Assembly: GCA_020853025.1 (NCBI GenBank)
Contig: JADYZP010000025.1
Coordinates: forward strand, 1 to 64,000
Direction: 5' to 3'
Length of the DNA stretch: 64,000 nt
DNA from: Burkholderiales bacterium
GTDB lineage: Bacteria; Pseudomonadota; Gammaproteobacteria; Burkholderiales; Casimicrobiaceae
This document shows positions 1 through 64,000 of this stretch, one piece after another. The position numbers and the translations under genes were made by a program. Each line of letters begins with the position of its first letter. Position 1 is the first letter of the stretch. Below the pieces are notes generated by a model. The model saw only the letters and a program-made list of their open reading frames with translations, did not search any database and was not told the origin of the DNA.

Positions 1-1671
1 CTGCGCTGCATCGGCGCGACGACGCTCGACGAGTACCGCAAGTACGTCGAGAAGGACGCGGCACTCGATCGTCGCTTCCAGAGGGTGCTGGTCGACGAGC
101 CTTCGGTCGAGTCGACGATCGCGATCCTGCGCGGCCTGCAGGAGCGCTACGAGATCCACCACGGCGTCGACATCACCGATCCGGCGATCGTCGCCGCGGC
201 CGAGCTGTCGGCGCGCTACATCACCGATCGCTTTCTGCCGGACAAGGCGATCGACCTGATCGACGAAGCCGCGGCGCGCATCCGCATGGAGATCGACAGC
301 AAGCCCGAGGCGATGGACCGGCTCGAGCGGCGCGTGATCCAGCTGAAGATCGAGCGCGAGGCGGTCAAGAAGGAAAAGGACGAGGCATCGAAAAAGCGCC
401 TCGAGCACATCGAAGACGAGATCGGCAAGCTCGAGCGCGAATACGCGGACTTCGAGGAGGTCTGGAAGGCCGAGAAGGCCGACGTCGTCGGCACGCAGCA
501 CATCAAGGAGGAGATCGACAAGGTCAGGCTGCAGATGGACGAGGCCAAGCGCCGCGGCGACTGGCAAAAGATGTCCGAGCTGCAGTACGGCAAGCTGCCG
601 CAGCTCGAGGCGCAGTTGAAGAAGGCCGACACCGCGTTGCACGAGGACGCGGCGAAGAAGCCGCGGCTGCTGCGCACGCAGGTCGGCGCCGAGGAAATTG
701 CCGAGGTCGTGTCGCGTGCCACCGGCATTCCGGTATCGAAGATGATGCAGGGCGAGCGCGACAAGCTGTTGCAGATGGAGGACAAGCTGCACACGCGCGT
801 CATCGGCCAGGACGAGGCGGTGCGCCTGGTCTCCGACGCGATCCGGCGCTCGCGCTCCGGGCTGTCCGATCCCAACCGTCCCTACGGCTCGTTCCTGTTC
901 CTGGGGCCCACCGGTGTCGGCAAGACCGAGCTCACCACGGCGCTCGCCGAGTTTCTCTTCGATTCCGATCACATGATGGTCCGCATCGACATGTCGGAAT
1001 TCATGGAAAAGCACTCGGTCGCGCGACTGATCGGCGCGCCACCCGGATACGTCGGATACGAAGAAGGCGGCTACCTCACCGAGGCGGTGCGCCGCAAGCC
1101 GTACTCGGTGATCCTGCTCGACGAGATCGAGAAGGCGCACCCGGACGTGTTCAACGTGCTGCTGCAGGTGCTCGACGACGGGCGCATGACCGACGGCCAG
1201 GGCCGCACCGTGGACTTCAAGAACACGGTGATCGTGATGACGTCGAACCTGGGTTCGCACAGAATCCAGCAGATGACCGAAGAGGGCTCCGAGCAGGCGC
1301 TGATCAAGATCGCCGTCATGGCCGAGGTCAGGCAGCATTTCCGGCCGGAGTTCGTGAACCGGATCGACGAGATCGTCGTCTTCCACACGCTCGACGAGGC
1401 CAACATCATGAGCATCGCGCGCATCCAGCTCGCGTCGCTCGAGGAGCGGCTGAAGAAAATGGATATCGGGATGGCGGTCACCGATGCGGCGCTGAAGGCG
1501 GTTGCGCAGGCGGGCTTCGACCCGGTGTACGGGGCGCGGCCGTTGAAGCGAGCGATTCAGCAGCAGATCGAGAACCCGCTGGCGAAGGAGATTCTCTCCG
1601 GCAACTATGCGCCGGGTGATACGATCCACGTCCGCGAGAAGGGCGGGCAGATCGTGTTCGCGAAGGCTTGA
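1..1671 (+). CDS. clpB: ATP-dependent chaperone ClpB, C-terminal part (5' end outside window)
   Basis: Hsp100 disaggregase that works with DnaK to pull apart aggregates in the cytoplasm. The frame is open from base 1, so the N-terminal domain and the start of the first AAA+ module lie upstream. Visible: the end of NBD1, a charged coiled-coil middle domain (about bases 300-660) that separates ClpB from ClpA/ClpC, then NBD2 with Walker [10 protein letters not shown] (about 906-932), Walker B with LLDEIEKAH (about 1110-1140) and sensor TSNLGS. The C-terminus [12 protein letters not shown] is typical. Identity is secure; only the length cannot be judged. Confidence 0.97.
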
Positions 1672-1721
1672 TCGGGCATGGCGCCATCCGGGTACCGCGA
1701 CAGCCAGGCCGCATCCTCCGC

Positions 1722-2291
1722 ATGAATCATCGTCGCCTCGACCCGTCGCCGTGGATCGTGCGATTCGCGCATCTGGTGCCGGTCGGAGCGAGAGTCCTCG
1801 ACCTGGCTGCCGGACATGGCAGGCATGCGCGATTTTTCGCGGATCGCGGCGCGCAGGTCGTCGCGGTCGATCGCGATGCTGCGGCGCTCGCCTCGCTCGA
1901 CGGGCATCGCAGCGTCGCCAACCGTGTACTCGATCTCGAAAGCGGCGCCTGGCCGCTCGAGGGCGAGCGTTTCGACGCGATCGTCGTCGTCAACTACCTG
2001 CACCGGCGGTTGTTTCCGCATCTTCGTACTGCGCTGCAACCCGACGGCGTGCTGCTCTACGAAACCTTCGCGATGGGCAACGAGGCCTACGGTCGTCCGG
2101 CCAATCCCGACTTCCTGCTCTGCCGCGACGAACTGCTGACGGTGGCTGCGTTGCCGCCGTCGCCGCTGACCGTCGTCGCCTTCGAACAGGGGCGCGATGC
2201 CGATGGCGCGCGACCGAGCGTCGTGCAGCGGCTGGCGGCGGTGGGCGCTGCGCGCGTCTGGCCGCCACTCGTCGCGCCGACAACTACCTGA
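1722..2291 (+). CDS. class I SAM-dependent methyltransferase
   Basis: 189-residue cytoplasmic methyltransferase. After a short N-terminus comes the SAM-binding motif I, VLDLAAGHGRHARFF, then motif II-like VVAVDRDAAAL and the post-I acidic position in FDAIVVVNYLHR. This resembles the TehB/thiopurine type of small methyltransferases. I start at ATG 1722 (MNHRRLDPSP) because that is where family proteins begin; the frame is open back to an ATG at 1668 that overlaps the clpB stop. Substrate unknown. It lies 50 bases after clpB and could be cotranscribed. Confidence 0.8.
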   Translation: MNHRRLDPSPWIVRFAHLVPVGARVLDLAAGHGRHARFFADRGAQVVAVDRDAAALASLDGHRSVANRVLDLESGAWPLEGERFDAIVVVNYLHRRLFPHLRTALQPDGVLLYETFAMGNEAYGRPANPDFLLCRDELLTVAALPPSPLTVVAFEQGRDADGARPSVVQRLAAVGAARVWPPLVAPTTT

Positions 2292-2318
2292 AGGAACGCC
2301 GGACGGACGCCGGGGTCG

Positions 2319-2338
2319 AACCGCTGCCAGCAGCGGTT
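2319..2338 (+). terminator. hairpin between methyltransferase and dapA
   Basis: Perfect 8-base arms AACCGCTG / CAGCGGTT with a CCAG loop, 27 bases after the methyltransferase stop. No T-run follows, so as an intrinsic terminator it is weak; it could also be a transcript-end stabiliser. Confidence 0.35.
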
Positions 2339-2356
2339 GGCGTAGATGGATTGGGG

Positions 2357-2362
2357 TAAAAT
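2357..2362 (+). promoter_or_regulatory. candidate -10 element of dapA
   Basis: TAAAAT 25 bases before the dapA ATG. No good -35 box is visible at 16-18 bases upstream. If used, the leader is only about 18 nt and has no Shine-Dalgarno sequence. Confidence 0.35.
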
Positions 2363-2386
2363 GCCCGTTTTTGCTCAAGCGTTTAC

Positions 2387-3277
2387 ATGTTGACCGGAAG
2401 CCTCGTCGCGATCGTGACGCCGATGCAGAAGGGCGGTGCGCTCGACCTGCCGGCATTGCGCAAGCTCATCGACTTTCACGTGGCGAACGGCACGGCCGGC
2501 ATCGTCGTCGTCGGCACGACCGGTGAATCACCGACCGTCGATTACGACGAGCATTGCCTGCTGATCAGGACCGCGGTCGAGCACGCGGCGGGTCGCATTC
2601 CGGTGATCGCCGGCACTGGCGCCAATTCGACGGCTGAAGCGGTCGAACTGGCCGCCTACGCGGCAAAGGCGGGCGCGCATTCGCATCTGTCCGTCGTCCC
2701 CTATTACAACAAGCCGACGCAGGAAGGGTTGTACCGCCATTTTCGCACTATTGCAGAAGCCGTGGCGCTGCCGATGATCCTGTACAACGTGCCGGGACGC
2801 ACCGTCGCCGATCTTGCCAACGACACGACGCTGCGGCTGGCCGAGGTGCCGGGCATCGTCGGCATCAAGGACGCGACCGCCGATGTGGGCCGCGGCAGCG
2901 AACTCTTGAAGTCGCTCGCCGACGCCGGCCACACCGAATTTGCCGTGTACAGCGGCGAGGACATCACGGGACTGCCGTTGATGCTGATGGGCGGGCACGG
3001 CGTGATCTCGGTGACCGCCAACGTTGCACCCAAGCTGATGGCACAAATGTGCGCGGCGGCTCTTGCCGGCGACGTGGCGGCAGCCCGCGCCTGCAACCAT
3101 CGGCTGCTGCCTTTGCATCGCAGGCTTTTCATCGAGGCCAATCCGACCCCGACCAAGTGGTCGCTCGCCGAGATGGGTCGCATTCAGAACGAACTGCGGC
3201 TGCCGCTGGTCGCGCTTTCGCCGCAATTCCACGAGACCGTTCGCGCCGCGCTGCGCGCGGCTGACTGTCTCGCCTAA
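2387..3277 (+). CDS. dapA: 4-hydroxy-tetrahydrodipicolinate synthase
   Basis: Condenses pyruvate and aspartate semialdehyde, the first committed step of lysine/diaminopimelate synthesis. 296 residues, the usual length. Schiff-base lysine K161 in GIVGIKDAT, the proton-relay residues T44/T45 (GTTGES) and Y133 (LYNVPGR) are all in place. The ATG has no obvious Shine-Dalgarno sequence. bamC follows after 21 bases, the usual dapA-bamC pairing seen in beta- and gammaproteobacteria. Confidence 0.97.
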
Positions 3278-3298
3278 GATACCGAGGTGGATGTCGCC

Positions 3299-4435
3299 AT
3301 GAACGCATACTTCCGTCGCCGGACGTCGATGACGATCGCGCTGCTGGCCGTCGCGCTGGTACTCGCCGGGTGCGAATCGCTGTCCGGACTTTCGCCGACC
3401 AAACGCATCGATTACAAGTCGGTCTCCTCCGGCCCTGCACTCGAATTGCCGCCGGACCTGGTCACACCGAAGTACGACGACCGCTACCAGGTGACGACTG
3501 CCACCGGCCTTGCGGCGGCCGGTACCAACCGTGGAGCGCGTACGGAGTTGCTGCCGACGACACCCGACGCCAAGATCGCGCGCGCCGGGAACGAGCGCTG
3601 GCTGGTCGTCAAGGCCACGCCCGAGCAGGCATGGAATACGACACGGGAATTCTGGCAGGAGTCCGGCTTCGTCCTCGCCGTCGAGAATCCGCAAGTCGGA
3701 GTGATGGAGACCGATTTCGCGGAGAACAGGGCCGAAGTTCCCAACGACTGGTTCAAGCGCTCGGTCGGCAAGCTGCTGGGCGACATTTTGTTCAGCACCT
3801 ACAAGCAGGACAAGTTCCGCACCCGCATCGAGCGCGGCGCCGAGCCGGGAACGGTCGAGATCTACATTTCGCACCGCGGCATGGAACAGGTGCCGACGGG
3901 CAAGATCGACAACTCTTCACCTGCGGCCTTCGTCTGGGCGGTCATGCCGCCGAATCCGGCGCTGGAAGCGGAAATGCTCACCCGGCTGATGATGAAGTTC
4001 GGCATCCCGGAGCCCGCCGCGCGCACCGCGGTCGTGCAGGCGGCGATCACGCCGGACAAGGCGCGCATCGACAAGAACGCCGATGGTTCGTACAGGCTGA
4101 TGGTCGACGATCCCTTCGATCGTACGTGGCGGCGCGTCGGACTGGCGCTCGACCGTGCGGGCTTTACCGTGGTCGACCGCGATCGCTCGCGCGGCGTCTA
4201 TTTCGTCCGCTATGGCGATCCGGACGCACTCGCCGCCAAGGCCAACGACGCCGGCTGGCTGACCAAGCTGCAGTTCTGGAAAAGCGACGAAAAGGACAAG
4301 CCCGAGCAGTATCAGATCGTGATCGCCGAAGCCGCGCAATCGAGCGTGGTCAGCGTTCAAAATCCGGGTGGCGCGCCCGACCGCACGGCCACCAGCGAGA
4401 AGATCCTGGCCTTGCTCAAGGAACAGCTGAAGTAG
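3299..4435 (+). CDS. bamC: outer membrane protein assembly factor BamC (NlpB/DapX) lipoprotein
   Basis: Lipoprotein of the BAM complex that inserts beta-barrel proteins into the outer membrane. Lipobox LAGC puts the lipidated cysteine at residue 25 after an arginine-rich, hydrophobic signal peptide. Residues near 33-50 match the conserved unstructured segment (IDYKS, LELPPDL) that lies on BamD, followed by two helix-grip domains. I use ATG 3299, which has GAGGTGG just upstream; a GTG at 3287 is also in frame. About 378 residues. Placed directly after dapA as in many relatives. Confidence 0.93.
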   Translation: MNAYFRRRTSMTIALLAVALVLAGCESLSGLSPTKRIDYKSVSSGPALELPPDLVTPKYDDRYQVTTATGLAAAGTNRGARTELLPTTPDAKIARAGNERWLVVKATPEQAWNTTREFWQESGFVLAVENPQVGVMETDFAENRAEVPNDWFKRSVGKLLGDILFSTYKQDKFRTRIERGAEPGTVEIYISHRGMEQVPTGKIDNSSPAAFVWAVMPPNPALEAEMLTRLMMKFGIPEPAARTAVVQAAITPDKARIDKNADGSYRLMVDDPFDRTWRRVGLALDRAGFTVVDRDRSRGVYFVRYGDPDALAAKANDAGWLTKLQFWKSDEKDKPEQYQIVIAEAAQSSVVSVQNPGGAPDRTATSEKILALLKEQLK

Positions 4436-4452
4436 CGCCGGACGCACGCGCG

Positions 4453-5220
4453 GTGCGCTTTGCCTCGATCGGCAGCGGCAGCGAAGGCAACGGTCTGGTC
4501 GTCGAGGCGGGCGGCACCCGGGTCCTGATCGACTGCGGATTCGGTGTGCGCGCCACGGCTTCGCGCCTGGCGCGCATCGGCGTCGCGCCCGAATCGCTGT
4601 CGGCGATCCTCGTCACGCATGAACATTCCGACCACGTCGGTGGCGTCCCGGCGTTTGCCGCGCGCCACCGGATACCGGTATGGCTCACCTTCGGAACGCT
4701 GACGATGGTCGGCGTGCGCTTCGCAGAGATGGAGCACGTCTACGGATTCGACAGCCACGACGCCTTTGCCATCGGAGACCTCGAAATCCGGCCGTTTCCG
4801 GTGCCGCACGACGCCCGCGAGCCGGTACAGTTCGTCGTCACCGATGGCGCATTCCGGCTGGGGGTGTTGACCGACCTCGGCGTCTCCACACCCTGCGTCG
4901 AGGCGAGTCTGAGCGGTTGCGACGCGCTGGTACTCGAATGCAACCATGATCCCGGCATGCTCGCCGGCAGCGATTACCCCAAGTCGCTGAAACAGCGCAT
5001 CGCCGGCCGCTTCGGCCATCTCGACAACGACAGCGCTGCAGCCTTGCTCGCCGCGCTCGAGACGCACCGATTGCAGCACATACTGGCGGCCCATCTGTCG
5101 CAGCAGAACAACACGCCCGGAAGGGCACGCGCGGCGCTCGCCGGTGCGCTTGGCTGCGACCCCGACTGGATCGGCATCGCCGATCAGGCGGACGGATTCG
5201 CGTGGCGCGAACTGACCTGA
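4453..5220 (+). CDS. MBL-fold metallo-hydrolase (YycJ/WalJ-like)
   Basis: 255-residue cytoplasmic metallo-beta-lactamase-fold protein. The metal motif HEHSDH is at residues 56-61, preceded by LIDCGFG and followed by a later PHDA and a C-terminal AHLSQQNNTP element. This is the YycJ-type arrangement, a presumed nuclease or phosphodiesterase; the in vivo substrate is not known. GTG start at 4453 gives the family N-terminus RFASIGSGSEGN. It begins 17 bases after bamC, and the dapA-bamC-MBL-purC run is probably one transcript. Confidence 0.85.
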   Translation: MRFASIGSGSEGNGLVVEAGGTRVLIDCGFGVRATASRLARIGVAPESLSAILVTHEHSDHVGGVPAFAARHRIPVWLTFGTLTMVGVRFAEMEHVYGFDSHDAFAIGDLEIRPFPVPHDAREPVQFVVTDGAFRLGVLTDLGVSTPCVEASLSGCDALVLECNHDPGMLAGSDYPKSLKQRIAGRFGHLDNDSAAALLAALETHRLQHILAAHLSQQNNTPGRARAALAGALGCDPDWIGIADQADGFAWRELT

Positions 5221-5239
5221 AACTTTCGAAGGACGACCG

Positions 5240-5962
5240 ATGGAAAAGAGGAACGAGCTTTACCGCGGCAAGGCGAAGACCGTCTACACGACCGACGACC
5301 CGCATTACCTGGTGATGCACTATCGCGATGACGTCTCGGCCTTCGATGGCGTCAAGCTCGCCAAGCTCGACCTGAAGGGGGAGACCAACAATCGGATCAA
5401 CGCGCACGTGATGGGCGTGCTCGAGTCCGCCGGCGTGAAGACGCACTTCGTGCGCCTGTTGAACGAACGCGAATCGCTGGTGAAGGCGATGAAAATGCTG
5501 CCGATCGAGTGTGTGGTGCGCAACGTATGCGCGGGCTCGATGGCCAAGCGCTACGGCATCGACGAAGGCACGCGATTGCCGGAGCCGATCTTCGAATTCT
5601 TCCTGAAAAGCGATGCGCTGCACGATCCGCTGTGCAACGACGACCACATACGCGTGCTGGGTTGGGCCAGCGCCGACGAGATCGGACAGATGAAGACGCT
5701 GACGCACCGCGTCAACGCCGTGCTGAAGCCGCTGTTCGCCGGCGCCGGTATCGATCTCGTCGACTATAAGCTCGAATTTGGCCATCCGCTCGACGATCCG
5801 CAGGGTCCGCTGGTGCTGGGCGACGAGTTCACGCCCGACGGCTGCCGGCTGTGGGATACGAAGAGCGGCGAGAAACTCGACAAGGATCGCTTCCGCCGCG
5901 ATCTCGGAGAAGTCATCGAGCGCTATCGGGAGGTGGCTATAAGGATCGGTGCGCCCTTGTAG
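5240..5962 (+). CDS. purC: phosphoribosylaminoimidazole-succinocarboxamide synthase
   Basis: SAICAR synthetase of de novo purine synthesis: ligates aspartate to CAIR using ATP. 240 residues, the short E. coli-like form. The N-terminal GKAKTVY, the RNVCAGSM segment and LVDYKLEFG are diagnostic. ATG 5240 is preceded by AAGGAC. It follows the MBL-fold gene by 19 bases on the same strand and converges on the next gene. Confidence 0.97.
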   Translation: MEKRNELYRGKAKTVYTTDDPHYLVMHYRDDVSAFDGVKLAKLDLKGETNNRINAHVMGVLESAGVKTHFVRLLNERESLVKAMKMLPIECVVRNVCAGSMAKRYGIDEGTRLPEPIFEFFLKSDALHDPLCNDDHIRVLGWASADEIGQMKTLTHRVNAVLKPLFAGAGIDLVDYKLEFGHPLDDPQGPLVLGDEFTPDGCRLWDTKSGEKLDKDRFRRDLGEVIERYREVAIRIGAPL

Positions 5963-5976
5963 CGGTGACCGGGACT

Positions 5977-6495
5977 TCAGAGCCCCAGCACCGTCGCGCC
6001 GAGCCCCGGTTCTCCGGTCGCCCAGATCTGCTCGAAGCGCGTGACCAGCGGCCGTGCGAGCTGCGGCTGCTCGATCGCGAGTGACGCGCGCGGCTGGTCG
6101 AAGTGAAAGCGATGCAGGAAGTGCCGGCCGTCGGCGATCAGCAGCGGGTCCATCGCGCTTTTCGCTTCCGATCCCGTCCTGTAAACGGTGAACGCGGGCG
6201 TGTGCATTCGAAGCAGCGCGAGCAGTCGCGGGCAGGAGGTCTCGAGCCGGCGCGTGTCGTGGACGATGAGGTCGATTTTCGAACTCGGCGCTCGGCGCAG
6301 GAAAGCGACCAGCCGCTCCGCGCGCGCCGCCGTCTGCCAGCCGCACTGCGAAAGGTCGACGTCGAAGATCTGCAGCCGGTGTTGGGCGAGGTCGATCAGC
6401 TCGTCGATGGCCGCGGCCTGCGCGGCGACCGTGTCGAGCATCGTCTCGCTCGGTTCGATGGGCGGGGGTGATTCAGCCGATGTGGAGGAAGCCAT
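5977..6495 (-). CDS. conserved hypothetical protein (acetyltransferase/phospholipase-D-like fold, DUF7931 type)
   Basis: 172 residues if started at ATG 6495, overlapping the end of the upstream roxA gene by 23 bases; GAGGG lies about 10 bases before that ATG. The C-terminal two thirds (ARAERLVAFLRR, IDLIVHDTRRLE, HFDQPRAS) resemble the small proteins that often follow the ribosomal oxygenase gene in betaproteobacteria. Function unknown. Translational coupling to roxA suggests a linked role, which is inference only. The match to DUF7931 is from memory. Confidence 0.6.
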   Translation of the reverse strand: MASSTSAESPPPIEPSETMLDTVAAQAAAIDELIDLAQHRLQIFDVDLSQCGWQTAARAERLVAFLRRAPSSKIDLIVHDTRRLETSCPRLLALLRMHTPAFTVYRTGSEAKSAMDPLLIADGRHFLHRFHFDQPRASLAIEQPQLARPLVTRFEQIWATGEPGLGATVLGL

Positions 6496-7615
6496 CGCGA
6501 TAGCCCTCGTGCAGGAACTTGATGACGCCAACGCCCAACGATGCTGCCACCGATGGCGGCAGCGCGCGCGCATCGGCGAGCGCCGCCAGCGCGGTACGCG
6601 CCGCCGAGGGCCAAGGCCACGCCTCACCGTTGACGTACATTGCGTCGTCATCATAGAGCCACTGCGTCCGCCGGTCGAGACGCAGGCCTTGCCTGCGGAT
6701 TGCCGCCGCGAAGGCCGCACGCGACATCGGTGCCTCCGGCGGGTCGAAGTACACGTTCGCCTTCGGTTCCGACAGCATCGTGCCGAGAAAGCGCGCGACG
6801 GTCGCCGGATCCCAACGAACCTGCGCCAGCGTGCGCACCGCGTCCCGCCGCATCGCGGCGCCTACGCGCGCCGGCTCGCCGGTGGGCTTCGCGTCCGGAT
6901 CGGCGTAGCGGCCCGGCAGCTCGACGCGGTCGCGCAGGTAGTCGAGGAATTGCTGCGCAAGTTCGGTATGCGTCGCGGCGCGGAAGCCGATCGAATACGT
7001 CGTGCAGGCGTCGATGGCGACACCGTCGTGCGCGTAGGTCGGCGGCAGGTAGAGCATGTCGCCGGGCGCCAGCACCGCGTCGTGCTCCGGCGCGAAGCAG
7101 CGCAGGATCTTCACCGGCAGCCCCGGGCGCAGCGTCAGATCGTCCTGCCGTCCGTAGCGCCAACGCCGCCGGCCGAAGCCCTGCAGCAGGAAGACGTCGT
7201 AGGAGTCGAAATGCGGACCCACGCCGCCGCCCTCGACCGCGTAGCTGACCATCAGGTCGTCCAGGCGCGCGTAGGGCAGGAACGCGAAGCGTCGCAACAG
7301 CGCGTCAGCAGCGTCGCTGTGCAGGTTGACGCCTTGCACCAGCAGCGTCCAATCGCGCTCCGGCAGCGACTTGAAGGCGGCCTTGCGGAAGGGGCCATGC
7401 TCGAGCGTGTAGCGGCGCCCGGTACGCACGACCAGTCGCGACTCGACGTCGTCGCGGCCGGCCAGAGTGACCAGATCCTCGCGCGTGAAGAGGCCTTCGA
7501 AACCGGCCAGCGCGCCGCGGACCAGCAGCGCCTCCTTGTGCCAATGGCGTGACAGAAAGCTGCGGTGCGTGCGCTTACCCAGCAATGACAGGCGCGAGTT
7601 CGAAACCTTGGTCAT
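6473..7615 (-). CDS. roxA: JmjC-type ribosomal oxygenase (RoxA/YcfD-like cupin)
   Basis: Fe(II)/2-oxoglutarate-dependent hydroxylase; the family enzyme hydroxylates an arginine of ribosomal protein L16. 380 residues, full length. Iron ligands H135 and D137 (GPHFDSYDVF) and a distal H196 (PPTYAHDG) are visible, with the conserved LLQGFGRRRW after the first pair. The C-terminal winged-helix-like part is present. The L16 substrate is transferred from the family, not seen here. Confidence 0.9.
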   Translation of the reverse strand: MTKVSNSRLSLLGKRTHRSFLSRHWHKEALLVRGALAGFEGLFTREDLVTLAGRDDVESRLVVRTGRRYTLEHGPFRKAAFKSLPERDWTLLVQGVNLHSDAADALLRRFAFLPYARLDDLMVSYAVEGGGVGPHFDSYDVFLLQGFGRRRWRYGRQDDLTLRPGLPVKILRCFAPEHDAVLAPGDMLYLPPTYAHDGVAIDACTTYSIGFRAATHTELAQQFLDYLRDRVELPGRYADPDAKPTGEPARVGAAMRRDAVRTLAQVRWDPATVARFLGTMLSEPKANVYFDPPEAPMSRAAFAAAIRRQGLRLDRRTQWLYDDDAMYVNGEAWPWPSAARTALAALADARALPPSVAASLGVGVIKFLHEGYRDGFLHIG

Positions 7616-7807
7616 TTCAATTCCTTGCGGTGCAACGCACTACCCGCGACGCATGAAGCACCCGTGTGGGCAACGCTGCAGCGTTGCGCGGCGTCGCGTC
7701 CGGTCCCGGTCTGCGCCGCTTGTACAATACCGGTGCCGCAGTCGTGCCGGCGCCCGAAGCACGCGCGAAGTACGCTTCCACCTTCCTTCCCAATACCGAG
7801 CCCGCCG

Positions 7808-8281
7808 ATGAACATCTTTGCCAACACCGCCGTCACCATCACCTTCAAGCTGTTCGACGCGAGCAACACGCTGATCGAGGAGTCGCCCGAGCCGTTGGTC
7901 TACCTGCACGGCGGCCAGTCCGGGATTTTTCCGAAGATCGAGGCTGCGCTCAACTCCAAGAAGGTCGGTGACTCGGTCTCGGTGACGCTCGAGCCCGAGG
8001 ACGCGTTCGGCGAGTACGACGCGAAGATGATACGTCTGGAGCCGGTCGCCGACCTGCCGCCGGATGTCGCGGTCGGTGGCCACCTGGTCGCCGAGCAGGA
8101 AGGCCAGGAAGTTGTCTGGCGCGTGACGGGCATCGCCGACGGCAAGGCGGTGCTCGACGCGAATCACGAGCTCGCAGGCCAGCGGCTGCGCTTCGACTGC
8201 ACGGTGATGGATATTCGGCCGGCGACCCAGGACGAGATCGCGCACGGGCACGTGCATGGTCCGCACGGGCATCATCACTGA
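7808..8281 (+). CDS. slyD: FKBP-type peptidyl-prolyl isomerase, SlyD-like
   Basis: 157-residue cytoplasmic prolyl isomerase/metallochaperone. The FKBP half ([18 protein letters not shown]) is interrupted by the insert-in-flap domain (residues about 70-125), and the tail [11 protein letters not shown] is a short histidine-rich metal-binding end of the SlyD kind, much shorter than in E. coli. ATG 7808 begins the canonical domain; the frame is open upstream, but that part looks unlike protein. The stop overlaps the mutS stop by 7 bases (convergent). Confidence 0.88.
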
Positions 8282-10860
8282 TCAGAGCGCAGGATCTTCC
8301 TGAGCGCATAGAGCGCGTCGAGCGCCTCGCGCGGCGACAACGCGTCGGGGTCGAGGGCTTCGAGGCGTTCCAACAATTCGCTGGCGCGCGGATCGGCGGC
8401 GACGGTCGTCGTCGGTGATGGAGCGCCGCCTCCGAACAAATCCGCCTGCACGTCGTTGCGCGCGGAAAACTGGTCGAGTCGCGCCAGATAGGACCTTGCC
8501 TGCCGTATCGTTTCGGCGGGCACGCCGGCCAGCTTCGCCACCGACAATCCGTAGCTGCGGTTGGCCGGACCGTCGGCGACCGCGTGCAGGAACACGATGC
8601 CATCGCGGTGCTCGGCGGCGTCGAAGTGCACGTTGGCGCATCCGGCCAGTTCCGATGCCAGCGCGGTCAACTCGAAGTAGTGCGTGGCGAAGAGCGCTAG
8701 ACAGCGATTGCGCTCGGCCAGCCGGTGCGCGATCGCCCACGCCAGCGCCAGGCCGTCGAAGGTCGACGTGCCGCGTCCGATCTCGTCGATGAGCACCAGC
8801 GACTCGGGTGTGGCGCGATTCAGGATGTACGCCGCCTCGGTCATCTCGACCATGAACGTCGAGCGGCCGCCGGCCAGATCGTCGGCGGCGCCGATTCGGG
8901 TGTGGATTGCGTCGAGTGGCCCGAGCGTGGCTTCGCTCGCCGGCACGAACATCCCGCAGTAGGCGAGCAGCGCGATGATCGCGGTCTGCCGCATGTAGGT
9001 CGACTTGCCGCCCATGTTGGGGCCGGTGACGATCAGCAGCCGCCGGTCGCCGCCCAGGACAACGTCGTTCGGCACGTAGGCCTCCACCTGCCGTTCGACC
9101 ACCGGATGCCGGCCGCCGCGGATCACGATCCCCGGCTCGGCGGCGAAGGCAGGACGGACCAGTGAAAGCGACTGTGCGCGCACGGCGAGATTGGCGAGCA
9201 CGTCGAGCAGCGCCAGCGCCTTCGCGAGTGTCTGCAGCGCGGGTATCGCCGGCGCGAGCGCGTCGAGGAGTTCGTCGTAGAGCTGCTTCTCGCGCGCTAG
9301 CGCGCGGTCCTGCGCCGACAGCGCACGGTCCTCGAATGACTTCAATTCCGGCGTGATGTAGCGCTCGGCATTCTTCAGCGTCTGCCGGCGCCGATAGTCG
9401 TCGGGGATTTTTCCGACCTGTGCATGAGTGACCTCGATGTAGAAGCCGTGGACGCGGTTGTACTCGACCTTGAGGTTCGCGATACCGGTGCGCGCGCGTT
9501 CGCGCGCTTCGAGTTCGACCAGGAACGCGCCGCAGTTGGCGTCGATCGCGCGCAGTTCGTCCAGTTCGGCGTCGTAGTCGGTGGCGATCACGCCGCCGTC
9601 GCGCACCATCGCCGCCGGTTCGGCGGCGACCGCGCGGGTGAGAAGCGCCGGCCATTGCGCGTCGAGCGCCAGGCTCGCCCGAGCCGACGCGATCAGCGGC
9701 GTGGCCGCATCCTCCACCGCGGCGGCGACCGCCGGCAACCGCGCCAGCGTGTCACGCAGCCCGGCAAGATCGCGCGGACGCGCATTGCGCAGCGCGATGC
9801 GTCCTGCCACCCGCTCGACATCGACGGTGCGTCGCAGCGTTTCGGCAAGCGCGGTTGCCGAGCGCGGCTGCGCCAGGAATGCTGCGATGCCGTCGTGGCG
9901 TTCGCCGAGGAGTCGCTGGTCGCGCAACGGCTGCGTCAGCCACTGCCGCAGCATCCGGCTGCCGGCTGCGGTCACGCATTCGTCGAGCAGCGAATGCAGT
10001 GTCGGCGCGTCGTCTCCGGACAGCGTAGTCGTGATTTCGAGATTGCGCCGCGTGGCGGGATCGAGCGCCACGAAGGCGCTCGGCAGTTCGACAGCGAGCG
10101 CGCGCACGTGCGCGAGCGCCGACTGCTGCGTGCCGCCGGCGTAGTTGAGCAGCGCGCCCGCGGCGCCGACGGCGAGCGGCACATCGTCGGCGCCGAATCC
10201 CGCGAGGTCGAGCGTACCCAGCTGTCTGGCCAGCGCGCGTTGCGCCGCTTCGCGATCGAACTGCCACTCCGGAAGCGCACGCAGTGGAGGCATGCGCATG
10301 CGCAGCGTGGGAGCTTCAGCGGCGTCGGGCAGCAGCAACTCCGCAGGGGCGATGCGTTCCAGCACACCGGCGGCCTCGGCGAGCGCCACTTCGGTCAACG
10401 TGAATGCGCCCGACGCGAGATTCAGCCAGGCGATGCCGGCACGCTTGGCCGTAGGCACGAACGCCGCGAGCAGGCATTCGCGCTTGGCGTCGAGCAGGTT
10501 GGCGTCGGTCATCGTGCCCGGCGTCACGATACGCGCGACCCGGCGCTCGACGGGACCCTTGCTCGTCGCCGGGTCGCCGAACTGCTCGACGATCACCACC
10601 GACTCGCCCTGCCGCATCAGCTTGGCCAGGTACGGCTCCAGCGCGTGATGCGGCACGCCGGCCATCGGGATCGGCGCGCCGGCCGAGGCGCCGCGCGCGG
10701 TCAGCGTGATGTCGAGCGCGCTCGCCGCGTGTTCGGCGTCGGCGTAGAAGAGTTCGTAGAAATCACCCATCCGGTAGAACACGAGCTTGTCCGGATGCTC
10801 CGCCTTGACGCGGAGGTACTGCTGCATCATCGGCGTATGGGCGGCGAGCGGGGCGGTCAC
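8275..10860 (-). CDS. mutS: DNA mismatch repair protein MutS
   Basis: Mismatch-recognising ATPase, 861 residues, full length. The N-terminal F-Y-E recognition element lies in RMGDFYELF, the lever and clamp domains follow, then Walker [10 protein letters not shown] and the [10 protein letters not shown] signature. A C-terminal linker and helical dimerisation segment end near SPREALDAL. The track start is a GTG at 10860; an ATG eleven codons in (MMQQYLR) is an alternative. Convergent and overlapping with slyD at the 3' end. Confidence 0.97.
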
Positions 10861-10887
10861 GCCGGCATCTTCCGAGAGCGCGAAAGG

Positions 10888-12183
10888 CTAGTTCTTCGTT
10901 TCGGCGCGCAGCCCGCTGCGCACCGCCCAGCGCGCATGAGCGAGTTCGCGGACAGTGCGCTCGCTCACGGTTCCGGACACGAGCAGCGTGCGCCGTTTCG
11001 CCTTCAGGTCGCTGCGCGACGTGAACTCGGCCGTCTGCTCATTCCACCAGACATAGTCGAGGTCGGCCGCAACGATGAGTTCGCCGGGATCCGGGGAACC
11101 CACGACAATCACTCCGCTGGTCTTGATCGACCGCAGCGGCGTTTCCCGATGCTGCCGCACGAGCATCAGGACCGCACCGATCAGCGCACGGGCGCGGACC
11201 TCGCCGCCCAGTGTTGCCGCGGATACGATCACGGTTTCACGCCCGCGAACGTCGGGCAGCTTGTCGAGCGCCTCGACCAATGCGGTCTGCAAGGTCGGCG
11301 TGAACCAGCGATTACGGAAGAAGTCGCGGACCGGCCGACCGGTGATTCCCATCATCTGCAACTTGCGCTCGTTACGCGCGACCAGGTCGATCACCGGCGT
11401 GTTCCACACCGAATCGCGGACGACGGAGTCGAATGAGGACGCATACTGCAGCGGCGCCACGACCAGGCCGATGGTGGCGTTGACCGCGAAGTCGCCGACG
11501 AAGGTGGCCCTGGCAACGGCGTCCAGGCGCGGACGCAGCACAGGATTGGTCGTGTACGGATCGATCTGCAGCTGCTTCGCCCACTCGCGACGCGCCTTGT
11601 TGAAGCCGAAGGGGTCGCCCGTGAACGCCGGCGGCTCGGCTTCGCCGGCAAACGGCGCCGAAGTCTGCGTCTGCTGCCGGTTCGACGACATGTCGCTCGC
11701 CGTGTCGCCTACCGCCTGCGCGCCGGTCGTCGCCAGCCGACCGACGCGTCCGAGGATGGTGCCGAAGCCGGAAGCGATGTTTTCGACGGTCCCGACCGGA
11801 TTGGTGAATGCACTGCCAATCAACTGCACCGGCGCCTGCGCGGAGCGAACGAGCGCCTGCTGGAAGGCTTCACTGCGGTTCACCTCGTCGAGCGCCACGA
11901 TCGCCGCGAGTTCTTGGACCCGCGTCCCAAGCATGTGGACACCAAGGACGCGAAACTCGCCTAGCTTGGACTCGATGTTGAAGCGGCCCATGTAGTGCTC
12001 GATGGCGACCGGCTCGCCGACGCTGTGCAGCGGTCCACCGAGCAGCGCCGCAGGCGCAAGGTCCGCTCCGGCGAGCTTTGGCGTGGACTCGAAGCCTCCC
12101 GCCGACTGTGCCGGCGCGGATACCACCATCATGTATGCAACCAAGGCGGTGAAGCCTCGCGCTTTCGTCTTCATGGAAATCAT
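10888..12183 (-). CDS. exported protein of unknown function
   Basis: About 431 residues from ATG 12183, which has a clear Shine-Dalgarno sequence (GAGG, 5-base spacer). It begins with a basic and hydrophobic stretch (KTKARGF, then TALVAYMMVVSAPAQSAGG), a signal peptide predicted to be cut near residue 30. I recognise no catalytic motif. The central region (about 130-200) is Gly/Ser/Thr/Gln-rich and probably flexible; the last third (VIVVGSPDPGELIV, LVSGTVSERTVREL) looks like a small alpha/beta domain. It is 27 bases upstream of mutS on the same strand, but no functional link is evident. Confidence 0.65.
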   Translation of the reverse strand: MISMKTKARGFTALVAYMMVVSAPAQSAGGFESTPKLAGADLAPAALLGGPLHSVGEPVAIEHYMGRFNIESKLGEFRVLGVHMLGTRVQELAAIVALDEVNRSEAFQQALVRSAQAPVQLIGSAFTNPVGTVENIASGFGTILGRVGRLATTGAQAVGDTASDMSSNRQQTQTSAPFAGEAEPPAFTGDPFGFNKARREWAKQLQIDPYTTNPVLRPRLDAVARATFVGDFAVNATIGLVVAPLQYASSFDSVVRDSVWNTPVIDLVARNERKLQMMGITGRPVRDFFRNRWFTPTLQTALVEALDKLPDVRGRETVIVSAATLGGEVRARALIGAVLMLVRQHRETPLRSIKTSGVIVVGSPDPGELIVAADLDYVWWNEQTAEFTSRSDLKAKRRTLLVSGTVSERTVRELAHARWAVRSGLRAETKN

Positions 12184-12237
12184 TCGAACCTCATTGGGAA
12201 AGGGTCTGTTCGCCGATAGGGGCGCCTGCACCGTCGT

Positions 12238-13011
12238 TCAGTATGGCGCATGCACGCGTTCGGGTACGTCGGAAACGCGAAGCGCATTGGCGATCGCCAG
12301 GCCACCAAATGCCGCCGCCAGGTGCTTCAGCATGTGCCCGGCGAAGATTTCGCGGGTGGCGTGCCAGACCAGCACGTCGCCGGTCTCGGCGATCTTCGAC
12401 ACGCCATACCATGCGAGCAGCGTCCACCAGGGGAAGGGGTCGTCGCCTCTCCTGGTCAGGCTGAGCAGCAGGAGCAGCGCGGCCATGCCGCCGAACTGGA
12501 TCACCGCGTACAGCGACAGGTCATCGGTGATGTGCCAGTAGAGGACGCTCGCCGGTCCCACGACCAGCATCAGCAGCAGTACGGCCAGGCCACTGCGCAG
12601 GCTGACGCGCTCGGCCAGCACGCCGCCGAATACGCCAGCGAAGACGACGGTCATCGGCAGGCGGTCGCCGACCAGCGTCGTGTTGTTCGGGTTCCAATGG
12701 AAGTACGCCGAGCCGAAGCCGGTCAGGAAGAGTCCGACGAAAAATACGTAAAGGCTCATGCGGAACGCGGGCGCCAGCGGCCGCTGCGTCCGCTGCAAGC
12801 GGACGATGCCTACCAGGCCCACCGCAACGAAGGCCAGGTTGGACAAGACGTCGGTGGCGTTCGGAATCCCGAGCCATGACCGCGTATCGGCGAAGCGGAG
12901 ATAGGCTTCGGGCTGCGCGACGACAGGCATGAACATCCAGAACCCCGCAAAGGCAAGCAGCGTCAGCAGGACGTACCATTCCTTGCGCGTGATGGCACGG
13001 TGCGATGGCAT
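12238..13011 (-). CDS. ceramidase-family (CREST) seven-helix membrane protein
   Basis: 257 residues with about seven hydrophobic helices. Motifs fit the alkaline ceramidase/CREST superfamily: GSAYFHWNPNNTTL followed by GDRLPM (His and Asp of the zinc/serine site) and a C-terminal pair of histidines in GHMLKHL. These enzymes are amidohydrolases or lipid-modifying integral membrane proteins; a substrate cannot be inferred, and this bacterium may not make ceramides. A GCGTGA-like start region at 13011 lacks a strong Shine-Dalgarno sequence. The gene precedes the exported protein by about 54 bases on the same strand. Confidence 0.75.
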   Translation of the reverse strand: MPSHRAITRKEWYVLLTLLAFAGFWMFMPVVAQPEAYLRFADTRSWLGIPNATDVLSNLAFVAVGLVGIVRLQRTQRPLAPAFRMSLYVFFVGLFLTGFGSAYFHWNPNNTTLVGDRLPMTVVFAGVFGGVLAERVSLRSGLAVLLLMLVVGPASVLYWHITDDLSLYAVIQFGGMAALLLLLSLTRRGDDPFPWWTLLAWYGVSKIAETGDVLVWHATREIFAGHMLKHLAAAFGGLAIANALRVSDVPERVHAPY

Positions 13012-13111
13012 GTCGGGATGCGGAACGGTCGCGGTGGTCGAATCGGCGATTGTAGCCTCCGGTGCGTCGCCCGATTGGCATCGACGACTCGAATCCCGCG
13101 GGGCCGCCCGA

Positions 13112-14086
13112 TCAGTTCACCCCCATCAGCGCAACGATCTTGCCGCGGCCATGCCCTGCCTCCATCGACTCGAGCGCAGCGGGGACATCCTCCAGCGCGA
13201 TTTCGCGTTCGACGTGCGGCCGCAGCGCACCCGCGGCCGCGAATTCGGCAAGGCGCTGCCAAAGCCGCTCACCGCCCTTGAGCGCGAAGGGAATTGCGCG
13301 TTGTGTCGATGTGAGGCGGGCGAACACGCCGCGGAGCGCGGTGTCGATGGCGGCGCCAGCGCTGCCGGCTGTGCTGATGTAGATTCCCGCCGGCGCCAGC
13401 ACCTGGCGCACCGCGGCGAACGAGGAGGCGCAGGCAGCGTCGAAGACGATGTCGAAGCGCCCGTCGCCGCGCGTGAAGTCCTGCCGCGTGTAGTCCTGCA
13501 CCTCGTCCGCGCCGAGCAACCGCACGAAGTCGACGTTCCTGGTGCTGCACACCCCGGCGACCCACGCTTGCCGGTGCTTCGCGACCTGCACGGCGAAGTG
13601 GCCGACGCCGCCCGCGGCGCCGGTCACCAGCACGCGTTGGCCCGCGGCGACGGAAGCGACATTGATGAGTGCCTGCACCGCGGTGCCGGCGGCGACGGGA
13701 AGCGCAGCCGCTTCCGCGAAGTCGAGCGAATCCGGAATCGTGGCCAGCTGGTCGTGGTTCGCGACGACGTACTCGGCGAAGGCGCCGGCGCGTGCAAACG
13801 GCGACACGCTGCCGAAGACGCGCTCGCCGATATGGCGCGCCGTTGCGCCGCCGCCGGTGCCGACGATCTCGCCCGCGAAATCGCAGCCCAGCCCCCGGGG
13901 TGGACGGCCAGCGGGAACGAAACGCAGGTGACCTGCTCGGATCTTCCAGTCGAGCGGATTGAGCGAGGCGGCGTGCACTCGGACCTTGGCCTGGCCGGCG
14001 CCGGGCACCGGTTCCGCGACTTCGGCGACGTGCAGGACGTCGGCGGCGCCGAAACGCTCGAAGCGCAGCGCACGCATCATCGCCAT
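13112..14086 (-). CDS. NADP-dependent alcohol dehydrogenase / quinone oxidoreductase (MDR family)
   Basis: 324-residue medium-chain dehydrogenase/reductase without the structural zinc cysteines. The N-terminal GroES-like domain holds NPLDWKIRAG and RPPRGLGCDFAGEI; the Rossmann motif is VTGAAGGVGHFAVQVAK at about residues 150-170, of the zeta-crystallin/quinone oxidoreductase kind. Likely acts on quinones or enones in the cytoplasm. Start MAMMRALRF; an ATG a few codons in is equally possible. Divergent from the heme-copper cluster across a 265-base gap. Confidence 0.88.
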   Translation of the reverse strand: MAMMRALRFERFGAADVLHVAEVAEPVPGAGQAKVRVHAASLNPLDWKIRAGHLRFVPAGRPPRGLGCDFAGEIVGTGGGATARHIGERVFGSVSPFARAGAFAEYVVANHDQLATIPDSLDFAEAAALPVAAGTAVQALINVASVAAGQRVLVTGAAGGVGHFAVQVAKHRQAWVAGVCSTRNVDFVRLLGADEVQDYTRQDFTRGDGRFDIVFDAACASSFAAVRQVLAPAGIYISTAGSAGAAIDTALRGVFARLTSTQRAIPFALKGGERLWQRLAEFAAAGALRPHVEREIALEDVPAALESMEAGHGRGKIVALMGVN

Positions 14087-14351
14087 ATCCGGGCCATTGC
14101 CGCTGCGCGTGCGACATCGGATGCGTCGATCGGGACGCTTGCGTGGATGCGAATCATCGGCGGGGCTTCGTACGAAGGCTCTGGGACGAGCAAGGGATTG
14201 GTCGGGGTGAGACCAATTTCACTCATCAAAGCATGGAGTTGCAAATGATGGCGAAGTTGTGTGTAATGGCATGGTTCAAAGCGGGCCCTGTTGACAAGTC
14301 CGCCAGTCCGCAGTAACGCCTATAAACACCACGCCAAGGCAGGAGTAGATC

Positions 14352-14903
14352 GTGATCGTTCAAAACGAAATCGCATCGATTGCCTGGGTGGGCATGGGGT
14401 TGGTCGCGCTGGGATTTGCGTATGTGGTCAGCCAGGCCAGCAAGCCGGCGGATGCCGCGCAGGCGCAGGCGGCATACGCGACGTCCAACCGCCTGCGACG
14501 CTGGCTATTCGCCGGATTACTGATCATCGGTATCGCCGTTTCATACGTGACCCTCAAGCCCTTTCCGATTCCCCCCCAGCATGCGCCGTTGCAGGCCGCG
14601 CAGGTGGTCGATGTGGTCTCGCGCCAATGGTCGTGGACGCTCAGCGCGACGCAGGTCAAGGCAGGTGTCCCGATCGAATTCCGCGTGACCAGCGCCGACG
14701 TCAATCATGGTTTCGCAATCTACGCGCCGGATGATCGGATCGTGATCCAGACCCAGGCAATGCCGGGGTTCACCAACAAGATCCTGCACACTTTTCACGA
14801 GCCCGGCAAGTACAGGATCCTGTGCCTGGAATATTGCGGACTGGCCCATCATGGCATGCTGGGCGAGTTCGATGTCGTGGCGGCCGATGGAGCACGCTCA
14901 TGA
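14352..14903 (+). CDS. norS: sNOR-type subunit II with CuA site (cytochrome c oxidase subunit II-like)
   Basis: 183-residue membrane-anchored cupredoxin, the electron-entry subunit. Two N-terminal helices (about 7-27 and 51-68) precede a periplasmic domain with a complete CuA site: H119, C158, C162, H166, M169 (CLEYCGLAHHGM). GTG 14352 has AGGAG six bases upstream. The stop overlaps the ATG of the next gene. Order and size match NorS of the norSY-senC-orf1 cluster described in ammonia oxidisers; the letter assignment is from memory. By sequence alone an oxidase subunit II would be the default call. Confidence 0.75.
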   Translation: MIVQNEIASIAWVGMGLVALGFAYVVSQASKPADAAQAQAAYATSNRLRRWLFAGLLIIGIAVSYVTLKPFPIPPQHAPLQAAQVVDVVSRQWSWTLSATQVKAGVPIEFRVTSADVNHGFAIYAPDDRIVIQTQAMPGFTNKILHTFHEPGKYRILCLEYCGLAHHGMLGEFDVVAADGARS

Positions 14904-16429
14904 GCGCACTCACACTTTATCCGGAGAACGAGAGGCTTCCCCGGAACGAGCGTATCGCCTTCAACCTGTACATGATCACCGCGCTGGTTCTGTTCGTGCT
15001 GATGATGGCGCTGGGTCTGACCATGCGCATGACGCAGGCCACCTGGACCGGCATCGGTCCAGTGCTTTTCTACCAGATCCTGACCATGCACGGCGCCGGC
15101 ATGGTCGGCACGATGAGTCTGGCCACGCTCGCGGTGATGTGGTTTTTCCTGCGCAAGTACGTACACCTGCATCTGTGGGCGTTTCTGGCCAACTACGTGT
15201 TGTTCATGCTCGGCGCGCTGGCGATCATCGGTGCGGTTTTCATCGGCGGCTATGCGGGGGCGTGGACGTTCCTTTACCCGTTGCCGGTGCAATCGATGGC
15301 CATATGGAGCGTCAATGCCGCTGCATTGTTCATGGTCGGATATCTGTTGATTGGCGTCGGCATGTTGCTGTTCTACCTGGATGCAGCGGCAGCCATCATT
15401 CGTAGCTTCGGCAACCTCGGCAGGGGCCTTGGTCTGCAGTGGCTGTTCGGCGGCGACATCGACCAGTCCCACCCGAAGGCTGTGGTCGCCAGCACGATGG
15501 TGATCATTGCCAACTCGCTTGGCATTCTCGCCGGCGCGGTGGTGCTGGTGATGAGCCTCGTCAACGCGTATTTCCCGGAAATGGCGCTCAATGCGCTGCT
15601 GGCAAAGAACCTGATCTACTGGTTCGGCCACATGGTGATCAACGCCACCATCTACATGGGTGTGATCGCGGTGTACGAATTGTTGGCGAGGTATAGCGGC
15701 AGACCCTATCCGGTGACCCGTCCGTTCCTGTGGTCGTGGGCGGTCAGCACGCTATTCGTGATCATCGTGTTTCCGCACCACTTGCTGATGGATTATGCCC
15801 AGCCGCGCTGGATGTCGGTGATGGGCCAAGTGGTCTCGTTTGGTGCCGGCTTCCCGGTGTTCCTGGTGACTGCATACGGCGCACTGACCAATATCTATCG
15901 CTCGAACATGCGCTGGAAATTGCCGTCGAGACTCATGATACTGGGGCTGTTCGGCTGGGCGGTTGGGATCGTTCCGGCGATCATCGACGGCACCATCAGT
16001 GTCAACCAGGTCATGCACAATACCCAGTGGGTACCCGGGCATTTCCACTTCTACCTGCTGATCGGCGCACTGCCGATGGTCCTGGCCCTGTTGTTCCATG
16101 TGATCGGCGCGCGCGCGCGGTCTTCCATTGAAATGGCCACCGACAAACTGAGCCTGGCCATCTACGCGCTCGGCGCAGTGGCATTCAGCCTGGCCTTTCT
16201 CGACGCCGGACGCCAGAGCGTGCCGCGCCGTTTTGCGATACATATGCCGGAATGGATACCCAACGACCAGGTCGGTGCGATTGCCTCCATGCTGGTGATA
16301 CTGGGTATGTTGTGGTTCGCCGGCCGCGTCATCGCGGGACTGTTGCAAGCGCCCGATGAGGGCGGATCCGGATCCGCCGTCGACGCGAAGGCGCCGCTTA
16401 ATGCCGGTCCGTCGCACGCTACTGGCTAG
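14900..16429 (+). CDS. norY: heme-copper oxidase superfamily catalytic subunit I, probable NO reductase (sNOR)
   Basis: 509 residues, about 12 transmembrane helices. All six metal-binding histidines are present: H64 and H383 for the low-spin heme, H381 for the high-spin heme, H244, H293 and H294 for the second metal. The residue four after H244 is N248 (GHMVIN), where A- and B-family oxidases have the cross-linked Tyr, and the C-family position six before H293 is V287. Loss of that Tyr is a mark of NO reductases, so I infer NO reduction at the cytoplasmic membrane with electrons from the CuA subunit. O2 reduction cannot be fully excluded. ATG 14900 overlaps the norS stop. Confidence 0.75.
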   Translation: MSALTLYPENERLPRNERIAFNLYMITALVLFVLMMALGLTMRMTQATWTGIGPVLFYQILTMHGAGMVGTMSLATLAVMWFFLRKYVHLHLWAFLANYVLFMLGALAIIGAVFIGGYAGAWTFLYPLPVQSMAIWSVNAAALFMVGYLLIGVGMLLFYLDAAAAIIRSFGNLGRGLGLQWLFGGDIDQSHPKAVVASTMVIIANSLGILAGAVVLVMSLVNAYFPEMALNALLAKNLIYWFGHMVINATIYMGVIAVYELLARYSGRPYPVTRPFLWSWAVSTLFVIIVFPHHLLMDYAQPRWMSVMGQVVSFGAGFPVFLVTAYGALTNIYRSNMRWKLPSRLMILGLFGWAVGIVPAIIDGTISVNQVMHNTQWVPGHFHFYLLIGALPMVLALLFHVIGARARSSIEMATDKLSLAIYALGAVAFSLAFLDAGRQSVPRRFAIHMPEWIPNDQVGAIASMLVILGMLWFAGRVIAGLLQAPDEGGSGSAVDAKAPLNAGPSHATG

Positions 16430-17018
16430 CAGCGTCCTGCTGGTTGCCGGTGCCATCGTTCTGGCCGCGGTCACCGACCGGTTCCAGGTATTCACGACCG
16501 AAACCGCCCGCCGCGCCGAGGTCCGCGCGCATCCGCGTGCGGTGTCGGCGATCGCGCTTGAAACCCAGTCGGGTGCGCGCATCAATCTTGCCGACCTGCG
16601 GGGCAAGTGGCTGCTGGTCGATTTCATCTATACCCGTTGCATCACCTACTGCTCGATACTGGGCGGCGAGTTCGCTCAGCTGCAGGACCGGCTTGCCGCA
16701 CCGTTGGCGCTCGGCAAGGTGCAGTTGCTCAGCATCAGCTTCGATCCGACTCATGACACGCCGACGCAGCTTGGCGGTTACCTCGAACGCTTCCGTAGCC
16801 GCGGGGCAGGCTGGCTTGCGGCGCGGCCACTGGATGCGGACGGATTGCAAACGCTCAAGCGTGAATTCGGCATTACCGTGATTCCTGATGGACTGGGCGG
16901 CTACGTGCACAACGCTGCCATCCAGGTCGTCGATCCGCAGGGCCGACTGGTGGATATCCTCGACATCGGGAATCCCGAACTCGTCGGTGAGACTGCATTG
17001 CGGTACATCAACCAATGA
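16401..17018 (+). CDS. senC: SCO1/SenC family copper chaperone
   Basis: 205-residue membrane-anchored thioredoxin-fold protein that delivers copper to CuA centres. An N-terminal helix (about 8-24) is followed by the metal motif C80-x3-C84 (TRCITYC) and a later His in GGYVHNA; the family FDP signature appears in SISFDPTHDTP. The start overlaps the end of subunit I by 29 bases and its stop overlaps the next start (ATGA), so translation is coupled. Role here: metallation of the CuA site of NorS, as in senC of the sNOR clusters. Confidence 0.88.
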   Translation: MPVRRTLLASSVLLVAGAIVLAAVTDRFQVFTTETARRAEVRAHPRAVSAIALETQSGARINLADLRGKWLLVDFIYTRCITYCSILGGEFAQLQDRLAAPLALGKVQLLSISFDPTHDTPTQLGGYLERFRSRGAGWLAARPLDADGLQTLKREFGITVIPDGLGGYVHNAAIQVVDPQGRLVDILDIGNPELVGETALRYINQ

Positions 17019-17596
17019 ATCCGATCATGCAGCGCCACGGTGTCCGCTTTGCGATCGCCCTTTACGCCGTCCTGCTGTTGCCACCGGTGAAGCAGCTGCT
17101 CGACGCAACGATGACCGCCCAGATGCTGCTGCAGATCCCATTGCTGATCGTGGCCGGATACCTGTTGCGCGATGCGGTACCGCAGCGGGCGCGGCTGGAG
17201 ATCGCGAAGTGGAACCATCGCGGCATCAGCGGCTTGGTGCTGGCAAGCGTCGCTACCATGGTGTGGATGCTGCCGCGTCTGCTCGATGCCGCGACTTCCG
17301 AGCCGCTGGTCGCCGCGGCCAAATACATTTCGGTGCCGTTGCTGATCGGCCTGCCGCTCGGTTTGAGTTGGCCACATATGGGATTCGTCATCAAGGGTTT
17401 CCTTATGCTGGAGGTCATCGCGACATTCTTTCGGCTCGGCTGGCTGTACCTGATTTCACCGGTCCGGCTGTGCAGCAATTTTCTGCTCGAAGACCAGCAG
17501 CGCCTCGGCGAGTACATGCTGGTGATCGGAGCCGCCATTCTGGCGGCGGTGGCCGGCCGGCTCGTGTGGGGCAACATCGGTGAATCGCGGAATTAA
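17015..17596 (+). CDS. small integral membrane protein, fourth gene of the sNOR cluster (orf1)
   Basis: 193 residues with about five hydrophobic segments (around 12-30, 36-52, 70-90, 103-120, 125-145 and near the C-terminus). No catalytic motif; scattered Trp/His (WNHRG, WPHMG) lie at helix ends. It overlaps senC by 4 bases. The sNOR clusters of ammonia oxidisers carry an unnamed membrane protein (orf1) in this place, so I assign it by position. Possible roles are assembly or anchoring. Its stop overlaps the IS66 remnant that reads the other way. Confidence 0.65.
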   Translation: MNPIMQRHGVRFAIALYAVLLLPPVKQLLDATMTAQMLLQIPLLIVAGYLLRDAVPQRARLEIAKWNHRGISGLVLASVATMVWMLPRLLDAATSEPLVAAAKYISVPLLIGLPLGLSWPHMGFVIKGFLMLEVIATFFRLGWLYLISPVRLCSNFLLEDQQRLGEYMLVIGAAILAAVAGRLVWGNIGESRN

Positions 17597-17830
17597 CTCA
17601 ACCGCGGCCTGGGCGAGACCAGCGCATCGGCTCGCTCGGCTACGGGGCTCAGTTCGGCCTCACGAACCCAGCGGCGCAGCAGATTGGCGTTGATGCCGTT
17701 GGCCATCACCACGGCCGCCATCGATATTCCGGACTGCATGCACGATGCCACCGCGTAGGCCTTGAATTCCGCGCTGTGCAAGCGCCGGCGCCGACGGCCG
17801 CCAACGGGTCGGCTCGGGATAGTGCTCACG

Positions 17831-17855
17831 TGTCCACCGAGAGTTGAGGTGGACA
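17831..17855. repeat. inverted repeat, 8-base arms
   Basis: TGTCCACC (17831-17838) and GGTGGACA (17848-17855) separated by 9 bases, within the 5' part of the IS66 remnant. Could be a leader hairpin of the old element. Confidence 0.5.
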
Positions 17856-17864
17856 TGAGGCTCT

Positions 17865-17909
17865 TTGAACCGGTACTCCTTGGCGTCCACGAAATGGGTA
17901 CCGGTTCAA
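17865..17909. repeat. inverted repeat, 12-base arms
   Basis: TTGAACCGGTAC (17865-17876) and GTACCGGTTCAA (17898-17909) are perfectly complementary around a 21-base centre. It lies between the IS66 remnant and the DeoR gene. It may be an element end, a hairpin, or a binding site. Confidence 0.6.
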
Positions 17910-17964
17910 TATCCAAACGGCGGCAAATACGCCATCAATTGGTCGGTATGCCCAGATTGGTTCC

Positions 17965-17988
17965 TTTCATATGAACCAGCATATGAAA
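17965..17988 (+). promoter_or_regulatory. candidate operator before the deoR-type gene
   Basis: Perfect inverted repeat TTTCATATG - 6 bases - CATATGAAA in an AT-rich pocket 47 bases before the regulator start. A TTGACT at 17996-18001 just downstream could be a -35 box, though no convincing -10 follows. Placement suits autoregulation by the DeoR-family protein; inference. Confidence 0.45.
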
Positions 17989-18034
17989 AATTCTATTGAC
18001 TAGACGAACATAAAGTGCTCTCATCAGACGTATT

Positions 18035-18838
18035 ATGAACTCTGACCAACACGCTGTGTTTTCTGATGAGCGTCAGAATCGCATCGTCGAGCTCGTCCAC
18101 GACGTGGGGTCGGTCTCCATCGAATCGCTCGCAGAGCGGTTCCATGTGACGCCACAGACAATCCGCCGATCCGTCAATCAGCTTTGCGCGATGGGGTTGT
18201 TGCGCCGGGTCCACGGTGGCGTCGCTTTGCCGGCGGCATCCCGGAACATCGCGTACGAAACGAGGCAGATCCTGAACCCGGAGGCGAAGCGCGTGATTGC
18301 GCAATCCGTCGCGGATTTCATCCCGAACGGCGCTTCATTGTTCATCGGACTTGGGACCACACCGGAGTGCGTTGCACGCGCGCTTTCAACCCGAAATGAC
18401 TTGCGCGTCTTCACCAACAGTCTGAATGTCGCTGCCGCACTGGCGCGCAACCCGTACATCGAGATCACCTTGACGGGTGGGACCTATCGACTTCACGACC
18501 GGGACATCATCGGCGAGCCTGCGGCGGCTTTCTACGCGCGCTACAAGGCGGATTTCGCCATCTTCGGGGTTGGCGGACTGGACGAGGACGGCAGTTTGCT
18601 CGACTTCAACGGCGGCGAGGTCGAGGCGCGCCGGGCCATGGTGTCCGGATGCAAGAGTTCCGTCCTCGTCGCGGATGTCAGCAAGTTCGGGCGGAGCGCA
18701 ACGGTTCGCGGTGGACACCTGCGCGACATCGACCACCTCTTCACCGATGCACTCGTGCCGGCGCCCTTTGGCACGGTGGTCGCGGAATCGGGCGTGCAGG
18801 TTCATGTTGCACCCGCAGTCTTCACGCGCGCGGCTTAG
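18035..18838 (+). CDS. DeoR/GlpR family transcriptional regulator
   Basis: 267-residue repressor. Residues about 10-65 form the N-terminal winged helix-turn-helix (RQNRIVELVHDVGSVSIESL, then TPQTIRRSVNQL), and the rest is the sugar-phosphate-sensing DeoR C-terminal domain (FIGLGTTPECVARAL, TLTGGTY, GVGGLDEDGSLLDF). Such proteins release DNA on binding a phosphorylated intermediate. It heads a same-strand block with an ABC importer and a phosphatase, which it probably controls, with a phosphorylated compound as likely inducer. Confidence 0.9.
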   Translation: MNSDQHAVFSDERQNRIVELVHDVGSVSIESLAERFHVTPQTIRRSVNQLCAMGLLRRVHGGVALPAASRNIAYETRQILNPEAKRVIAQSVADFIPNGASLFIGLGTTPECVARALSTRNDLRVFTNSLNVAAALARNPYIEITLTGGTYRLHDRDIIGEPAAAFYARYKADFAIFGVGGLDEDGSLLDFNGGEVEARRAMVSGCKSSVLVADVSKFGRSATVRGGHLRDIDHLFTDALVPAPFGTVVAESGVQVHVAPAVFTRAA

Positions 18839-18957
18839 TCACCTTGCGCGAGGATGGGCGTTCTCGGCTTTCTTGGAACAATCATACCGTGCAGCGGCAG
18901 CGCGTAAAACCGAAGTTCCGACCGGGGATAGCCGGTTCAATCAAGGAGGGAAGGACG

Positions 18958-20049
18958 ATGAACAGCAAGGATGATGGCAAGGGCATCACGGTACGCTCGA
19001 TTCAGTCTGCGGCGAGCGGAGTTGACCGGCGTCGGTTCCTCGGTGGCACGCTGGCCGCGGCCACCACCATCGGCTTTCCGGCAATCGTACGCGCGCAGGA
19101 GGAAAAGCGCGTGGTCCTTTATTGCCCGGAATCGCCCGATCTTTCAAGCAAGATCGGAAAGGCATTCGAGGCGGAGACAGGCATTACTGTCAATGTGCAG
19201 TACGGTGGAACCAACGTCATTGTCAACAGACTCCTCGCCGAGCGGGCCAACCCCAATGCCGATGTCTGGTATGGCGGCGGAGGGTTGCTGTCGTTCGTGT
19301 ACGCGAAGGGGGAAGGGATAACGGTGCCCTATATGCCGCCGGAGTTCAAGGATATGCCGGTGCAACAAGGCAACGTGTACTTGCGCGATCCTGAATGGCA
19401 CTTCGTCGGCGCCGAGGTCTTCGTGATCGGTTTCGCATACAACCCGAAGGTCGTCTCGAAGGCCGAGGCGCCGAAGACATGGGAGGATTTGCTCGACCCC
19501 AAGTGGAAGGGCCAGATTCAGATGCCCAACCCCGCTGCATCCGGAACGGCAACCCTTACCGTGCTGGGCCGGATGATGGAAGAGATCCGAAAGGGCCGTA
19601 CCGAGAAGGAGGCATGGGCTTATTTCGAGCAACTCAACAAGAGCGTGACGCTATACCCGGAGTCGGGTGCCGCGCCGACGCGTGCGGTCGCCAAAGGGGA
19701 CGCGAAGATAGGTATCTGCTTCTCGTTCATGCCGTGGGGACTCGCCGCACGTGGCGAGTCCGTCGCTTTCATCCTGCCCACGTCGACACCGGTGATCGCG
19801 AATCCGGTCGCGCTCATCAAGGGCTCGAAGCGTCCCGAGAACGGCAAGCGACTTTACAACTTCATCCTGGGTGAAAAAGGCCAGCAGATCCTCGCGGACT
19901 ACTCGCAGATCGTGCTGAACCGCAAGGTCAAGCCGACGACGCCACTTTCGTTCGACGATGTCGCGAAGAACGCGGCACCGATGAACCTCGCCTGGGCGCA
20001 GGCGAACTACGACCGCATCCGCAATGAGTGGCGCGGAAGGTTTGGTTGA
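18958..20049 (+). CDS. ABC transporter extracellular solute-binding protein
   Basis: 363-residue periplasmic binding protein of the iron/AEP/spermidine-like (AfuA/PotD) fold. The N-terminus has a Tat-type signal: RRRFLGG at 24-30, a hydrophobic stretch, and cleavage after IVRAQ. Mature features are YGGTNVIVNRLLAERANP, KTWEDLLDPKWKGQI and SGAAPTRAVAKGDAKIG. RBS AAGGAGGGAAGG precedes ATG 18958. Ligand unknown; the neighbouring phosphatase suggests a phosphate ester rather than iron. The stop overlaps the ATPase ATG by one base. Confidence 0.88.
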   Translation: MNSKDDGKGITVRSIQSAASGVDRRRFLGGTLAAATTIGFPAIVRAQEEKRVVLYCPESPDLSSKIGKAFEAETGITVNVQYGGTNVIVNRLLAERANPNADVWYGGGGLLSFVYAKGEGITVPYMPPEFKDMPVQQGNVYLRDPEWHFVGAEVFVIGFAYNPKVVSKAEAPKTWEDLLDPKWKGQIQMPNPAASGTATLTVLGRMMEEIRKGRTEKEAWAYFEQLNKSVTLYPESGAAPTRAVAKGDAKIGICFSFMPWGLAARGESVAFILPTSTPVIANPVALIKGSKRPENGKRLYNFILGEKGQQILADYSQIVLNRKVKPTTPLSFDDVAKNAAPMNLAWAQANYDRIRNEWRGRFG

Positions 20050-21200
20050 TGGCGCAGGTTCGCCTTAGCGCACTCGAGAAGGACTTCGGGTCCTTCCGGG
20101 CGCTGGACGGGGTGACGCTCACGGTCGAGGATCGCGAGCTCTTCGCACTGCTTGGATCATCCGGCAGCGGCAAGACGACGGCACTGCGCTGCATCGCCGG
20201 CCTTGAACAGCCGAGTGCCGGCGACATCTTCATTGGCTCGCAGTCCGTCCTCAAAACCCCGCCCAACGAACGTCCTTGCGGTATGGTCTTCCAGAGTTAC
20301 GCACTGTTCCCGCACCTGTCGGTGTTCGACAACGTCGCCTATGGCCTGCGCGCGCACGAATATGCGCAGCGCGGGCCAGTCGGGAGGGCGCGTGTGCTCG
20401 GCAGCTTCGTGAGCCGACGACTGTTCCCGCCCTCGGCGACCATGCGGCTCCGAGTCAACGACGCGTTGCAGCTCGTGGACCTCGCGGGTGAAGCGGAGCG
20501 GATGCCCAGCCAGCTTTCCGGCGGTATGCAGCAGCGTGTCGCGCTCGCGCGGGCCATTGTCACCGAACCCGAGGTATTGCTGCTTGACGAGCCGCTCTCT
20601 AATCTTGACCGCAAGCTTCGAGTCAGCATGCGGTCGATGATTCGGAAGTTGCAGCAGCAGCTGCACATTACGGCTGTCTATGTGACGCACGATCAGGAGG
20701 AAGCGTTGAGCCTCGCCGATCGAATAGCGATCATGGATCACGGCCGCCTCGTGCAGCTTGGCACGCCGGCCGAGATATACGACCAACCAGCGACGCCGTT
20801 CGTCGCCGATTTCATCGGTGCCGAGAACCTACTTCCCGGTACGGTCACAGGCCTTGCTGGGGACTATCTCGTTGTGAATGCTGCCACGCTTGAGATCCGC
20901 GCGGCAGGTCGCATCGCTGGTGTCGCTGACGCCATGGGCGCCAAGGTCCGCGTGGTGGTGCGCCCGCAGGCGATTCGGATCGCGTCTTCGCACGAGGGTC
21001 TCGACGTCGAGAATACATTCGACGGTACGGTCCGATTCGGAGCGTATCTAGGCGCAACCGCGCGCTACGAAGTCGCGGTGGCCGACATCGTGTTCATCGT
21101 TGATGTGCCCGATCCGCGCCCGGGTGCATTGCTGCGCGCCGGCGACCGGGTGGTTCTCGGCTTTGCCGCGAACAGCGTCATCCTCGTGTCCGAGGCATGA
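20049..21200 (+). CDS. ABC transporter ATP-binding protein
   Basis: 383-residue ATPase: Walker A LGSSGSGKTTA, Q-loop FQSYALF, signature LSGGMQQR, Walker B LLLDEPLSNLD, H-loop THDQEEA, then a C-terminal TOBE regulatory domain (about 290-380). Between the Q-loop and signature it carries roughly 20 extra residues (around 105-130, RVLGSFVSRRLF) compared with typical PotA/FbpC proteins. Energises the importer with the adjacent binding protein and permease; its stop overlaps the permease start by 4 bases. Confidence 0.93.
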   Translation: MAQVRLSALEKDFGSFRALDGVTLTVEDRELFALLGSSGSGKTTALRCIAGLEQPSAGDIFIGSQSVLKTPPNERPCGMVFQSYALFPHLSVFDNVAYGLRAHEYAQRGPVGRARVLGSFVSRRLFPPSATMRLRVNDALQLVDLAGEAERMPSQLSGGMQQRVALARAIVTEPEVLLLDEPLSNLDRKLRVSMRSMIRKLQQQLHITAVYVTHDQEEALSLADRIAIMDHGRLVQLGTPAEIYDQPATPFVADFIGAENLLPGTVTGLAGDYLVVNAATLEIRAAGRIAGVADAMGAKVRVVVRPQAIRIASSHEGLDVENTFDGTVRFGAYLGATARYEVAVADIVFIVDVPDPRPGALLRAGDRVVLGFAANSVILVSEA

Positions 21201-22948
21201 GCGTCACTCAGAATAGCGGGGCAGCGCCCGACCGGGAGCGCGTGCGCTGGTTCGCACACTGGTTCGATTTCGACAACATCAGCACTGCAGTCATCCTGCT
21301 TTTTTTTGCGTTGTTTCTGGTGGTCCCCTTCGTGACCATCCTGATCGTCAGCTTTACCGGCAAGCCCGTCGCAGTGCTGGATCTGTTCACCGGGATCGAG
21401 GGCATGCGCAAGCTCGGGCGCGACATCGGGGACAATGCATCGCTGCGCTACTTCGTCCAACTCTTCTCGTTTCCCCGTTATGTCAAAGCATTCGTCAACA
21501 GCATGACCCTCGGGGTCATCGTCGCGATTGCCTCGGTGCTGTTGGCGATGCCGATCGCCTACGCACTTGCGCGGACCCGGATGCCTGGCCGCAAGCTGAT
21601 CGGTGCGATGTGCATCGTCCCATTGATGATGCCGACCTTCATCTCCTCGTTCGCCTTCATACTGATGTTCGGACGGACTGGCTGGATCAATCAGATCTTC
21701 GCCGCACTGGGCGTCGACCAGCTTGTCGACATCCATTCACCCTTCGGTGTCGGACTGGTCCAGGTGTTCTTCTTTTTCCCCTATGCGCTGTTGCCGATGA
21801 TCGCCGTATTCAAGGCGATGGATCCGGCGATCGAGGAGGCGTCGCATCTGCTCGGCGCGGGTAGGCCATTCGCGTTCCTGACCACGACCATGCCGCTTGC
21901 GGCGCCCGGGATTTGGGCTGGTGCGCTCCTCGTGCTGATCGTCTCGCTGGAAGACTTTGGCACTCCCATGATCCTCTCGCCGCGAGGCTACCCGTTGATG
22001 ATCGTGGAGGCCTATCGCGAGATGGTCGGTTACTTCAATTGGGGCGGATCGGCGGTAATTGCACTACTGCTCGTACTGCTCTCGGCGCTATTGCTGCTGA
22101 TCCAGCGTTGGCTTCTGCGCGACTCGCAGACCAGGACAGTGACCGGCAAGCCGGCAACCCGGGAACCGGTGAGCGATCGTTGGGTCTGCTGGGGTCTGCT
22201 GGCCTACTGCCTGCTCGTGCTCGCGCTGCCATTGATGGCGATCTACACCACGGCCATGCAGTCGTTCGCCACGAGCTGGGCCGCGCGCATGGTGCCAGAG
22301 GGATTCACGTTGGACAACTACCGCTATGTTTGGGAGCGCTCTACCGGTGCAATTTTCAACAGCTTCGCGCTAGGTGGGGCCGCCTTGGTTGTCAGCATCG
22401 TCATCGCCGCGATCATTCCCTATCTGGTGTTACGCCGGGGCCGAAATTACCTCGACTATCTTGGCTTTCTTCCGCTCGCCCTGCCGGGTACAGCGCTCGC
22501 CATCGCGCTCATTCTGAGCTTCAACACACCCCCGCTGCAGATAACGGGTACCGCATTCCTGCTGATCATGGCGTACGTCATCCGCCGGATGCCCTATGCG
22601 TTGCGCTCGACGTCTGCGTCGATCAGAACGATTTCAACCGATCTCGAGGGCGCATCGCTTGTGCATGGTGCCTCGAAATTCTTTAGCCTCTGGAGCGTGA
22701 CGCTGCCACTCATGCTTCCGGGTATCGTCGCCGGCGGGATCATGGTATTCCTGACATCGATTCGGGAGATTAGCGCGACGGTATTGCTGGCACCGGACGG
22801 CTGGAAGCCCATGAGTCTGGTGATCTTCGAGGGGCTGCTGCGCGGTGAGTTTTACACGTCCTCCGCGATCTCGATGATCCTGATCCTGGTAGTCATCGTG
22901 GTCCAGTATTTCGTATTTCGACTGATCGGCGACAAGGCACTGTTTTGA
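21197..22948 (+). CDS. ABC transporter permease, fused two-domain
   Basis: 583-residue inner-membrane permease, two MetI-like halves in one chain (about 12 helices), as in FbpB. EAA loops that contact the ATPase are near residues 210-235 (EEASHLLGAG) and 475-500 (LEGASLVHGA), each followed by a PLxxPG turn. ATG overlaps the ATPase gene. Forms the channel for the binding-protein ligand. Confidence 0.92.
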   Translation: MSVTQNSGAAPDRERVRWFAHWFDFDNISTAVILLFFALFLVVPFVTILIVSFTGKPVAVLDLFTGIEGMRKLGRDIGDNASLRYFVQLFSFPRYVKAFVNSMTLGVIVAIASVLLAMPIAYALARTRMPGRKLIGAMCIVPLMMPTFISSFAFILMFGRTGWINQIFAALGVDQLVDIHSPFGVGLVQVFFFFPYALLPMIAVFKAMDPAIEEASHLLGAGRPFAFLTTTMPLAAPGIWAGALLVLIVSLEDFGTPMILSPRGYPLMIVEAYREMVGYFNWGGSAVIALLLVLLSALLLLIQRWLLRDSQTRTVTGKPATREPVSDRWVCWGLLAYCLLVLALPLMAIYTTAMQSFATSWAARMVPEGFTLDNYRYVWERSTGAIFNSFALGGAALVVSIVIAAIIPYLVLRRGRNYLDYLGFLPLALPGTALAIALILSFNTPPLQITGTAFLLIMAYVIRRMPYALRSTSASIRTISTDLEGASLVHGASKFFSLWSVTLPLMLPGIVAGGIMVFLTSIREISATVLLAPDGWKPMSLVIFEGLLRGEFYTSSAISMILILVVIVVQYFVFRLIGDKALF

Positions 22949-22980
22949 CTCTGTGCGGTCGCGACGAAGAGCGATTGGAC

Positions 22981-23796
22981 ATGGATCGGGCTCATACGAC
23001 GTCCGACCAGCTCTACGGCGCTTACATCTTTGACATCGACGGGACAATCAGTCTCGGCGAGACCGTACTGCCGTCGGTGCCCGAGACGATCGCGACCTTG
23101 CGCTCGCTCGGGCGGCGGACCATTTTCCTCAGCAACAATACGACGCGCAACGTCGCTTCCTATGGTGCGCGCCTGACGGCATTTGGCATCCCGACTCCTC
23201 CGGAAGATGTAGTGACGGCATCACAGGTGCTGGTTCGGTACCTCGGACGCGAACTGCCGGGAGCTAGGCTCCACGTCATCGGCGAGCCTCCGTTGATCGA
23301 GGACCTTGTTGCCGCCGGCTTTGTCCTTTCCTCTCGCGCTGACGAGATCGATGCGGTGATCGCGAGCTTCGACCGCACGTTGGTCTATTCGAAATTGCAA
23401 CTCGCCTTTGATGCTATCCGTGGCGGCGCGCGCTTCTTCGCGACCAACGCAGATCGCTATTGCCCGACCGTCGAGGGCGGACAACCAGACGCTGCAGCGG
23501 TGATCGCGGCGATTGAGGCGTGTACGGGCATTGCTTGCGAGACCATCGTCGGGAAGCCCTCGGCGCTGATGGTCGACTACGTGTTGGGGCGCGTCGGACT
23601 GCCGAGACACGAGTGCATCATGATCGGTGACCGGCTGGAGACTGACATCGAGATGGCAAACCGCGCGGGTATGGCCTCGGCATTGGTACTCACAGGCGCC
23701 ACTTCCGAGTCGACCGCGCGCGACTCGCTCATCCGGCCGACGTACCTTCTTCGCCATCTGCGCGATGTACTACGGATAGGAAGCCCAACCGCATGA
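22981..23796 (+). CDS. HAD-IIA family phosphatase (NagD/phosphoglycolate-type)
   Basis: 271 residues from ATG 22981; a TTG at 22945 overlapping the permease stop is an alternative start. Motif I FDIDGTI, motif II FLSNNTTR, a cap domain, then motif III/IV region VGKPSALM and IGDRLETDIEMA. This family dephosphorylates small phosphate esters (phosphoglycolate, nucleotide monophosphates, glycerol phosphate, pyridoxal phosphate). As last gene of the DeoR-ABC block it likely processes the imported compound. Confidence 0.88.
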   Translation: MDRAHTTSDQLYGAYIFDIDGTISLGETVLPSVPETIATLRSLGRRTIFLSNNTTRNVASYGARLTAFGIPTPPEDVVTASQVLVRYLGRELPGARLHVIGEPPLIEDLVAAGFVLSSRADEIDAVIASFDRTLVYSKLQLAFDAIRGGARFFATNADRYCPTVEGGQPDAAAVIAAIEACTGIACETIVGKPSALMVDYVLGRVGLPRHECIMIGDRLETDIEMANRAGMASALVLTGATSESTARDSLIRPTYLLRHLRDVLRIGSPTA

Positions 23797-23928
23797 GGGG
23801 CGTGCTGTGGCAGCGTCTCGAGGGTTGGCGCGTGCGCGCCGATTACGCATGACGGCCGCAGGTGCGGCCGGCTGCGGTGTCGTGATCACGATCGGTCCCG
23901 GTGCGCGGACGCACGTCCTGGCCCGGGT

Positions 23929-24729
23929 CTATGGCGGCGCGGATGACACGCTGTCGGGACCCGGGCCGCCATCTTTGCCGTCCGCGACCACCCCCGCGGC
24001 GACGTAGGCGTCGATCTCGGCATCGCCGTACCCGCACTCGCGCAGGACTTCGCGCGTGTGCTCGCCCAGCAACGGTGCGGGACGGTCGACACGGGCAGGC
24101 GTGGCGGAAAAGTGCAGCGGACATCCGATCGCCTTCGTCGCGCCCGCTTCCGGGTGAACGAGATCGACGACCATGCCGCGCGCCAGTGTATGCGGGTGGG
24201 TGAGCGCTTCGCCGAGCGCGTGCACCGGGCCCGCCGGCACGCCCGCGGCGTCGAGTGCCGCGATCCATTCGTCGCGCGTGCGCGCGGCGAGCACCTCGTA
24301 TCCGAGTCCCAGCTTTTCGAGCGTGTCGCGCCGATAATTCTCGACCAGAACATCGGCGTTGCGCGTAAGCCGCAGCAGGATCTCGCGTCCCTGCGGCTGC
24401 TTCAGGTCGAGCGCAATGCCGCGCTTGCCGCGATTCATCATCATGAACGGCGCCGACACGCCGTTGACACGCGGCTCGCGATAGCCGCGCGCGTCGTCGC
24501 CGCCCGGCAGCTTCTCGACCTTGATCACGTCGGCGCCGAGGTCGGCGAGCATGATGCCGCAGGTGGGGCCGGCCATGATCTGCGCCAGTTCGAGTACGCG
24601 CATGCCGGCGAGCGGACCCGGATGGGGCGTGCGGACTCCCACGCCTGCGGCCGCGCTTGGCGATGAGGCCGTGGTGCCGGCCTCTGAAGGAACGCTATCC
24701 GCGCCCGGAACTGCCTCGGCGGTACTCAT
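23929..24729 (-). pseudogene. CaiB/BaiF CoA-transferase with large internal deletion
   Basis: An open frame of 266 codons whose two ends match different parts of the about 400-residue family. Residues 38-149 give the N-terminal CoA-binding half (GMRVLELAQIMAGP, LADLGADVIKVE, NRGKRGIALDLK). At about residue 150 (base about 24,280) it jumps to a C-terminal segment, TRDEWIAALDAAGVPAGPVH, and runs to a normal end (GEHTREVLRE). About 130-150 central residues, including the catalytic Asp region, are missing in frame. It probably cannot transfer CoA. An unusual 37-residue Ala/Ser/Pro leader precedes the domain. Twelve bases after the hydratase gene. Confidence 0.78.
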
Positions 24730-24741
24730 GTTTGTCGACGG

Positions 24742-25521
24742 TCATCGACCAAGAAAATCGGGCTTGCGTTTTGCCAGGAACGCCTGGTAGCCGATGCGGA
24801 AATCTTCGGTGTCGTAGCAGTCGAAGCACTCGTCGCGCTCGGCGGTAGTCAGCGGACGCGTATCGGTCAGCCTGCGCGCGAATTTCTTGTGCCAGCGCGC
24901 CGCGAGTGGCGCCCCGTCGGCGATGCGCTGCGCGGCCGCCCGCGCTTCCGTCGCCACCTCGGCATCGGGCACGACGCGCGTGACGAGCCCCTTGTCCTTC
25001 GCCTCGGCGGCATCGAAGATGCGCCCCTCGAGCAGGATCTCGAGCGCGACCGCAACACCGGCGAGCCGGACCAGCGGCGCCATCTCGGGGTACGCCATCA
25101 CCAGGCCCAGGTTCTTGATCGGCGCGCCGAACCGGCTGCCTTCGCCGCAGATGCGCAGGTCGCACAGCGCGGCGATCTCGAGGCCCCCGCCGACGCACAG
25201 GCCGTGAATCTGCGCGAGCAGCGGATGTCGGCAATCTTCGAGCGCCTGTGCGGTAGCGTGCATCACGCGGCCATACTCGATCGCCTGCGCCCGGTCGGCG
25301 CGTTCGGTCGCGAACTCGCCGATGTCGTTGCCCGGCGAGAACGCCCGCTCGCCGGCGCCGCGGACGATGATGCAGCGCAGGTCGTCATCAGCCGACAGCG
25401 TACCGATGGCCTCGCCCAGCATCCGTCACATCGGCTTGGTCAGCGCGTTGAGTTTGTCGGGCCGGTTGAGCACGACGGTCGCGACCGGCCCTTCGCGCGT
25501 CACGATGATCAGGTCGCTCAT
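24742..25521 (-). pseudogene. enoyl-CoA hydratase/isomerase with nonsense codon
   Basis: Full-length crotonase-family gene (259 codons) from ATG 25521, but codon 32 (25426-25428) is TGA: the frame reads NALTKPM, stop, RMLGEAI, where a Trp (TGG) is expected. The rest is intact, with the oxyanion-hole segments AFSPGNDIGEF and GLCVGGGLEIA and a usual C-terminus. An ATG at 25422 could restart a 226-residue protein lacking the first strand. Either a point mutation or a sequencing error. Third enzyme-type gene of the minus-strand catabolic operon. Confidence 0.85.
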
Positions 25522-25545
25522 GGTCGAATCACGTGGAAACCGTCG

Positions 25546-26679
25546 TCAGCGGTAGAAGACATCGACCAGGCCGAGCCCGGTCACCGGCACGTAGGTCACC
25601 AGCAGCAATACGGCGACCAGCACCGCGATGAACCAGACGTTGACGCGCGAGACCGCCCACACCGACTCCTTGGCGATCGAGCTCGCGACCATCAGCACGC
25701 TCGCCACCGGCGGAGTTTGCTGGCCGATGCCGAGATTGATGGTGACGATGAGTCCGAAGTGCACCGGATCGATGCCCGAGGCCTTCACCAGCGGCATCAC
25801 GACCGGAACCACCAGGATGATCGCCGCCGCGGAATGAAGGAACATGCCCAGCAGCAGGAACAGCACGTTGAGCAGCGCCAGCACCAGCCACTTGTCGCTG
25901 GTCATCGCCGAGACCGCCCGGGCGAGCGACTGCGGCGCCTGCGCCTCGGTGAGATAGGTGCCGAGCAGCGCACTGGTCGCCACCAGCAGCATCACGACGG
26001 CGGTCTGGATGGCGCCGTCGATGATCGCCTCCCGCAGGTGGGCAACATCGAGCTCGCGGTAGATGGCGAGGCCGACGAACAACGCGGCCACCACCGCCAG
26101 CGCCGCGCCCTCGGTGGCCGTCACCACGCTGCCGATGATGCCGGGAACGATGCCGGCCACGAACAGCTGCACGACCGACGTCTCCGCCATCACCGCGTAC
26201 AGGATCATCGGGATCGACGGCGGGATGATCACCGCCAGTGTCGCCGCGGAGGATATGACCGCGGCCGCGAAAGGGGCGGGGTAGCCCTTGGCCTTCATTC
26301 CCGGGATCAGGATCGATCCCAGCGCCGCGACGTCCGCCACCGCCGATCCGGAAATTTCGGCGAAGAACAGCGAAGTTCCGATCGACACATGCGCGAGCCC
26401 GCCGCGTATCCAGCTGAACAGCGCGGACGCGAAAGCGATCAGCCGCCGTGAGATCCCCGACGCGTTCATGATCGCGCCGGCAAGGATGAACAGCGGAATC
26501 GCGAGCAGCGGGAAGCTCGTCGCGCCGTTGTAGGCGACGATCGCGAGGTTGGGCAGGGTGCTCGTGCCGTGTGTGGCCACCATCGCGACGAGCGCGACCA
26601 CACCCAGCGCCACGGCGATCGGCACGTTGACCAGCACCAGCGCCAGCACCGCAGCGAACAGCCCCAGCATGATGCTCAT
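25546..26679 (-). pseudogene. dctM: TRAP transporter large permease (DctM) with probable internal deletion
   Basis: 377 residues where this family usually has about 425-430. N-terminal and C-terminal halves are normal (FILAGAIMNASG, SGSAVADVAALG, IIPPSIPMI; later LGMFLHSAAAI, GIGQQTPPVA). After VAGIVPGIIG (residue about 183, base about 26,130) it goes straight to SVVTATEGAALAV; relatives have about 50 residues, two membrane segments, between these. The frame stays open. Likely non-functional, although an unusual short variant cannot be excluded without alignment. Confidence 0.7.
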
Positions 26680-26739
26680 CGGGGTGTCGCTGCCTGGGGC
26701 CTAGCGCAGGCCATCGGCGACCGCGATGCGCGCACCCGT

Positions 26740-27087
26740 TCAGGGCGGTACCGAGGCAGCGAGGAGTTCGAGCAGGTGCGCGACCTCGGCGATCACGATC
26801 AGCGCCGACGAAACCGGGATCACCGACTGCACGAAGTTCATCGGCACCCAGGGCAGGCTCACCATCGAGTCACCCGAGAGGATCGGCATGTTGGCGACGC
26901 CGACGGTGCCCAGTACGACGAAAAACGCTATCACGACGAGCTGTGCCGCGATGTTCACGATCCGGCGAGCGCCCCACGGCAGCGCGCCGACCAGCCATTC
27001 GAGCAGGCGGCCGTAGCGCGCGCGGAATCGACGCAGCATCATTGCCACCGGCGCGTCGGGCGCCGCGCCTGCCGCGTTGGCCGCCAC
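26740..27087 (-). pseudogene. dctQ: TRAP transporter small permease (DctQ), N-terminal helices missing
   Basis: 115 residues against the usual 160-180. Only two hydrophobic segments remain (about 43-68 and 83-112; the family has four). The N-terminal RRFRARYGRLLEWLV runs directly into ALPWGARRIVNIAAQ at about residue 34 (base about 26,985), so the first two helices and the conserved loop between them appear deleted in frame. Sits between dctP (4 bases) and dctM (60 bases). Confidence 0.7.
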
Positions 27088-27091
27088 CGAG

Positions 27092-28066
27092 CTATTTCCC
27101 GAGGGCGACGGCGCGATCGATCACCTCTTTAGCACCGGGAACCTCCTTGCCGAATTCCTCGTAGATGGGCTTGCTCGCCGCGATGAACGCATCCTTGTCG
27201 ACGTCGTTGACCTGCATGCCGCCTTGTTTCAGCTTGGTCAGCAGGTCGGCGTCGTCCTTCGCCGCTTCCTCGTAGACGTAGGCCTGCGTTTCCTTCGCGG
27301 TGTCCTCGAGGATCTTCCGCACGTCCGGCGGCAGCGTTTCCCACTTGGTCTTGCCGACGGTCAGGTAGGCGGGCGTGTAGACATGCCCGGTCAGCGACAG
27401 GTATTTCTGCACCTCCTGCAGCTTCGCCGAGTAGATCTGCGTGAACGGGTTCTCCTGGCCGTCCATCACACCGGTCTGCAGCGCGGTGAAGAGTTCCGAG
27501 AACTTCATCGGCGTGGGATTCGCGCCGTAGGCCTGGAACATCTTGACCCGCCACTTGCCGGCCGGCACCCGCAGCTTGATGCCGGCCAGGTCCGCCGGGG
27601 TCTTGATCGGGCGTTTGTTGTTGGTGACGTGCCGCACGCCGTTCTCCCAGACCGCGAGCACCTTGAGGCCTTTTTTCTCGGCCTCGGGCTCGAGCTTCGC
27701 CCAGAAGAGCTCGCGCTCGATGCCGCCCATGTGCTTGCGGTCCTTGACCAAGTAGGGCATTTCGAACACGCCGAACAGGTCCACCTGCGAACTCATCACC
27801 GTCGACGGCAGCGCCATGTCGAGCGTGCCGACCTTCAGCTTCTGGAGCATTTCGGAATCGCCGCCCAGCTGGCTCGACCCGTAGGTGACGACCTTCGCCT
27901 TGTTGCCGAGCTTGATCTCGATCTACGCCTGCGCGGTGATCGCCGGCAACAGCAGCGCGGCGCAGGTCGCCGCTACCGCGACGCGCAGTATCGCGCGCGC
28001 CTTCGTGACCGTGGCGGCGCAGATCTGCGCCGCGGTGCGTACAACGGATGGGGTCCGGTCGATCAC
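27092..28066 (-). pseudogene. dctP: TRAP transporter substrate-binding protein (DctP) with nonsense codon and deletion
   Basis: GTG 28066 with a strong GGAGGAG opens a signal peptide (ILRVAVAATCAALLLPAITAQA), then TAG at 27923-27925 stops it where Gln is expected, exactly at the cleavage region. The same frame continues IEIKLG-NKAKVV and on through QLGGDSEMLQKLKVGTLDMA to a normal C-terminus. About 30 residues normally found between IKLG and NKAKV are absent, perhaps lost between two KLG codon repeats. An internal ATG at 27850 would give a protein without signal peptide. Confidence 0.82.
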
Positions 28067-28112
28067 GGGTTCTCCTCCTTCAAGTGGGTCGTTGCAGCAA
28101 TGGAGCAATGCG

Positions 28113-29330
28113 TCAGGCGGCACGCCGCTGCGCCGTCATCGCGGTCTTGGCGCCGCTTTCTCGCAGATAGGCCAGCGCTTCTCCAACGCCGTTCCTGGCG
28201 TGCGGCACGTCGCGCAGCGCCAATCCCATTTCGATGCCGCACAGCGTTCCGCACAGCATGAGGTCGTTGAAAAAACCGAGGTGGCCGATGCGGAATACGC
28301 GACCGGCGAGCTTGCCGAGGCCGGTACCGAGCGACATGTCGAAGCGCGCGAACACCTCGCGCCGGAAGGCGTCGGCATCGTGGCCCTCGGGCATCATCAC
28401 GGCGGTCAGCGAGCCGCTGTACTCGGCGGGAGTCCTGCACAGCAACTCGAGCCCCCAAGCGCGCACGGCGCGACGCGTGGCTTCCGCATGCCGCTGGTGG
28501 CGGGCGAACACCGCCGGCAGGCCTTCCTCGCGCAGCATCGCGAGCGCCTCGTGCAATCCATACAGCAGGTTGGTCGCCGGGGTCGACGGGAAGTAGCCCT
28601 GCCGATTCATCGCTATCGTGTCGTCCCAGCGCCAATAGGCGCGCGGCAGCCGTGCCTGTTTGCTGGCGGCGATCGCCTTGTCGCTGACCGCGTTGAACGA
28701 AAGCCCCGGCGGCAGCATCAGCCCCTTCTGCGAGCCGGCCACCGTGACGTCCACGCCCCACTCGGCGTGCCGGTACTCGAGCGAGGCCAGCGACGAGATC
28801 GTGTCGACCATGAACAGCGCCGGATGTCCGGTGCGGTCGATGGCCTGCCGGACCGGCGCGATGGCCGTGGTCACGCCAGTGGAGGTCTCGTTGTGGACTG
28901 CGAGCACCGCCTTGATCGCGTGCATTCGATCGGCGGCGAGCTTCGCCTCGACCACGGCCGGGTCGATGCCGCTGCGCCAGTCGCCGGCAACGAAGTCGAC
29001 GACGAGGCCGAGCTTCTCCGCGAGCGCGCGCCAGAGCGTCGCGAAGTGGCCGGTCTCGAACATCAGCACGCGATCGCCGGGCGACAAGGTGTTGACCAGT
29101 GCTGCCTCCCAGGCGCCGGTGCCCGACGCTGGGTAGATGACGATCGGCCCGGCGGTCTGGAACACGTCCTTCAGGCCGTCCAGGATTTCGAGCGTGAGGC
29201 GGGCGAACTCCGGGCCGCGATGGTCGATCGTCGGCCGGTCCATCGCCCGCAGCACGCGGTCGGGGACGTTGGTCGGTCCCGGGATCTGCAGGAAGTGCCG
29301 ACCGGATGGATGCGAGTCGATCTGAAACAT
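28113..29330 (-). CDS. class V aminotransferase, serine/alanine-glyoxylate type
   Basis: 405-residue PLP enzyme, intact. Lysine K202 in GSQKGLM binds PLP, D176 (MVDTISSL) supports the pyridine ring; the N-terminus IPGPTNVPDRVLRAM and C-terminal RIGHLGFFNDL are family marks. ATG 29330 has GGAG ten bases upstream. Probably transfers the amino group of Ser or Ala to glyoxylate. First gene of the operon that continues with the damaged TRAP genes, and divergent from the FAD/Fe-S oxidoreductase. Confidence 0.9.
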   Translation of the reverse strand: MFQIDSHPSGRHFLQIPGPTNVPDRVLRAMDRPTIDHRGPEFARLTLEILDGLKDVFQTAGPIVIYPASGTGAWEAALVNTLSPGDRVLMFETGHFATLWRALAEKLGLVVDFVAGDWRSGIDPAVVEAKLAADRMHAIKAVLAVHNETSTGVTTAIAPVRQAIDRTGHPALFMVDTISSLASLEYRHAEWGVDVTVAGSQKGLMLPPGLSFNAVSDKAIAASKQARLPRAYWRWDDTIAMNRQGYFPSTPATNLLYGLHEALAMLREEGLPAVFARHQRHAEATRRAVRAWGLELLCRTPAEYSGSLTAVMMPEGHDADAFRREVFARFDMSLGTGLGKLAGRVFRIGHLGFFNDLMLCGTLCGIEMGLALRDVPHARNGVGEALAYLRESGAKTAMTAQRRAA

Positions 29331-29435
29331 GCAGGTCTCCCGCGAGGGGTGAACAACGCCGGCGAAGGCCGCCGATACAGGTAGCCCGACGGTATCATAG
29401 TAGCGATCGCGCCTTCGCGCCATGGAGCTTACCGT

Positions 29436-32400
29436 TTGAGCGCAACCGCGCCGCAGCCGCCGGTCTTTCGTCCGCCGCGCGACGACGGCGGGCTCGCGCG
29501 CCGCCTGCGCGGCGCGGTCGCCGGCGACGTGCTCTTCGATCGCGCGTCGCGCGGACGCTACGCGACCGACGCGTCGATCTACCAGGTCGAGCCCGTCGGC
29601 GTGCTGGTGCCGCGCAGCGACGCCGACGTGCGCGCGGCATTCGACGTCTGCCGCGAGTTGTCGATCCCGATGCTGCCCCGCGGCGCCGGCTCCTCGCAGT
29701 GCGGGCAGACGGTGGGCGCGGCGCTGGTCATCGACCACAGCAAGCATCTGTCCAACGTGCTCGCCTTCGACCGCGACGCGCTGACCGTCACCGTCGAACC
29801 GGGTATCGTTCTCGACGCGCTCAATGCGTGGCTGAAGCCGCACGGCCTGTGGTTCCCGGTCGACGTCAGCACGTCGGCGCAGTGCACGCTGGGCGGCATG
29901 GCCGGCAACAATTCCTGCGGCTCGCGTTCGATCGCCTACGGCAACATGGTGCACAACGTGGTCGCGATCGACGCGCTGCTTGCCGACGGCACGCAGGCGC
30001 GATTCGCCGCGGAGCACGAGATGGCAGGCGCGCCGGCGAGAGTGCGTGCGCTGCTGGGCGGCCTGCGCGCGATCGGTGTGCGCGAACGCGCGGAAATCGA
30101 AAGCCGTGTTCCGGCGGTGTTGCGCCGCGTCGGCGGTTACAACATCGACGTGTTCCACCCGATGAGCGAGCGGCCGTACACGGCGGACGGCAGCGTCAAC
30201 TTCGCGCAGCTGTTGGTCGGCAGCGAGGGCACGCTCGCCTGGACGCGGGAATTGACGCTCAAGGTGGCGCCGCTTCCCAGGCACCGGGCGTTGGGCGTGG
30301 TCAATTTCCCCACGCTCCATCGCGCGATGGAATGCGCGCGGCACATCGTCGCGCTGGCGCCGTCGGCGGTCGAGCTGGTGGACCGCACGATGATCGACCT
30401 GGCGCGGGGCAATCCGGCGTTCCGCCCGGTCATCGACGTCGCGCTGATCGGCGAGCCCGACGCGATCCTGCTGGTGGAGTTCATCGGCGATGCGGCGGCC
30501 GGCCCACGGCAGCGGCTCGACGATCTGGTCGCGCTGATGGGCGACCTGGGCCTGCCGGGCAGCGTCGTGCCGCTGGCCGACGCTGGCGCGCAGAAGGCGC
30601 TGTGGGACGTGCGCAAGGCGGGCCTCAACATCATGATGAGCATGCGCGGCGACGGCAAGCCGGTGTCGTTCATCGAAGACTGCGCGGTCCCGCTCGAGCA
30701 CTTGGCCGAATACGTCGACCGCCTGTCCGAGGTGTTCCGCAGGCACGGCACGCGCGGCACCTGGTACGCGCATGCATCGGTCGGCACGCTGCACGTGCGC
30801 CCGATCCTCGACATGCGCCGCGGCGGCGCGACCCGGATGCGCGCGATCGCCGAGGAAGCCAGTGCGATGGTGCGCGAGTACAAGGGTGCCTTCTCCGGCG
30901 AGCATGGCGACGGCCTGGTGCGCAGCGAGTGGGTCGCGTGGCAGTTCGGCCCGCGCCTGACCCGCGCCTTCGAGGAAATCAAGACGCTGTTCGACCCGGC
31001 GGGACTCATGAATCCGGGCAAGATCGTGCGTCCGTCGCGGATGGACGACCGGTCGCTGTTCCGCTTTCCCCCCGGCTACGCGACGCTGCCGGTCGACACC
31101 GCGCTCGACTGGTCGGCGTGGAACGTCGATCACGACCCCGCGACCGATACGACGTCGGCTCCGGGCACCGGTGGCGATCCTTCGGGAGGCTTCGGCAAGG
31201 CCGTGGAGATGTGCAACAACAACGGGCATTGCCGCAAGTTCGACGTAGGCACGATGTGTCCCAGCTACCGCGTCACGCGCGACGAAATGCACCTGACGCG
31301 CGGGCGGGCCAATACGCTGCGCCTGGCGCTGTCCGGGCAGCTGGGCGGCGAACTCGCGTCGGAGGCGGTGCGCGCCGCACTCGACCTGTGCGTGAGCTGC
31401 AAAGGCTGCCGCCGCGAGTGCCCGACCGGGGTCGACATGGCGAAGATGAAGATCGAGTTCCAGCATCAGTGGCAGAAAGCGCACGGACTATCGTTCAAGG
31501 AACGCGCGATCGCTTACCTGCCGCGATGGGCGCCGTGGGCGGCGCGCTGGCCGGAGCTCTCCAACTTGCGCGACGCGCTGCCGATCTTCGCGCGCCTGAG
31601 CGAACGGTGGACCCGACTCTCCGCCAGGCGCGCGCTGCCGCAGTGGCGCCGCGACACGTTCCTGGGCACGCAGCCTCGCACCGATGCCGATGCGCAGGCG
31701 GACACTGCCGACGTGGTCCTCCTCGTCGACACGTTCACCAACTATCACGAACCGGAGAATGCACATGCGGCGCTGGCCGTGCTCCGCGCCGCGGGCTACC
31801 GGGTCGCGGTCGCGCGCGCCGGCGCCGACGACGCGCAGCCCGATCGCCCGCTGTGCTGCGGCCGCACGTTCCTCGGCGCCGGCCTGGTCGACGAGGCGAA
31901 GCACGAGGCGCGGCGCATGCTCAACGCGCTGGCCCCCCCGGTGGAACGCGGCGCGACGATCGTCGGCCTGGAACCATCGTGCCTGCTGTCGTTGCGCGAC
32001 GAGTTCCTGGTCATGGGCCTGGGAGATGCTGCGCAGCGCCTGTCCGGGCGCGCGCTGCTGATCGAGGAGTTCCTGGCGCGCGAGCACGCGGCAGGGCGCC
32101 TGGCGCTTCCGCTGGTGGCGTTGCCGCAGACACGCGCACTGGTGCACGGCCATTGCCACCAGAAAGCGTTCGACGCCTTCACCTCCGTGTTGACGATCCT
32201 GCGGCTGATTCCGGGACTCGCGGTCGACCCGATCGAGTCGAGCTGCTGCGGCATGGCCGGCAGCTTCGGCTTTGATGCCGACCATTACGACATCTCGCTG
32301 AAGATGGCCGAATTGTCGCTGCTGCCCGCGGTTCGCGCTGCCGATGCGCACACGCTCATCGTCGCCGACGGCACGAGCTGCCGGCACCAGATCGCCGACG

Positions 32401-32678
32401 GCACGCGGGCCGACAGCCCGCGCGCGGCGGTGCACGCGGTGCGCGTGCTGGCCGATGCGCTGGCGTCAGCGCGCTCGCCGATGGCACCGGGCTATGATCG
32501 TGCGCCTGCGGCCGACGGGTTGACACGAGGATCGCTCGAGCACCAGCGCACTTCGCCTGTCGGTCTTCGGCCAGGCGACGGCGGCGCATCGCCGCGGCCA
32601 GGACGAGGCGATCCGGGAGACGCTCGAGCTGGCGCGGCACTGCCGGAAGGCCATCCGCTGCGCGCGAAACTCAGGTAG
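29436..32678 (+). CDS. FAD-binding / Fe-S oxidoreductase (D-2-hydroxyacid dehydrogenase, GlcD-GlcF fusion type)
   Basis: 1080 codons. FAD_binding_4 domain (about 30-250: MLPRGAGSSQCGQ, GGMAGNNSCGSRS), FAD-linked oxidase C-domain (to about 530), then two 4Fe-4S motifs (CNNNGHCRKF-x-MCPS; CVSCKGCRRECP) and CCG-type cysteine-rich domains (CCGRTFLGAG, HGHCHQ, SSCCGMAGSFGFD). Like YdiJ/D-lactate or D-2-hydroxyglutarate dehydrogenases at the membrane. TTG 29436 with GGAG eight bases before it. The domain ends near VRVLADALA (32,460); the last about 70 codons look non-native, probably read-through into the deletion scar near 32.64 kb. Confidence 0.85.
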   Translation: MSATAPQPPVFRPPRDDGGLARRLRGAVAGDVLFDRASRGRYATDASIYQVEPVGVLVPRSDADVRAAFDVCRELSIPMLPRGAGSSQCGQTVGAALVIDHSKHLSNVLAFDRDALTVTVEPGIVLDALNAWLKPHGLWFPVDVSTSAQCTLGGMAGNNSCGSRSIAYGNMVHNVVAIDALLADGTQARFAAEHEMAGAPARVRALLGGLRAIGVRERAEIESRVPAVLRRVGGYNIDVFHPMSERPYTADGSVNFAQLLVGSEGTLAWTRELTLKVAPLPRHRALGVVNFPTLHRAMECARHIVALAPSAVELVDRTMIDLARGNPAFRPVIDVALIGEPDAILLVEFIGDAAAGPRQRLDDLVALMGDLGLPGSVVPLADAGAQKALWDVRKAGLNIMMSMRGDGKPVSFIEDCAVPLEHLAEYVDRLSEVFRRHGTRGTWYAHASVGTLHVRPILDMRRGGATRMRAIAEEASAMVREYKGAFSGEHGDGLVRSEWVAWQFGPRLTRAFEEIKTLFDPAGLMNPGKIVRPSRMDDRSLFRFPPGYATLPVDTALDWSAWNVDHDPATDTTSAPGTGGDPSGGFGKAVEMCNNNGHCRKFDVGTMCPSYRVTRDEMHLTRGRANTLRLALSGQLGGELASEAVRAALDLCVSCKGCRRECPTGVDMAKMKIEFQHQWQKAHGLSFKERAIAYLPRWAPWAARWPELSNLRDALPIFARLSERWTRLSARRALPQWRRDTFLGTQPRTDADAQADTADVVLLVDTFTNYHEPENAHAALAVLRAAGYRVAVARAGADDAQPDRPLCCGRTFLGAGLVDEAKHEARRMLNALAPPVERGATIVGLEPSCLLSLRDEFLVMGLGDAAQRLSGRALLIEEFLAREHAAGRLALPLVALPQTRALVHGHCHQKAFDAFTSVLTILRLIPGLAVDPIESSCCGMAGSFGFDADHYDISLKMAELSLLPAVRAADAHTLIVADGTSCRHQIADGTRADSPRAAVHAVRVLADALASARSPMAPGYDRAPAADGLTRGSLEHQRTSPVGLRPGDGGASPRPGRGDPGDARAGAALPEGHPLRAKLR

Positions 32679-32902
32679 ACCAGTACGCGGCGCCAGCTCG
32701 GACCTTCGATGTAGCTCACGCCTGCGAACACGGCGCCGAGCAGGCACAGCGGGAGCTGCGCAATGAACAGCGTCGCCAATGCCCACGAGTACGACTCGTC
32801 GAAGTCGCCGGGCGCGAGCGCGAACTGCGCGTACCGGAACGCGGCATAGGCCGGAAGCGCGGCATTGGCCACCAGCGAGAACCACGTCGACGCGTTCATC
32901 AT
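32492..32902 (-). pseudogene. truncated membrane protein, unknown
   Basis: From ATG 32902 (or 32899) about 80 residues look like a real protein with two hydrophobic segments (WFSLVANAALPAYAAF and ALATLFIAQLPLCLLGAVFAG, ending SWRRVLVYLSFA). After about base 32,665 the frame is Arg/Pro/Gly-rich and overlaps the opposite-strand LLM stump. I read it as a gene that lost its 3' end in the same deletion that removed the LLM gene. Not recognised. Confidence 0.45.
32530..32640 (+). pseudogene. N-terminal stump of a luciferase-like (LLM) flavin monooxygenase
   Basis: In a frame different from the preceding gene, bases 32,538-32,640 encode a segment resembling the beginning of LLM-class proteins: ALRLSVFGQ followed by DEAIRETLELARHC. 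It then breaks off into unrelated sequence. No ATG or GTG precedes it in frame after a TGA, so the start is also unclear. Only about 35 of some 340 residues remain. Identification rests on a short match and is tentative. Confidence 0.4.
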
Positions 32903-33011
32903 GCACGATTCTAGACGCAGACACTCGGTTCGGCGTTCTCGCCGCTGTTGCGGAAGGTGCCGCACCGTGGACGCACCCAGCGCAGGCCGTCGGCCCGCGC
33001 GGGCACTATCT

Positions 33012-33128
33012 TCAGGCTTCGCGCGTTCGTGATGGTGGCGAAGCGCCGATGTACTTGCCGATCTTGCTCGGGGCTGCCTTGACGTCGTCCAGCGTGGCCG
33101 AAATTCTCGAGGCCAGGTCGTTCTCCAT
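33012..33128 (-). CDS. small or broken ORF coupled to ridA
   Basis: 38 codons starting with an ATG that overlaps the ridA stop (TAATG): MENDLASRISATLDDVKAAP, then KIGKYIGASPP. The start looks genuine, but the product ends abruptly. In another frame just downstream (to 32,911) a plausible C-terminus appears (LRWVRPRCGTFRNSGENAEP), so this may be one gene broken by a frameshift or small deletion. Not recognised. Confidence 0.35.
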   Translation of the reverse strand: MENDLASRISATLDDVKAAPSKIGKYIGASPPSRTREA

Positions 33129-33505
33129 TAGCTCGCGACGGCGATGCATTCGATCTCGACCTGCACGTCGAGCGGCAGCCGCGCCACCTGCACCGTCGAG
33201 CGGGCCGGCGTGTGGCTTCCGAACGCACGCTCGTAGACCGCGTTCATCTTCTTGAAGTGCTCCAGGTCCTGCAGAAAGACGGTGGTCTTCAGGACCTGCG
33301 ACAGATCGCTCCCCGCCGCCTTCAGAACAGCCGCCAGATTCCGCAGGACCTGTTCGGTCTGCGCCTCGATATCTCCCGCCACGACCTGCATGCTTTGCGG
33401 ATCGAGCGGGATCTGGCCGGAGCAGTAGACCATCCCGCCCTGCTTGATGGCCTGGCAGTATGGCCCGATCGCCTTCGGGGCGGCGTCCGTCACGATTTTG
33501 TTCAT
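33128..33505 (-). CDS. ridA: RidA family reactive intermediate deaminase
   Basis: 125-residue YjgF/YER057c/UK114 protein that hydrolyses 2-aminoacrylate and related enamines, relieving PLP-enzyme damage. GPYCQAIKQGGMVYCSGQIPLD near the N-terminus and the active-site Arg with the C-terminal EIECIA are present. ATG 33505 is the family start; the frame is open upstream without homology. Overlaps the next small ORF (TAATG). Confidence 0.93.
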   Translation of the reverse strand: MNKIVTDAAPKAIGPYCQAIKQGGMVYCSGQIPLDPQSMQVVAGDIEAQTEQVLRNLAAVLKAAGSDLSQVLKTTVFLQDLEHFKKMNAVYERAFGSHTPARSTVQVARLPLDVQVEIECIAVAS

Positions 33506-33610
33506 GCTCGTCTCGTTCAATGATGGGATGCAAATTCTAGCCCACCACCGTCTTGCCGGCCGCCGCGCGCGCATCGATCGGGCGCGCTTAGGCAAGCGCC
33601 CGCAGTCGCT

Positions 33611-34630
33611 TCACTTCAACGGTGCGAAGACTTCCTTCCAGTCGTTCTTCATGCTGATCAGCGTCCAGCCGGCCGACCGGTATTCGTCCAAGCCCTTGTC
33701 GAGCTTGCCGATCGACGAGTTGCGGTCGTAGGCGTATTCGCGCACCGCGTCGTCGTGGTGCATGATCATGCCCAGGCGCAGGCCGCCGCCCGTGGTCGTG
33801 TACTGCAGCATCGCCAAATCACCGTCGGAATTGCCGAAGGCGGCGATCGGCCGGCGGCCGATCAATACCTCGATGCCCACCGGCTTGCCGGCACCGTCGT
33901 TGACGTGCTCGATCTGCGGCTGCATCACCAGGACTCCCTGCCGGTCCTTGACCTCGTAGAGCAGCTTTTGCCGCGTGCCGACCACCTGCTCGGGCGGTAT
34001 GCCGTAGACACGCTCGGTGAACGGCCGCATGAATTCCACCGAGCCGCCCGATGAAATGTAGGTCCGAAAGCCGTTGGCCCGCAGGTAGCGCAGCACTTCC
34101 TGCATCGGCTGGTAGATCAGCGTGTCGTAGGTGCGCTTGAAGCGCGGGTCGGGTGTCTTGGCGATCCAGTCGTTCACCGCGGCGGCAAACTCACCGGTGG
34201 TGCCGGCCTGCGCCGCCAGCAGCAGCTGCAGCACACCCTTCTCGCCACTGGCCATCGCCCCCTTCAGGTCGCCAGCAATGACCGACTTGAACGGTTCCTT
34301 GTCCTGCCACTCCGGGTGCTGCGGCGCCAGCGCCTTGATGCGGTCGAAGACGAACTTCACCTGCGTGTACAGCGGGTACTCGAGCCACAGCGTGCCGTCG
34401 TTGTCGAACACCGCAATGCGATCCGCCGGCGCGACGTAGTCCTTGCTGCCTCCGGTGGAGACGGCCTTGACGAAGTCGACGATGCGCGCCTTGGCCGGCC
34501 CTGCGTTCCACGACGGTAACGGGTCGGCGGCTGGAGCGCTGGGCATCGGCGCGCACGCGGCCAGCGTGAGCGCCGCGCCGATGGCGGCCAGAAAGCGACG
34601 GCGCGTGATCGAAATCTTGTCAATGAGCAT
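33611..34630 (-). CDS. exported HAD-superfamily phosphatase, Tat-type lipoprotein
   Basis: 339 residues. The signal holds an RRRFLAAIG motif (residues 10-18) and a lipobox LAAC with C26, suggesting Tat export and lipidation. The HAD core has FDNDGTLW (D76, D78), a helical cap, ISSGGS as motif II, and AFGNSDGDLAML as motif IV, the PSP/acid-phosphatase branch. Likely a periplasmic phosphomonoesterase of unknown substrate. It follows an arylsulfatase gene by 87 bases on the same strand; together they may harvest phosphate and sulfate from esters. Confidence 0.82.
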   Translation of the reverse strand: MLIDKISITRRRFLAAIGAALTLAACAPMPSAPAADPLPSWNAGPAKARIVDFVKAVSTGGSKDYVAPADRIAVFDNDGTLWLEYPLYTQVKFVFDRIKALAPQHPEWQDKEPFKSVIAGDLKGAMASGEKGVLQLLLAAQAGTTGEFAAAVNDWIAKTPDPRFKRTYDTLIYQPMQEVLRYLRANGFRTYISSGGSVEFMRPFTERVYGIPPEQVVGTRQKLLYEVKDRQGVLVMQPQIEHVNDGAGKPVGIEVLIGRRPIAAFGNSDGDLAMLQYTTTGGGLRLGMIMHHDDAVREYAYDRNSSIGKLDKGLDEYRSAGWTLISMKNDWKEVFAPLK

Positions 34631-34717
34631 GAGAGGTTCCTGGTGCGCCCTGACTCAGGTGGCGGCGAAGTGTAGGGTGCGGCGCGGTGGCCGCCGCGCC
34701 GCACCGGCCGAACAGGC

Positions 34718-36421
34718 TCAGTTGCCTGTCGGCAGCGGGATGTTGATGCCATCCTTCTGCAGCATCTCGCGCACGTGCTGGAACTTCTGGTACTTCGAGA
34801 TCTCGATCGGACCGTCGTAGCCCATGCTCTGCAGCTTGCGTGGCGGGTACTTCACGTAGGTTTTCATCAGCTCCGTGATCGCCTGCCCCATCGGCACCAT
34901 CGTCCAGGTACGCTCGGTGTAGTTGTTCATGAAGATGTCGTAGCGCTCCTGCGGGTCCGCCCACAGGTCGAAGATCTGCGGCACCGTGGCCACGTACTTC
35001 GTTGCACCCTTCCAGCCCAGGTTGCTGTCGACGGCGAGGCCGCCAGTGGCCTGGCCGTCGTCGCCGCGCAGGTTGAACACCGCCTTGTAGTTGCCCAGGC
35101 GCGCCGCGCCGGGGGAGAGTTCGTTCTCGGTGAAGTAGAACCAGGCCTTGCGCGGATTTTTGCCGGTGCCGAACAGCACCGGCGAGATGTCGTAGCTGTC
35201 GAAGATGATCGGCTGGCCTTCGCGGTCGTTCTCCGGCAGTTTCACGCCGGCGATGCCGGCAAAGGTGGCCATCAGGTCCAGCCCGCCGACGATGTCGTGG
35301 TTGCGTGTCTGCGGCTTGATCTTGCCGGGCCAGACGGCGATGGCCGGCACGCGGTTGCCACCTTCGCGCACCGTGCCCTTGGTGCCGCGAAACGGCGTGT
35401 AGCCGGCGTCGGGATACACGTCCTGCCAGGCGCCGTTGTCGGTGGTGTAGACGACCAGCGTGTTCTTGTCCAGCCCGAGCGCGCGCAGCTTGTCCATGAT
35501 GCGGCCGATGCGCGTGTCGAGCTCGACCACCGAGTCCGCGTACTTGGACTTGGACAGCGACTTCAGCTGGAACTCCGGCGCCGGCATGTTCGGCTGGTGC
35601 ACCTTCATGAAGTTCACGTTGATGAAAAAGGGCTTGGACGGGTCCTTCGCTGCGGTGTCGAGGAACTCCAGCGCCGCCTTCTCGACGTAGCCGTCGAAGA
35701 ACGGGATGCCGACGACGCCGTCCGGGTAGGTCACGCCGTGCAGCGTCACCGGCTTGCCGGGCTCGTCGACGTACTGGCCGTTGATCTTGAAGTCCTCCTT
35801 GGCCTTCTCGCCCGCCTTGCCCGACAGCGAGCCGATGGTCACCTTCTGGAACATGGCGCGCAGCTCCGGATCCATGTCCGGGAACCAGGTCGGGTCGGCG
35901 TAGGTGTAGGCGTTGAGGTGGTAGAGGCCGACGTATTTCATCTCGTCGTAACCCTGGGCGTTGGGCAACGCATAGTCGGCTTCGCCGAGGTGCCACTTGC
36001 CGGTGAAGTAGGTTGCGTAGCCGCCTTGCTTGAGTACCGATGCCAGCGTCCACTCGGCTGCCGGCAGCCCGCCGCCCTGGCCCTGGAAGGCGACGGTGGT
36101 CATGCCGCTGCGATTCGGAATGCGCCCGGTCTGCATCGCCGCGCGCCCCGGCGTGCAACTCGGTTGCGCGTAGAACGAAAAGAAAGTCATGCCGTCGGCG
36201 GCCAAGCGGTCGATGCTGGGCGTGGGCATGCCGCGGCCAACGCCGCCGCCATAAGGGCCGAGGTCGCCGTAGCCGGTATCGTCGGAGACGATGAACAGGA
36301 TGTTCGGCTTGTCGGCGGCGTGAGCGGCGCCAACGCCGAACAGCGTGGCTGCGCCGATCCAGGCCAGGATCAATCGCAACCGGGCGAAGAAGTGCTGCCA
36401 ACCCTTTTGTGTCTTGTTCAT
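34718..36421 (-). CDS. arylsulfatase, exported
   Basis: 567-residue type I sulfatase. A signal peptide (about 15-36, ending GAAHAA) is followed by the metal motif ILFIVSDDTGYGD and the formylglycine motif C89-T-P-G-R with the downstream TGR; further metal ligands are in YTTDNGAW. The cysteine must be oxidised to formylglycine; no FGE gene is seen in this window. ATG 36421 has GGAGAGGG. Substrate unknown. Upstream of the HAD lipoprotein. Confidence 0.92.
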   Translation of the reverse strand: MNKTQKGWQHFFARLRLILAWIGAATLFGVGAAHAADKPNILFIVSDDTGYGDLGPYGGGVGRGMPTPSIDRLAADGMTFFSFYAQPSCTPGRAAMQTGRIPNRSGMTTVAFQGQGGGLPAAEWTLASVLKQGGYATYFTGKWHLGEADYALPNAQGYDEMKYVGLYHLNAYTYADPTWFPDMDPELRAMFQKVTIGSLSGKAGEKAKEDFKINGQYVDEPGKPVTLHGVTYPDGVVGIPFFDGYVEKAALEFLDTAAKDPSKPFFINVNFMKVHQPNMPAPEFQLKSLSKSKYADSVVELDTRIGRIMDKLRALGLDKNTLVVYTTDNGAWQDVYPDAGYTPFRGTKGTVREGGNRVPAIAVWPGKIKPQTRNHDIVGGLDLMATFAGIAGVKLPENDREGQPIIFDSYDISPVLFGTGKNPRKAWFYFTENELSPGAARLGNYKAVFNLRGDDGQATGGLAVDSNLGWKGATKYVATVPQIFDLWADPQERYDIFMNNYTERTWTMVPMGQAITELMKTYVKYPPRKLQSMGYDGPIEISKYQKFQHVREMLQKDGINIPLPTGN

Positions 36422-36532
36422 GGTTTCCCTCTCCTTGTAAATTTGGCCGGAGTTGTGGTGCTCGGCTCGGCTTGGCTTGGTGCGCTGCACTGTCGCTTAC
36501 CGCGTGGATGCACTCGCGGTGGACTGACTTTT

Positions 36533-36609
36533 TGGTCGGGGTGAGAGGATTTGAACCTCCGGCCTCTACGTCCCGAACGTAGCGCTCTACCAGGCTAAGC
36601 TACACCCCG
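36533..36609 (-). tRNA. tRNA-Pro (anticodon CGG)
   Basis: 77 nt including an encoded CCA. Acceptor stem CGGGGTG/CACCCCG, D-arm with AGCTTAGCCTGGTAGAGC, anticodon stem CTACG/CGTAG around TTCGGGA (anticodon CGG), T-arm with GGTTCAAATCC. All stems pair. Confidence 0.96.
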
Positions 36610-36715
36610 CGGTGCAGGCGATTTTTGGGCGCCGCGGCGGGAAGACGGGAGGTACGGCTTCCGCGGCATCCGCGGCACCCGAACGACTCATGAGGACCCC
36701 CGGGGCAACCCGGGA

Positions 36716-37684
36716 TCAGTACGTTCGGCGCGTCGCGAAGGAGGTCAATTCTAGCAGAGATTTCCGGTGCGCAGTATCGGGAAGACCGGCCAGGCAATCG
36801 GCGGCCTGGCGCACTTCCGCGTCGGCGCGATTGCGCGCGTAGGCGAGCGCACCGGTGCGCTCCAATGCCGCCATGACCGGCGCGAAATCGGTCAACCCGC
36901 CGCCCGTGACCGCGTGGCGGATGATCGCCGCATCGTCCGCACTGCCGGTCGCCAGCGCATGGATCAGCGGCAGCGTCGTCTTTCCTTCCGCGAGGTCGTC
37001 GCCCAGGTTCTTGCCGATGGCCTGCGCGTCGCCCGAATAGTCGAGGATGTCGTCGACCAGCTGGAATGCAGTGCCCAGATGCATGCCGTAGCGCGCCAGC
37101 GCGTCCTCGGTCGCGGCGTCCGCATTCCCCAGCACCGCGCCCAGGCGCGCAGCCGCCTCGAATAGGCGCGCGGTCTTGCGCCGGATTACCTCGAGGTAGG
37201 CGTGCTCATTCAAGTCGGCGTTGCCGGCATTCATCAATTGCAGGACTTCGCCTTCGGCGATGGCGTTGGTCGCCTCGGCCATGATCTCGAGCACGCGCAT
37301 CCGTGACAGCCGCACCATCATCTGGAACGCGCGGGAATACAAGAAATCTCCGACCAGCACCGACGCGGCGTTGCCGAACTCGGCATTGGCCGTCGCGTGC
37401 CCGCGTCGCATGTCGGATTCGTCGACGACGTCGTCGTGCAGCAGTGTTGCCGTATGGATCATTTCGATGACCGCCGCGAGCGTGTGCTGCTCGGCGCCGC
37501 GGTAGCCGGTAGCGCCGGCGGCGAGCAGCAGCAACGCGGGGCGCAGGCGCTTGCCGCCGCCGCCGACGATGTATTCGGCGACCTGCCGGATCAGCACCAC
37601 GTCGGAATCGAGCGAATCGCGCAGCACGCGGTCCACCGCCACCATGTCGGCACCGATGACGGACTTCAGAATGTCGATGGTCAC
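36716..37684 (-). CDS. ispB: octaprenyl diphosphate synthase
   Basis: Makes the C40 polyprenyl side chain of ubiquinone. From GTG 37684 it has 322 residues, the family length. First Asp-rich motif [15 protein letters not shown], second [10 protein letters not shown], plus [12 protein letters not shown]. The frame is open another 55 codons upstream but has no family match there and would run into the rplU promoter. No clear Shine-Dalgarno sequence before the GTG. Divergent from rplU-rpmA, a common arrangement. Confidence 0.92.
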
Positions 37685-37815
37685 GGAAGGGGGAGGGACA
37701 CGAAGTTGCGGGTGGAGAATCGGGCGCATTCTACGCGACGACGAGTCGACACCCGCCAGCGGCGTGCGCAATTCGGGGCCCGAAGCCGAGCCTCGAGAGC
37801 CCGGCCAACGTCGCT

Positions 37816-37845
37816 TTGACAGTCCGACGCGGTTCACCTTATAAT
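37816..37845 (+). promoter_or_regulatory. sigma-70 promoter of rplU-rpmA
   Basis: Consensus TTGACA (37816-37821), 18-base spacer, consensus TATAAT (37840-37845), 103 bases before the rplU ATG. The leader is therefore about 95 nt, long enough for regulation. Confidence 0.85.
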
Positions 37846-37948
37846 TCAAAGCTTTCCCGAATTCGCCGCCGGTACGGCCGGTGGCTGGACAGCGGAACCC
37901 AGCCGCGGCGACGCCTCGGGAACTGCCTCACACAATCTGGAGTCACTC

Positions 37949-38260
37949 ATGTACGCGGTCATAAAAACCGGCGGCAAGCAGTACAAGGTTGCCGCCGGCG
38001 AAAAACTCAAAGTAGAACAGATACCGGCGGACGTGGGCGCGCAAGTAGTTCTCGATCAGGTTTTGCTGGTCGGGGAAGGCGAGAGCGTCCGTCTGGGTCA
38101 GCCCGTCGTCGCCGGTGCAACGGTGACGGCGACGGTCGTCGCGCATGGCCGCGGCGAAAAGGTGAAGATCTTCAAGATGCGCCGGCGCAAGCACTACCAG
38201 AAGCACCAGGGGCATCGGCAGGGCTACACCGAACTCAAGATCGACACGATCGTCGGCTAA
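37949..38260 (+). CDS. rplU: 50S ribosomal protein L21
   Basis: 103 residues, standard length. [14 protein letters not shown] at the start and the C-terminal [16 protein letters not shown] rRNA-binding tail identify L21. First gene of the rplU-rpmA operon. Confidence 0.98.
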
Positions 38261-38274
38261 GGAAGCGGAAGACC

Positions 38275-38550
38275 ATGGCACACAAAAAGGCAGGCGGCAG
38301 CTCGCGCAACGGACGCGACTCGCAGTCCAAGCGGCTTGGCACCAAGGTGTACGGCGGCGAGGCGATTCGCGCAGGCGGGATCATCGTCCGCCAGCACGGC
38401 ACGCGGATCCATCCGGGGGTCAACGTCGGCATGGGCAGCGATTTCACGCTGTTCGCACTGCTCGATGGTCACGTCCATTACCGTACTCGTGGCCCGAAGC
38501 AGAACAAGTACGCCAACGTCGTCGTTGCCAGCGAGGCCGAAGCGGCGTAG
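38275..38550 (+). CDS. rpmA: 50S ribosomal protein L27
   Basis: 91 residues; starts [16 protein letters not shown] without any cleavable N-terminal extension, so the flexible tail that reaches the peptidyl-transferase centre is directly encoded. GGAAGCGGAAG precedes the ATG; 14 bases after rplU. Confidence 0.98.
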
Positions 38551-38570
38551 ACGAGCAGCGAAGTCGCGTT

Positions 38571-38600
38571 GAAAATGCCCGGTCGTTGCCGGGCATTTTC
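38571..38600 (+). terminator. intrinsic terminator after rpmA
   Basis: Perfect 12-base arms GAAAATGCCCGG / CCGGGCATTTTC with a 6-base loop and flanking T-rich and A-rich sides, 20 bases after the rpmA stop. It could also serve the opposite-strand gene. Confidence 0.85.
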
Positions 38601-38617
38601 ATTTTCGGCGACAGCTT

Positions 38618-38908
38618 TCAGCCGGCGTCGCCGGCGAGCGTTTCCAGGTCGTCCCGCGACAGCGTGAGCTGCCCTCGGAGCGGCATGCCCTGCGCGAACA
38701 GGTGCGCCTGGATCGCGCGCTCGATGCGCGAGCGCTGGTCGTGCAGGTAGCGATGCGCGGCATCCGCGTCGGCTCCGGGACCTGCCTCGTGTTCGATCAC
38801 CGACCATTCGATGGCGACGCGGATCGCGTGGGCGTCGACCTGAGCCGTGATTTCGATCGGAAATCCAGGCTTGACCCGCAGATCCTGGGTTAGGAGAAGG
38901 CTGACCAT
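38618..38908 (-). CDS. hypothetical protein
   Basis: 96 residues, cytoplasmic, not recognised. Reads as a strand-rich N-half (PGFPIEITAQVDAHAIRVAIE) and an Arg-rich helix (HRYLHDQRSRIERAIQAHLF), ending LSRDDLETLAG. Coding appears plausible from length and composition; it converges on the rpmA terminator. Short proteins with a similar C-terminal Ser-Arg-Asp/Glu-Ala/Asp-Leu segment occur in the DUF1488 group, but I cannot confirm a match. Confidence 0.5.
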   Translation of the reverse strand: MVSLLLTQDLRVKPGFPIEITAQVDAHAIRVAIEWSVIEHEAGPGADADAAHRYLHDQRSRIERAIQAHLFAQGMPLRGQLTLSRDDLETLAGDAG

Positions 38909-39073
38909 GGTGACCTCGTCGATGGAGGGAAGGAGGGTTTGTCGTTCCCCATTCTAGCCGCTGGCCGAGCGCGTGTGGTTCAAGGCGTCGACATGTAGAA
39001 TGTACGATGTCTCGTACTCTACGATCGGCGAGATCGACGATGCGTTGACCGCATCGAAATCAAGCTCACCACG

Positions 39074-39364
39074 ATGCACCGGATGAATCCCGATCGTCCA
39101 TCACGATGGCGCGCCATCGGACGCGGCGGGCGCCGGCTGGCGCTGGGCGTGCTGTTGTTCGTCGCGTTCGTGCAGTCAGGCACCGTGGTACTTGCATGGT
39201 GGCGCGGCGATCTCACCGAAATAGGCGTGCGCGAAGCGTTCTGGCTGCTGATGCTGCCCGTCCTGGTAGCGGTGTATTTGCGCCATTTCTCGGTATTGCG
39301 CGCCGATTGCGATGCCTGCCTGCCGGATGACACCCGCCAGCCTGGCGGCCCGCGCGGGCCGTGA
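39074..39364 (+). CDS. small hypothetical membrane protein
   Basis: 96 residues with two hydrophobic segments (about 22-42 and 52-68) and a short cytoplasmic or periplasmic tail containing CDACLP. Unknown function; convergent with lptG. No Shine-Dalgarno sequence of note; weakly supported. Confidence 0.4.
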   Translation: MHRMNPDRPSRWRAIGRGGRRLALGVLLFVAFVQSGTVVLAWWRGDLTEIGVREAFWLLMLPVLVAVYLRHFSVLRADCDACLPDDTRQPGGPRGP

Positions 39365-39397
39365 ACGCGCGCAGCAAGGGTCGCACCTACGCGACTA

Positions 39398-40480
39398 TTA
39401 GCGCCGCTCGATGTAGTGCTGGATCGCGAACGCGACCGCGGTGAACGCGACGAGCGGGAACGCGGCGGCAAACAGCGGCGCCCAGTCGTTGAGGACGCCG
39501 AGATACGAGAACATCCTCTCCGTCAGCCAGAAGGAGAGGCCAAGCATCGTGCCGGCAAAGATGCGGAATCCGACTCCGCCGGTCCGGCGCTGGAACTGCG
39601 CGAAAGGCAATGCCAGCAGCATCATCACCAGCACGGCGACCGGATAGAGCACTTTCGACCAGAAGGCGATCTCGAAGCGCGACGTCTTTTGCGCATTGGT
39701 TCCGAGGACGCGGATATTGTCGTAGAGCGTGGATAGCGCCAGCCGCTCCGGCGCGACCTGGTAGACGGTGAGGATCGACGGCTGCAGCACCGAATTCCAC
39801 GTCCAGCTCGGCGCCGCAGACACGGTCGCGGAGTCGCGGCCGAACTCGGTGACCTGCACCTGTTTCAAATCCCAGCGGCCTTCGCCGGCAAAGCGACCCG
39901 ACTCCGCGCTGCGCACGGCGCTCAGTCGCAGGTCACGGTCGAATTCATAGATGCGCACGCCGACCAGCGTCATGTCGGCGAGCACCGCGCGGATGTTGAC
40001 AAAGGTCATGTCCTGCTTGAACCAGAACCCGGATTCAAACTGCTGCGCAACGACGCCGGTCGCGTTGCCCATCGCCGCGGCGCGCACGTTTTGCGCGAGT
40101 CGTTCGGCAGGGGGGGCCACGAATTCGCCGGCGAGAAAGGTCGCGATCGCCAGCGGGATTCCGACACGAATGACCGCCCAACCAATCTGCACGATCGATG
40201 CGCCCGAGGCACGCATCACCGTGAATTCGGAATTAGCCACCAGTTGCGAGACCGCGAACAGCGTCCCGATCAGCGCGGCGACCGGAAACAGCTCGTAGAC
40301 CCGCGATGGAACGTGCAGTGCGACGAAGAGCAGCGCCGATGTCAACGTGTAGCTGCCGCGGCCGACGTCGCGCATTTCGTTGATGAGGTCGAAGAATGTG
40401 AACAGCCCGATCAACCCGACAAACACCAGCAGCGTCGACAGCACCACCTCGCGTCCGATGTAGCGGGTGAGCGTGCGCAT
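39398..40480 (-). CDS. lptG: LPS export ABC transporter permease LptG
   Basis: 360-residue inner-membrane subunit of the LptB2FG complex that extracts lipopolysaccharide. Six helices, with a periplasmic beta-jellyroll domain between helices 3 and 4 (about 130-260). N-terminus MRTLTRYIGREV is typical. Starts 4 bases after the lptF stop. Confidence 0.95.
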   Translation of the reverse strand: MRTLTRYIGREVVLSTLLVFVGLIGLFTFFDLINEMRDVGRGSYTLTSALLFVALHVPSRVYELFPVAALIGTLFAVSQLVANSEFTVMRASGASIVQIGWAVIRVGIPLAIATFLAGEFVAPPAERLAQNVRAAAMGNATGVVAQQFESGFWFKQDMTFVNIRAVLADMTLVGVRIYEFDRDLRLSAVRSAESGRFAGEGRWDLKQVQVTEFGRDSATVSAAPSWTWNSVLQPSILTVYQVAPERLALSTLYDNIRVLGTNAQKTSRFEIAFWSKVLYPVAVLVMMLLALPFAQFQRRTGGVGFRIFAGTMLGLSFWLTERMFSYLGVLNDWAPLFAAAFPLVAFTAVAFAIQHYIERR

Positions 40481-40484
40481 CGCG

Positions 40485-41579
40485 TCAGGTGGAGACGGTG
40501 CGCGGCACGCGCCCGAAGAGGCCGGTGATCGAAAGCTGGTGGCGGAAGAGCACGATGACGACGAGCAGCGCTGTCGCGTGCGGCAATAGCAAACCCAGCC
40601 AGAGGTCGATGCTGCCTTGCGCGATCATGCTTTGCACGATATTGATGCAATTCGTGTACAGCATGTAGAGGAAGGCTGCGGCGAAGAGATTGAAGGAGCG
40701 GCCCATCCGGGGATTGACGTGAGCGAGCGGAATGGCGAGCAGCGTCAGGACCAACGCCAGGATTGGCACCGACAGCCGCCAGAACAGTTCGGCCCGCTCG
40801 TTGCGTCCGTCGGCGACCAGCAGCGCCACGGTGGGAATCGCCTTGTTCGACGTCGGCAGCGCCCGTGCCTCGGCAGGTTCGATGCGGCGGCCAAGTCGCT
40901 CGAACTCGACGATCCGGAAATCGGCGGATCCCGGATTGCCCTCGTAGCGGCGGCCGTCTTCGAGCACGACGAAGCGGTCGCCGTTGCTCTCCTCGACCAG
41001 GTGCCCGAGACGCGCAACCGTCGTCGTGTCGCGGGCGCCATCAACCGAGTGCAGGAACACATTGCGGATCCGGCCGTTGACCGGATTGATGCTTTCGATG
41101 TAGACGACGATGCCGGCGCGCCGGAATTCGCGGAACAGCCCCGGTGACAGAATGGTCAGCTCATCGCGCGATTCCAGTTGGCGTTCGTACTCGATCTTGC
41201 GCTGTTCGGCCCACGGCGACAGGAACAGCGACAGCAGGACGATGGCGAGGAGGAATGGCGCCGCGAACAGCAGAATCGGTTTCAGGCACGCGGTCAGCGA
41301 TTGCCCGGACGTGAACCAGACCACCATTTCGCTGTCCCGGTACCAGCGCGACAGCGTCAGCAGCACCGTCATGAACAACGCCACTGCGAGCAGCAGGTTC
41401 AGGTAGAACATGGCGTTGAAGCCGATCAACGCCAGCACGCCGTCGGTAGCGACCGAGCCGCCGGCCGCCCGTGCCAGGATTCGGATGACCGATTGGGTGA
41501 ACAGGATCGCCAGCAGGACGACGAAGAGTCCGATCGCCGTAGCGGTCAGCTCCCGGACCAGAGAGCGGCGAAAAATCAT
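40485..41579 (-). CDS. lptF: LPS export ABC transporter permease LptF
   Basis: 364-residue partner of LptG. MIFRRSLVREL start, helices around 12-30, 55-75, 100-120 and the C-terminal three, with a periplasmic jellyroll domain in between. ATG 41579; the frame is open upstream across the promoter region shared with pepA. Divergent from pepA, the usual order in proteobacteria. Confidence 0.95.
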   Translation of the reverse strand: MIFRRSLVRELTATAIGLFVVLLAILFTQSVIRILARAAGGSVATDGVLALIGFNAMFYLNLLLAVALFMTVLLTLSRWYRDSEMVVWFTSGQSLTACLKPILLFAAPFLLAIVLLSLFLSPWAEQRKIEYERQLESRDELTILSPGLFREFRRAGIVVYIESINPVNGRIRNVFLHSVDGARDTTTVARLGHLVEESNGDRFVVLEDGRRYEGNPGSADFRIVEFERLGRRIEPAEARALPTSNKAIPTVALLVADGRNERAELFWRLSVPILALVLTLLAIPLAHVNPRMGRSFNLFAAAFLYMLYTNCINIVQSMIAQGSIDLWLGLLLPHATALLVVIVLFRHQLSITGLFGRVPRTVST

Positions 41580-41595
41580 GACGCCGGGAAATTTT

Positions 41596-41625
41596 TTGAC
41601 TTTTTCGAGGAATATTACCGATAAT
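41596..41625 (+). promoter_or_regulatory. sigma-70 promoter of pepA
   Basis: TTGACT (41596-41601), 18-base spacer, GATAAT (41620-41625), 57 bases before the pepA ATG in an AT-rich pocket between divergent lptF and pepA. Confidence 0.65.
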
Positions 41626-41681
41626 GCTCGGCACGCCGTGTAACCGTAACAATACGCCAAAGCGGGAGACGAGGGATCGCA

Positions 41682-43184
41682 ATGGAATTTACCATAAAAA
41701 GCGGCAGTCCCGAGAAGCAGCGAAGCGCCTGCGTGGTGGTCGGAGTCTTCGACAACCGCAAGCCTTCGCTGTCCGCCGAGTTGATCGATCGCGCCAGCAA
41801 CGGCTACATCAGCGAAATCATCCGCCGCGGCGATATGGAGGGCAAGCTCGGAGCCACGCTGCTCCTGCACAACGTACGCGGTACGCTGGCGGACCGTGTC
41901 TTGCTGGTCGGACTGGGCAAGGAGCGCGATTTCCGTGACCACGAGTTCCGTTCAGCGATCCGCTCGGCGGTCAAGCTGCTGAACGAGACCGGCTCCTACG
42001 AAGCGGTGCTTTATCTGACCGAGGAAAAGGTCAAGCGTCGCGAGGTCGCCTGGCGCGTCGAGCACGCAGTGGTGGTCGCGATGGAGGCCGTCTATCGCTT
42101 CGAGCAGTTGAAGAGCCAGCCCACCGAAGTACGCCGGCCGCTGCGCAAGCTGACGCTTTCGGTGCCGCAGCGCTCAGACCTCACCACCGGCGAGAAGGCC
42201 GCCGCGCATGGCCTCGCGATCGCCCATGGGATGGATCTCGCGCGCGACCTGGGCAATCTTCCCGCGAACGTCTGCACGCCTACGTACCTCGCCGACCGCG
42301 CGAAGCAACTCGGCGCGGAATTTCCTGAAGTCCAGGTCAAGGTGCTCGAGCGCACCGAATGCGAGGCGCTGAAGATGGGCTCGTTCCTGTCGGTTACCCA
42401 CGGCAGCGACCAGTCACCGCGCTTCATCGTCCTCGAATACCTGCAGTCGCAACGCAAGCAGGCCAAGCCCTGCGTGCTGGTCGGCAAGGGTATCACCTTC
42501 GACACCGGTGGCATTTCGCTCAAGCCCGGTCTCGACATGGACCAGATGAAGTTCGACATGTGCGGCGCGGCCTCGGTGCTCGGCACCTTCCGTGCGATCG
42601 CCGAAATGAAGGCGCAGGTCAACGCTGTCGGCCTCATTCCCGCCTGCGAGAATATGCCGTCGGGACGCGCGACCAAGCCCGGCGATATCGTGACCAGCAT
42701 GTCCGGACAAACCGTCGAGGTGCTCAACACCGACGCCGAAGGCCGGCTGATTCTTGCCGACGCGCTTACCTACGCCGAACGCTACGAGCCCGAGGCCGTC
42801 GTCGACATCGCCACGCTAACCGGCGCGATGGTCATCGCCCTCGGGCACGTGGCGAGCGGGTTGTTCTCGAACAACGAAACACTGGCGCGCGCGCTGCTGA
42901 CGGCGGGCGACGATGCCTACGATCGCGCCTGGCAACTGCCGCTGTGGGAGGACTACCAGGAAGGGTTGTTGTCCAACTTTGCCGATTTCGCAAACATCGC
43001 CGGCCGTGCCGCCGGCAGCATCACTGCCGCGTGCTTCCTGTCGCGCTTTACCAAGAAATACAATTGGGCGCATCTGGACATTGCCGGCACGGCGTGGAAG
43101 GAGGGCAAGGAGAAGGGAGCCACCGGCCGGCCGGTGCCGCTGCTGACCACCTGGCTGCTGGCGCACGAGAATCGCGTGCCCTGA
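41682..43184 (+). CDS. pepA: leucyl aminopeptidase (M17)
   Basis: 500-residue cytosolic dizinc aminopeptidase. Catalytic domain begins near residue 190; metal ligands lie in GKGITFDTGG (Lys and Asp) and NTDAEGRLIL, the family signature. In E. coli the protein also binds DNA at carAB and ColE1 cer. GGGAGACGAGGG precedes ATG. Followed by holC after 12 bases, a conserved pair. Confidence 0.97.
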   Translation: MEFTIKSGSPEKQRSACVVVGVFDNRKPSLSAELIDRASNGYISEIIRRGDMEGKLGATLLLHNVRGTLADRVLLVGLGKERDFRDHEFRSAIRSAVKLLNETGSYEAVLYLTEEKVKRREVAWRVEHAVVVAMEAVYRFEQLKSQPTEVRRPLRKLTLSVPQRSDLTTGEKAAAHGLAIAHGMDLARDLGNLPANVCTPTYLADRAKQLGAEFPEVQVKVLERTECEALKMGSFLSVTHGSDQSPRFIVLEYLQSQRKQAKPCVLVGKGITFDTGGISLKPGLDMDQMKFDMCGAASVLGTFRAIAEMKAQVNAVGLIPACENMPSGRATKPGDIVTSMSGQTVEVLNTDAEGRLILADALTYAERYEPEAVVDIATLTGAMVIALGHVASGLFSNNETLARALLTAGDDAYDRAWQLPLWEDYQEGLLSNFADFANIAGRAAGSITAACFLSRFTKKYNWAHLDIAGTAWKEGKEKGATGRPVPLLTTWLLAHENRVP

Positions 43185-43196
43185 AGTGAAGCGCGG

Positions 43197-43619
43197 ATGC
43201 AGATGACGTCGATCGATTTCTACACGAACGTCGCCGACCGCATGGGTGTCGTCGCGCGGCTGCTGACGAAGGCGATGGCTGCGTACGGCAGCGCGCGCGT
43301 GCTGACGCCGAACGCCGAGACGACCGATGCGCTCGACCGGCTGTTGTGGACGGCGCCGGCCACCGGGTTCCTTCCGCATTGCCGGATGGATGCTCCCGTG
43401 TCGGCGAAGACACCGGTGTGGATCGACCATCGGCTGGTGCATGCGGGACCGGCGGTCGTGCTCTTCAATCTGCACGCCGAGCCGCCGCCGTTTTTCAGTC
43501 GCTTCGAGCGACTTGCCGAGATTGTTGGCACGGACGACGTTGCGGCTGGCCGGGAACGCTATCGGTACTATCGCGAGCGCGGGTACGATATGCGCATGCA
43601 TGACTTGAGTGGTTTCTAG
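43197..43619 (+). CDS. holC: DNA polymerase III chi subunit
   Basis: 140 residues; links the clamp loader (via psi) to SSB. IDFYTNVADR at the start and FLPHCRMDAP, PVWIDHRLVHAGPAVVLFNL in the middle are typical. Two ATGs six bases apart (43197, 43203) are possible starts. The next gene begins 4 bases later. Confidence 0.92.
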   Translation: MQMTSIDFYTNVADRMGVVARLLTKAMAAYGSARVLTPNAETTDALDRLLWTAPATGFLPHCRMDAPVSAKTPVWIDHRLVHAGPAVVLFNLHAEPPPFFSRFERLAEIVGTDDVAAGRERYRYYRERGYDMRMHDLSGF

Positions 43620-43623
43620 GTCG

Positions 43624-44622
43624 ATGCCGACTGCGCGGGAACTGCTCGAGCAGGCCGACGCGCTGATGCGCCGCAATCGTTCGACCGCGCTCGACGACAT
43701 TCCGGTGCTCACCGACTCGGTGTCGCCGGCGCCGGCGCCGGCGCCGGCGCCGTCGGCAGGTCGGCACGTGTCGGTGCCGGAGTTCTCCCGACCGCTTGCC
43801 TCCGACACCCGGGAGCCGGATGAGGATCCGATACCGACGCTGACCGAGCCGGTGGACCCGTCGACGTCACAGATCACCGATTCGGCGCTGCACGAAGGCG
43901 AGCCCTCCGACTGGCTTGATTTCGATGCGGGCGAGCCCTCGGTCACCGGCGACGCGCCGGATTCGGTCGCCATCGTGCCGCCCGTTGCCTACCGTCGTGG
44001 CGACGACGACGAACTGATCCAGTCGGCCGAGCACGAGGAGATCGAAGTCACGGCGCCCGCCGACGAACATTTTGACGCGGAGACGGAAGCCGAGCACCTC
44101 GATGCGCCGATGTCGACGCCTTCGACCGCGCAGCACGCGCCCGAGGAACGGGTGCAGGAGGGATTACCGCAAGAGGGGCCACCGAAGGACGCGTTGCCGC
44201 AGGACGCGTTGCCGCAGGACGCGTTGCCGCAGGACGAGCCGTCGATCGATGAGCCTTGGTCAGGTGCAGCGTTTGGGCGGTCCACTGAACTCGGAATGCC
44301 GGAGTTCGCCGCGGTGCCGCCACCGATGTTCGTCACCGCTCCCGTGTCCGCCGCCGTGACCGCCGAGGCCAGCCCCGTTGCGGACGAGCAGGCGCGTTGG
44401 GACGCCGTGGCCGAAGAGGTCCGCATGCAGGTGCTGCAACGAATCGACCTTTTCACCGATACCGGACTGCGCGAACAACTCGGCCGTCGCCTGCAGCCGA
44501 TTGTCGATCGGGCCAGCGCGGACCTCGTGGCGACGATCAACCTGCATGTGGGCGAGTTGTTGCGCGGCTACGTCGCCGAGGCGATCGAGCGCGAGATCGA
44601 GAACTGGCGCAAGAACAACTGA
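43624..44622 (+). CDS. acidic, repeat-containing hypothetical protein (DUF2486-like)
   Basis: 332 residues from ATG 43624. N-terminus TARELLEQADALMRRNR and PVLTDSV, then about 220 residues rich in Asp, Glu, Pro, Ser and Thr and probably disordered, with an APAPAPAP run (a GCCGGC hexamer tract, 43725-43752) and three exact 15-base repeats encoding ALPQD (44191-44235). The C-terminal 70 residues (QVLQRIDLFTDTGLREQL to YVAEAIEREIENW) form predicted amphipathic helices. Similar acidic proteins sit between holC and valS in Burkholderiales. Function unknown. Confidence 0.75.
   Translation: MPTARELLEQADALMRRNRSTALDDIPVLTDSVSPAPAPAPAPSAGRHVSVPEFSRPLASDTREPDEDPIPTLTEPVDPSTSQITDSALHEGEPSDWLDFDAGEPSVTGDAPDSVAIVPPVAYRRGDDDELIQSAEHEEIEVTAPADEHFDAETEAEHLDAPMSTPSTAQHAPEERVQEGLPQEGPPKDALPQDALPQDALPQDEPSIDEPWSGAAFGRSTELGMPEFAAVPPPMFVTAPVSAAVTAEASPVADEQARWDAVAEEVRMQVLQRIDLFTDTGLREQLGRRLQPIVDRASADLVATINLHVGELLRGYVAEAIEREIENWRKNN
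44191..44235 (+). repeat. three tandem copies of a 15-base unit
   Basis: GCGTTGCCGCAGGAC repeated exactly three times in frame (44191-44205, 44206-44220, 44221-44235), coding (ALPQD)3; a degenerate copy precedes it. Copy changes keep the frame. Confidence 0.9.
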
Positions 44623-44672
44623 AGTTTCGCGCGTAGTCGCCGCGTGCGCCTGGGCCGCCGGGGCTATCCCGC

Positions 44673-44678
44673 TATAAT
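44673..44678 (+). promoter_or_regulatory. -10 element of valS
   Basis: Consensus TATAAT 48 bases before the valS ATG; no clear -35 box at 16-18 bases upstream. Confidence 0.45.
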
Positions 44679-44725
44679 TTCACTCTTTCGCAATCGTCAC
44701 GCGCGTCGTCGAGGCGCCGCCGATC

Positions 44726-47581
<2,856 letters not shown>

Positions 47582-47601
47582 ACCGCGCGACGCCCGGGCC
47601 T

Positions 47602-49092
47602 TCAGGCGCTCTGCGGTTCCGGCGACTTGCGCTTCATCAGCAGCGCCGGGACCGGGCGGGATTTGCCATCCCGGTGTCCGTGGCCGCCGAGGGCGTGCGA
47701 CCGTTCCGCGCCCGTCGGCAGCGGCTGGTCGGGATTGCGCGCGTAGGCTTCCTCGCGCTCGATCTCGCGCGTGCTGCGCGGCAGCGCTGTCCGCGGCGAG
47801 CGGGCGTGCTCAGGCGCCGCGGGTACTGCGTGCGCCTCGACGCGCGTGGTGCGCGGCGACCGCGTTGAGTGGCCATCGGCACGTGGCGCCGTGGCGCTGC
47901 GTGCACGCGGCGACGGCGAGCGTGCGCCCGCCGTGGCCGGGTCGAATCCATCTGCCGTGCACACGTTCACCTTGATCTTCAGCAGCCGCTCGATCTCGGT
48001 CAGGTATTTCTCTTCCTCCGGCGCGACCAGCGAAATCGCCTCGCCGATGGCGCCCGCGCGGCCGGTGCGGCCAATGCGGTGGATGTAGTCCTCGGGGACG
48101 TGCGGCAGCTCGTAGTTGACGACCAGCGGCAGGTCGTCGACGTCGAGGCCACGCGCGGCGACGTCGGTGGCGACCAGCACTTCGAGCTTGCCTTCCTTGA
48201 ACGCGGCCAGCGCGTCCATGCGCGCGCCCTGCGTCTTGTCGCCATGGATGGCGGAGGTCTCGAGGCCGTCCTTTTCCAGCTGTCGCGCGAGACGCGATGC
48301 GCCGTGCTTGGTGCGCACGAAGCACAGCACCTGCCGCAGTTTGCGCGAGCGGACGATATGCGTGAGCAGTGCGCGCTTGGCATCCTGCGGACAGCGGTAG
48401 ACGCTTTGCGTGACCGTTTCGGCGGCGGTATTGCGCCGCGCGACCTCGATCAACTGCGGCTGGTTCAGGAGCTGGTCGGCGAGCTTCTTGATGTCGCCGG
48501 AGAAGGTCGCCGAGAAGAGCAGGTTCTGCCGCTTCGAGGCCGCCGGCAGCAACGCCATGATCCGCTTGATATCGGGGATGAAGCCCATGTCGAGCATCCG
48601 GTCCGCTTCGTCGAGCACGAAAATCTCGACTTGCGACAGGTTGAGGCTCTTTTGCTCGATGTGGTCGAGCAGGCGGCCGGGTGTGGCGACCAGAATCTCG
48701 ACGCCGGCACGCACGATCGGCAGTTGCTGCCGGATGTCGACGCCGCCGAACACGCAGGTGGAGCGCAATCCCGTGTACTTGCCGTATTCCTTGATCGCCT
48801 CCTCGACCTGGATCGCAAGTTCGCGCGTCGGCGCCAGGATCAGCGCGCGCACCGGATGCCGCGCAGGTGACGGACTGGTGTTCGCTTGCGGCTGTAGCCG
48901 GTGGAGGATCGGCAGGCCGAAACCGGCGGTCTTGCCGGTTCCCGTTTGCGCGCCGCCCATCACGTCGCGTCCGGCAAGCACGACCGGGATCGCTTGCACC
49001 TGGATGGGTGTGGGGATGGTGTAACCGCTCTCGGACACGGCACGGAGGATTTCCGGGCTCAAGCCGAGCTCGACAAAGCTCGTGGCATTCAT
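47602..49092 (-). CDS. rhlE: DEAD-box ATP-dependent RNA helicase, RhlE-like
   Basis: 496 residues. Q motif GYTIPTPIQ, Walker [14 protein letters not shown] in [15 protein letters not shown], and motif [12 protein letters not shown] form the helicase core (about 1-375). The basic, Ser/Arg/Thr-rich tail (about 385-496) is low-complexity, likely for RNA binding. ATG 49092 with GGAG. Probable role in ribosome assembly or RNA turnover. Convergent with valS, 20 bases apart. Confidence 0.9.
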
Positions 49093-49328
49093 GGACAGCT
49101 CCTGGCGCGGCCTACCGCGTGGTGCGCGGCTTCCGGTCCAGGCAGCGTATCGACAGACGTTGCAAGGGTTGTGGCGGGACCTTGAGTGGTGGCTCCCGTT
49201 GAAGGTGCCACGGCAGCGCTCGGTCGCGCGCGGGGTGGGCGGTGACCGGAACGGCCGCCCGAACCGTCATCATAGCCTAAGTTGCGGATTTCTCAAAATA
49301 TTCATGGTGTGGCCCGCGGTTTGCATCG

Positions 49329-49334
49329 TATAAT
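49329..49334 (+). promoter_or_regulatory. -10 element before typA; 371-base rhlE-typA intergenic region
   Basis: Consensus TATAAT in the gap between divergent rhlE and typA (49,093-49,463), 130 bases before the typA ATG. No good -35 is visible. An AT-rich patch (about 49,280-49,310) lies upstream. I see no gene or repeat in the rest of the gap. Confidence 0.45.
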
Positions 49335-49463
49335 CAAAGGCTTTTGTTGCGCCGCACAGCGTTGTTGCACTGCACAGCGGGCCTGAAGCCGCTCGAGAAC
49401 CTGGCGCGCCTCGCGCCCCGGCCACCCAACGCGTGCCAACTGCGTGCCGAATCCGGACCTCCC

Positions 49464-51320
49464 ATGACGACCTCTCGCCAGGACCTTCGCAATATTGCGA
49501 TCATCGCCCACGTCGACCACGGCAAGACGACGCTGGTCGACAAGCTGCTCGCGCAGTCCGGCACCTTTGCCAAGCACCAGCACATCGCCGAACGGGTGAT
49601 GGACAGCAACGACATCGAGCGCGAGCGCGGTATCACCATCCTCGCCAAGAACTGCTCGATCGACTACGCGGGCCACCACATCAATATCGTCGACACGCCG
49701 GGCCACGCCGATTTCGGCGGCGAGGTCGAGCGCGTGCTGGGCATGGTCGATGGCGTGCTGCTGCTGGTCGACGCGGTCGAGGGTCCGATGCCGCAGACGC
49801 GGTTCGTGACCATGAAAGCGCTGCAGCAGGGCTTGAAACCGATCGTGGTCGTCAACAAGGTCGACCGTCCCGGCGCGCGTGCCGAATGGGTAGTCAACGC
49901 GACTTTCGAGCTCTTCGACAAGTTGGGCGCGACCGACGACCAGCTCGACTTTCCGGTCGTCTACGCATCGGCGCTCAACGGCTGGGCGACGCTCGACGTC
50001 CAGGTGGCCAAGCGCGGCTCTGCGGAACCCGACGCATCGATGCGGCCGCTGTTCGAAACCATACTCTCCGCGGTGCCCGCGCCGGTCGGCGACACCGACG
50101 CCCCGCTGCAGTTCCAGGTCAGTGCGCTCGACTATTCGAGCTACCTGGGGCGCCTGGGCATCGGCCGCATTCGCCGCGGCCGGCTCCGTGCCGGCCAGGA
50201 AGTCGCCGTCCTCAACGGTCCGCTGGCGGCGGGCGCGATTGCGAAAAAAGCGAGAATCGGAACGGTTCTCGGCTTCGCCGGGCTCGAACGCGCGCCGGTC
50301 GAAGAAGCGATGGCCGGCGACATCGTGCTGGTCACCGGCGTCGACGAGCTGGCGATCGGGACCACGCTGGCCGCCGTCGATACCCCGGAAGCGCTGCCGC
50401 CGATCACGGTCGACGAGCCGACGCTGTCGATGTATTTCCAGGTCAACACGTCGCCGCTGGCCGGCCGCGAAGGCAAGTTCGTCACGTCGCGCAACCTGCG
50501 CGAACGGCTGGCGCGCGAACTGCTGGTGAACATGGCGCTGCGTGTCGAGGACACCGGCGACACCGACGCCTTCCTGGTCTCCGGCCGAGGCGAACTGCAC
50601 CTGACCATCCTGATCGAGAACATGCGCCGCGAGGGCTTCGAACTCGCGGTGTCGCGGCCGCGCGTCGTGCTGCGCGAAGTCGCCGGCGAGACCTGCGAGC
50701 CTTACGAGAATCTGTCGGTCGACGTCGAGGAAGCGCACCAGGGCGCGGTGATGGAGGCGCTGGGCACGCGCCGCGCCGACCTGACGCACATGGAGTCCGA
50801 CGGACAGGGGCGCGCGCGCCTCGGGTATCGCGTGCCCGCACGCGGGCTCATCGGCTTCCAGGGCGAGTTCATGAACCTGACGCGCGGCACCGGTCTCATG
50901 AGCCACGTCTTCGACGACTACGCGCCGGTCAAGGGCGACATTCCCGAGCGCCGCAACGGTGTGCTGATCTCCGCCGAGGACGGCCCTGCCGTTGCCTATG
51001 CGCTGTGGAAGCTGCAGGACCGCGGCCGCATGTTCGTGTCGCCGGGCGAAATGCTCTACGAGGGTATGGTCATCGGCATTCACAGCCGCGACAACGACCT
51101 GGTCGTCAATCCGATCAAGGGCAAGCAGCTGACCAACGTTCGCGCGTCGGGGACCGACGAGGCGGTGCGGCTCACTCCGCCGATCACGCTGACGCTCGAG
51201 TACGCGGTCGAGTTCATCGCCGACGACGAGCTCGTCGAGATCACGCCGAAGTCGATTCGCATCCGCAAGCGGCACCTGAAGGAGCACGAGCGGAAAAAGG
51301 CGAGCCGCGAGGCAGCGTAG
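49464..51320 (+). CDS. typA: translational GTPase TypA/BipA
   Basis: 618-residue ribosome-binding GTPase needed for 50S assembly at low temperature and stress responses. G1 AHVDHGKTT at about 15-23, G2 RERGITI, G3 [11 protein letters not shown]4 [12 protein letters not shown]-like domains II, III and V plus the BipA-specific C-terminal domain follow. ATG 49464 gives the family N-terminus; the frame is open upstream to 49344 without homology. Confidence 0.96.
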
Positions 51321-51321
51321 C

Positions 51322-52032
51322 GTGCAGCGTCGCGCGGTCCTTTTCGATCTCGACGACACGCTGGTCGATCACCGGCACGCGGCACGCGCGGCAATGGCCG
51401 GCGTGCGCGGGCGATTCCCGGCGTTCGCAAGAATTCCGCTCGACGTGCTCGACGCCGAGCACCAGCGCATCCTCGACCTCCTGCATCATGAAGTCGCGAT
51501 CGGCGCGCGCAGCGTCGACGACGCGCGAATCGACCGCTACCGGCGGCTGTTCGCGTTCGCCGGAGCGGATGGCGAAAGCGCCGCCGCCGCCGCCGAGCTG
51601 CACCGGCGCGAGTACCAGGCGAACCGTCGCACGGTCGAAGGCGCCGTCGACCTGCTCGCCGCGTTGCGGCCGCAGGTCCGGATCGCGGTGGTCACCAACA
51701 ATACGCTGGCCGAGCAGAGCGAGAAGCTCGCCGCCTTCGGCCTCTCGCCCTTTGTCGACACGCTGGTGACTTCCGGAGAACTTGGCGTGGCCAAGCCCGA
51801 CGGAAGGATCTTCGCCGAAGCACTGCGGCGTGTCGGCTGCGACGCCGAAGAAGCGGTCATGGTCGGCGATTCCTGGGTGCACGATGTCGAGGGCGCCCGC
51901 GCTGCCGGCATCGCGGCGGTCTGGCTCAACCGGACCGGCGCTGTTCATGCCGACCGTGGCGAAACGCGCCAACTCACGGCGCTGACACCGGCGCACGAAG
52001 TCGCCGCGATGCTCGTTGCCGGCGGGCGCTGA
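51322..52032 (+). CDS. HAD family hydrolase (YjjG-like subfamily IA)
   Basis: 236 residues. Motif I LFDLDDTLVDH, motif II VTNNTL, motif III GVAKPDGRIF, motif IV MVGDSWVHDVEGA. The helical cap is between residues about 15 and 95. Members include pyrimidine 5'-nucleotidases and other small-phosphate phosphatases; substrate not determinable. GTG 51322 begins 1 base after the typA stop. Confidence 0.88.
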   Translation: MQRRAVLFDLDDTLVDHRHAARAAMAGVRGRFPAFARIPLDVLDAEHQRILDLLHHEVAIGARSVDDARIDRYRRLFAFAGADGESAAAAAELHRREYQANRRTVEGAVDLLAALRPQVRIAVVTNNTLAEQSEKLAAFGLSPFVDTLVTSGELGVAKPDGRIFAEALRRVGCDAEEAVMVGDSWVHDVEGARAAGIAAVWLNRTGAVHADRGETRQLTALTPAHEVAAMLVAGGR

Positions 52033-52096
52033 CGCATCGCGCCAAGGGGTACTGAGATGCCGAAAACGGATTGCGCCTGCTAGACTTTGAGGCGCC

Positions 52097-53488
52097 ATGT
52101 TCGATCCCTGGATCCTCGTGCAGTTTGCGGCACCGGCCGTGCTCGTGCTGCTGGCGCTCGCCATCCTTTGGCGCCTTGCGGCGCAGGACCGTGCCCGCGA
52201 CGACGAAACGCGCGGCGCCATCCGCGAGGCGGCCGAGCTGCGTACGCGCGTCGACGGGTTGCACACGCAGCTCGGGCACGCCGAGCGCGATATTCGCCAG
52301 GATCTCGCCAACGCGCGCGCCGAGCAAGCACAGGCGGCGGCGGGTCTGCGCACCGAGGTCGGCGGCGCCATCGGCAAGTTTCGCGACACCACGCAACAGC
52401 AGCTGACCGACATGGCCGGCCTGCAGCAGCGGCAGCTGGCGAGCTTCGGCGAGCAGCTGGCGAAGCTGACGCAGAGCAGCGAGCAGCGGCTCGATGCCGT
52501 GCGCATTGCGGTCGAGCAGCGGCTGGACGCGCTGCGCAACGACAATGCGGCGAAGCTCGAAGCAATGCGCGCAACGGTCGACGAAAAGCTGCAGACGACA
52601 CTCGAGAAGCGGCTCGGCGATTCGTTCAAGCAGGTGTCGGAGCGCCTGGAACAGGTGCACCGCGGACTGGGCGAGATGCAGTCGCTGGCGATCGGAGTCG
52701 GCGACCTGAAGCGCGTTCTGGCCAACGTGAAGACGCGCGGCATGTGGGGCGAGGTGCAGCTGGCCGCGCTGCTGGCCGAGGTGCTGACGCCGCAGCAGTA
52801 CGCGGCGAACGTGGAGACGGTGCCGGGAAGCAATCAGCGCGTCGAGTTCGCAATTCGACTGCCCGGCCGTGGCGACGGCGCGCTGCCTTGCTGGCTGCCG
52901 ATCGATGCCAAGTTCCCGCTGGAGGAGTGGCAGCGGCTGCAGGATGCGCTCGAATCCGCCGACCTTCCCGCCGCCGAAGCCGCGCGCCGCGCGCTCGCCG
53001 AGTTCCTCCGCGCGCAGGCGAAGGGCATCCGCGCCGCGTATGTATCACCGCCGCACACCACCGATTTTGCGATCCTCTTCGTGCCGACCGAAGGCCTCTA
53101 CGCCGAGATGATGGCGCGACCGGGATTCGCCGAGACGCTGCAGCACGACTATCGCGTGACGCTGACCGGGCCCACGAATTTCCTGGCGCTGCTGAACAGC
53201 CTGCAGATGGGCTTCCGCACGCTCGCGATCGAGCAGCGGTCGAGCGAGGTCTGGCGCGTGCTCGGCGCGGTGAAGACCGAGTTCGCGAAGTTCGGCGACG
53301 TCATCGCCAAGGCCAAGGAACGTCTCGACCAGGCGAGCCGGACGCTCGACCAGACCGGTGCCCGCAGCCGCGCGATCGAACGCCAGTTGCGCGGCGTTGA
53401 GTCGATGCCCGACGACGACGCGCAGCGCGTGCTGGATTCGTCGGCGTTGCTCGGCGCCGACGACGTGGCGCCGGACGACGCGAAGTAA
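52097..53488 (+). CDS. rmuC: DNA recombination protein RmuC
   Basis: 463 residues. An N-terminal membrane anchor (about 6-24) is followed by a long coiled coil (about 35-185, rich in Gln, Glu and Arg) and the RmuC nuclease-like domain (about 200-400: RGMWGEVQLAALL, VEFAIRLPG, LPIDAKFPLEEW). Limits inversions and is linked to anti-phage and genome stability functions. Confidence 0.93.
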   Translation: MFDPWILVQFAAPAVLVLLALAILWRLAAQDRARDDETRGAIREAAELRTRVDGLHTQLGHAERDIRQDLANARAEQAQAAAGLRTEVGGAIGKFRDTTQQQLTDMAGLQQRQLASFGEQLAKLTQSSEQRLDAVRIAVEQRLDALRNDNAAKLEAMRATVDEKLQTTLEKRLGDSFKQVSERLEQVHRGLGEMQSLAIGVGDLKRVLANVKTRGMWGEVQLAALLAEVLTPQQYAANVETVPGSNQRVEFAIRLPGRGDGALPCWLPIDAKFPLEEWQRLQDALESADLPAAEAARRALAEFLRAQAKGIRAAYVSPPHTTDFAILFVPTEGLYAEMMARPGFAETLQHDYRVTLTGPTNFLALLNSLQMGFRTLAIEQRSSEVWRVLGAVKTEFAKFGDVIAKAKERLDQASRTLDQTGARSRAIERQLRGVESMPDDDAQRVLDSSALLGADDVAPDDAK

Positions 53489-53501
53489 TCCGAGCGCCTC
53501 G

Positions 53502-54290
53502 ATGTTCTCGTCATTGCGCCGTTGGCGCCGGCAACGGATCCTGCAGGCGCACGCCATACCCGAGGGCCTGTGGCGCGATTCGCTGGAGGCGCTGCCGTTT
53601 CTGGCGATGTATACCGACGGCGAGATCGCGCGGCTGCGCGACAAGGTCGTGCTCTTTCTCGACGCCAAGAGCATCGTCGGTGCGCGCGGGCACGTCGTCA
53701 CCCCGCGGCAGCGCGTCGTCATCGCGCTGCAGGCCTGCGTGCTGGTACTGAATTTGGACCTTGCCTACTACGACGGCTGGGAGAGCGTCGTCGTCTACCC
53801 CGACGAGTTCGTGCCCGGCTGGGAGTGGGAGGACGAGGCAGGCGTCGTCCATACCAACAGCGACCCGATGGCGGGTGAGGCGATGGAGCGCGGGCCGGTT
53901 ATCCTGTCGTGGGCCGACGTCGAGGCGAGCCAGGACTGGGAGGCGTCGGGCATGAACCTCGCGATTCACGAGTTCGCGCACAAGCTCGACATGCGCAACG
54001 GCGCCGCCAACGGCTGCCCGCCGCTGCCTGCGGAAATGCCGCCGCACGTCTGGAAGAAGACGATGCTGGCCGCGTACGAGCACTTCCAGAAGCGTGTCGA
54101 TCGCGCAGAGCGCACGTCGATCGACCCCTACGCCGCGGAAAGCCCGGCGGAATTCTTCGCGGTGCTGTCCGAAGTGTTTTTCGTCGAGCCGCGGCTCTTG
54201 CGCCACGAGTACCTTGGCGTGTATCAGCAGTTCACGCACTTCTACCGCCAGGAGCCGGCGGCGCGCACGCAACTGTTGCTCGATGCCTGA
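53502..54290 (+). CDS. mtfA: MtfA family zinc peptidase (M90)
   Basis: 262 residues; zinc motif HEFAH at 156-160 with the downstream Glu in PAEFFAVLSEVFF. In E. coli MtfA binds and inactivates the glucose-PTS repressor Mlc; here the partner is unknown. ATG 53502 follows rmuC by 13 bases. Confidence 0.92.
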   Translation: MFSSLRRWRRQRILQAHAIPEGLWRDSLEALPFLAMYTDGEIARLRDKVVLFLDAKSIVGARGHVVTPRQRVVIALQACVLVLNLDLAYYDGWESVVVYPDEFVPGWEWEDEAGVVHTNSDPMAGEAMERGPVILSWADVEASQDWEASGMNLAIHEFAHKLDMRNGAANGCPPLPAEMPPHVWKKTMLAAYEHFQKRVDRAERTSIDPYAAESPAEFFAVLSEVFFVEPRLLRHEYLGVYQQFTHFYRQEPAARTQLLLDA

Positions 54291-54316
54291 ACCATTTGCG
54301 GGTCCGGCGTCACACC

Positions 54317-54859
54317 CTAGGCACGCTTGGGTCGAAACGCCTTGCAGACTTCCTCATGGGTCTCGATCCTCGGGCCGCCGATCAGATCGATGCAGTAGGG
54401 GACCGCAGCAAATACGCCGTCGAGTGTTTCCTTGATCGCCTTCGGCTGTCCAGGCAGGTTGAGGATCAGCGCGCTGCCGCGGATGACGCCGACCTGTCGC
54501 GACAGAATGGCGGTCGGTACGTATTTCAGGCTGACCTGCCGCATCTGCTCGCCGAATCCGGGCAGCACCTTGTGGGCGACGGCGAGCGTCGCCTCGGGTG
54601 TCACGTCGCGCGGCGCGGGACCCGTGCCGCCGGTGGTCAGCACCAGGTGGCAGCCGGCGATGTCGACCAGTTCGATCAGCGTGCGCTCGATGACGCTCTG
54701 CTCGTCGGGGATCAGGCGTTGCGCCATCCGCCACGGCGAGGCGAGTGCGGCGGTGAACCACTCGGTCAGCCCCGGCAGCCCGCGGTCGACGTAGACGCCC
54801 GCGGAAGCGCGGTCGGAGATCGAGACGAGGCCGATCAGCAGCGTGGATTTCTCGGGCAT
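54317..54859 (-). CDS. mogA: molybdopterin adenylyltransferase
   Basis: 180-residue MogA: adenylates molybdopterin before molybdate insertion. TTGGTGPAPRDVTPEAT is the MPT-binding signature, and LVSISDRAS the N-terminus. Cytoplasmic. Convergent with mtfA, upstream of nothing on its strand within 90 bases (darP is 90 bases upstream on the same strand). Confidence 0.92.
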   Translation of the reverse strand: MPEKSTLLIGLVSISDRASAGVYVDRGLPGLTEWFTAALASPWRMAQRLIPDEQSVIERTLIELVDIAGCHLVLTTGGTGPAPRDVTPEATLAVAHKVLPGFGEQMRQVSLKYVPTAILSRQVGVIRGSALILNLPGQPKAIKETLDGVFAAVPYCIDLIGGPRIETHEEVCKAFRPKRA

Positions 54860-54949
54860 GGAAGCGAGCGTGCTATCGGCAAAACCGGCGCTCTTGCCTG
54901 CGCTCTCGCCTGCGCGAAAGAGGGTTGGGGCGAGCGTGGACCACGCGAA

Positions 54950-55474
54950 TCATGCGTCGGTCTCCATCGCCGCTTTCAGCGCGCGGAATAGTTGACGGAA
55001 GCGGTGCGGTGGTCCACCGCGCGCGCGCTCGCTGCGCGCGTCACGCACCAACCCGGCGAGCGCCGCGCGGTCGGCGGCCGGGTGTTCGGCGACAAAGCCG
55101 TCGAGTGCGGCGTCGTCGGCGAGGAGTGTCGCGCGCCAGTGTTCGGCGGCGGCGAATAGCACCTGGTCGGCGGGCACGCCGGAGGCCCAGCGCGCGAGCG
55201 CGGCGTGGATGGGCTCGGGATCGACGTCGCGCATCAACTTGCCGACGTACTGCAACTGGCGGCGGCGTCCCTCGTGTGCGCGCACGCCGCGCGCGACGCC
55301 GATGGCGTCTACCAGCCGCTCCGGCAGGTCCAGTTCCGCGAGGCGCCCCGGGTCGAGCGCCACCAGCGCAACGCCCAAATCCTGCAGCGCCTGCATCGCG
55401 TGCTTGCGCCGGGTCTTGGAAGGCACCGCGGGCTGCGTTGCAGCGGCGGGCGGATGTTCGTCGGCGCGGGGCAT
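54950..55474 (-). CDS. darP: ribosome biogenesis factor DarP (YjgA, DUF615)
   Basis: 174 residues, basic helical protein that binds 50S precursors. KTRRKHAMQALQDLG near the N-terminus and GRRRQLQYVGKLMRDVD in the centre are family hallmarks. Divergent from pmbA, the classic darP-pmbA neighbourhood. Confidence 0.93.
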   Translation of the reverse strand: MPRADEHPPAAATQPAVPSKTRRKHAMQALQDLGVALVALDPGRLAELDLPERLVDAIGVARGVRAHEGRRRQLQYVGKLMRDVDPEPIHAALARWASGVPADQVLFAAAEHWRATLLADDAALDGFVAEHPAADRAALAGLVRDARSERARGGPPHRFRQLFRALKAAMETDA

Positions 55475-55614
55475 CGTCGAATCGGAATAAGGGGCGGGCA
55501 GAACCGGTTGCGGCAGGGTGCCTTTGTTATGATAACCGACCTACCACCACGCGACCTGCGCCGGCGTTGCACGAACGGATTCGGTGCCAACGCGGCAACC
55601 GCTGACCTCACGCG

Positions 55615-57033
55615 ATGACAGTGAAACACATGACCGGGCAATCCGCGTCCGCAACGAATGCTTCCAGCACCGGCAACCCAATCAGCGCCGTTCGCCACGG
55701 CAGGCATTTTCCGGTCAGCACCGGCGATCTGGAGCGAGTTGCTGCCGCGGTACTTGGCGCCGCCAAGCGTGGCGGCGCGACCGCTGTCGAGACCGAGGTG
55801 TCGCAGGGCATCGGCCAAAGCGTGACCGTGCGTCAGGGCGAAGTCGAGACCATCGCCTACAACCGTGACAAGAGCATCAACGTCACCGTCTACGTTGGAC
55901 AGCGGCGCGGTCACGCGAGTACTGCGGATTTTGCCGGCGATGCGCTGATCGCGACTGTCGACAAGGCGCTCGCCATCGCACGCTTCACCGCCGAAGATCC
56001 GGCTGCGGGCTTGGCCGACCCGGATCGGCTCGCACGGAACTGGCCCGACCTCGATCTCTATCATCCGTGGGAGCTGTCGGTGGAGGCGGCGATCGAACAG
56101 GGCCGCGAAGCCGAGGCGGCGGCGCTCGCCGTCGATCCAAGAATTACGAACACCGAAGGCGCGACGGTCGCGCGCGGCGAATCGGAATTCGTTTATGCGA
56201 ACTCGAACGGATTTTCGGGCGGCTATCGCAGCTCGCGCCACCATATCGATTGTGCGGTCATCGGCGAACTGGATGGGGCGATGCAGCGCGACTATTGGTA
56301 TACGGCAGCGCGCTCGCCGGCGGACCTCGAGGCCGCTGCGGTGGTGGGTCGCAGGGCCGGCGAGCGCACGGTGCGCAGGCTCGGTGCACGGCAGCTGAGC
56401 ACGCTCGAATGTCCGGTGATCTTCGAGGCTCCCGAGGCCGCGGACCTGGTCGGCTATTTCGTGCAGGCGGTGTCCGGCGGCAGCCTCTACCGGAAGTCGT
56501 CGTTCCTGCCAGATTCGCTCGGCAAGCAGATATTCGCTTCGGACATCGGCTTGCGCGAGGAGCCGCACTTGCCGCGAGGCCGCGGCAGCGCGCCCTTCGA
56601 TAGCGAGGGTGTGGCGACCGCCGCGCGCGACGTCGTCCGCGACGGCATCGTGCAGGGCTATTTTCTGGGTTCGTATTCGGCGCGCAAGCTCGGCATGTCC
56701 ACGACTGGCAACGCCGGCGGCAGCCACAATCTCGTGCTGTCGCACGGAACGGACGACCTCGCCGCGCTGCTGCGTCGCATGAGGCGCGGATTGCTCGTCA
56801 CCGAACAGTTGGGGCAGGGTGTGAATCCTGTGACCGGTGATTTCTCGCGGGGTGCTGCGGGATTCTGGATAGAGGACGGCGACATCGCCTATCCGGTCGA
56901 GGAGATCACCATCGCCGGCAACCTGCGCGACATGTTCCTTGACATCGTCGCGGTCGGCAGCGACGTCGATCGCCGCGGCTCGCGACACACGGGGTCGATC
57001 ATGATCGGCAGGATGATGGTGGCGGGGGGCTAA
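55615..57033 (+). CDS. pmbA: metalloprotease PmbA (TldE)
   Basis: 472 residues; TldD/TldE partner acting on microcin B17 precursor and CcdA in E. coli. EVSQGIGQSVTVRQGEVE and the C-terminal half (LPDSLGKQIFASDI, NPVTGDFSRGAAGFWIEDG) are typical; PmbA itself lacks the HExxxH zinc motif, which TldD supplies. An ATG five codons in (55630) is an alternative start. No tldD in this window. Confidence 0.92.
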   Translation: MTVKHMTGQSASATNASSTGNPISAVRHGRHFPVSTGDLERVAAAVLGAAKRGGATAVETEVSQGIGQSVTVRQGEVETIAYNRDKSINVTVYVGQRRGHASTADFAGDALIATVDKALAIARFTAEDPAAGLADPDRLARNWPDLDLYHPWELSVEAAIEQGREAEAAALAVDPRITNTEGATVARGESEFVYANSNGFSGGYRSSRHHIDCAVIGELDGAMQRDYWYTAARSPADLEAAAVVGRRAGERTVRRLGARQLSTLECPVIFEAPEAADLVGYFVQAVSGGSLYRKSSFLPDSLGKQIFASDIGLREEPHLPRGRGSAPFDSEGVATAARDVVRDGIVQGYFLGSYSARKLGMSTTGNAGGSHNLVLSHGTDDLAALLRRMRRGLLVTEQLGQGVNPVTGDFSRGAAGFWIEDGDIAYPVEEITIAGNLRDMFLDIVAVGSDVDRRGSRHTGSIMIGRMMVAGG

Positions 57034-57068
57034 GTCCATGAGGCAGCAAGTGACCGCATGTTGCGCAC

Positions 57069-57163
57069 CGTCATTCCCGCGAAAGCGGGAATCCAGTGTC
57101 GTTGACATCGTTGATTCGTGTCCGCCCAGAAGCCACTGGGTTCCCGCTTTCGCGGGAACGACG
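57069..57163. repeat. REP-like inverted repeat pair
   Basis: CGTCATTCCCGCGAAAGCGG... (57069-57098) and its near-perfect inverted copy (57134-57163; 28 of 30 positions match) around a 35-base centre. Each arm carries the internal palindrome CCCGCGAAAGCGGG. This family of dispersed elements is widespread in proteobacteria and when translated gives spurious VPAKAGTQ/SRFRGND peptides. Lies 35 bases after pmbA. Confidence 0.85.
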
Positions 57164-57211
57164 ATGGAAAACTGTGCGTCGACTCGCTGGCTCGGTAGAT
57201 ACAAATGAAAC

Positions 57212-57227
57212 GGATCGGCGCCGATCC
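57212..57227. repeat. 16-base perfect palindrome
   Basis: GGATCGGCGCCGATCC between the two repeat elements; could be a hairpin or protein-binding site. Confidence 0.6.
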
Positions 57228-57238
57228 TTCCCTGGAAT

Positions 57239-57292
57239 GTGGGTCAGGCTTCAGCCTGACGCGGCGTCGCGTAAGGCTGAAGCCTTGCCCAC
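57239..57292. repeat. second repeat element, 19-base inverted arms
   Basis: Arms GTGGGTCAGGCTTCAGCCT (57239-57257) and AGGCTGAAGCCTTGCCCAC (57274-57292) pair at 17 of 19 positions around a 16-base GC-rich loop. A type of dispersed hairpin distinct from the preceding pair. The rest of the 57,034-57,319 gap holds no gene. Confidence 0.8.
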
Positions 57293-57319
57293 CGCTCATT
57301 TGTGCCCGATTCGACTGAC

Positions 57320-58984
57320 ATGGCAGTGACCGCGCGCCCGCGATCCGGTTCGGTGGTTGCGCCGATGTGGAGCTGGTTCCGGTCGTTCTCGGATCCGCTG
57401 GCAAACGCGAACAACGCGGCGCGGTGGATTGGCCAGTTGCCGGCGACCGACGCGGCGGGACTGCAAAAGGAGGCGCTCGAGCTTGTCTCCGGATTTCCGG
57501 GCACGCGGCGGGAGACGGGCCCCGGCCAGGTCGAGGCGCTGCTGCGCATCGACGGTCGCGTCGAGCCGATCATCGCGCAGCTCACGCAGCAGTACACGCA
57601 GAACTACCAGAAGAGCACGAACATCGAGTCGCGGCTCTGGCACTCGGTGTTCGACCTGGTCAAGGCGTTCATCGCCGCCTACGGGATCGCGCTGAAAGCC
57701 GGCTATCCGCGCGCCGACAACAAGCGCTGGCGCGCGATCCTGCCGTGGGTGATCGTGCGCCTTGCGCACTATCGCGGGCTCGACGGCAAGTTTCGCCTGT
57801 TTCGCTACAGCCACTGGATCCCGGCGCAGTGGCGCGAGTTCCATGAGCTCTACGAATTCGCGCGCATGCGCGGCTGGCAGCGCGAGCAGCTGGTGTTCGG
57901 CATTGGTGCGTTTGCGAAGCCAGGCGTCTCCTTCGAGCAGGAGTATTTGAAGACCTTGATGCTGATGCGACTGGACTCCGGAAACTTCACGCCGGACCAG
58001 GTCGAGTGGGTCGCGCGACAGCTCGAGGACTGGACGCCGACGCTGGCGTTGACGCCACCGCCGTCGGAGGGCGCGCCGTTTTTTGTCGACTTGACCGGCA
58101 CCGCGGGTTTGCGCCGGCGCGAGCGCGCGCAGGCCGGCGGGCGGGTGATGTTCCTCGACGCCGCACCGGTCTACGGGCGGATCGTCGAGCGCATGCGCTG
58201 GCTGCCCGAGCAGGACGCAGAGTTGCCCAAGCCCGGCGACCTGCCGGCGCGCGAGCAGCGGCTGCTGTTGATGCGCCTCGCGTCGCTGTTTGGCCCCGAC
58301 GCCATCGCGCAGGCGCCGCGCGCCGAGCGCTTTCGGACGGAAACCGAGGTGCGCGTGGTGGTCGGGCTGCAGGCGCTGACCCGGGCGGTGGCCGAGATCG
58401 ACCGGCTGCCGGATCAGATACGCACGCCGGGTGTCGCGGCGAGCTTCGACGAAGTGACGCAGATCGTGAATCCGAACGCCAATCCGGAATCGGTGGCGCG
58501 GCGAATCCGCGGCACGACGTGGCGGCTTACCGACCGCAGCGAAACCGGTTGCCGCCTGACGGCGCCGACGAAGGACGCACCGGGCAAGCTCGGCGAGCTG
58601 ATCGCGATCAAGGAGGGTGAACTCTGGATGCTCGCCGTCGTCCGCCGCATGCAGCGCTTGCAGGTCGACGAAGTCACCGTCGGCGTCGAGATCATCGCCC
58701 GCCGCCTGGTGCGCGTATTGATGCGAAGCTGGGCAACGCCTTCGGACTCGGGGCGCAGCAGCGCCGAACGGCCGTTCTTCGGCCTCTACCTGCCGGCGCA
58801 CCCCGACAACCGCCAGTCGTCGCAGCGCAGCTTGATCGGCCCCGAGGACAAGTTCAGCTCCGGCGGAATGGTCGAACTCGATACCGGCAACGCCCGCTAC
58901 CTGATTCGCTTCACGCAAACGCTCGAACAGCAGGCGGGGTGGTCGTGGGCGATGTTCAACGCGGTGCGCAAGCTGACGGCCTGA
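57320..58984 (+). CDS. conserved hypothetical protein with PilZ-like C-terminus
   Basis: 554 residues from ATG 57320 (GTG 57302 is also in frame). Mostly helical, cytoplasmic, no signal peptide. A region near 395-470 (RGTTWRLTDRSETGCRLTAP, IAIKEG, VDEVTVGVEII) resembles PilZ c-di-GMP-binding domains, but the RxxxR motif is not clearly present. The rest (WHSVFDLVKAFIAAYG, WRAILPWVIVRLAHYRG) resembles uncharacterised betaproteobacterial proteins. No functional link to neighbours visible. Confidence 0.6.
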   Translation: MAVTARPRSGSVVAPMWSWFRSFSDPLANANNAARWIGQLPATDAAGLQKEALELVSGFPGTRRETGPGQVEALLRIDGRVEPIIAQLTQQYTQNYQKSTNIESRLWHSVFDLVKAFIAAYGIALKAGYPRADNKRWRAILPWVIVRLAHYRGLDGKFRLFRYSHWIPAQWREFHELYEFARMRGWQREQLVFGIGAFAKPGVSFEQEYLKTLMLMRLDSGNFTPDQVEWVARQLEDWTPTLALTPPPSEGAPFFVDLTGTAGLRRRERAQAGGRVMFLDAAPVYGRIVERMRWLPEQDAELPKPGDLPAREQRLLLMRLASLFGPDAIAQAPRAERFRTETEVRVVVGLQALTRAVAEIDRLPDQIRTPGVAASFDEVTQIVNPNANPESVARRIRGTTWRLTDRSETGCRLTAPTKDAPGKLGELIAIKEGELWMLAVVRRMQRLQVDEVTVGVEIIARRLVRVLMRSWATPSDSGRSSAERPFFGLYLPAHPDNRQSSQRSLIGPEDKFSSGGMVELDTGNARYLIRFTQTLEQQAGWSWAMFNAVRKLTA

Positions 58985-59155
58985 GGGCGTGTAATGATCG
59001 GGAAGGCGATTTCCGCTAGACTCGCACATCAACGCGCTACCATCGGATCGTCGGCATTCAACCAAGGGCGCGGTTGCCGGTAGCGTCGCGTGGACGGCGC
59101 GGCCGATAGCGATACCATCCGCCGGCGGATGCCGGCTCTTTCTGGAGGACTGACC

Positions 59156-60256
<1,101 letters not shown>

Positions 60257-60310
60257 TCTCACCCGCTGCGCTGCAGGCGCGTCCGGCGAATAGATCGCGG
60301 GCGCGCCTTC

Positions 60311-62149
60311 TTATTGCTGTTCTGGTTTCTGCTCGCCGGGGTCCGCGGACTCCTTGCCGCCGGTCTTGTCGTCATCGTTCTTGTCGCCCAGCGCCCGTTC
60401 GAGCGCCTTGGCCGCATCGTCCTCATCGCCGGCGGACTTGGCCGGCTCCGGTTCGCCGCGCAAGGCACGTTCGAGCGCCTTGGTCGCGTCATCCTGCTCG
60501 AAATTGACACCGCCTTCTCCTCCCTTCGACCCGGGTATCTGGATGTGCAGGCTGCGGGTGTCGATCTTCTCCTTCTTCGCGATGCCGCCGGAAACGAGAT
60601 CGGGGAAGGAAAGGATGAGTCCGACCATCAACACCTGGATCAAGACGAAGGGGACCGAGCCCCAATAGATCTGGGCGGTGGTGACCGGCGCGATCGTGCG
60701 GCCGGTGACGCGGTCGACGTAAGGCTTGGCTGCGGCGACGCTGCGCAGATAGAAGAGCGCGAAGCCGAACGGTGGGTGCATGAACGATGTCTGCATGTTG
60801 ACCGAGAGCAGCACGCCGAACCAGATGAGATCGACGCCGAGTTTTTCCGCCACCGGTCCGACCAGCGGAATGATGATGAACGCCAGCTCGAAGAAGTCGA
60901 GGAAGAACGCGAGGACGAAGATCAGAAGGTTGACAGCGATCAGGAAGCCCATCTGGCCGCCGGGCAGGCTGGTCAGCAGGTGCTCGACCCAGACGTGGCC
61001 GTTGACGCCGTAGAACGTGAGGCTGAAGATGCGGGCGCCGATCAGGATGAAGACGACGAAGGTCGACAGCTTGGCCGTTGCGTTCATCGCCTGCTTCAGG
61101 AGCGACAGCGACAGCCGGCGGCGGGAGATGGCCATGATCAGCGCGCCGGTTGCGCCCATCGCCCCGCCCTCGGTCGGCGTGGCGACGCCGAGGAAAATGG
61201 TCCCGAGGACCAGGAAGATCAGCGTCAGCGGAGGAATCAGCACGAAGGTTACGCGTTCGGCGATCCGCGACAGCAGACCGAGCTTGAGCGCCTTGTTGGC
61301 GACCGCCGCGGTGAACGCGACGCCGATACCCACCAGCATCGTGATCACGAGGCGCTCGTCGGTGGCCGTCTCCGGATGGTAGCGGTCGTAGTAGATTTGC
61401 CAGAACGCGGTCGCCACCGACGCCGTACATGCGGTCAGGACGAGCAGCGACCGGTTGCCCGACGCGCCGTTGGGCTCAAGCATCGTGCGCGCTTCGAGCG
61501 GCAGCGCCGGCGCCCAGCTCGGCCGCACGACGGTGACGCCGATCACGTAGGTGGCGTAGAGGGCCGTCAGAACAAAGCCGGGAAGGAAGGCGCCGGCGTA
61601 CATGTCGCCGACCGATTTGCCGAGCTGGTCGGCCATGATGATCAACACCAGCGACGGCGGAATGATCTGCGCCAGCGTGCCCGACGCTGCAATGATGCCG
61701 GTGGCAAGACGGCGATCGTAACCGTAGCGCAGCATGATCGGCAGCGAGATGAGGCCCATTGCCATCACCGACGCCGCAACGACGCCGGTGGTCGCGGCGA
61801 GCAGCGCGCCGACGAAGACGACGGCGAAGGCGAGCCCGCCGCGGATAGGTCCGAAAACCTGGCCGATGGTTTCGAGCAGGTCCTCGGCCATGCCGCTGCG
61901 CTCGAGGATCAATCCCATGAAGGTGAAAAACGGCACCGCGAGCAGCGTGTCGTTGGCCATGACACCGAAAATACGCTCGGGCAGCGCCTGCAGCAGTTGC
62001 GGACGCAGCAGGCCCAGCTCGATGCCGAGGAAGCCGAAGCCCAAGCCGACGGCGCCCAGCGAAAAGGCCACCGGATAGCCGAGCAGCAGCACGACCACCA
62101 GCGCGCCGAACATCAGCGGCGCGATGTTCTCGATCAGGAGCGCGGTCAC
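60311..62149 (-). CDS. TRAP transporter large permease (DctM type) with acidic C-terminal extension
   Basis: 612 residues; about 13 helices with GALLAATTGVVAASVMAMGL, IIPPSLVLIIMADQLG and the C-terminal FMHPPFGFALFYLR. Core is intact, including the segment missing in the other dctM of this window. The last 70 residues are hydrophilic and repeat DDATKALERAL / DDAAKALERAL, ending KPEQQ; such a tail is not usual for the family. GTG 62149 overlaps the DctQ stop (GTGA). Confidence 0.9.
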   Translation of the reverse strand: MTALLIENIAPLMFGALVVVLLLGYPVAFSLGAVGLGFGFLGIELGLLRPQLLQALPERIFGVMANDTLLAVPFFTFMGLILERSGMAEDLLETIGQVFGPIRGGLAFAVVFVGALLAATTGVVAASVMAMGLISLPIMLRYGYDRRLATGIIAASGTLAQIIPPSLVLIIMADQLGKSVGDMYAGAFLPGFVLTALYATYVIGVTVVRPSWAPALPLEARTMLEPNGASGNRSLLVLTACTASVATAFWQIYYDRYHPETATDERLVITMLVGIGVAFTAAVANKALKLGLLSRIAERVTFVLIPPLTLIFLVLGTIFLGVATPTEGGAMGATGALIMAISRRRLSLSLLKQAMNATAKLSTFVVFILIGARIFSLTFYGVNGHVWVEHLLTSLPGGQMGFLIAVNLLIFVLAFFLDFFELAFIIIPLVGPVAEKLGVDLIWFGVLLSVNMQTSFMHPPFGFALFYLRSVAAAKPYVDRVTGRTIAPVTTAQIYWGSVPFVLIQVLMVGLILSFPDLVSGGIAKKEKIDTRSLHIQIPGSKGGEGGVNFEQDDATKALERALRGEPEPAKSAGDEDDAAKALERALGDKNDDDKTGGKESADPGEQKPEQQ

Positions 62150-62784
62150 CGCCGCTCTCCGCGGCCGTTGGCAATATCCTCGAATTCCTCGGCGATCGCC
62201 AGGTCTCCGCGCGAGCGCAGGATCTCCTCGGCCATCTGTTCCTTTATCGTCTTCTCGACCATTTTTTCGCCCGGGTCGGGAATCAGTCCACGAAGGAACG
62301 CGATGCGCTTGATCAGCTCCGAGAGCGCTTGCGCGATCAGCAGAAAGAAGCCGACCGGAACCATCAACCGTGCCGGCCAGACGATGAGACCACCGGTGTT
62401 GGTCGACACCTCGTGGCGCACATAGGCGTCGATGAACAGCGGCCACGACAGCCACGTCACCAGGATTGCCACGGGGAGCAGGAAAAACACCGTGCCGAAG
62501 ATGTCGATGCCGGCGCGCACGCGCGGCGACAGGCGACCGGTGACGATGTCGATGCGGACGTGTTCGTTGTGTTTGAGCGTGTAGCCGGCGCTGAACAGGA
62601 AGACCACCGAGAACAGGTACCACTGGATCTCGAGAAACGAGTTGGAGCTGTAGTTGAAGACCTTGCGCACGACGGCGTTGGCGGCGCTGATCAGGACCGC
62701 GACAAGCACCAGCCAGTAGACGCTGCGGCCGATGCGCTCGCTCGACGCGTCGATGGCACGGGACAGGGCAAGCAGGGCTTTCAC
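62146..62784 (-). CDS. TRAP transporter small permease (DctQ type)
   Basis: 212 residues, four hydrophobic helices with the characteristic FSAGYTLKHNEHVRIDI loop after helix 2. GTG 62784 is preceded by GGAGG. Coupled to the large permease gene. Full-length, unlike the damaged dctQ at 26.7-27.1 kb. Confidence 0.9.
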   Translation of the reverse strand: MKALLALSRAIDASSERIGRSVYWLVLVAVLISAANAVVRKVFNYSSNSFLEIQWYLFSVVFLFSAGYTLKHNEHVRIDIVTGRLSPRVRAGIDIFGTVFFLLPVAILVTWLSWPLFIDAYVRHEVSTNTGGLIVWPARLMVPVGFFLLIAQALSELIKRIAFLRGLIPDPGEKMVEKTIKEQMAEEILRSRGDLAIAEEFEDIANGRGERR

Positions 62785-62949
62785 GCGGGCCTCCGGAATC
62801 GTGTGTTCGGCACGGGGCAGGCTTGCATTCCGTCGTGCGGCGTTGCTCCCGGTCGAGTTGGGGCGCCGACGGCAGACGGCGGATTATAAGAGTCTTTGCA
62901 CCTTGCCGGCGGCATGCAAAATGCACATTCGGCGACGATTCGCGGATGC

Positions 62950-62955
62950 TAAAAT
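62950..62955 (+). promoter_or_regulatory. candidate -10 element of glyA
   Basis: TAAAAT 33 bases before glyA, in the same TAAAATGCC context as the candidate dapA -10. No convincing -35. Leader of about 27 nt without a clear Shine-Dalgarno sequence. Confidence 0.35.
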
Positions 62956-62988
62956 GCCGCCTTTCGCCGCTTCCGGGTCACCTACGCC

Positions 62989-64000
<1,012 letters not shown>

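What the first reader, a model, noticed from the sequence alone, without database searches (positions are those of the whole stretch)
14352..17596. Heme-copper cluster that looks like an NO reductase of the sNOR type, not an oxidase
Catalytic subunit I keeps all six metal-binding His (H64, H244, H293, H294, H381, H383) but has N248 where A/B-family oxidases have the cross-linked Tyr, and V287 at the C-family Tyr position. Subunit II has a full CuA site, and the cluster ends with SCO1/SenC and a small membrane protein, matching the norSY-senC-orf1 layout known from ammonia oxidisers. Automated annotation would call this a cytochrome c oxidase. It is worth recording outside nitrifiers.
Basis: partly seen in the sequence, partly recalled or inferred. 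Interest (0 to 1): 0.75.

Follow-up and report, generated by a model that had tools for sequence, protein, structure and literature searches.

The report
Laterally acquired sNOR-type nitric oxide reductase
This four-gene cluster encodes a copper-and-heme membrane enzyme of a known family (sNOR) that looks like an oxygen-breathing enzyme but most likely turns toxic nitric oxide into nitrous oxide; the family is already recorded in bacteria other than nitrifiers, so this is an ordinary, apparently borrowed, new copy.

Summary
Window 14352-17596 is norS (CuA subunit II), norY (heme-copper subunit I), SCO/SenC and orf1, overlapping genes on the + strand. The six His, N248 and V287 are as stated and invariant in 91 of 91 aligned rows (86 distinct sequences). 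Subunit I lies in one clade with the named sNORs of Nitrosomonas europaea and Nitrococcus mobilis, apart from the A-family, eNOR-like and single ba3 rows. The four-gene layout recurs in 78 of 80 named loci. So it is an sNOR; NO reduction is inferred, not measured, and one paper argues for a high-affinity oxidase (PMC6967387). It is not new outside nitrifiers (PMC8756737 lists Silicibacter, Deinococcus, Geobacillus); 6 of the 80 loci bear nitrifier names. Added here: this copy is probably laterally acquired (81% identical to two Alcaligenaceae, 53-56% to two congeners' copies; one clade rejected); the genome has two narG-like genes, two NnrS and an eNOR-like HCO but no detected nirK, credible nirS or nosZ; and Y252, one helical turn beyond the lost cross-link Tyr, is Tyr in 91 of 91 rows but in none of the oxidase and eNOR-like rows compared.

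The parts
14352..14903 (+). norS: CuA electron-entry subunit II (183 aa)
   Evidence: COX2 Pfam; CxExCGxxHxxM plus His; homologue before norY in 78 of 80 named loci
14900..16429 (+). norY: heme-copper catalytic subunit I (509 aa, 12 long helices in the model, one of them broken), six His, N248 in place of the cross-link Tyr, Y252 and Y259 below it
16401..17018 (+). SCO1/SenC copper chaperone, likely for CuA, with CITYC (C80, C84) and H170
   Evidence: C80, C84 and H170 in 93 of 93 rows
17015..17596 (+). orf1: 193-aa hydrophobic protein of unknown function, conserved with the cluster
   Evidence: no Pfam or NCBIfam hit; homologue in all 80 named loci, cut by the locus end in L105
17596..17916 (-). 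transposase-like fragment (HTH_Tnp_1) directly downstream, tail to tail

Best explanation
The cluster encodes an sNOR. Electrons from a c-type cytochrome enter CuA in NorS, pass to the low-spin heme (H64/H383) and on to the high-spin heme (H381)-CuB (H244/H293/H294) site, where two NO are joined to N2O. The O2-splitting chemistry that uses the His-Tyr cross-link is lost because Tyr is replaced by Asn. SCO loads copper into CuA; orf1 probably helps assembly. In this bacterium it would remove or respire NO that arises from outside, from nitrite during nitrate respiration, or from an undetected nitrite reductase. Shown here: genes, residues, clade, layout. Inferred: electron path, metal roles of the His (from family knowledge), NO as substrate, role.
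For: Clade: the window and 44 other sNOR rows form one side of a branch (SH-aLRT 95); they include N. europaea, Nitrococcus and Ruegeria. Residues: N248 91 of 91 rows; Table A4 of PMC8756737 gives N for sNOR against Y for O2 reductases. The Bacillus azotoformans cluster that PMC3475470 identifies as the purified qCuANOR (later bNOR) also has Asn there. Layout: 78 of 80 named loci, as norSY-senC-orf1 NE0683-86 in N. europaea (PMC4940428). Context: an Rrf2 regulator in 19 of 82 loci, 15 of them within 150 bp; of 7 tested, 6 score best with NsrR, the NO sensor, all below its cut-off; a formate/nitrite transporter in 18 of 82, a sigma-54 activator in 10, qNOR in 3. Own genome: two NnrS, two narG-like genes.
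Against: No activity data here. The window's own flanks hold no NO gene: a ceramidase-like and a zinc-dehydrogenase gene, a transposase fragment, DeoR. No convincing FNR/DNR box upstream. No nirK and only a 101-residue D1-type hit, in what looks by eye like a quinohemoprotein amine dehydrogenase cluster, so no NO source was found in a 94% complete genome. The N. europaea sNOR genes rise under O2 limitation and were argued to encode an oxidase (PMC6967387). The AlphaFold model matches O2 reductases, with no NOR among the 50 rows shown in either list.
Confidence: 0.82

Rival explanations
1. It is a high-affinity terminal oxidase of B-family descent that works without the cross-linked Tyr, perhaps using Y252 instead.
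For: Transcription of the N. europaea homologue rises 2.7- to 10.8-fold under O2 limitation (PMC6967387); all six His and CuA kept; fold matches O2 reductases; invariant Y252 one turn from N248.
Against: All A-family and ba3 rows compared have Tyr at H+4; the C family has it at H-6 of helix VII, where this family has V287 (91 of 91); NsrR-like and qNOR neighbours at related loci; a characterised NO reductase shares the Asn.
Confidence: 0.12
2. It is bNOR (qCuANOR type I) rather than sNOR: the same reaction in a related family that also has Asn.
For: bNOR also has Tyr to Asn and a SenC gene plus a membrane protein beside it; PMC3475470 itself counts the Nitrosomonas eutropha sNOR among the close homologues of its type I.
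Against: Type I subunit I is 1683-1707 nt, and the paper gives 12 instead of 13 helices for the shorter type II (1482 nt); the window's gene is 1530 nt with 12 long helices in the model. The tree joins it to the named sNORs, but no bNOR sequence was in the tree.
Confidence: 0.03
3. The contig is misbinned or chimeric and the cluster belongs to another species.
For: The closest copies are in other families; the genome is a 71-contig assembly with 2% contamination; the matches of the left and right flanks lie on different contigs in the congeners, so no empty site was seen.
Against: Window 9000 to about 10860 matches most congeners at 71-79%, and 18056-23714 matches two of them (G014, G009) at 73-76%.
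Confidence: 0.03

Closest known systems
sNOR of Nitrosomonas europaea (NorSY, NE0683-86; here L080 from strain ATCC 25978)
   Same: Four-gene layout, six His, Asn at the Tyr place, CuA
   Different: About 50% identical in subunit I; the window's host is not a known nitrifier; a formate/nitrite transporter lies next to the N. europaea cluster, none was seen here
sNOR of Nitrococcus mobilis Nb-231 (L052)
   Same: 71% identical subunit I, same subclade and layout; a paper I could not read is cited by PMC6967387 as first indirect evidence of its NO reductase activity
   Different: Nitrite oxidiser; a gene that looks by eye like flavohemoglobin lies 2.6 kb upstream
Bacillus azotoformans qCuANOR type II and type I (bNOR), PMC3475470
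   Same: CuA subunit, Asn in place of Tyr, SenC and a membrane protein; type II agrees in gene sizes and in 12 helices
   Different: Type I is longer; sequences not compared here; that paper groups sNOR with type I, against my size comparison
eNOR
   Same: Oxidase-like NOR with a cupredoxin subunit (PMC8756737)
   Different: Gln, not Asn, at the Tyr place; such a gene lies elsewhere in this genome (L003)

Membership tests
sNOR | Subunit I in one clade with named sNORs of ammonia oxidisers | tested here: met
   45 rows on one side of a branch, SH-aLRT 95, with N. europaea, N. halophila, Nitrococcus (quick tree; rooting unsure)
sNOR | Asn in place of the cross-link Tyr, six His kept | tested here: met
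   91 of 91 rows; Table A4 of PMC8756737
sNOR | CuA subunit II | tested here: met
   Strict motif in the window and in 89 of 92 subunit II ORFs (window's copy L007 among them); exceptions L058 (Ala for Glu), L028 (Ala for Gly), L033 (ORF cut)
sNOR | norSY-senC-orf1 layout | tested here: met
   Window and 78 of 80 named loci; in L098 and L115 the contig starts inside norY
sNOR | NO reduction to N2O | not testable with these tools
   Needs enzymology
bNOR (qCuANOR type I) | Subunit I of about 560-568 aa with 13 helices | tested here: not met
   509 aa, 12 long helices in the model against 1683-1707 nt and 13
bNOR (qCuANOR type I) | Groups with Bacillus CbaA1 | not tested
   No reference sequence was at hand
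A- or B-family O2 reductase | Cross-link Tyr on helix VI at H+4 | tested here: not met
   N248
C-family O2 reductase | Cross-link Tyr on helix VII at H-6 | tested here: not met
   V287, 91 of 91 rows; Tyr in own ccoN

The most novel reading that the evidence does not exclude
sNOR did not simply lose the catalytic tyrosine: a Tyr sits one helical turn further along helix VI in every row seen (H244-x3-N248-x3-Y252), at a place that is Leu or Met in the A-family and ba3 rows compared and Ala or Ser in the eNOR-like rows, and above the ba3 K-path Tyr (Y259). It could act as a displaced proton or electron relay that makes NO reduction electrogenic or leaves a residual O2 activity.
Probability: 0.12. 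Interest if true: 0.55.

Novelty: new member of a known kind. Interest (0 to 1): 0.28.

Why it matters
sNOR genes tend to be annotated as cytochrome c oxidases (PMC11388526 says so for KEGG), so NO and N2O budgets can miss them. This copy adds an apparently laterally acquired case in a Burkholderiales-like draft genome without detected nir or nos genes, that is, a possible nitrate reducer and NO consumer that ends at N2O. The family still needs the biochemistry that would settle whether it reduces NO, O2 or both, and the invariant Y252 gives a concrete residue to test.

Tried and rejected
An FNR/DNR-type box upstream: the nearest match before norS, 14144-14157, has two mismatches and lies about 200 bp away; the window as a whole has more such matches than shuffles (23 against a mean of 8.7), spread over it, so this says nothing about the cluster.

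nirS: PF02239 gave one hit of 30.5 bits over 101 residues, just over the cut-off; its gene stands in what looks by eye like a quinohemoprotein amine dehydrogenase cluster, so rejected. nosZ: both models (TIGR04246, TIGR04244) give only weak hits to the CuA domains of the eNOR-like subunit II and, for the first, of norS itself.

Neighbour control: a gene that looks like accD, unrelated to NO, was also adjacent in 5 of 82 loci, so shared ancestry alone can produce adjacency. The HCR and Hmp counts (4 and 2) share a reductase domain and are not used.

Tree limits: qNOR, ccoN and L006 have very long branches and the chosen outgroup did not hold together; the quick tree gives SH-aLRT only; one B-family row; no bNOR, gNOR or nNOR rows; some sNOR rows of the alignment were thinned out before (12 of the A2 rows). 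The clade test was named after one search had been seen.

Papers: PMC11214002 (Murali 2024) and PMC5665590 (Nitrococcus) are not held; a search for sNOR with Rhodanobacter found none in the held library. The papers cited were seen as passages found by term, none whole.

Full report
What is there. Four overlapping genes run on the + strand from 14352 to 17596: a CuA subunit II, a heme-copper subunit I, SCO/SenC and a 193-aa hydrophobic protein. Pfam gives COX2, COX1, SCO1-SenC and nothing; no NCBIfam model reaches its cut-off. In an alignment of 91 rows, window included, H64, H244, H293, H294, H381, H383, N248 and V287 are all 91 of 91; 86 of the rows are distinct, and two truncated rows, one split row and the window's duplicate were left out. 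In the profile alignment to solved ba3 oxidases N248 stands at the cross-link Tyr. V287 is six before H293, where the genome's own ccoN has Tyr.

Which family. All four genes in this order and strand occur in 78 of 80, including N. europaea and Nitrococcus; in L054 orf1 lies 1.1 kb further on, and in L098 and L115 the contig begins inside norY. In a tree of 61 HCO rows the window falls with 44 other sNORs (SH-aLRT 95), in a 32-row set (99) that also holds Nitrosomonas and a 15-row set (98) that holds Nitrococcus; seven A-family rows, three eNOR-like rows, one ba3, ccoN, qNOR and L006 lie outside, and two divergent Asn-type rows (L028, L123) are next to it. A printed table gives N as the sNOR residue, Q for eNOR, D for gNOR, E for cNOR and qNOR, N for CuANOR (PMC8756737 Table A4, passage). 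Because CuANOR/bNOR shares the Asn, size matters: type I subunit I is 1683-1707 nt, while the second Bacillus type is 1482 nt in B. azotoformans with 12 helices instead of 13 (PMC3475470, passages). The window has 1530 nt and 12 long helices in the model, one broken. Against this reading, PMC3475470 itself puts the N. eutropha sNOR with its type I; PMC11388526 keeps bNOR and sNOR apart.

Function. PMC3475470 identifies the genes of a purified Bacillus CuA NO reductase, with Asn at this position. For sNOR itself the texts I read call the function proposed (PMC6967387; PMC11388526). PMC6967387 argues for a high-affinity oxidase, on transcription and on family resemblance. Gene neighbours lean towards NO: Rrf2 regulators in 19 of 82 loci (15 within 150 bp), formate/nitrite transporters in 18, one sigma-54 activator family in 10, qNOR in 3. 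Eleven of the 19 Rrf2 proteins have the C-x4-C-x5-C spacing that I recall for NsrR, and 6 of 7 tested score best with the NsrR model though below its cut-off, the seventh slightly better with RirA. The window's own copy has no such neighbour, and an accD-like gene was adjacent in 5 of 82.

Tyrosine. Tyr in all 91 rows are Y58, Y252, Y259 and Y385. Y259 aligns with ba3 Y248 of the K path (ba3 numbering partly recalled); Y244 and S309 of that path are V255 and V320 here, and T324 aligns with T315 or, without the gap, close to T312. The Glu near the N-terminus of subunit II is not conserved. Y252 is one turn beyond N248: 91 of 91 rows, T. roseum among them, and also in five further close rows and one divergent row (some may repeat named records). 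The place is Leu in the ba3 rows, Leu in six and Met in one of the seven A-family rows, and Ala in one and Ser in two of three eNOR-like rows. Sources disagree on coupling: Table A4 predicts no proton channel for sNOR, PMC8906906 calls it electrogenic.

Genome and origin. sNOR-like genes, window included each time, occur in 3 of 22 genomes of the genus, 9 of 349 of the order and 7 of 185 of the class, one of them the divergent L123. The window's copy is 81% identical to those of two Alcaligenaceae but 53-56% to the two congeners' copies, which sit in another subclade; a tree that holds the window, the two congeners and L073 (the same record as one of them) together is rejected (p-AU 2e-7). Sequence left of the cluster is shared with most congeners and right of it with two (list cut), though on different contigs there, so no empty site is shown. 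A transposase fragment abuts the cluster. Its GC is 61% against 66% for the window (6% of 3.2-kb stretches are as low; modest, and the next genes are 62-64%). Lateral acquisition is the simplest reading. At DNA level six near copies are 70-74% identical, so it is not recent from any of them.

Nitrogen genes in the same genome: two narG-like (2138 and 1491 bits; the second with one TGA in the matched stretch), two NnrS, one eNOR-like HCO with Gln, no nirK, no credible nirS, no nosZ by either model, and no cNOR or qNOR recognised among six PF00115 hits (by the motifs; L004 is a fragment at a contig end). A NirDL-like siroheme decarboxylase hints at heme d1 synthesis, so a missed nitrite reductase is possible.

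Verdict. A correct observation and a correct family call; the family and its spread beyond nitrifiers are known. New member of a known kind, modest interest.

Noticed in passing
L006 (G000:C33, about 5596-7272 of the contig, - strand): A distant heme-copper subunit I-like protein (COX1 44 bits) with a His set (HVDLSV, GSGHVLQF, VEHHRLQ, IPAHYHG) but Phe at H+4. It sits by a CtaA-like gene, a Crp-type regulator, a NirDL-like siroheme decarboxylase and a cytochrome b fused to a ferredoxin/NAD reductase part; I could not name its family.
   Followed up: partly
L003 and L125 15583-17866 (G000:C33): An eNOR-like pair (subunit I with GHSAQQ, Gln at the Tyr place; subunit II weakly COX2) with SCO, a U32 peptidase and, by eye, a heme O synthase-like frame nearby, about 10 kb from L006. 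The motif GHS[AS]QQ was seen in 11 of the 37 genomes of the family searched, a lower bound.
   Followed up: partly
L027 (Parasedimentitalea marina plasmid pW43B): The sNOR subunit I reading frame is split into two frames and has no listed gene, so it may be a broken gene.
   Followed up: no
   Followed up: partly
L156 and L167 (G000:C40 47121-48841): An Rrf2 regulator gene lies just upstream of an NnrS gene in the window's genome, a likely NO-responsive pair.
   Followed up: no
window 10888-12231, - strand: A 447-aa reading frame with no Pfam match (a 428-aa form was searched), between a ceramidase-like gene and a stretch conserved in the genus.
   Followed up: no
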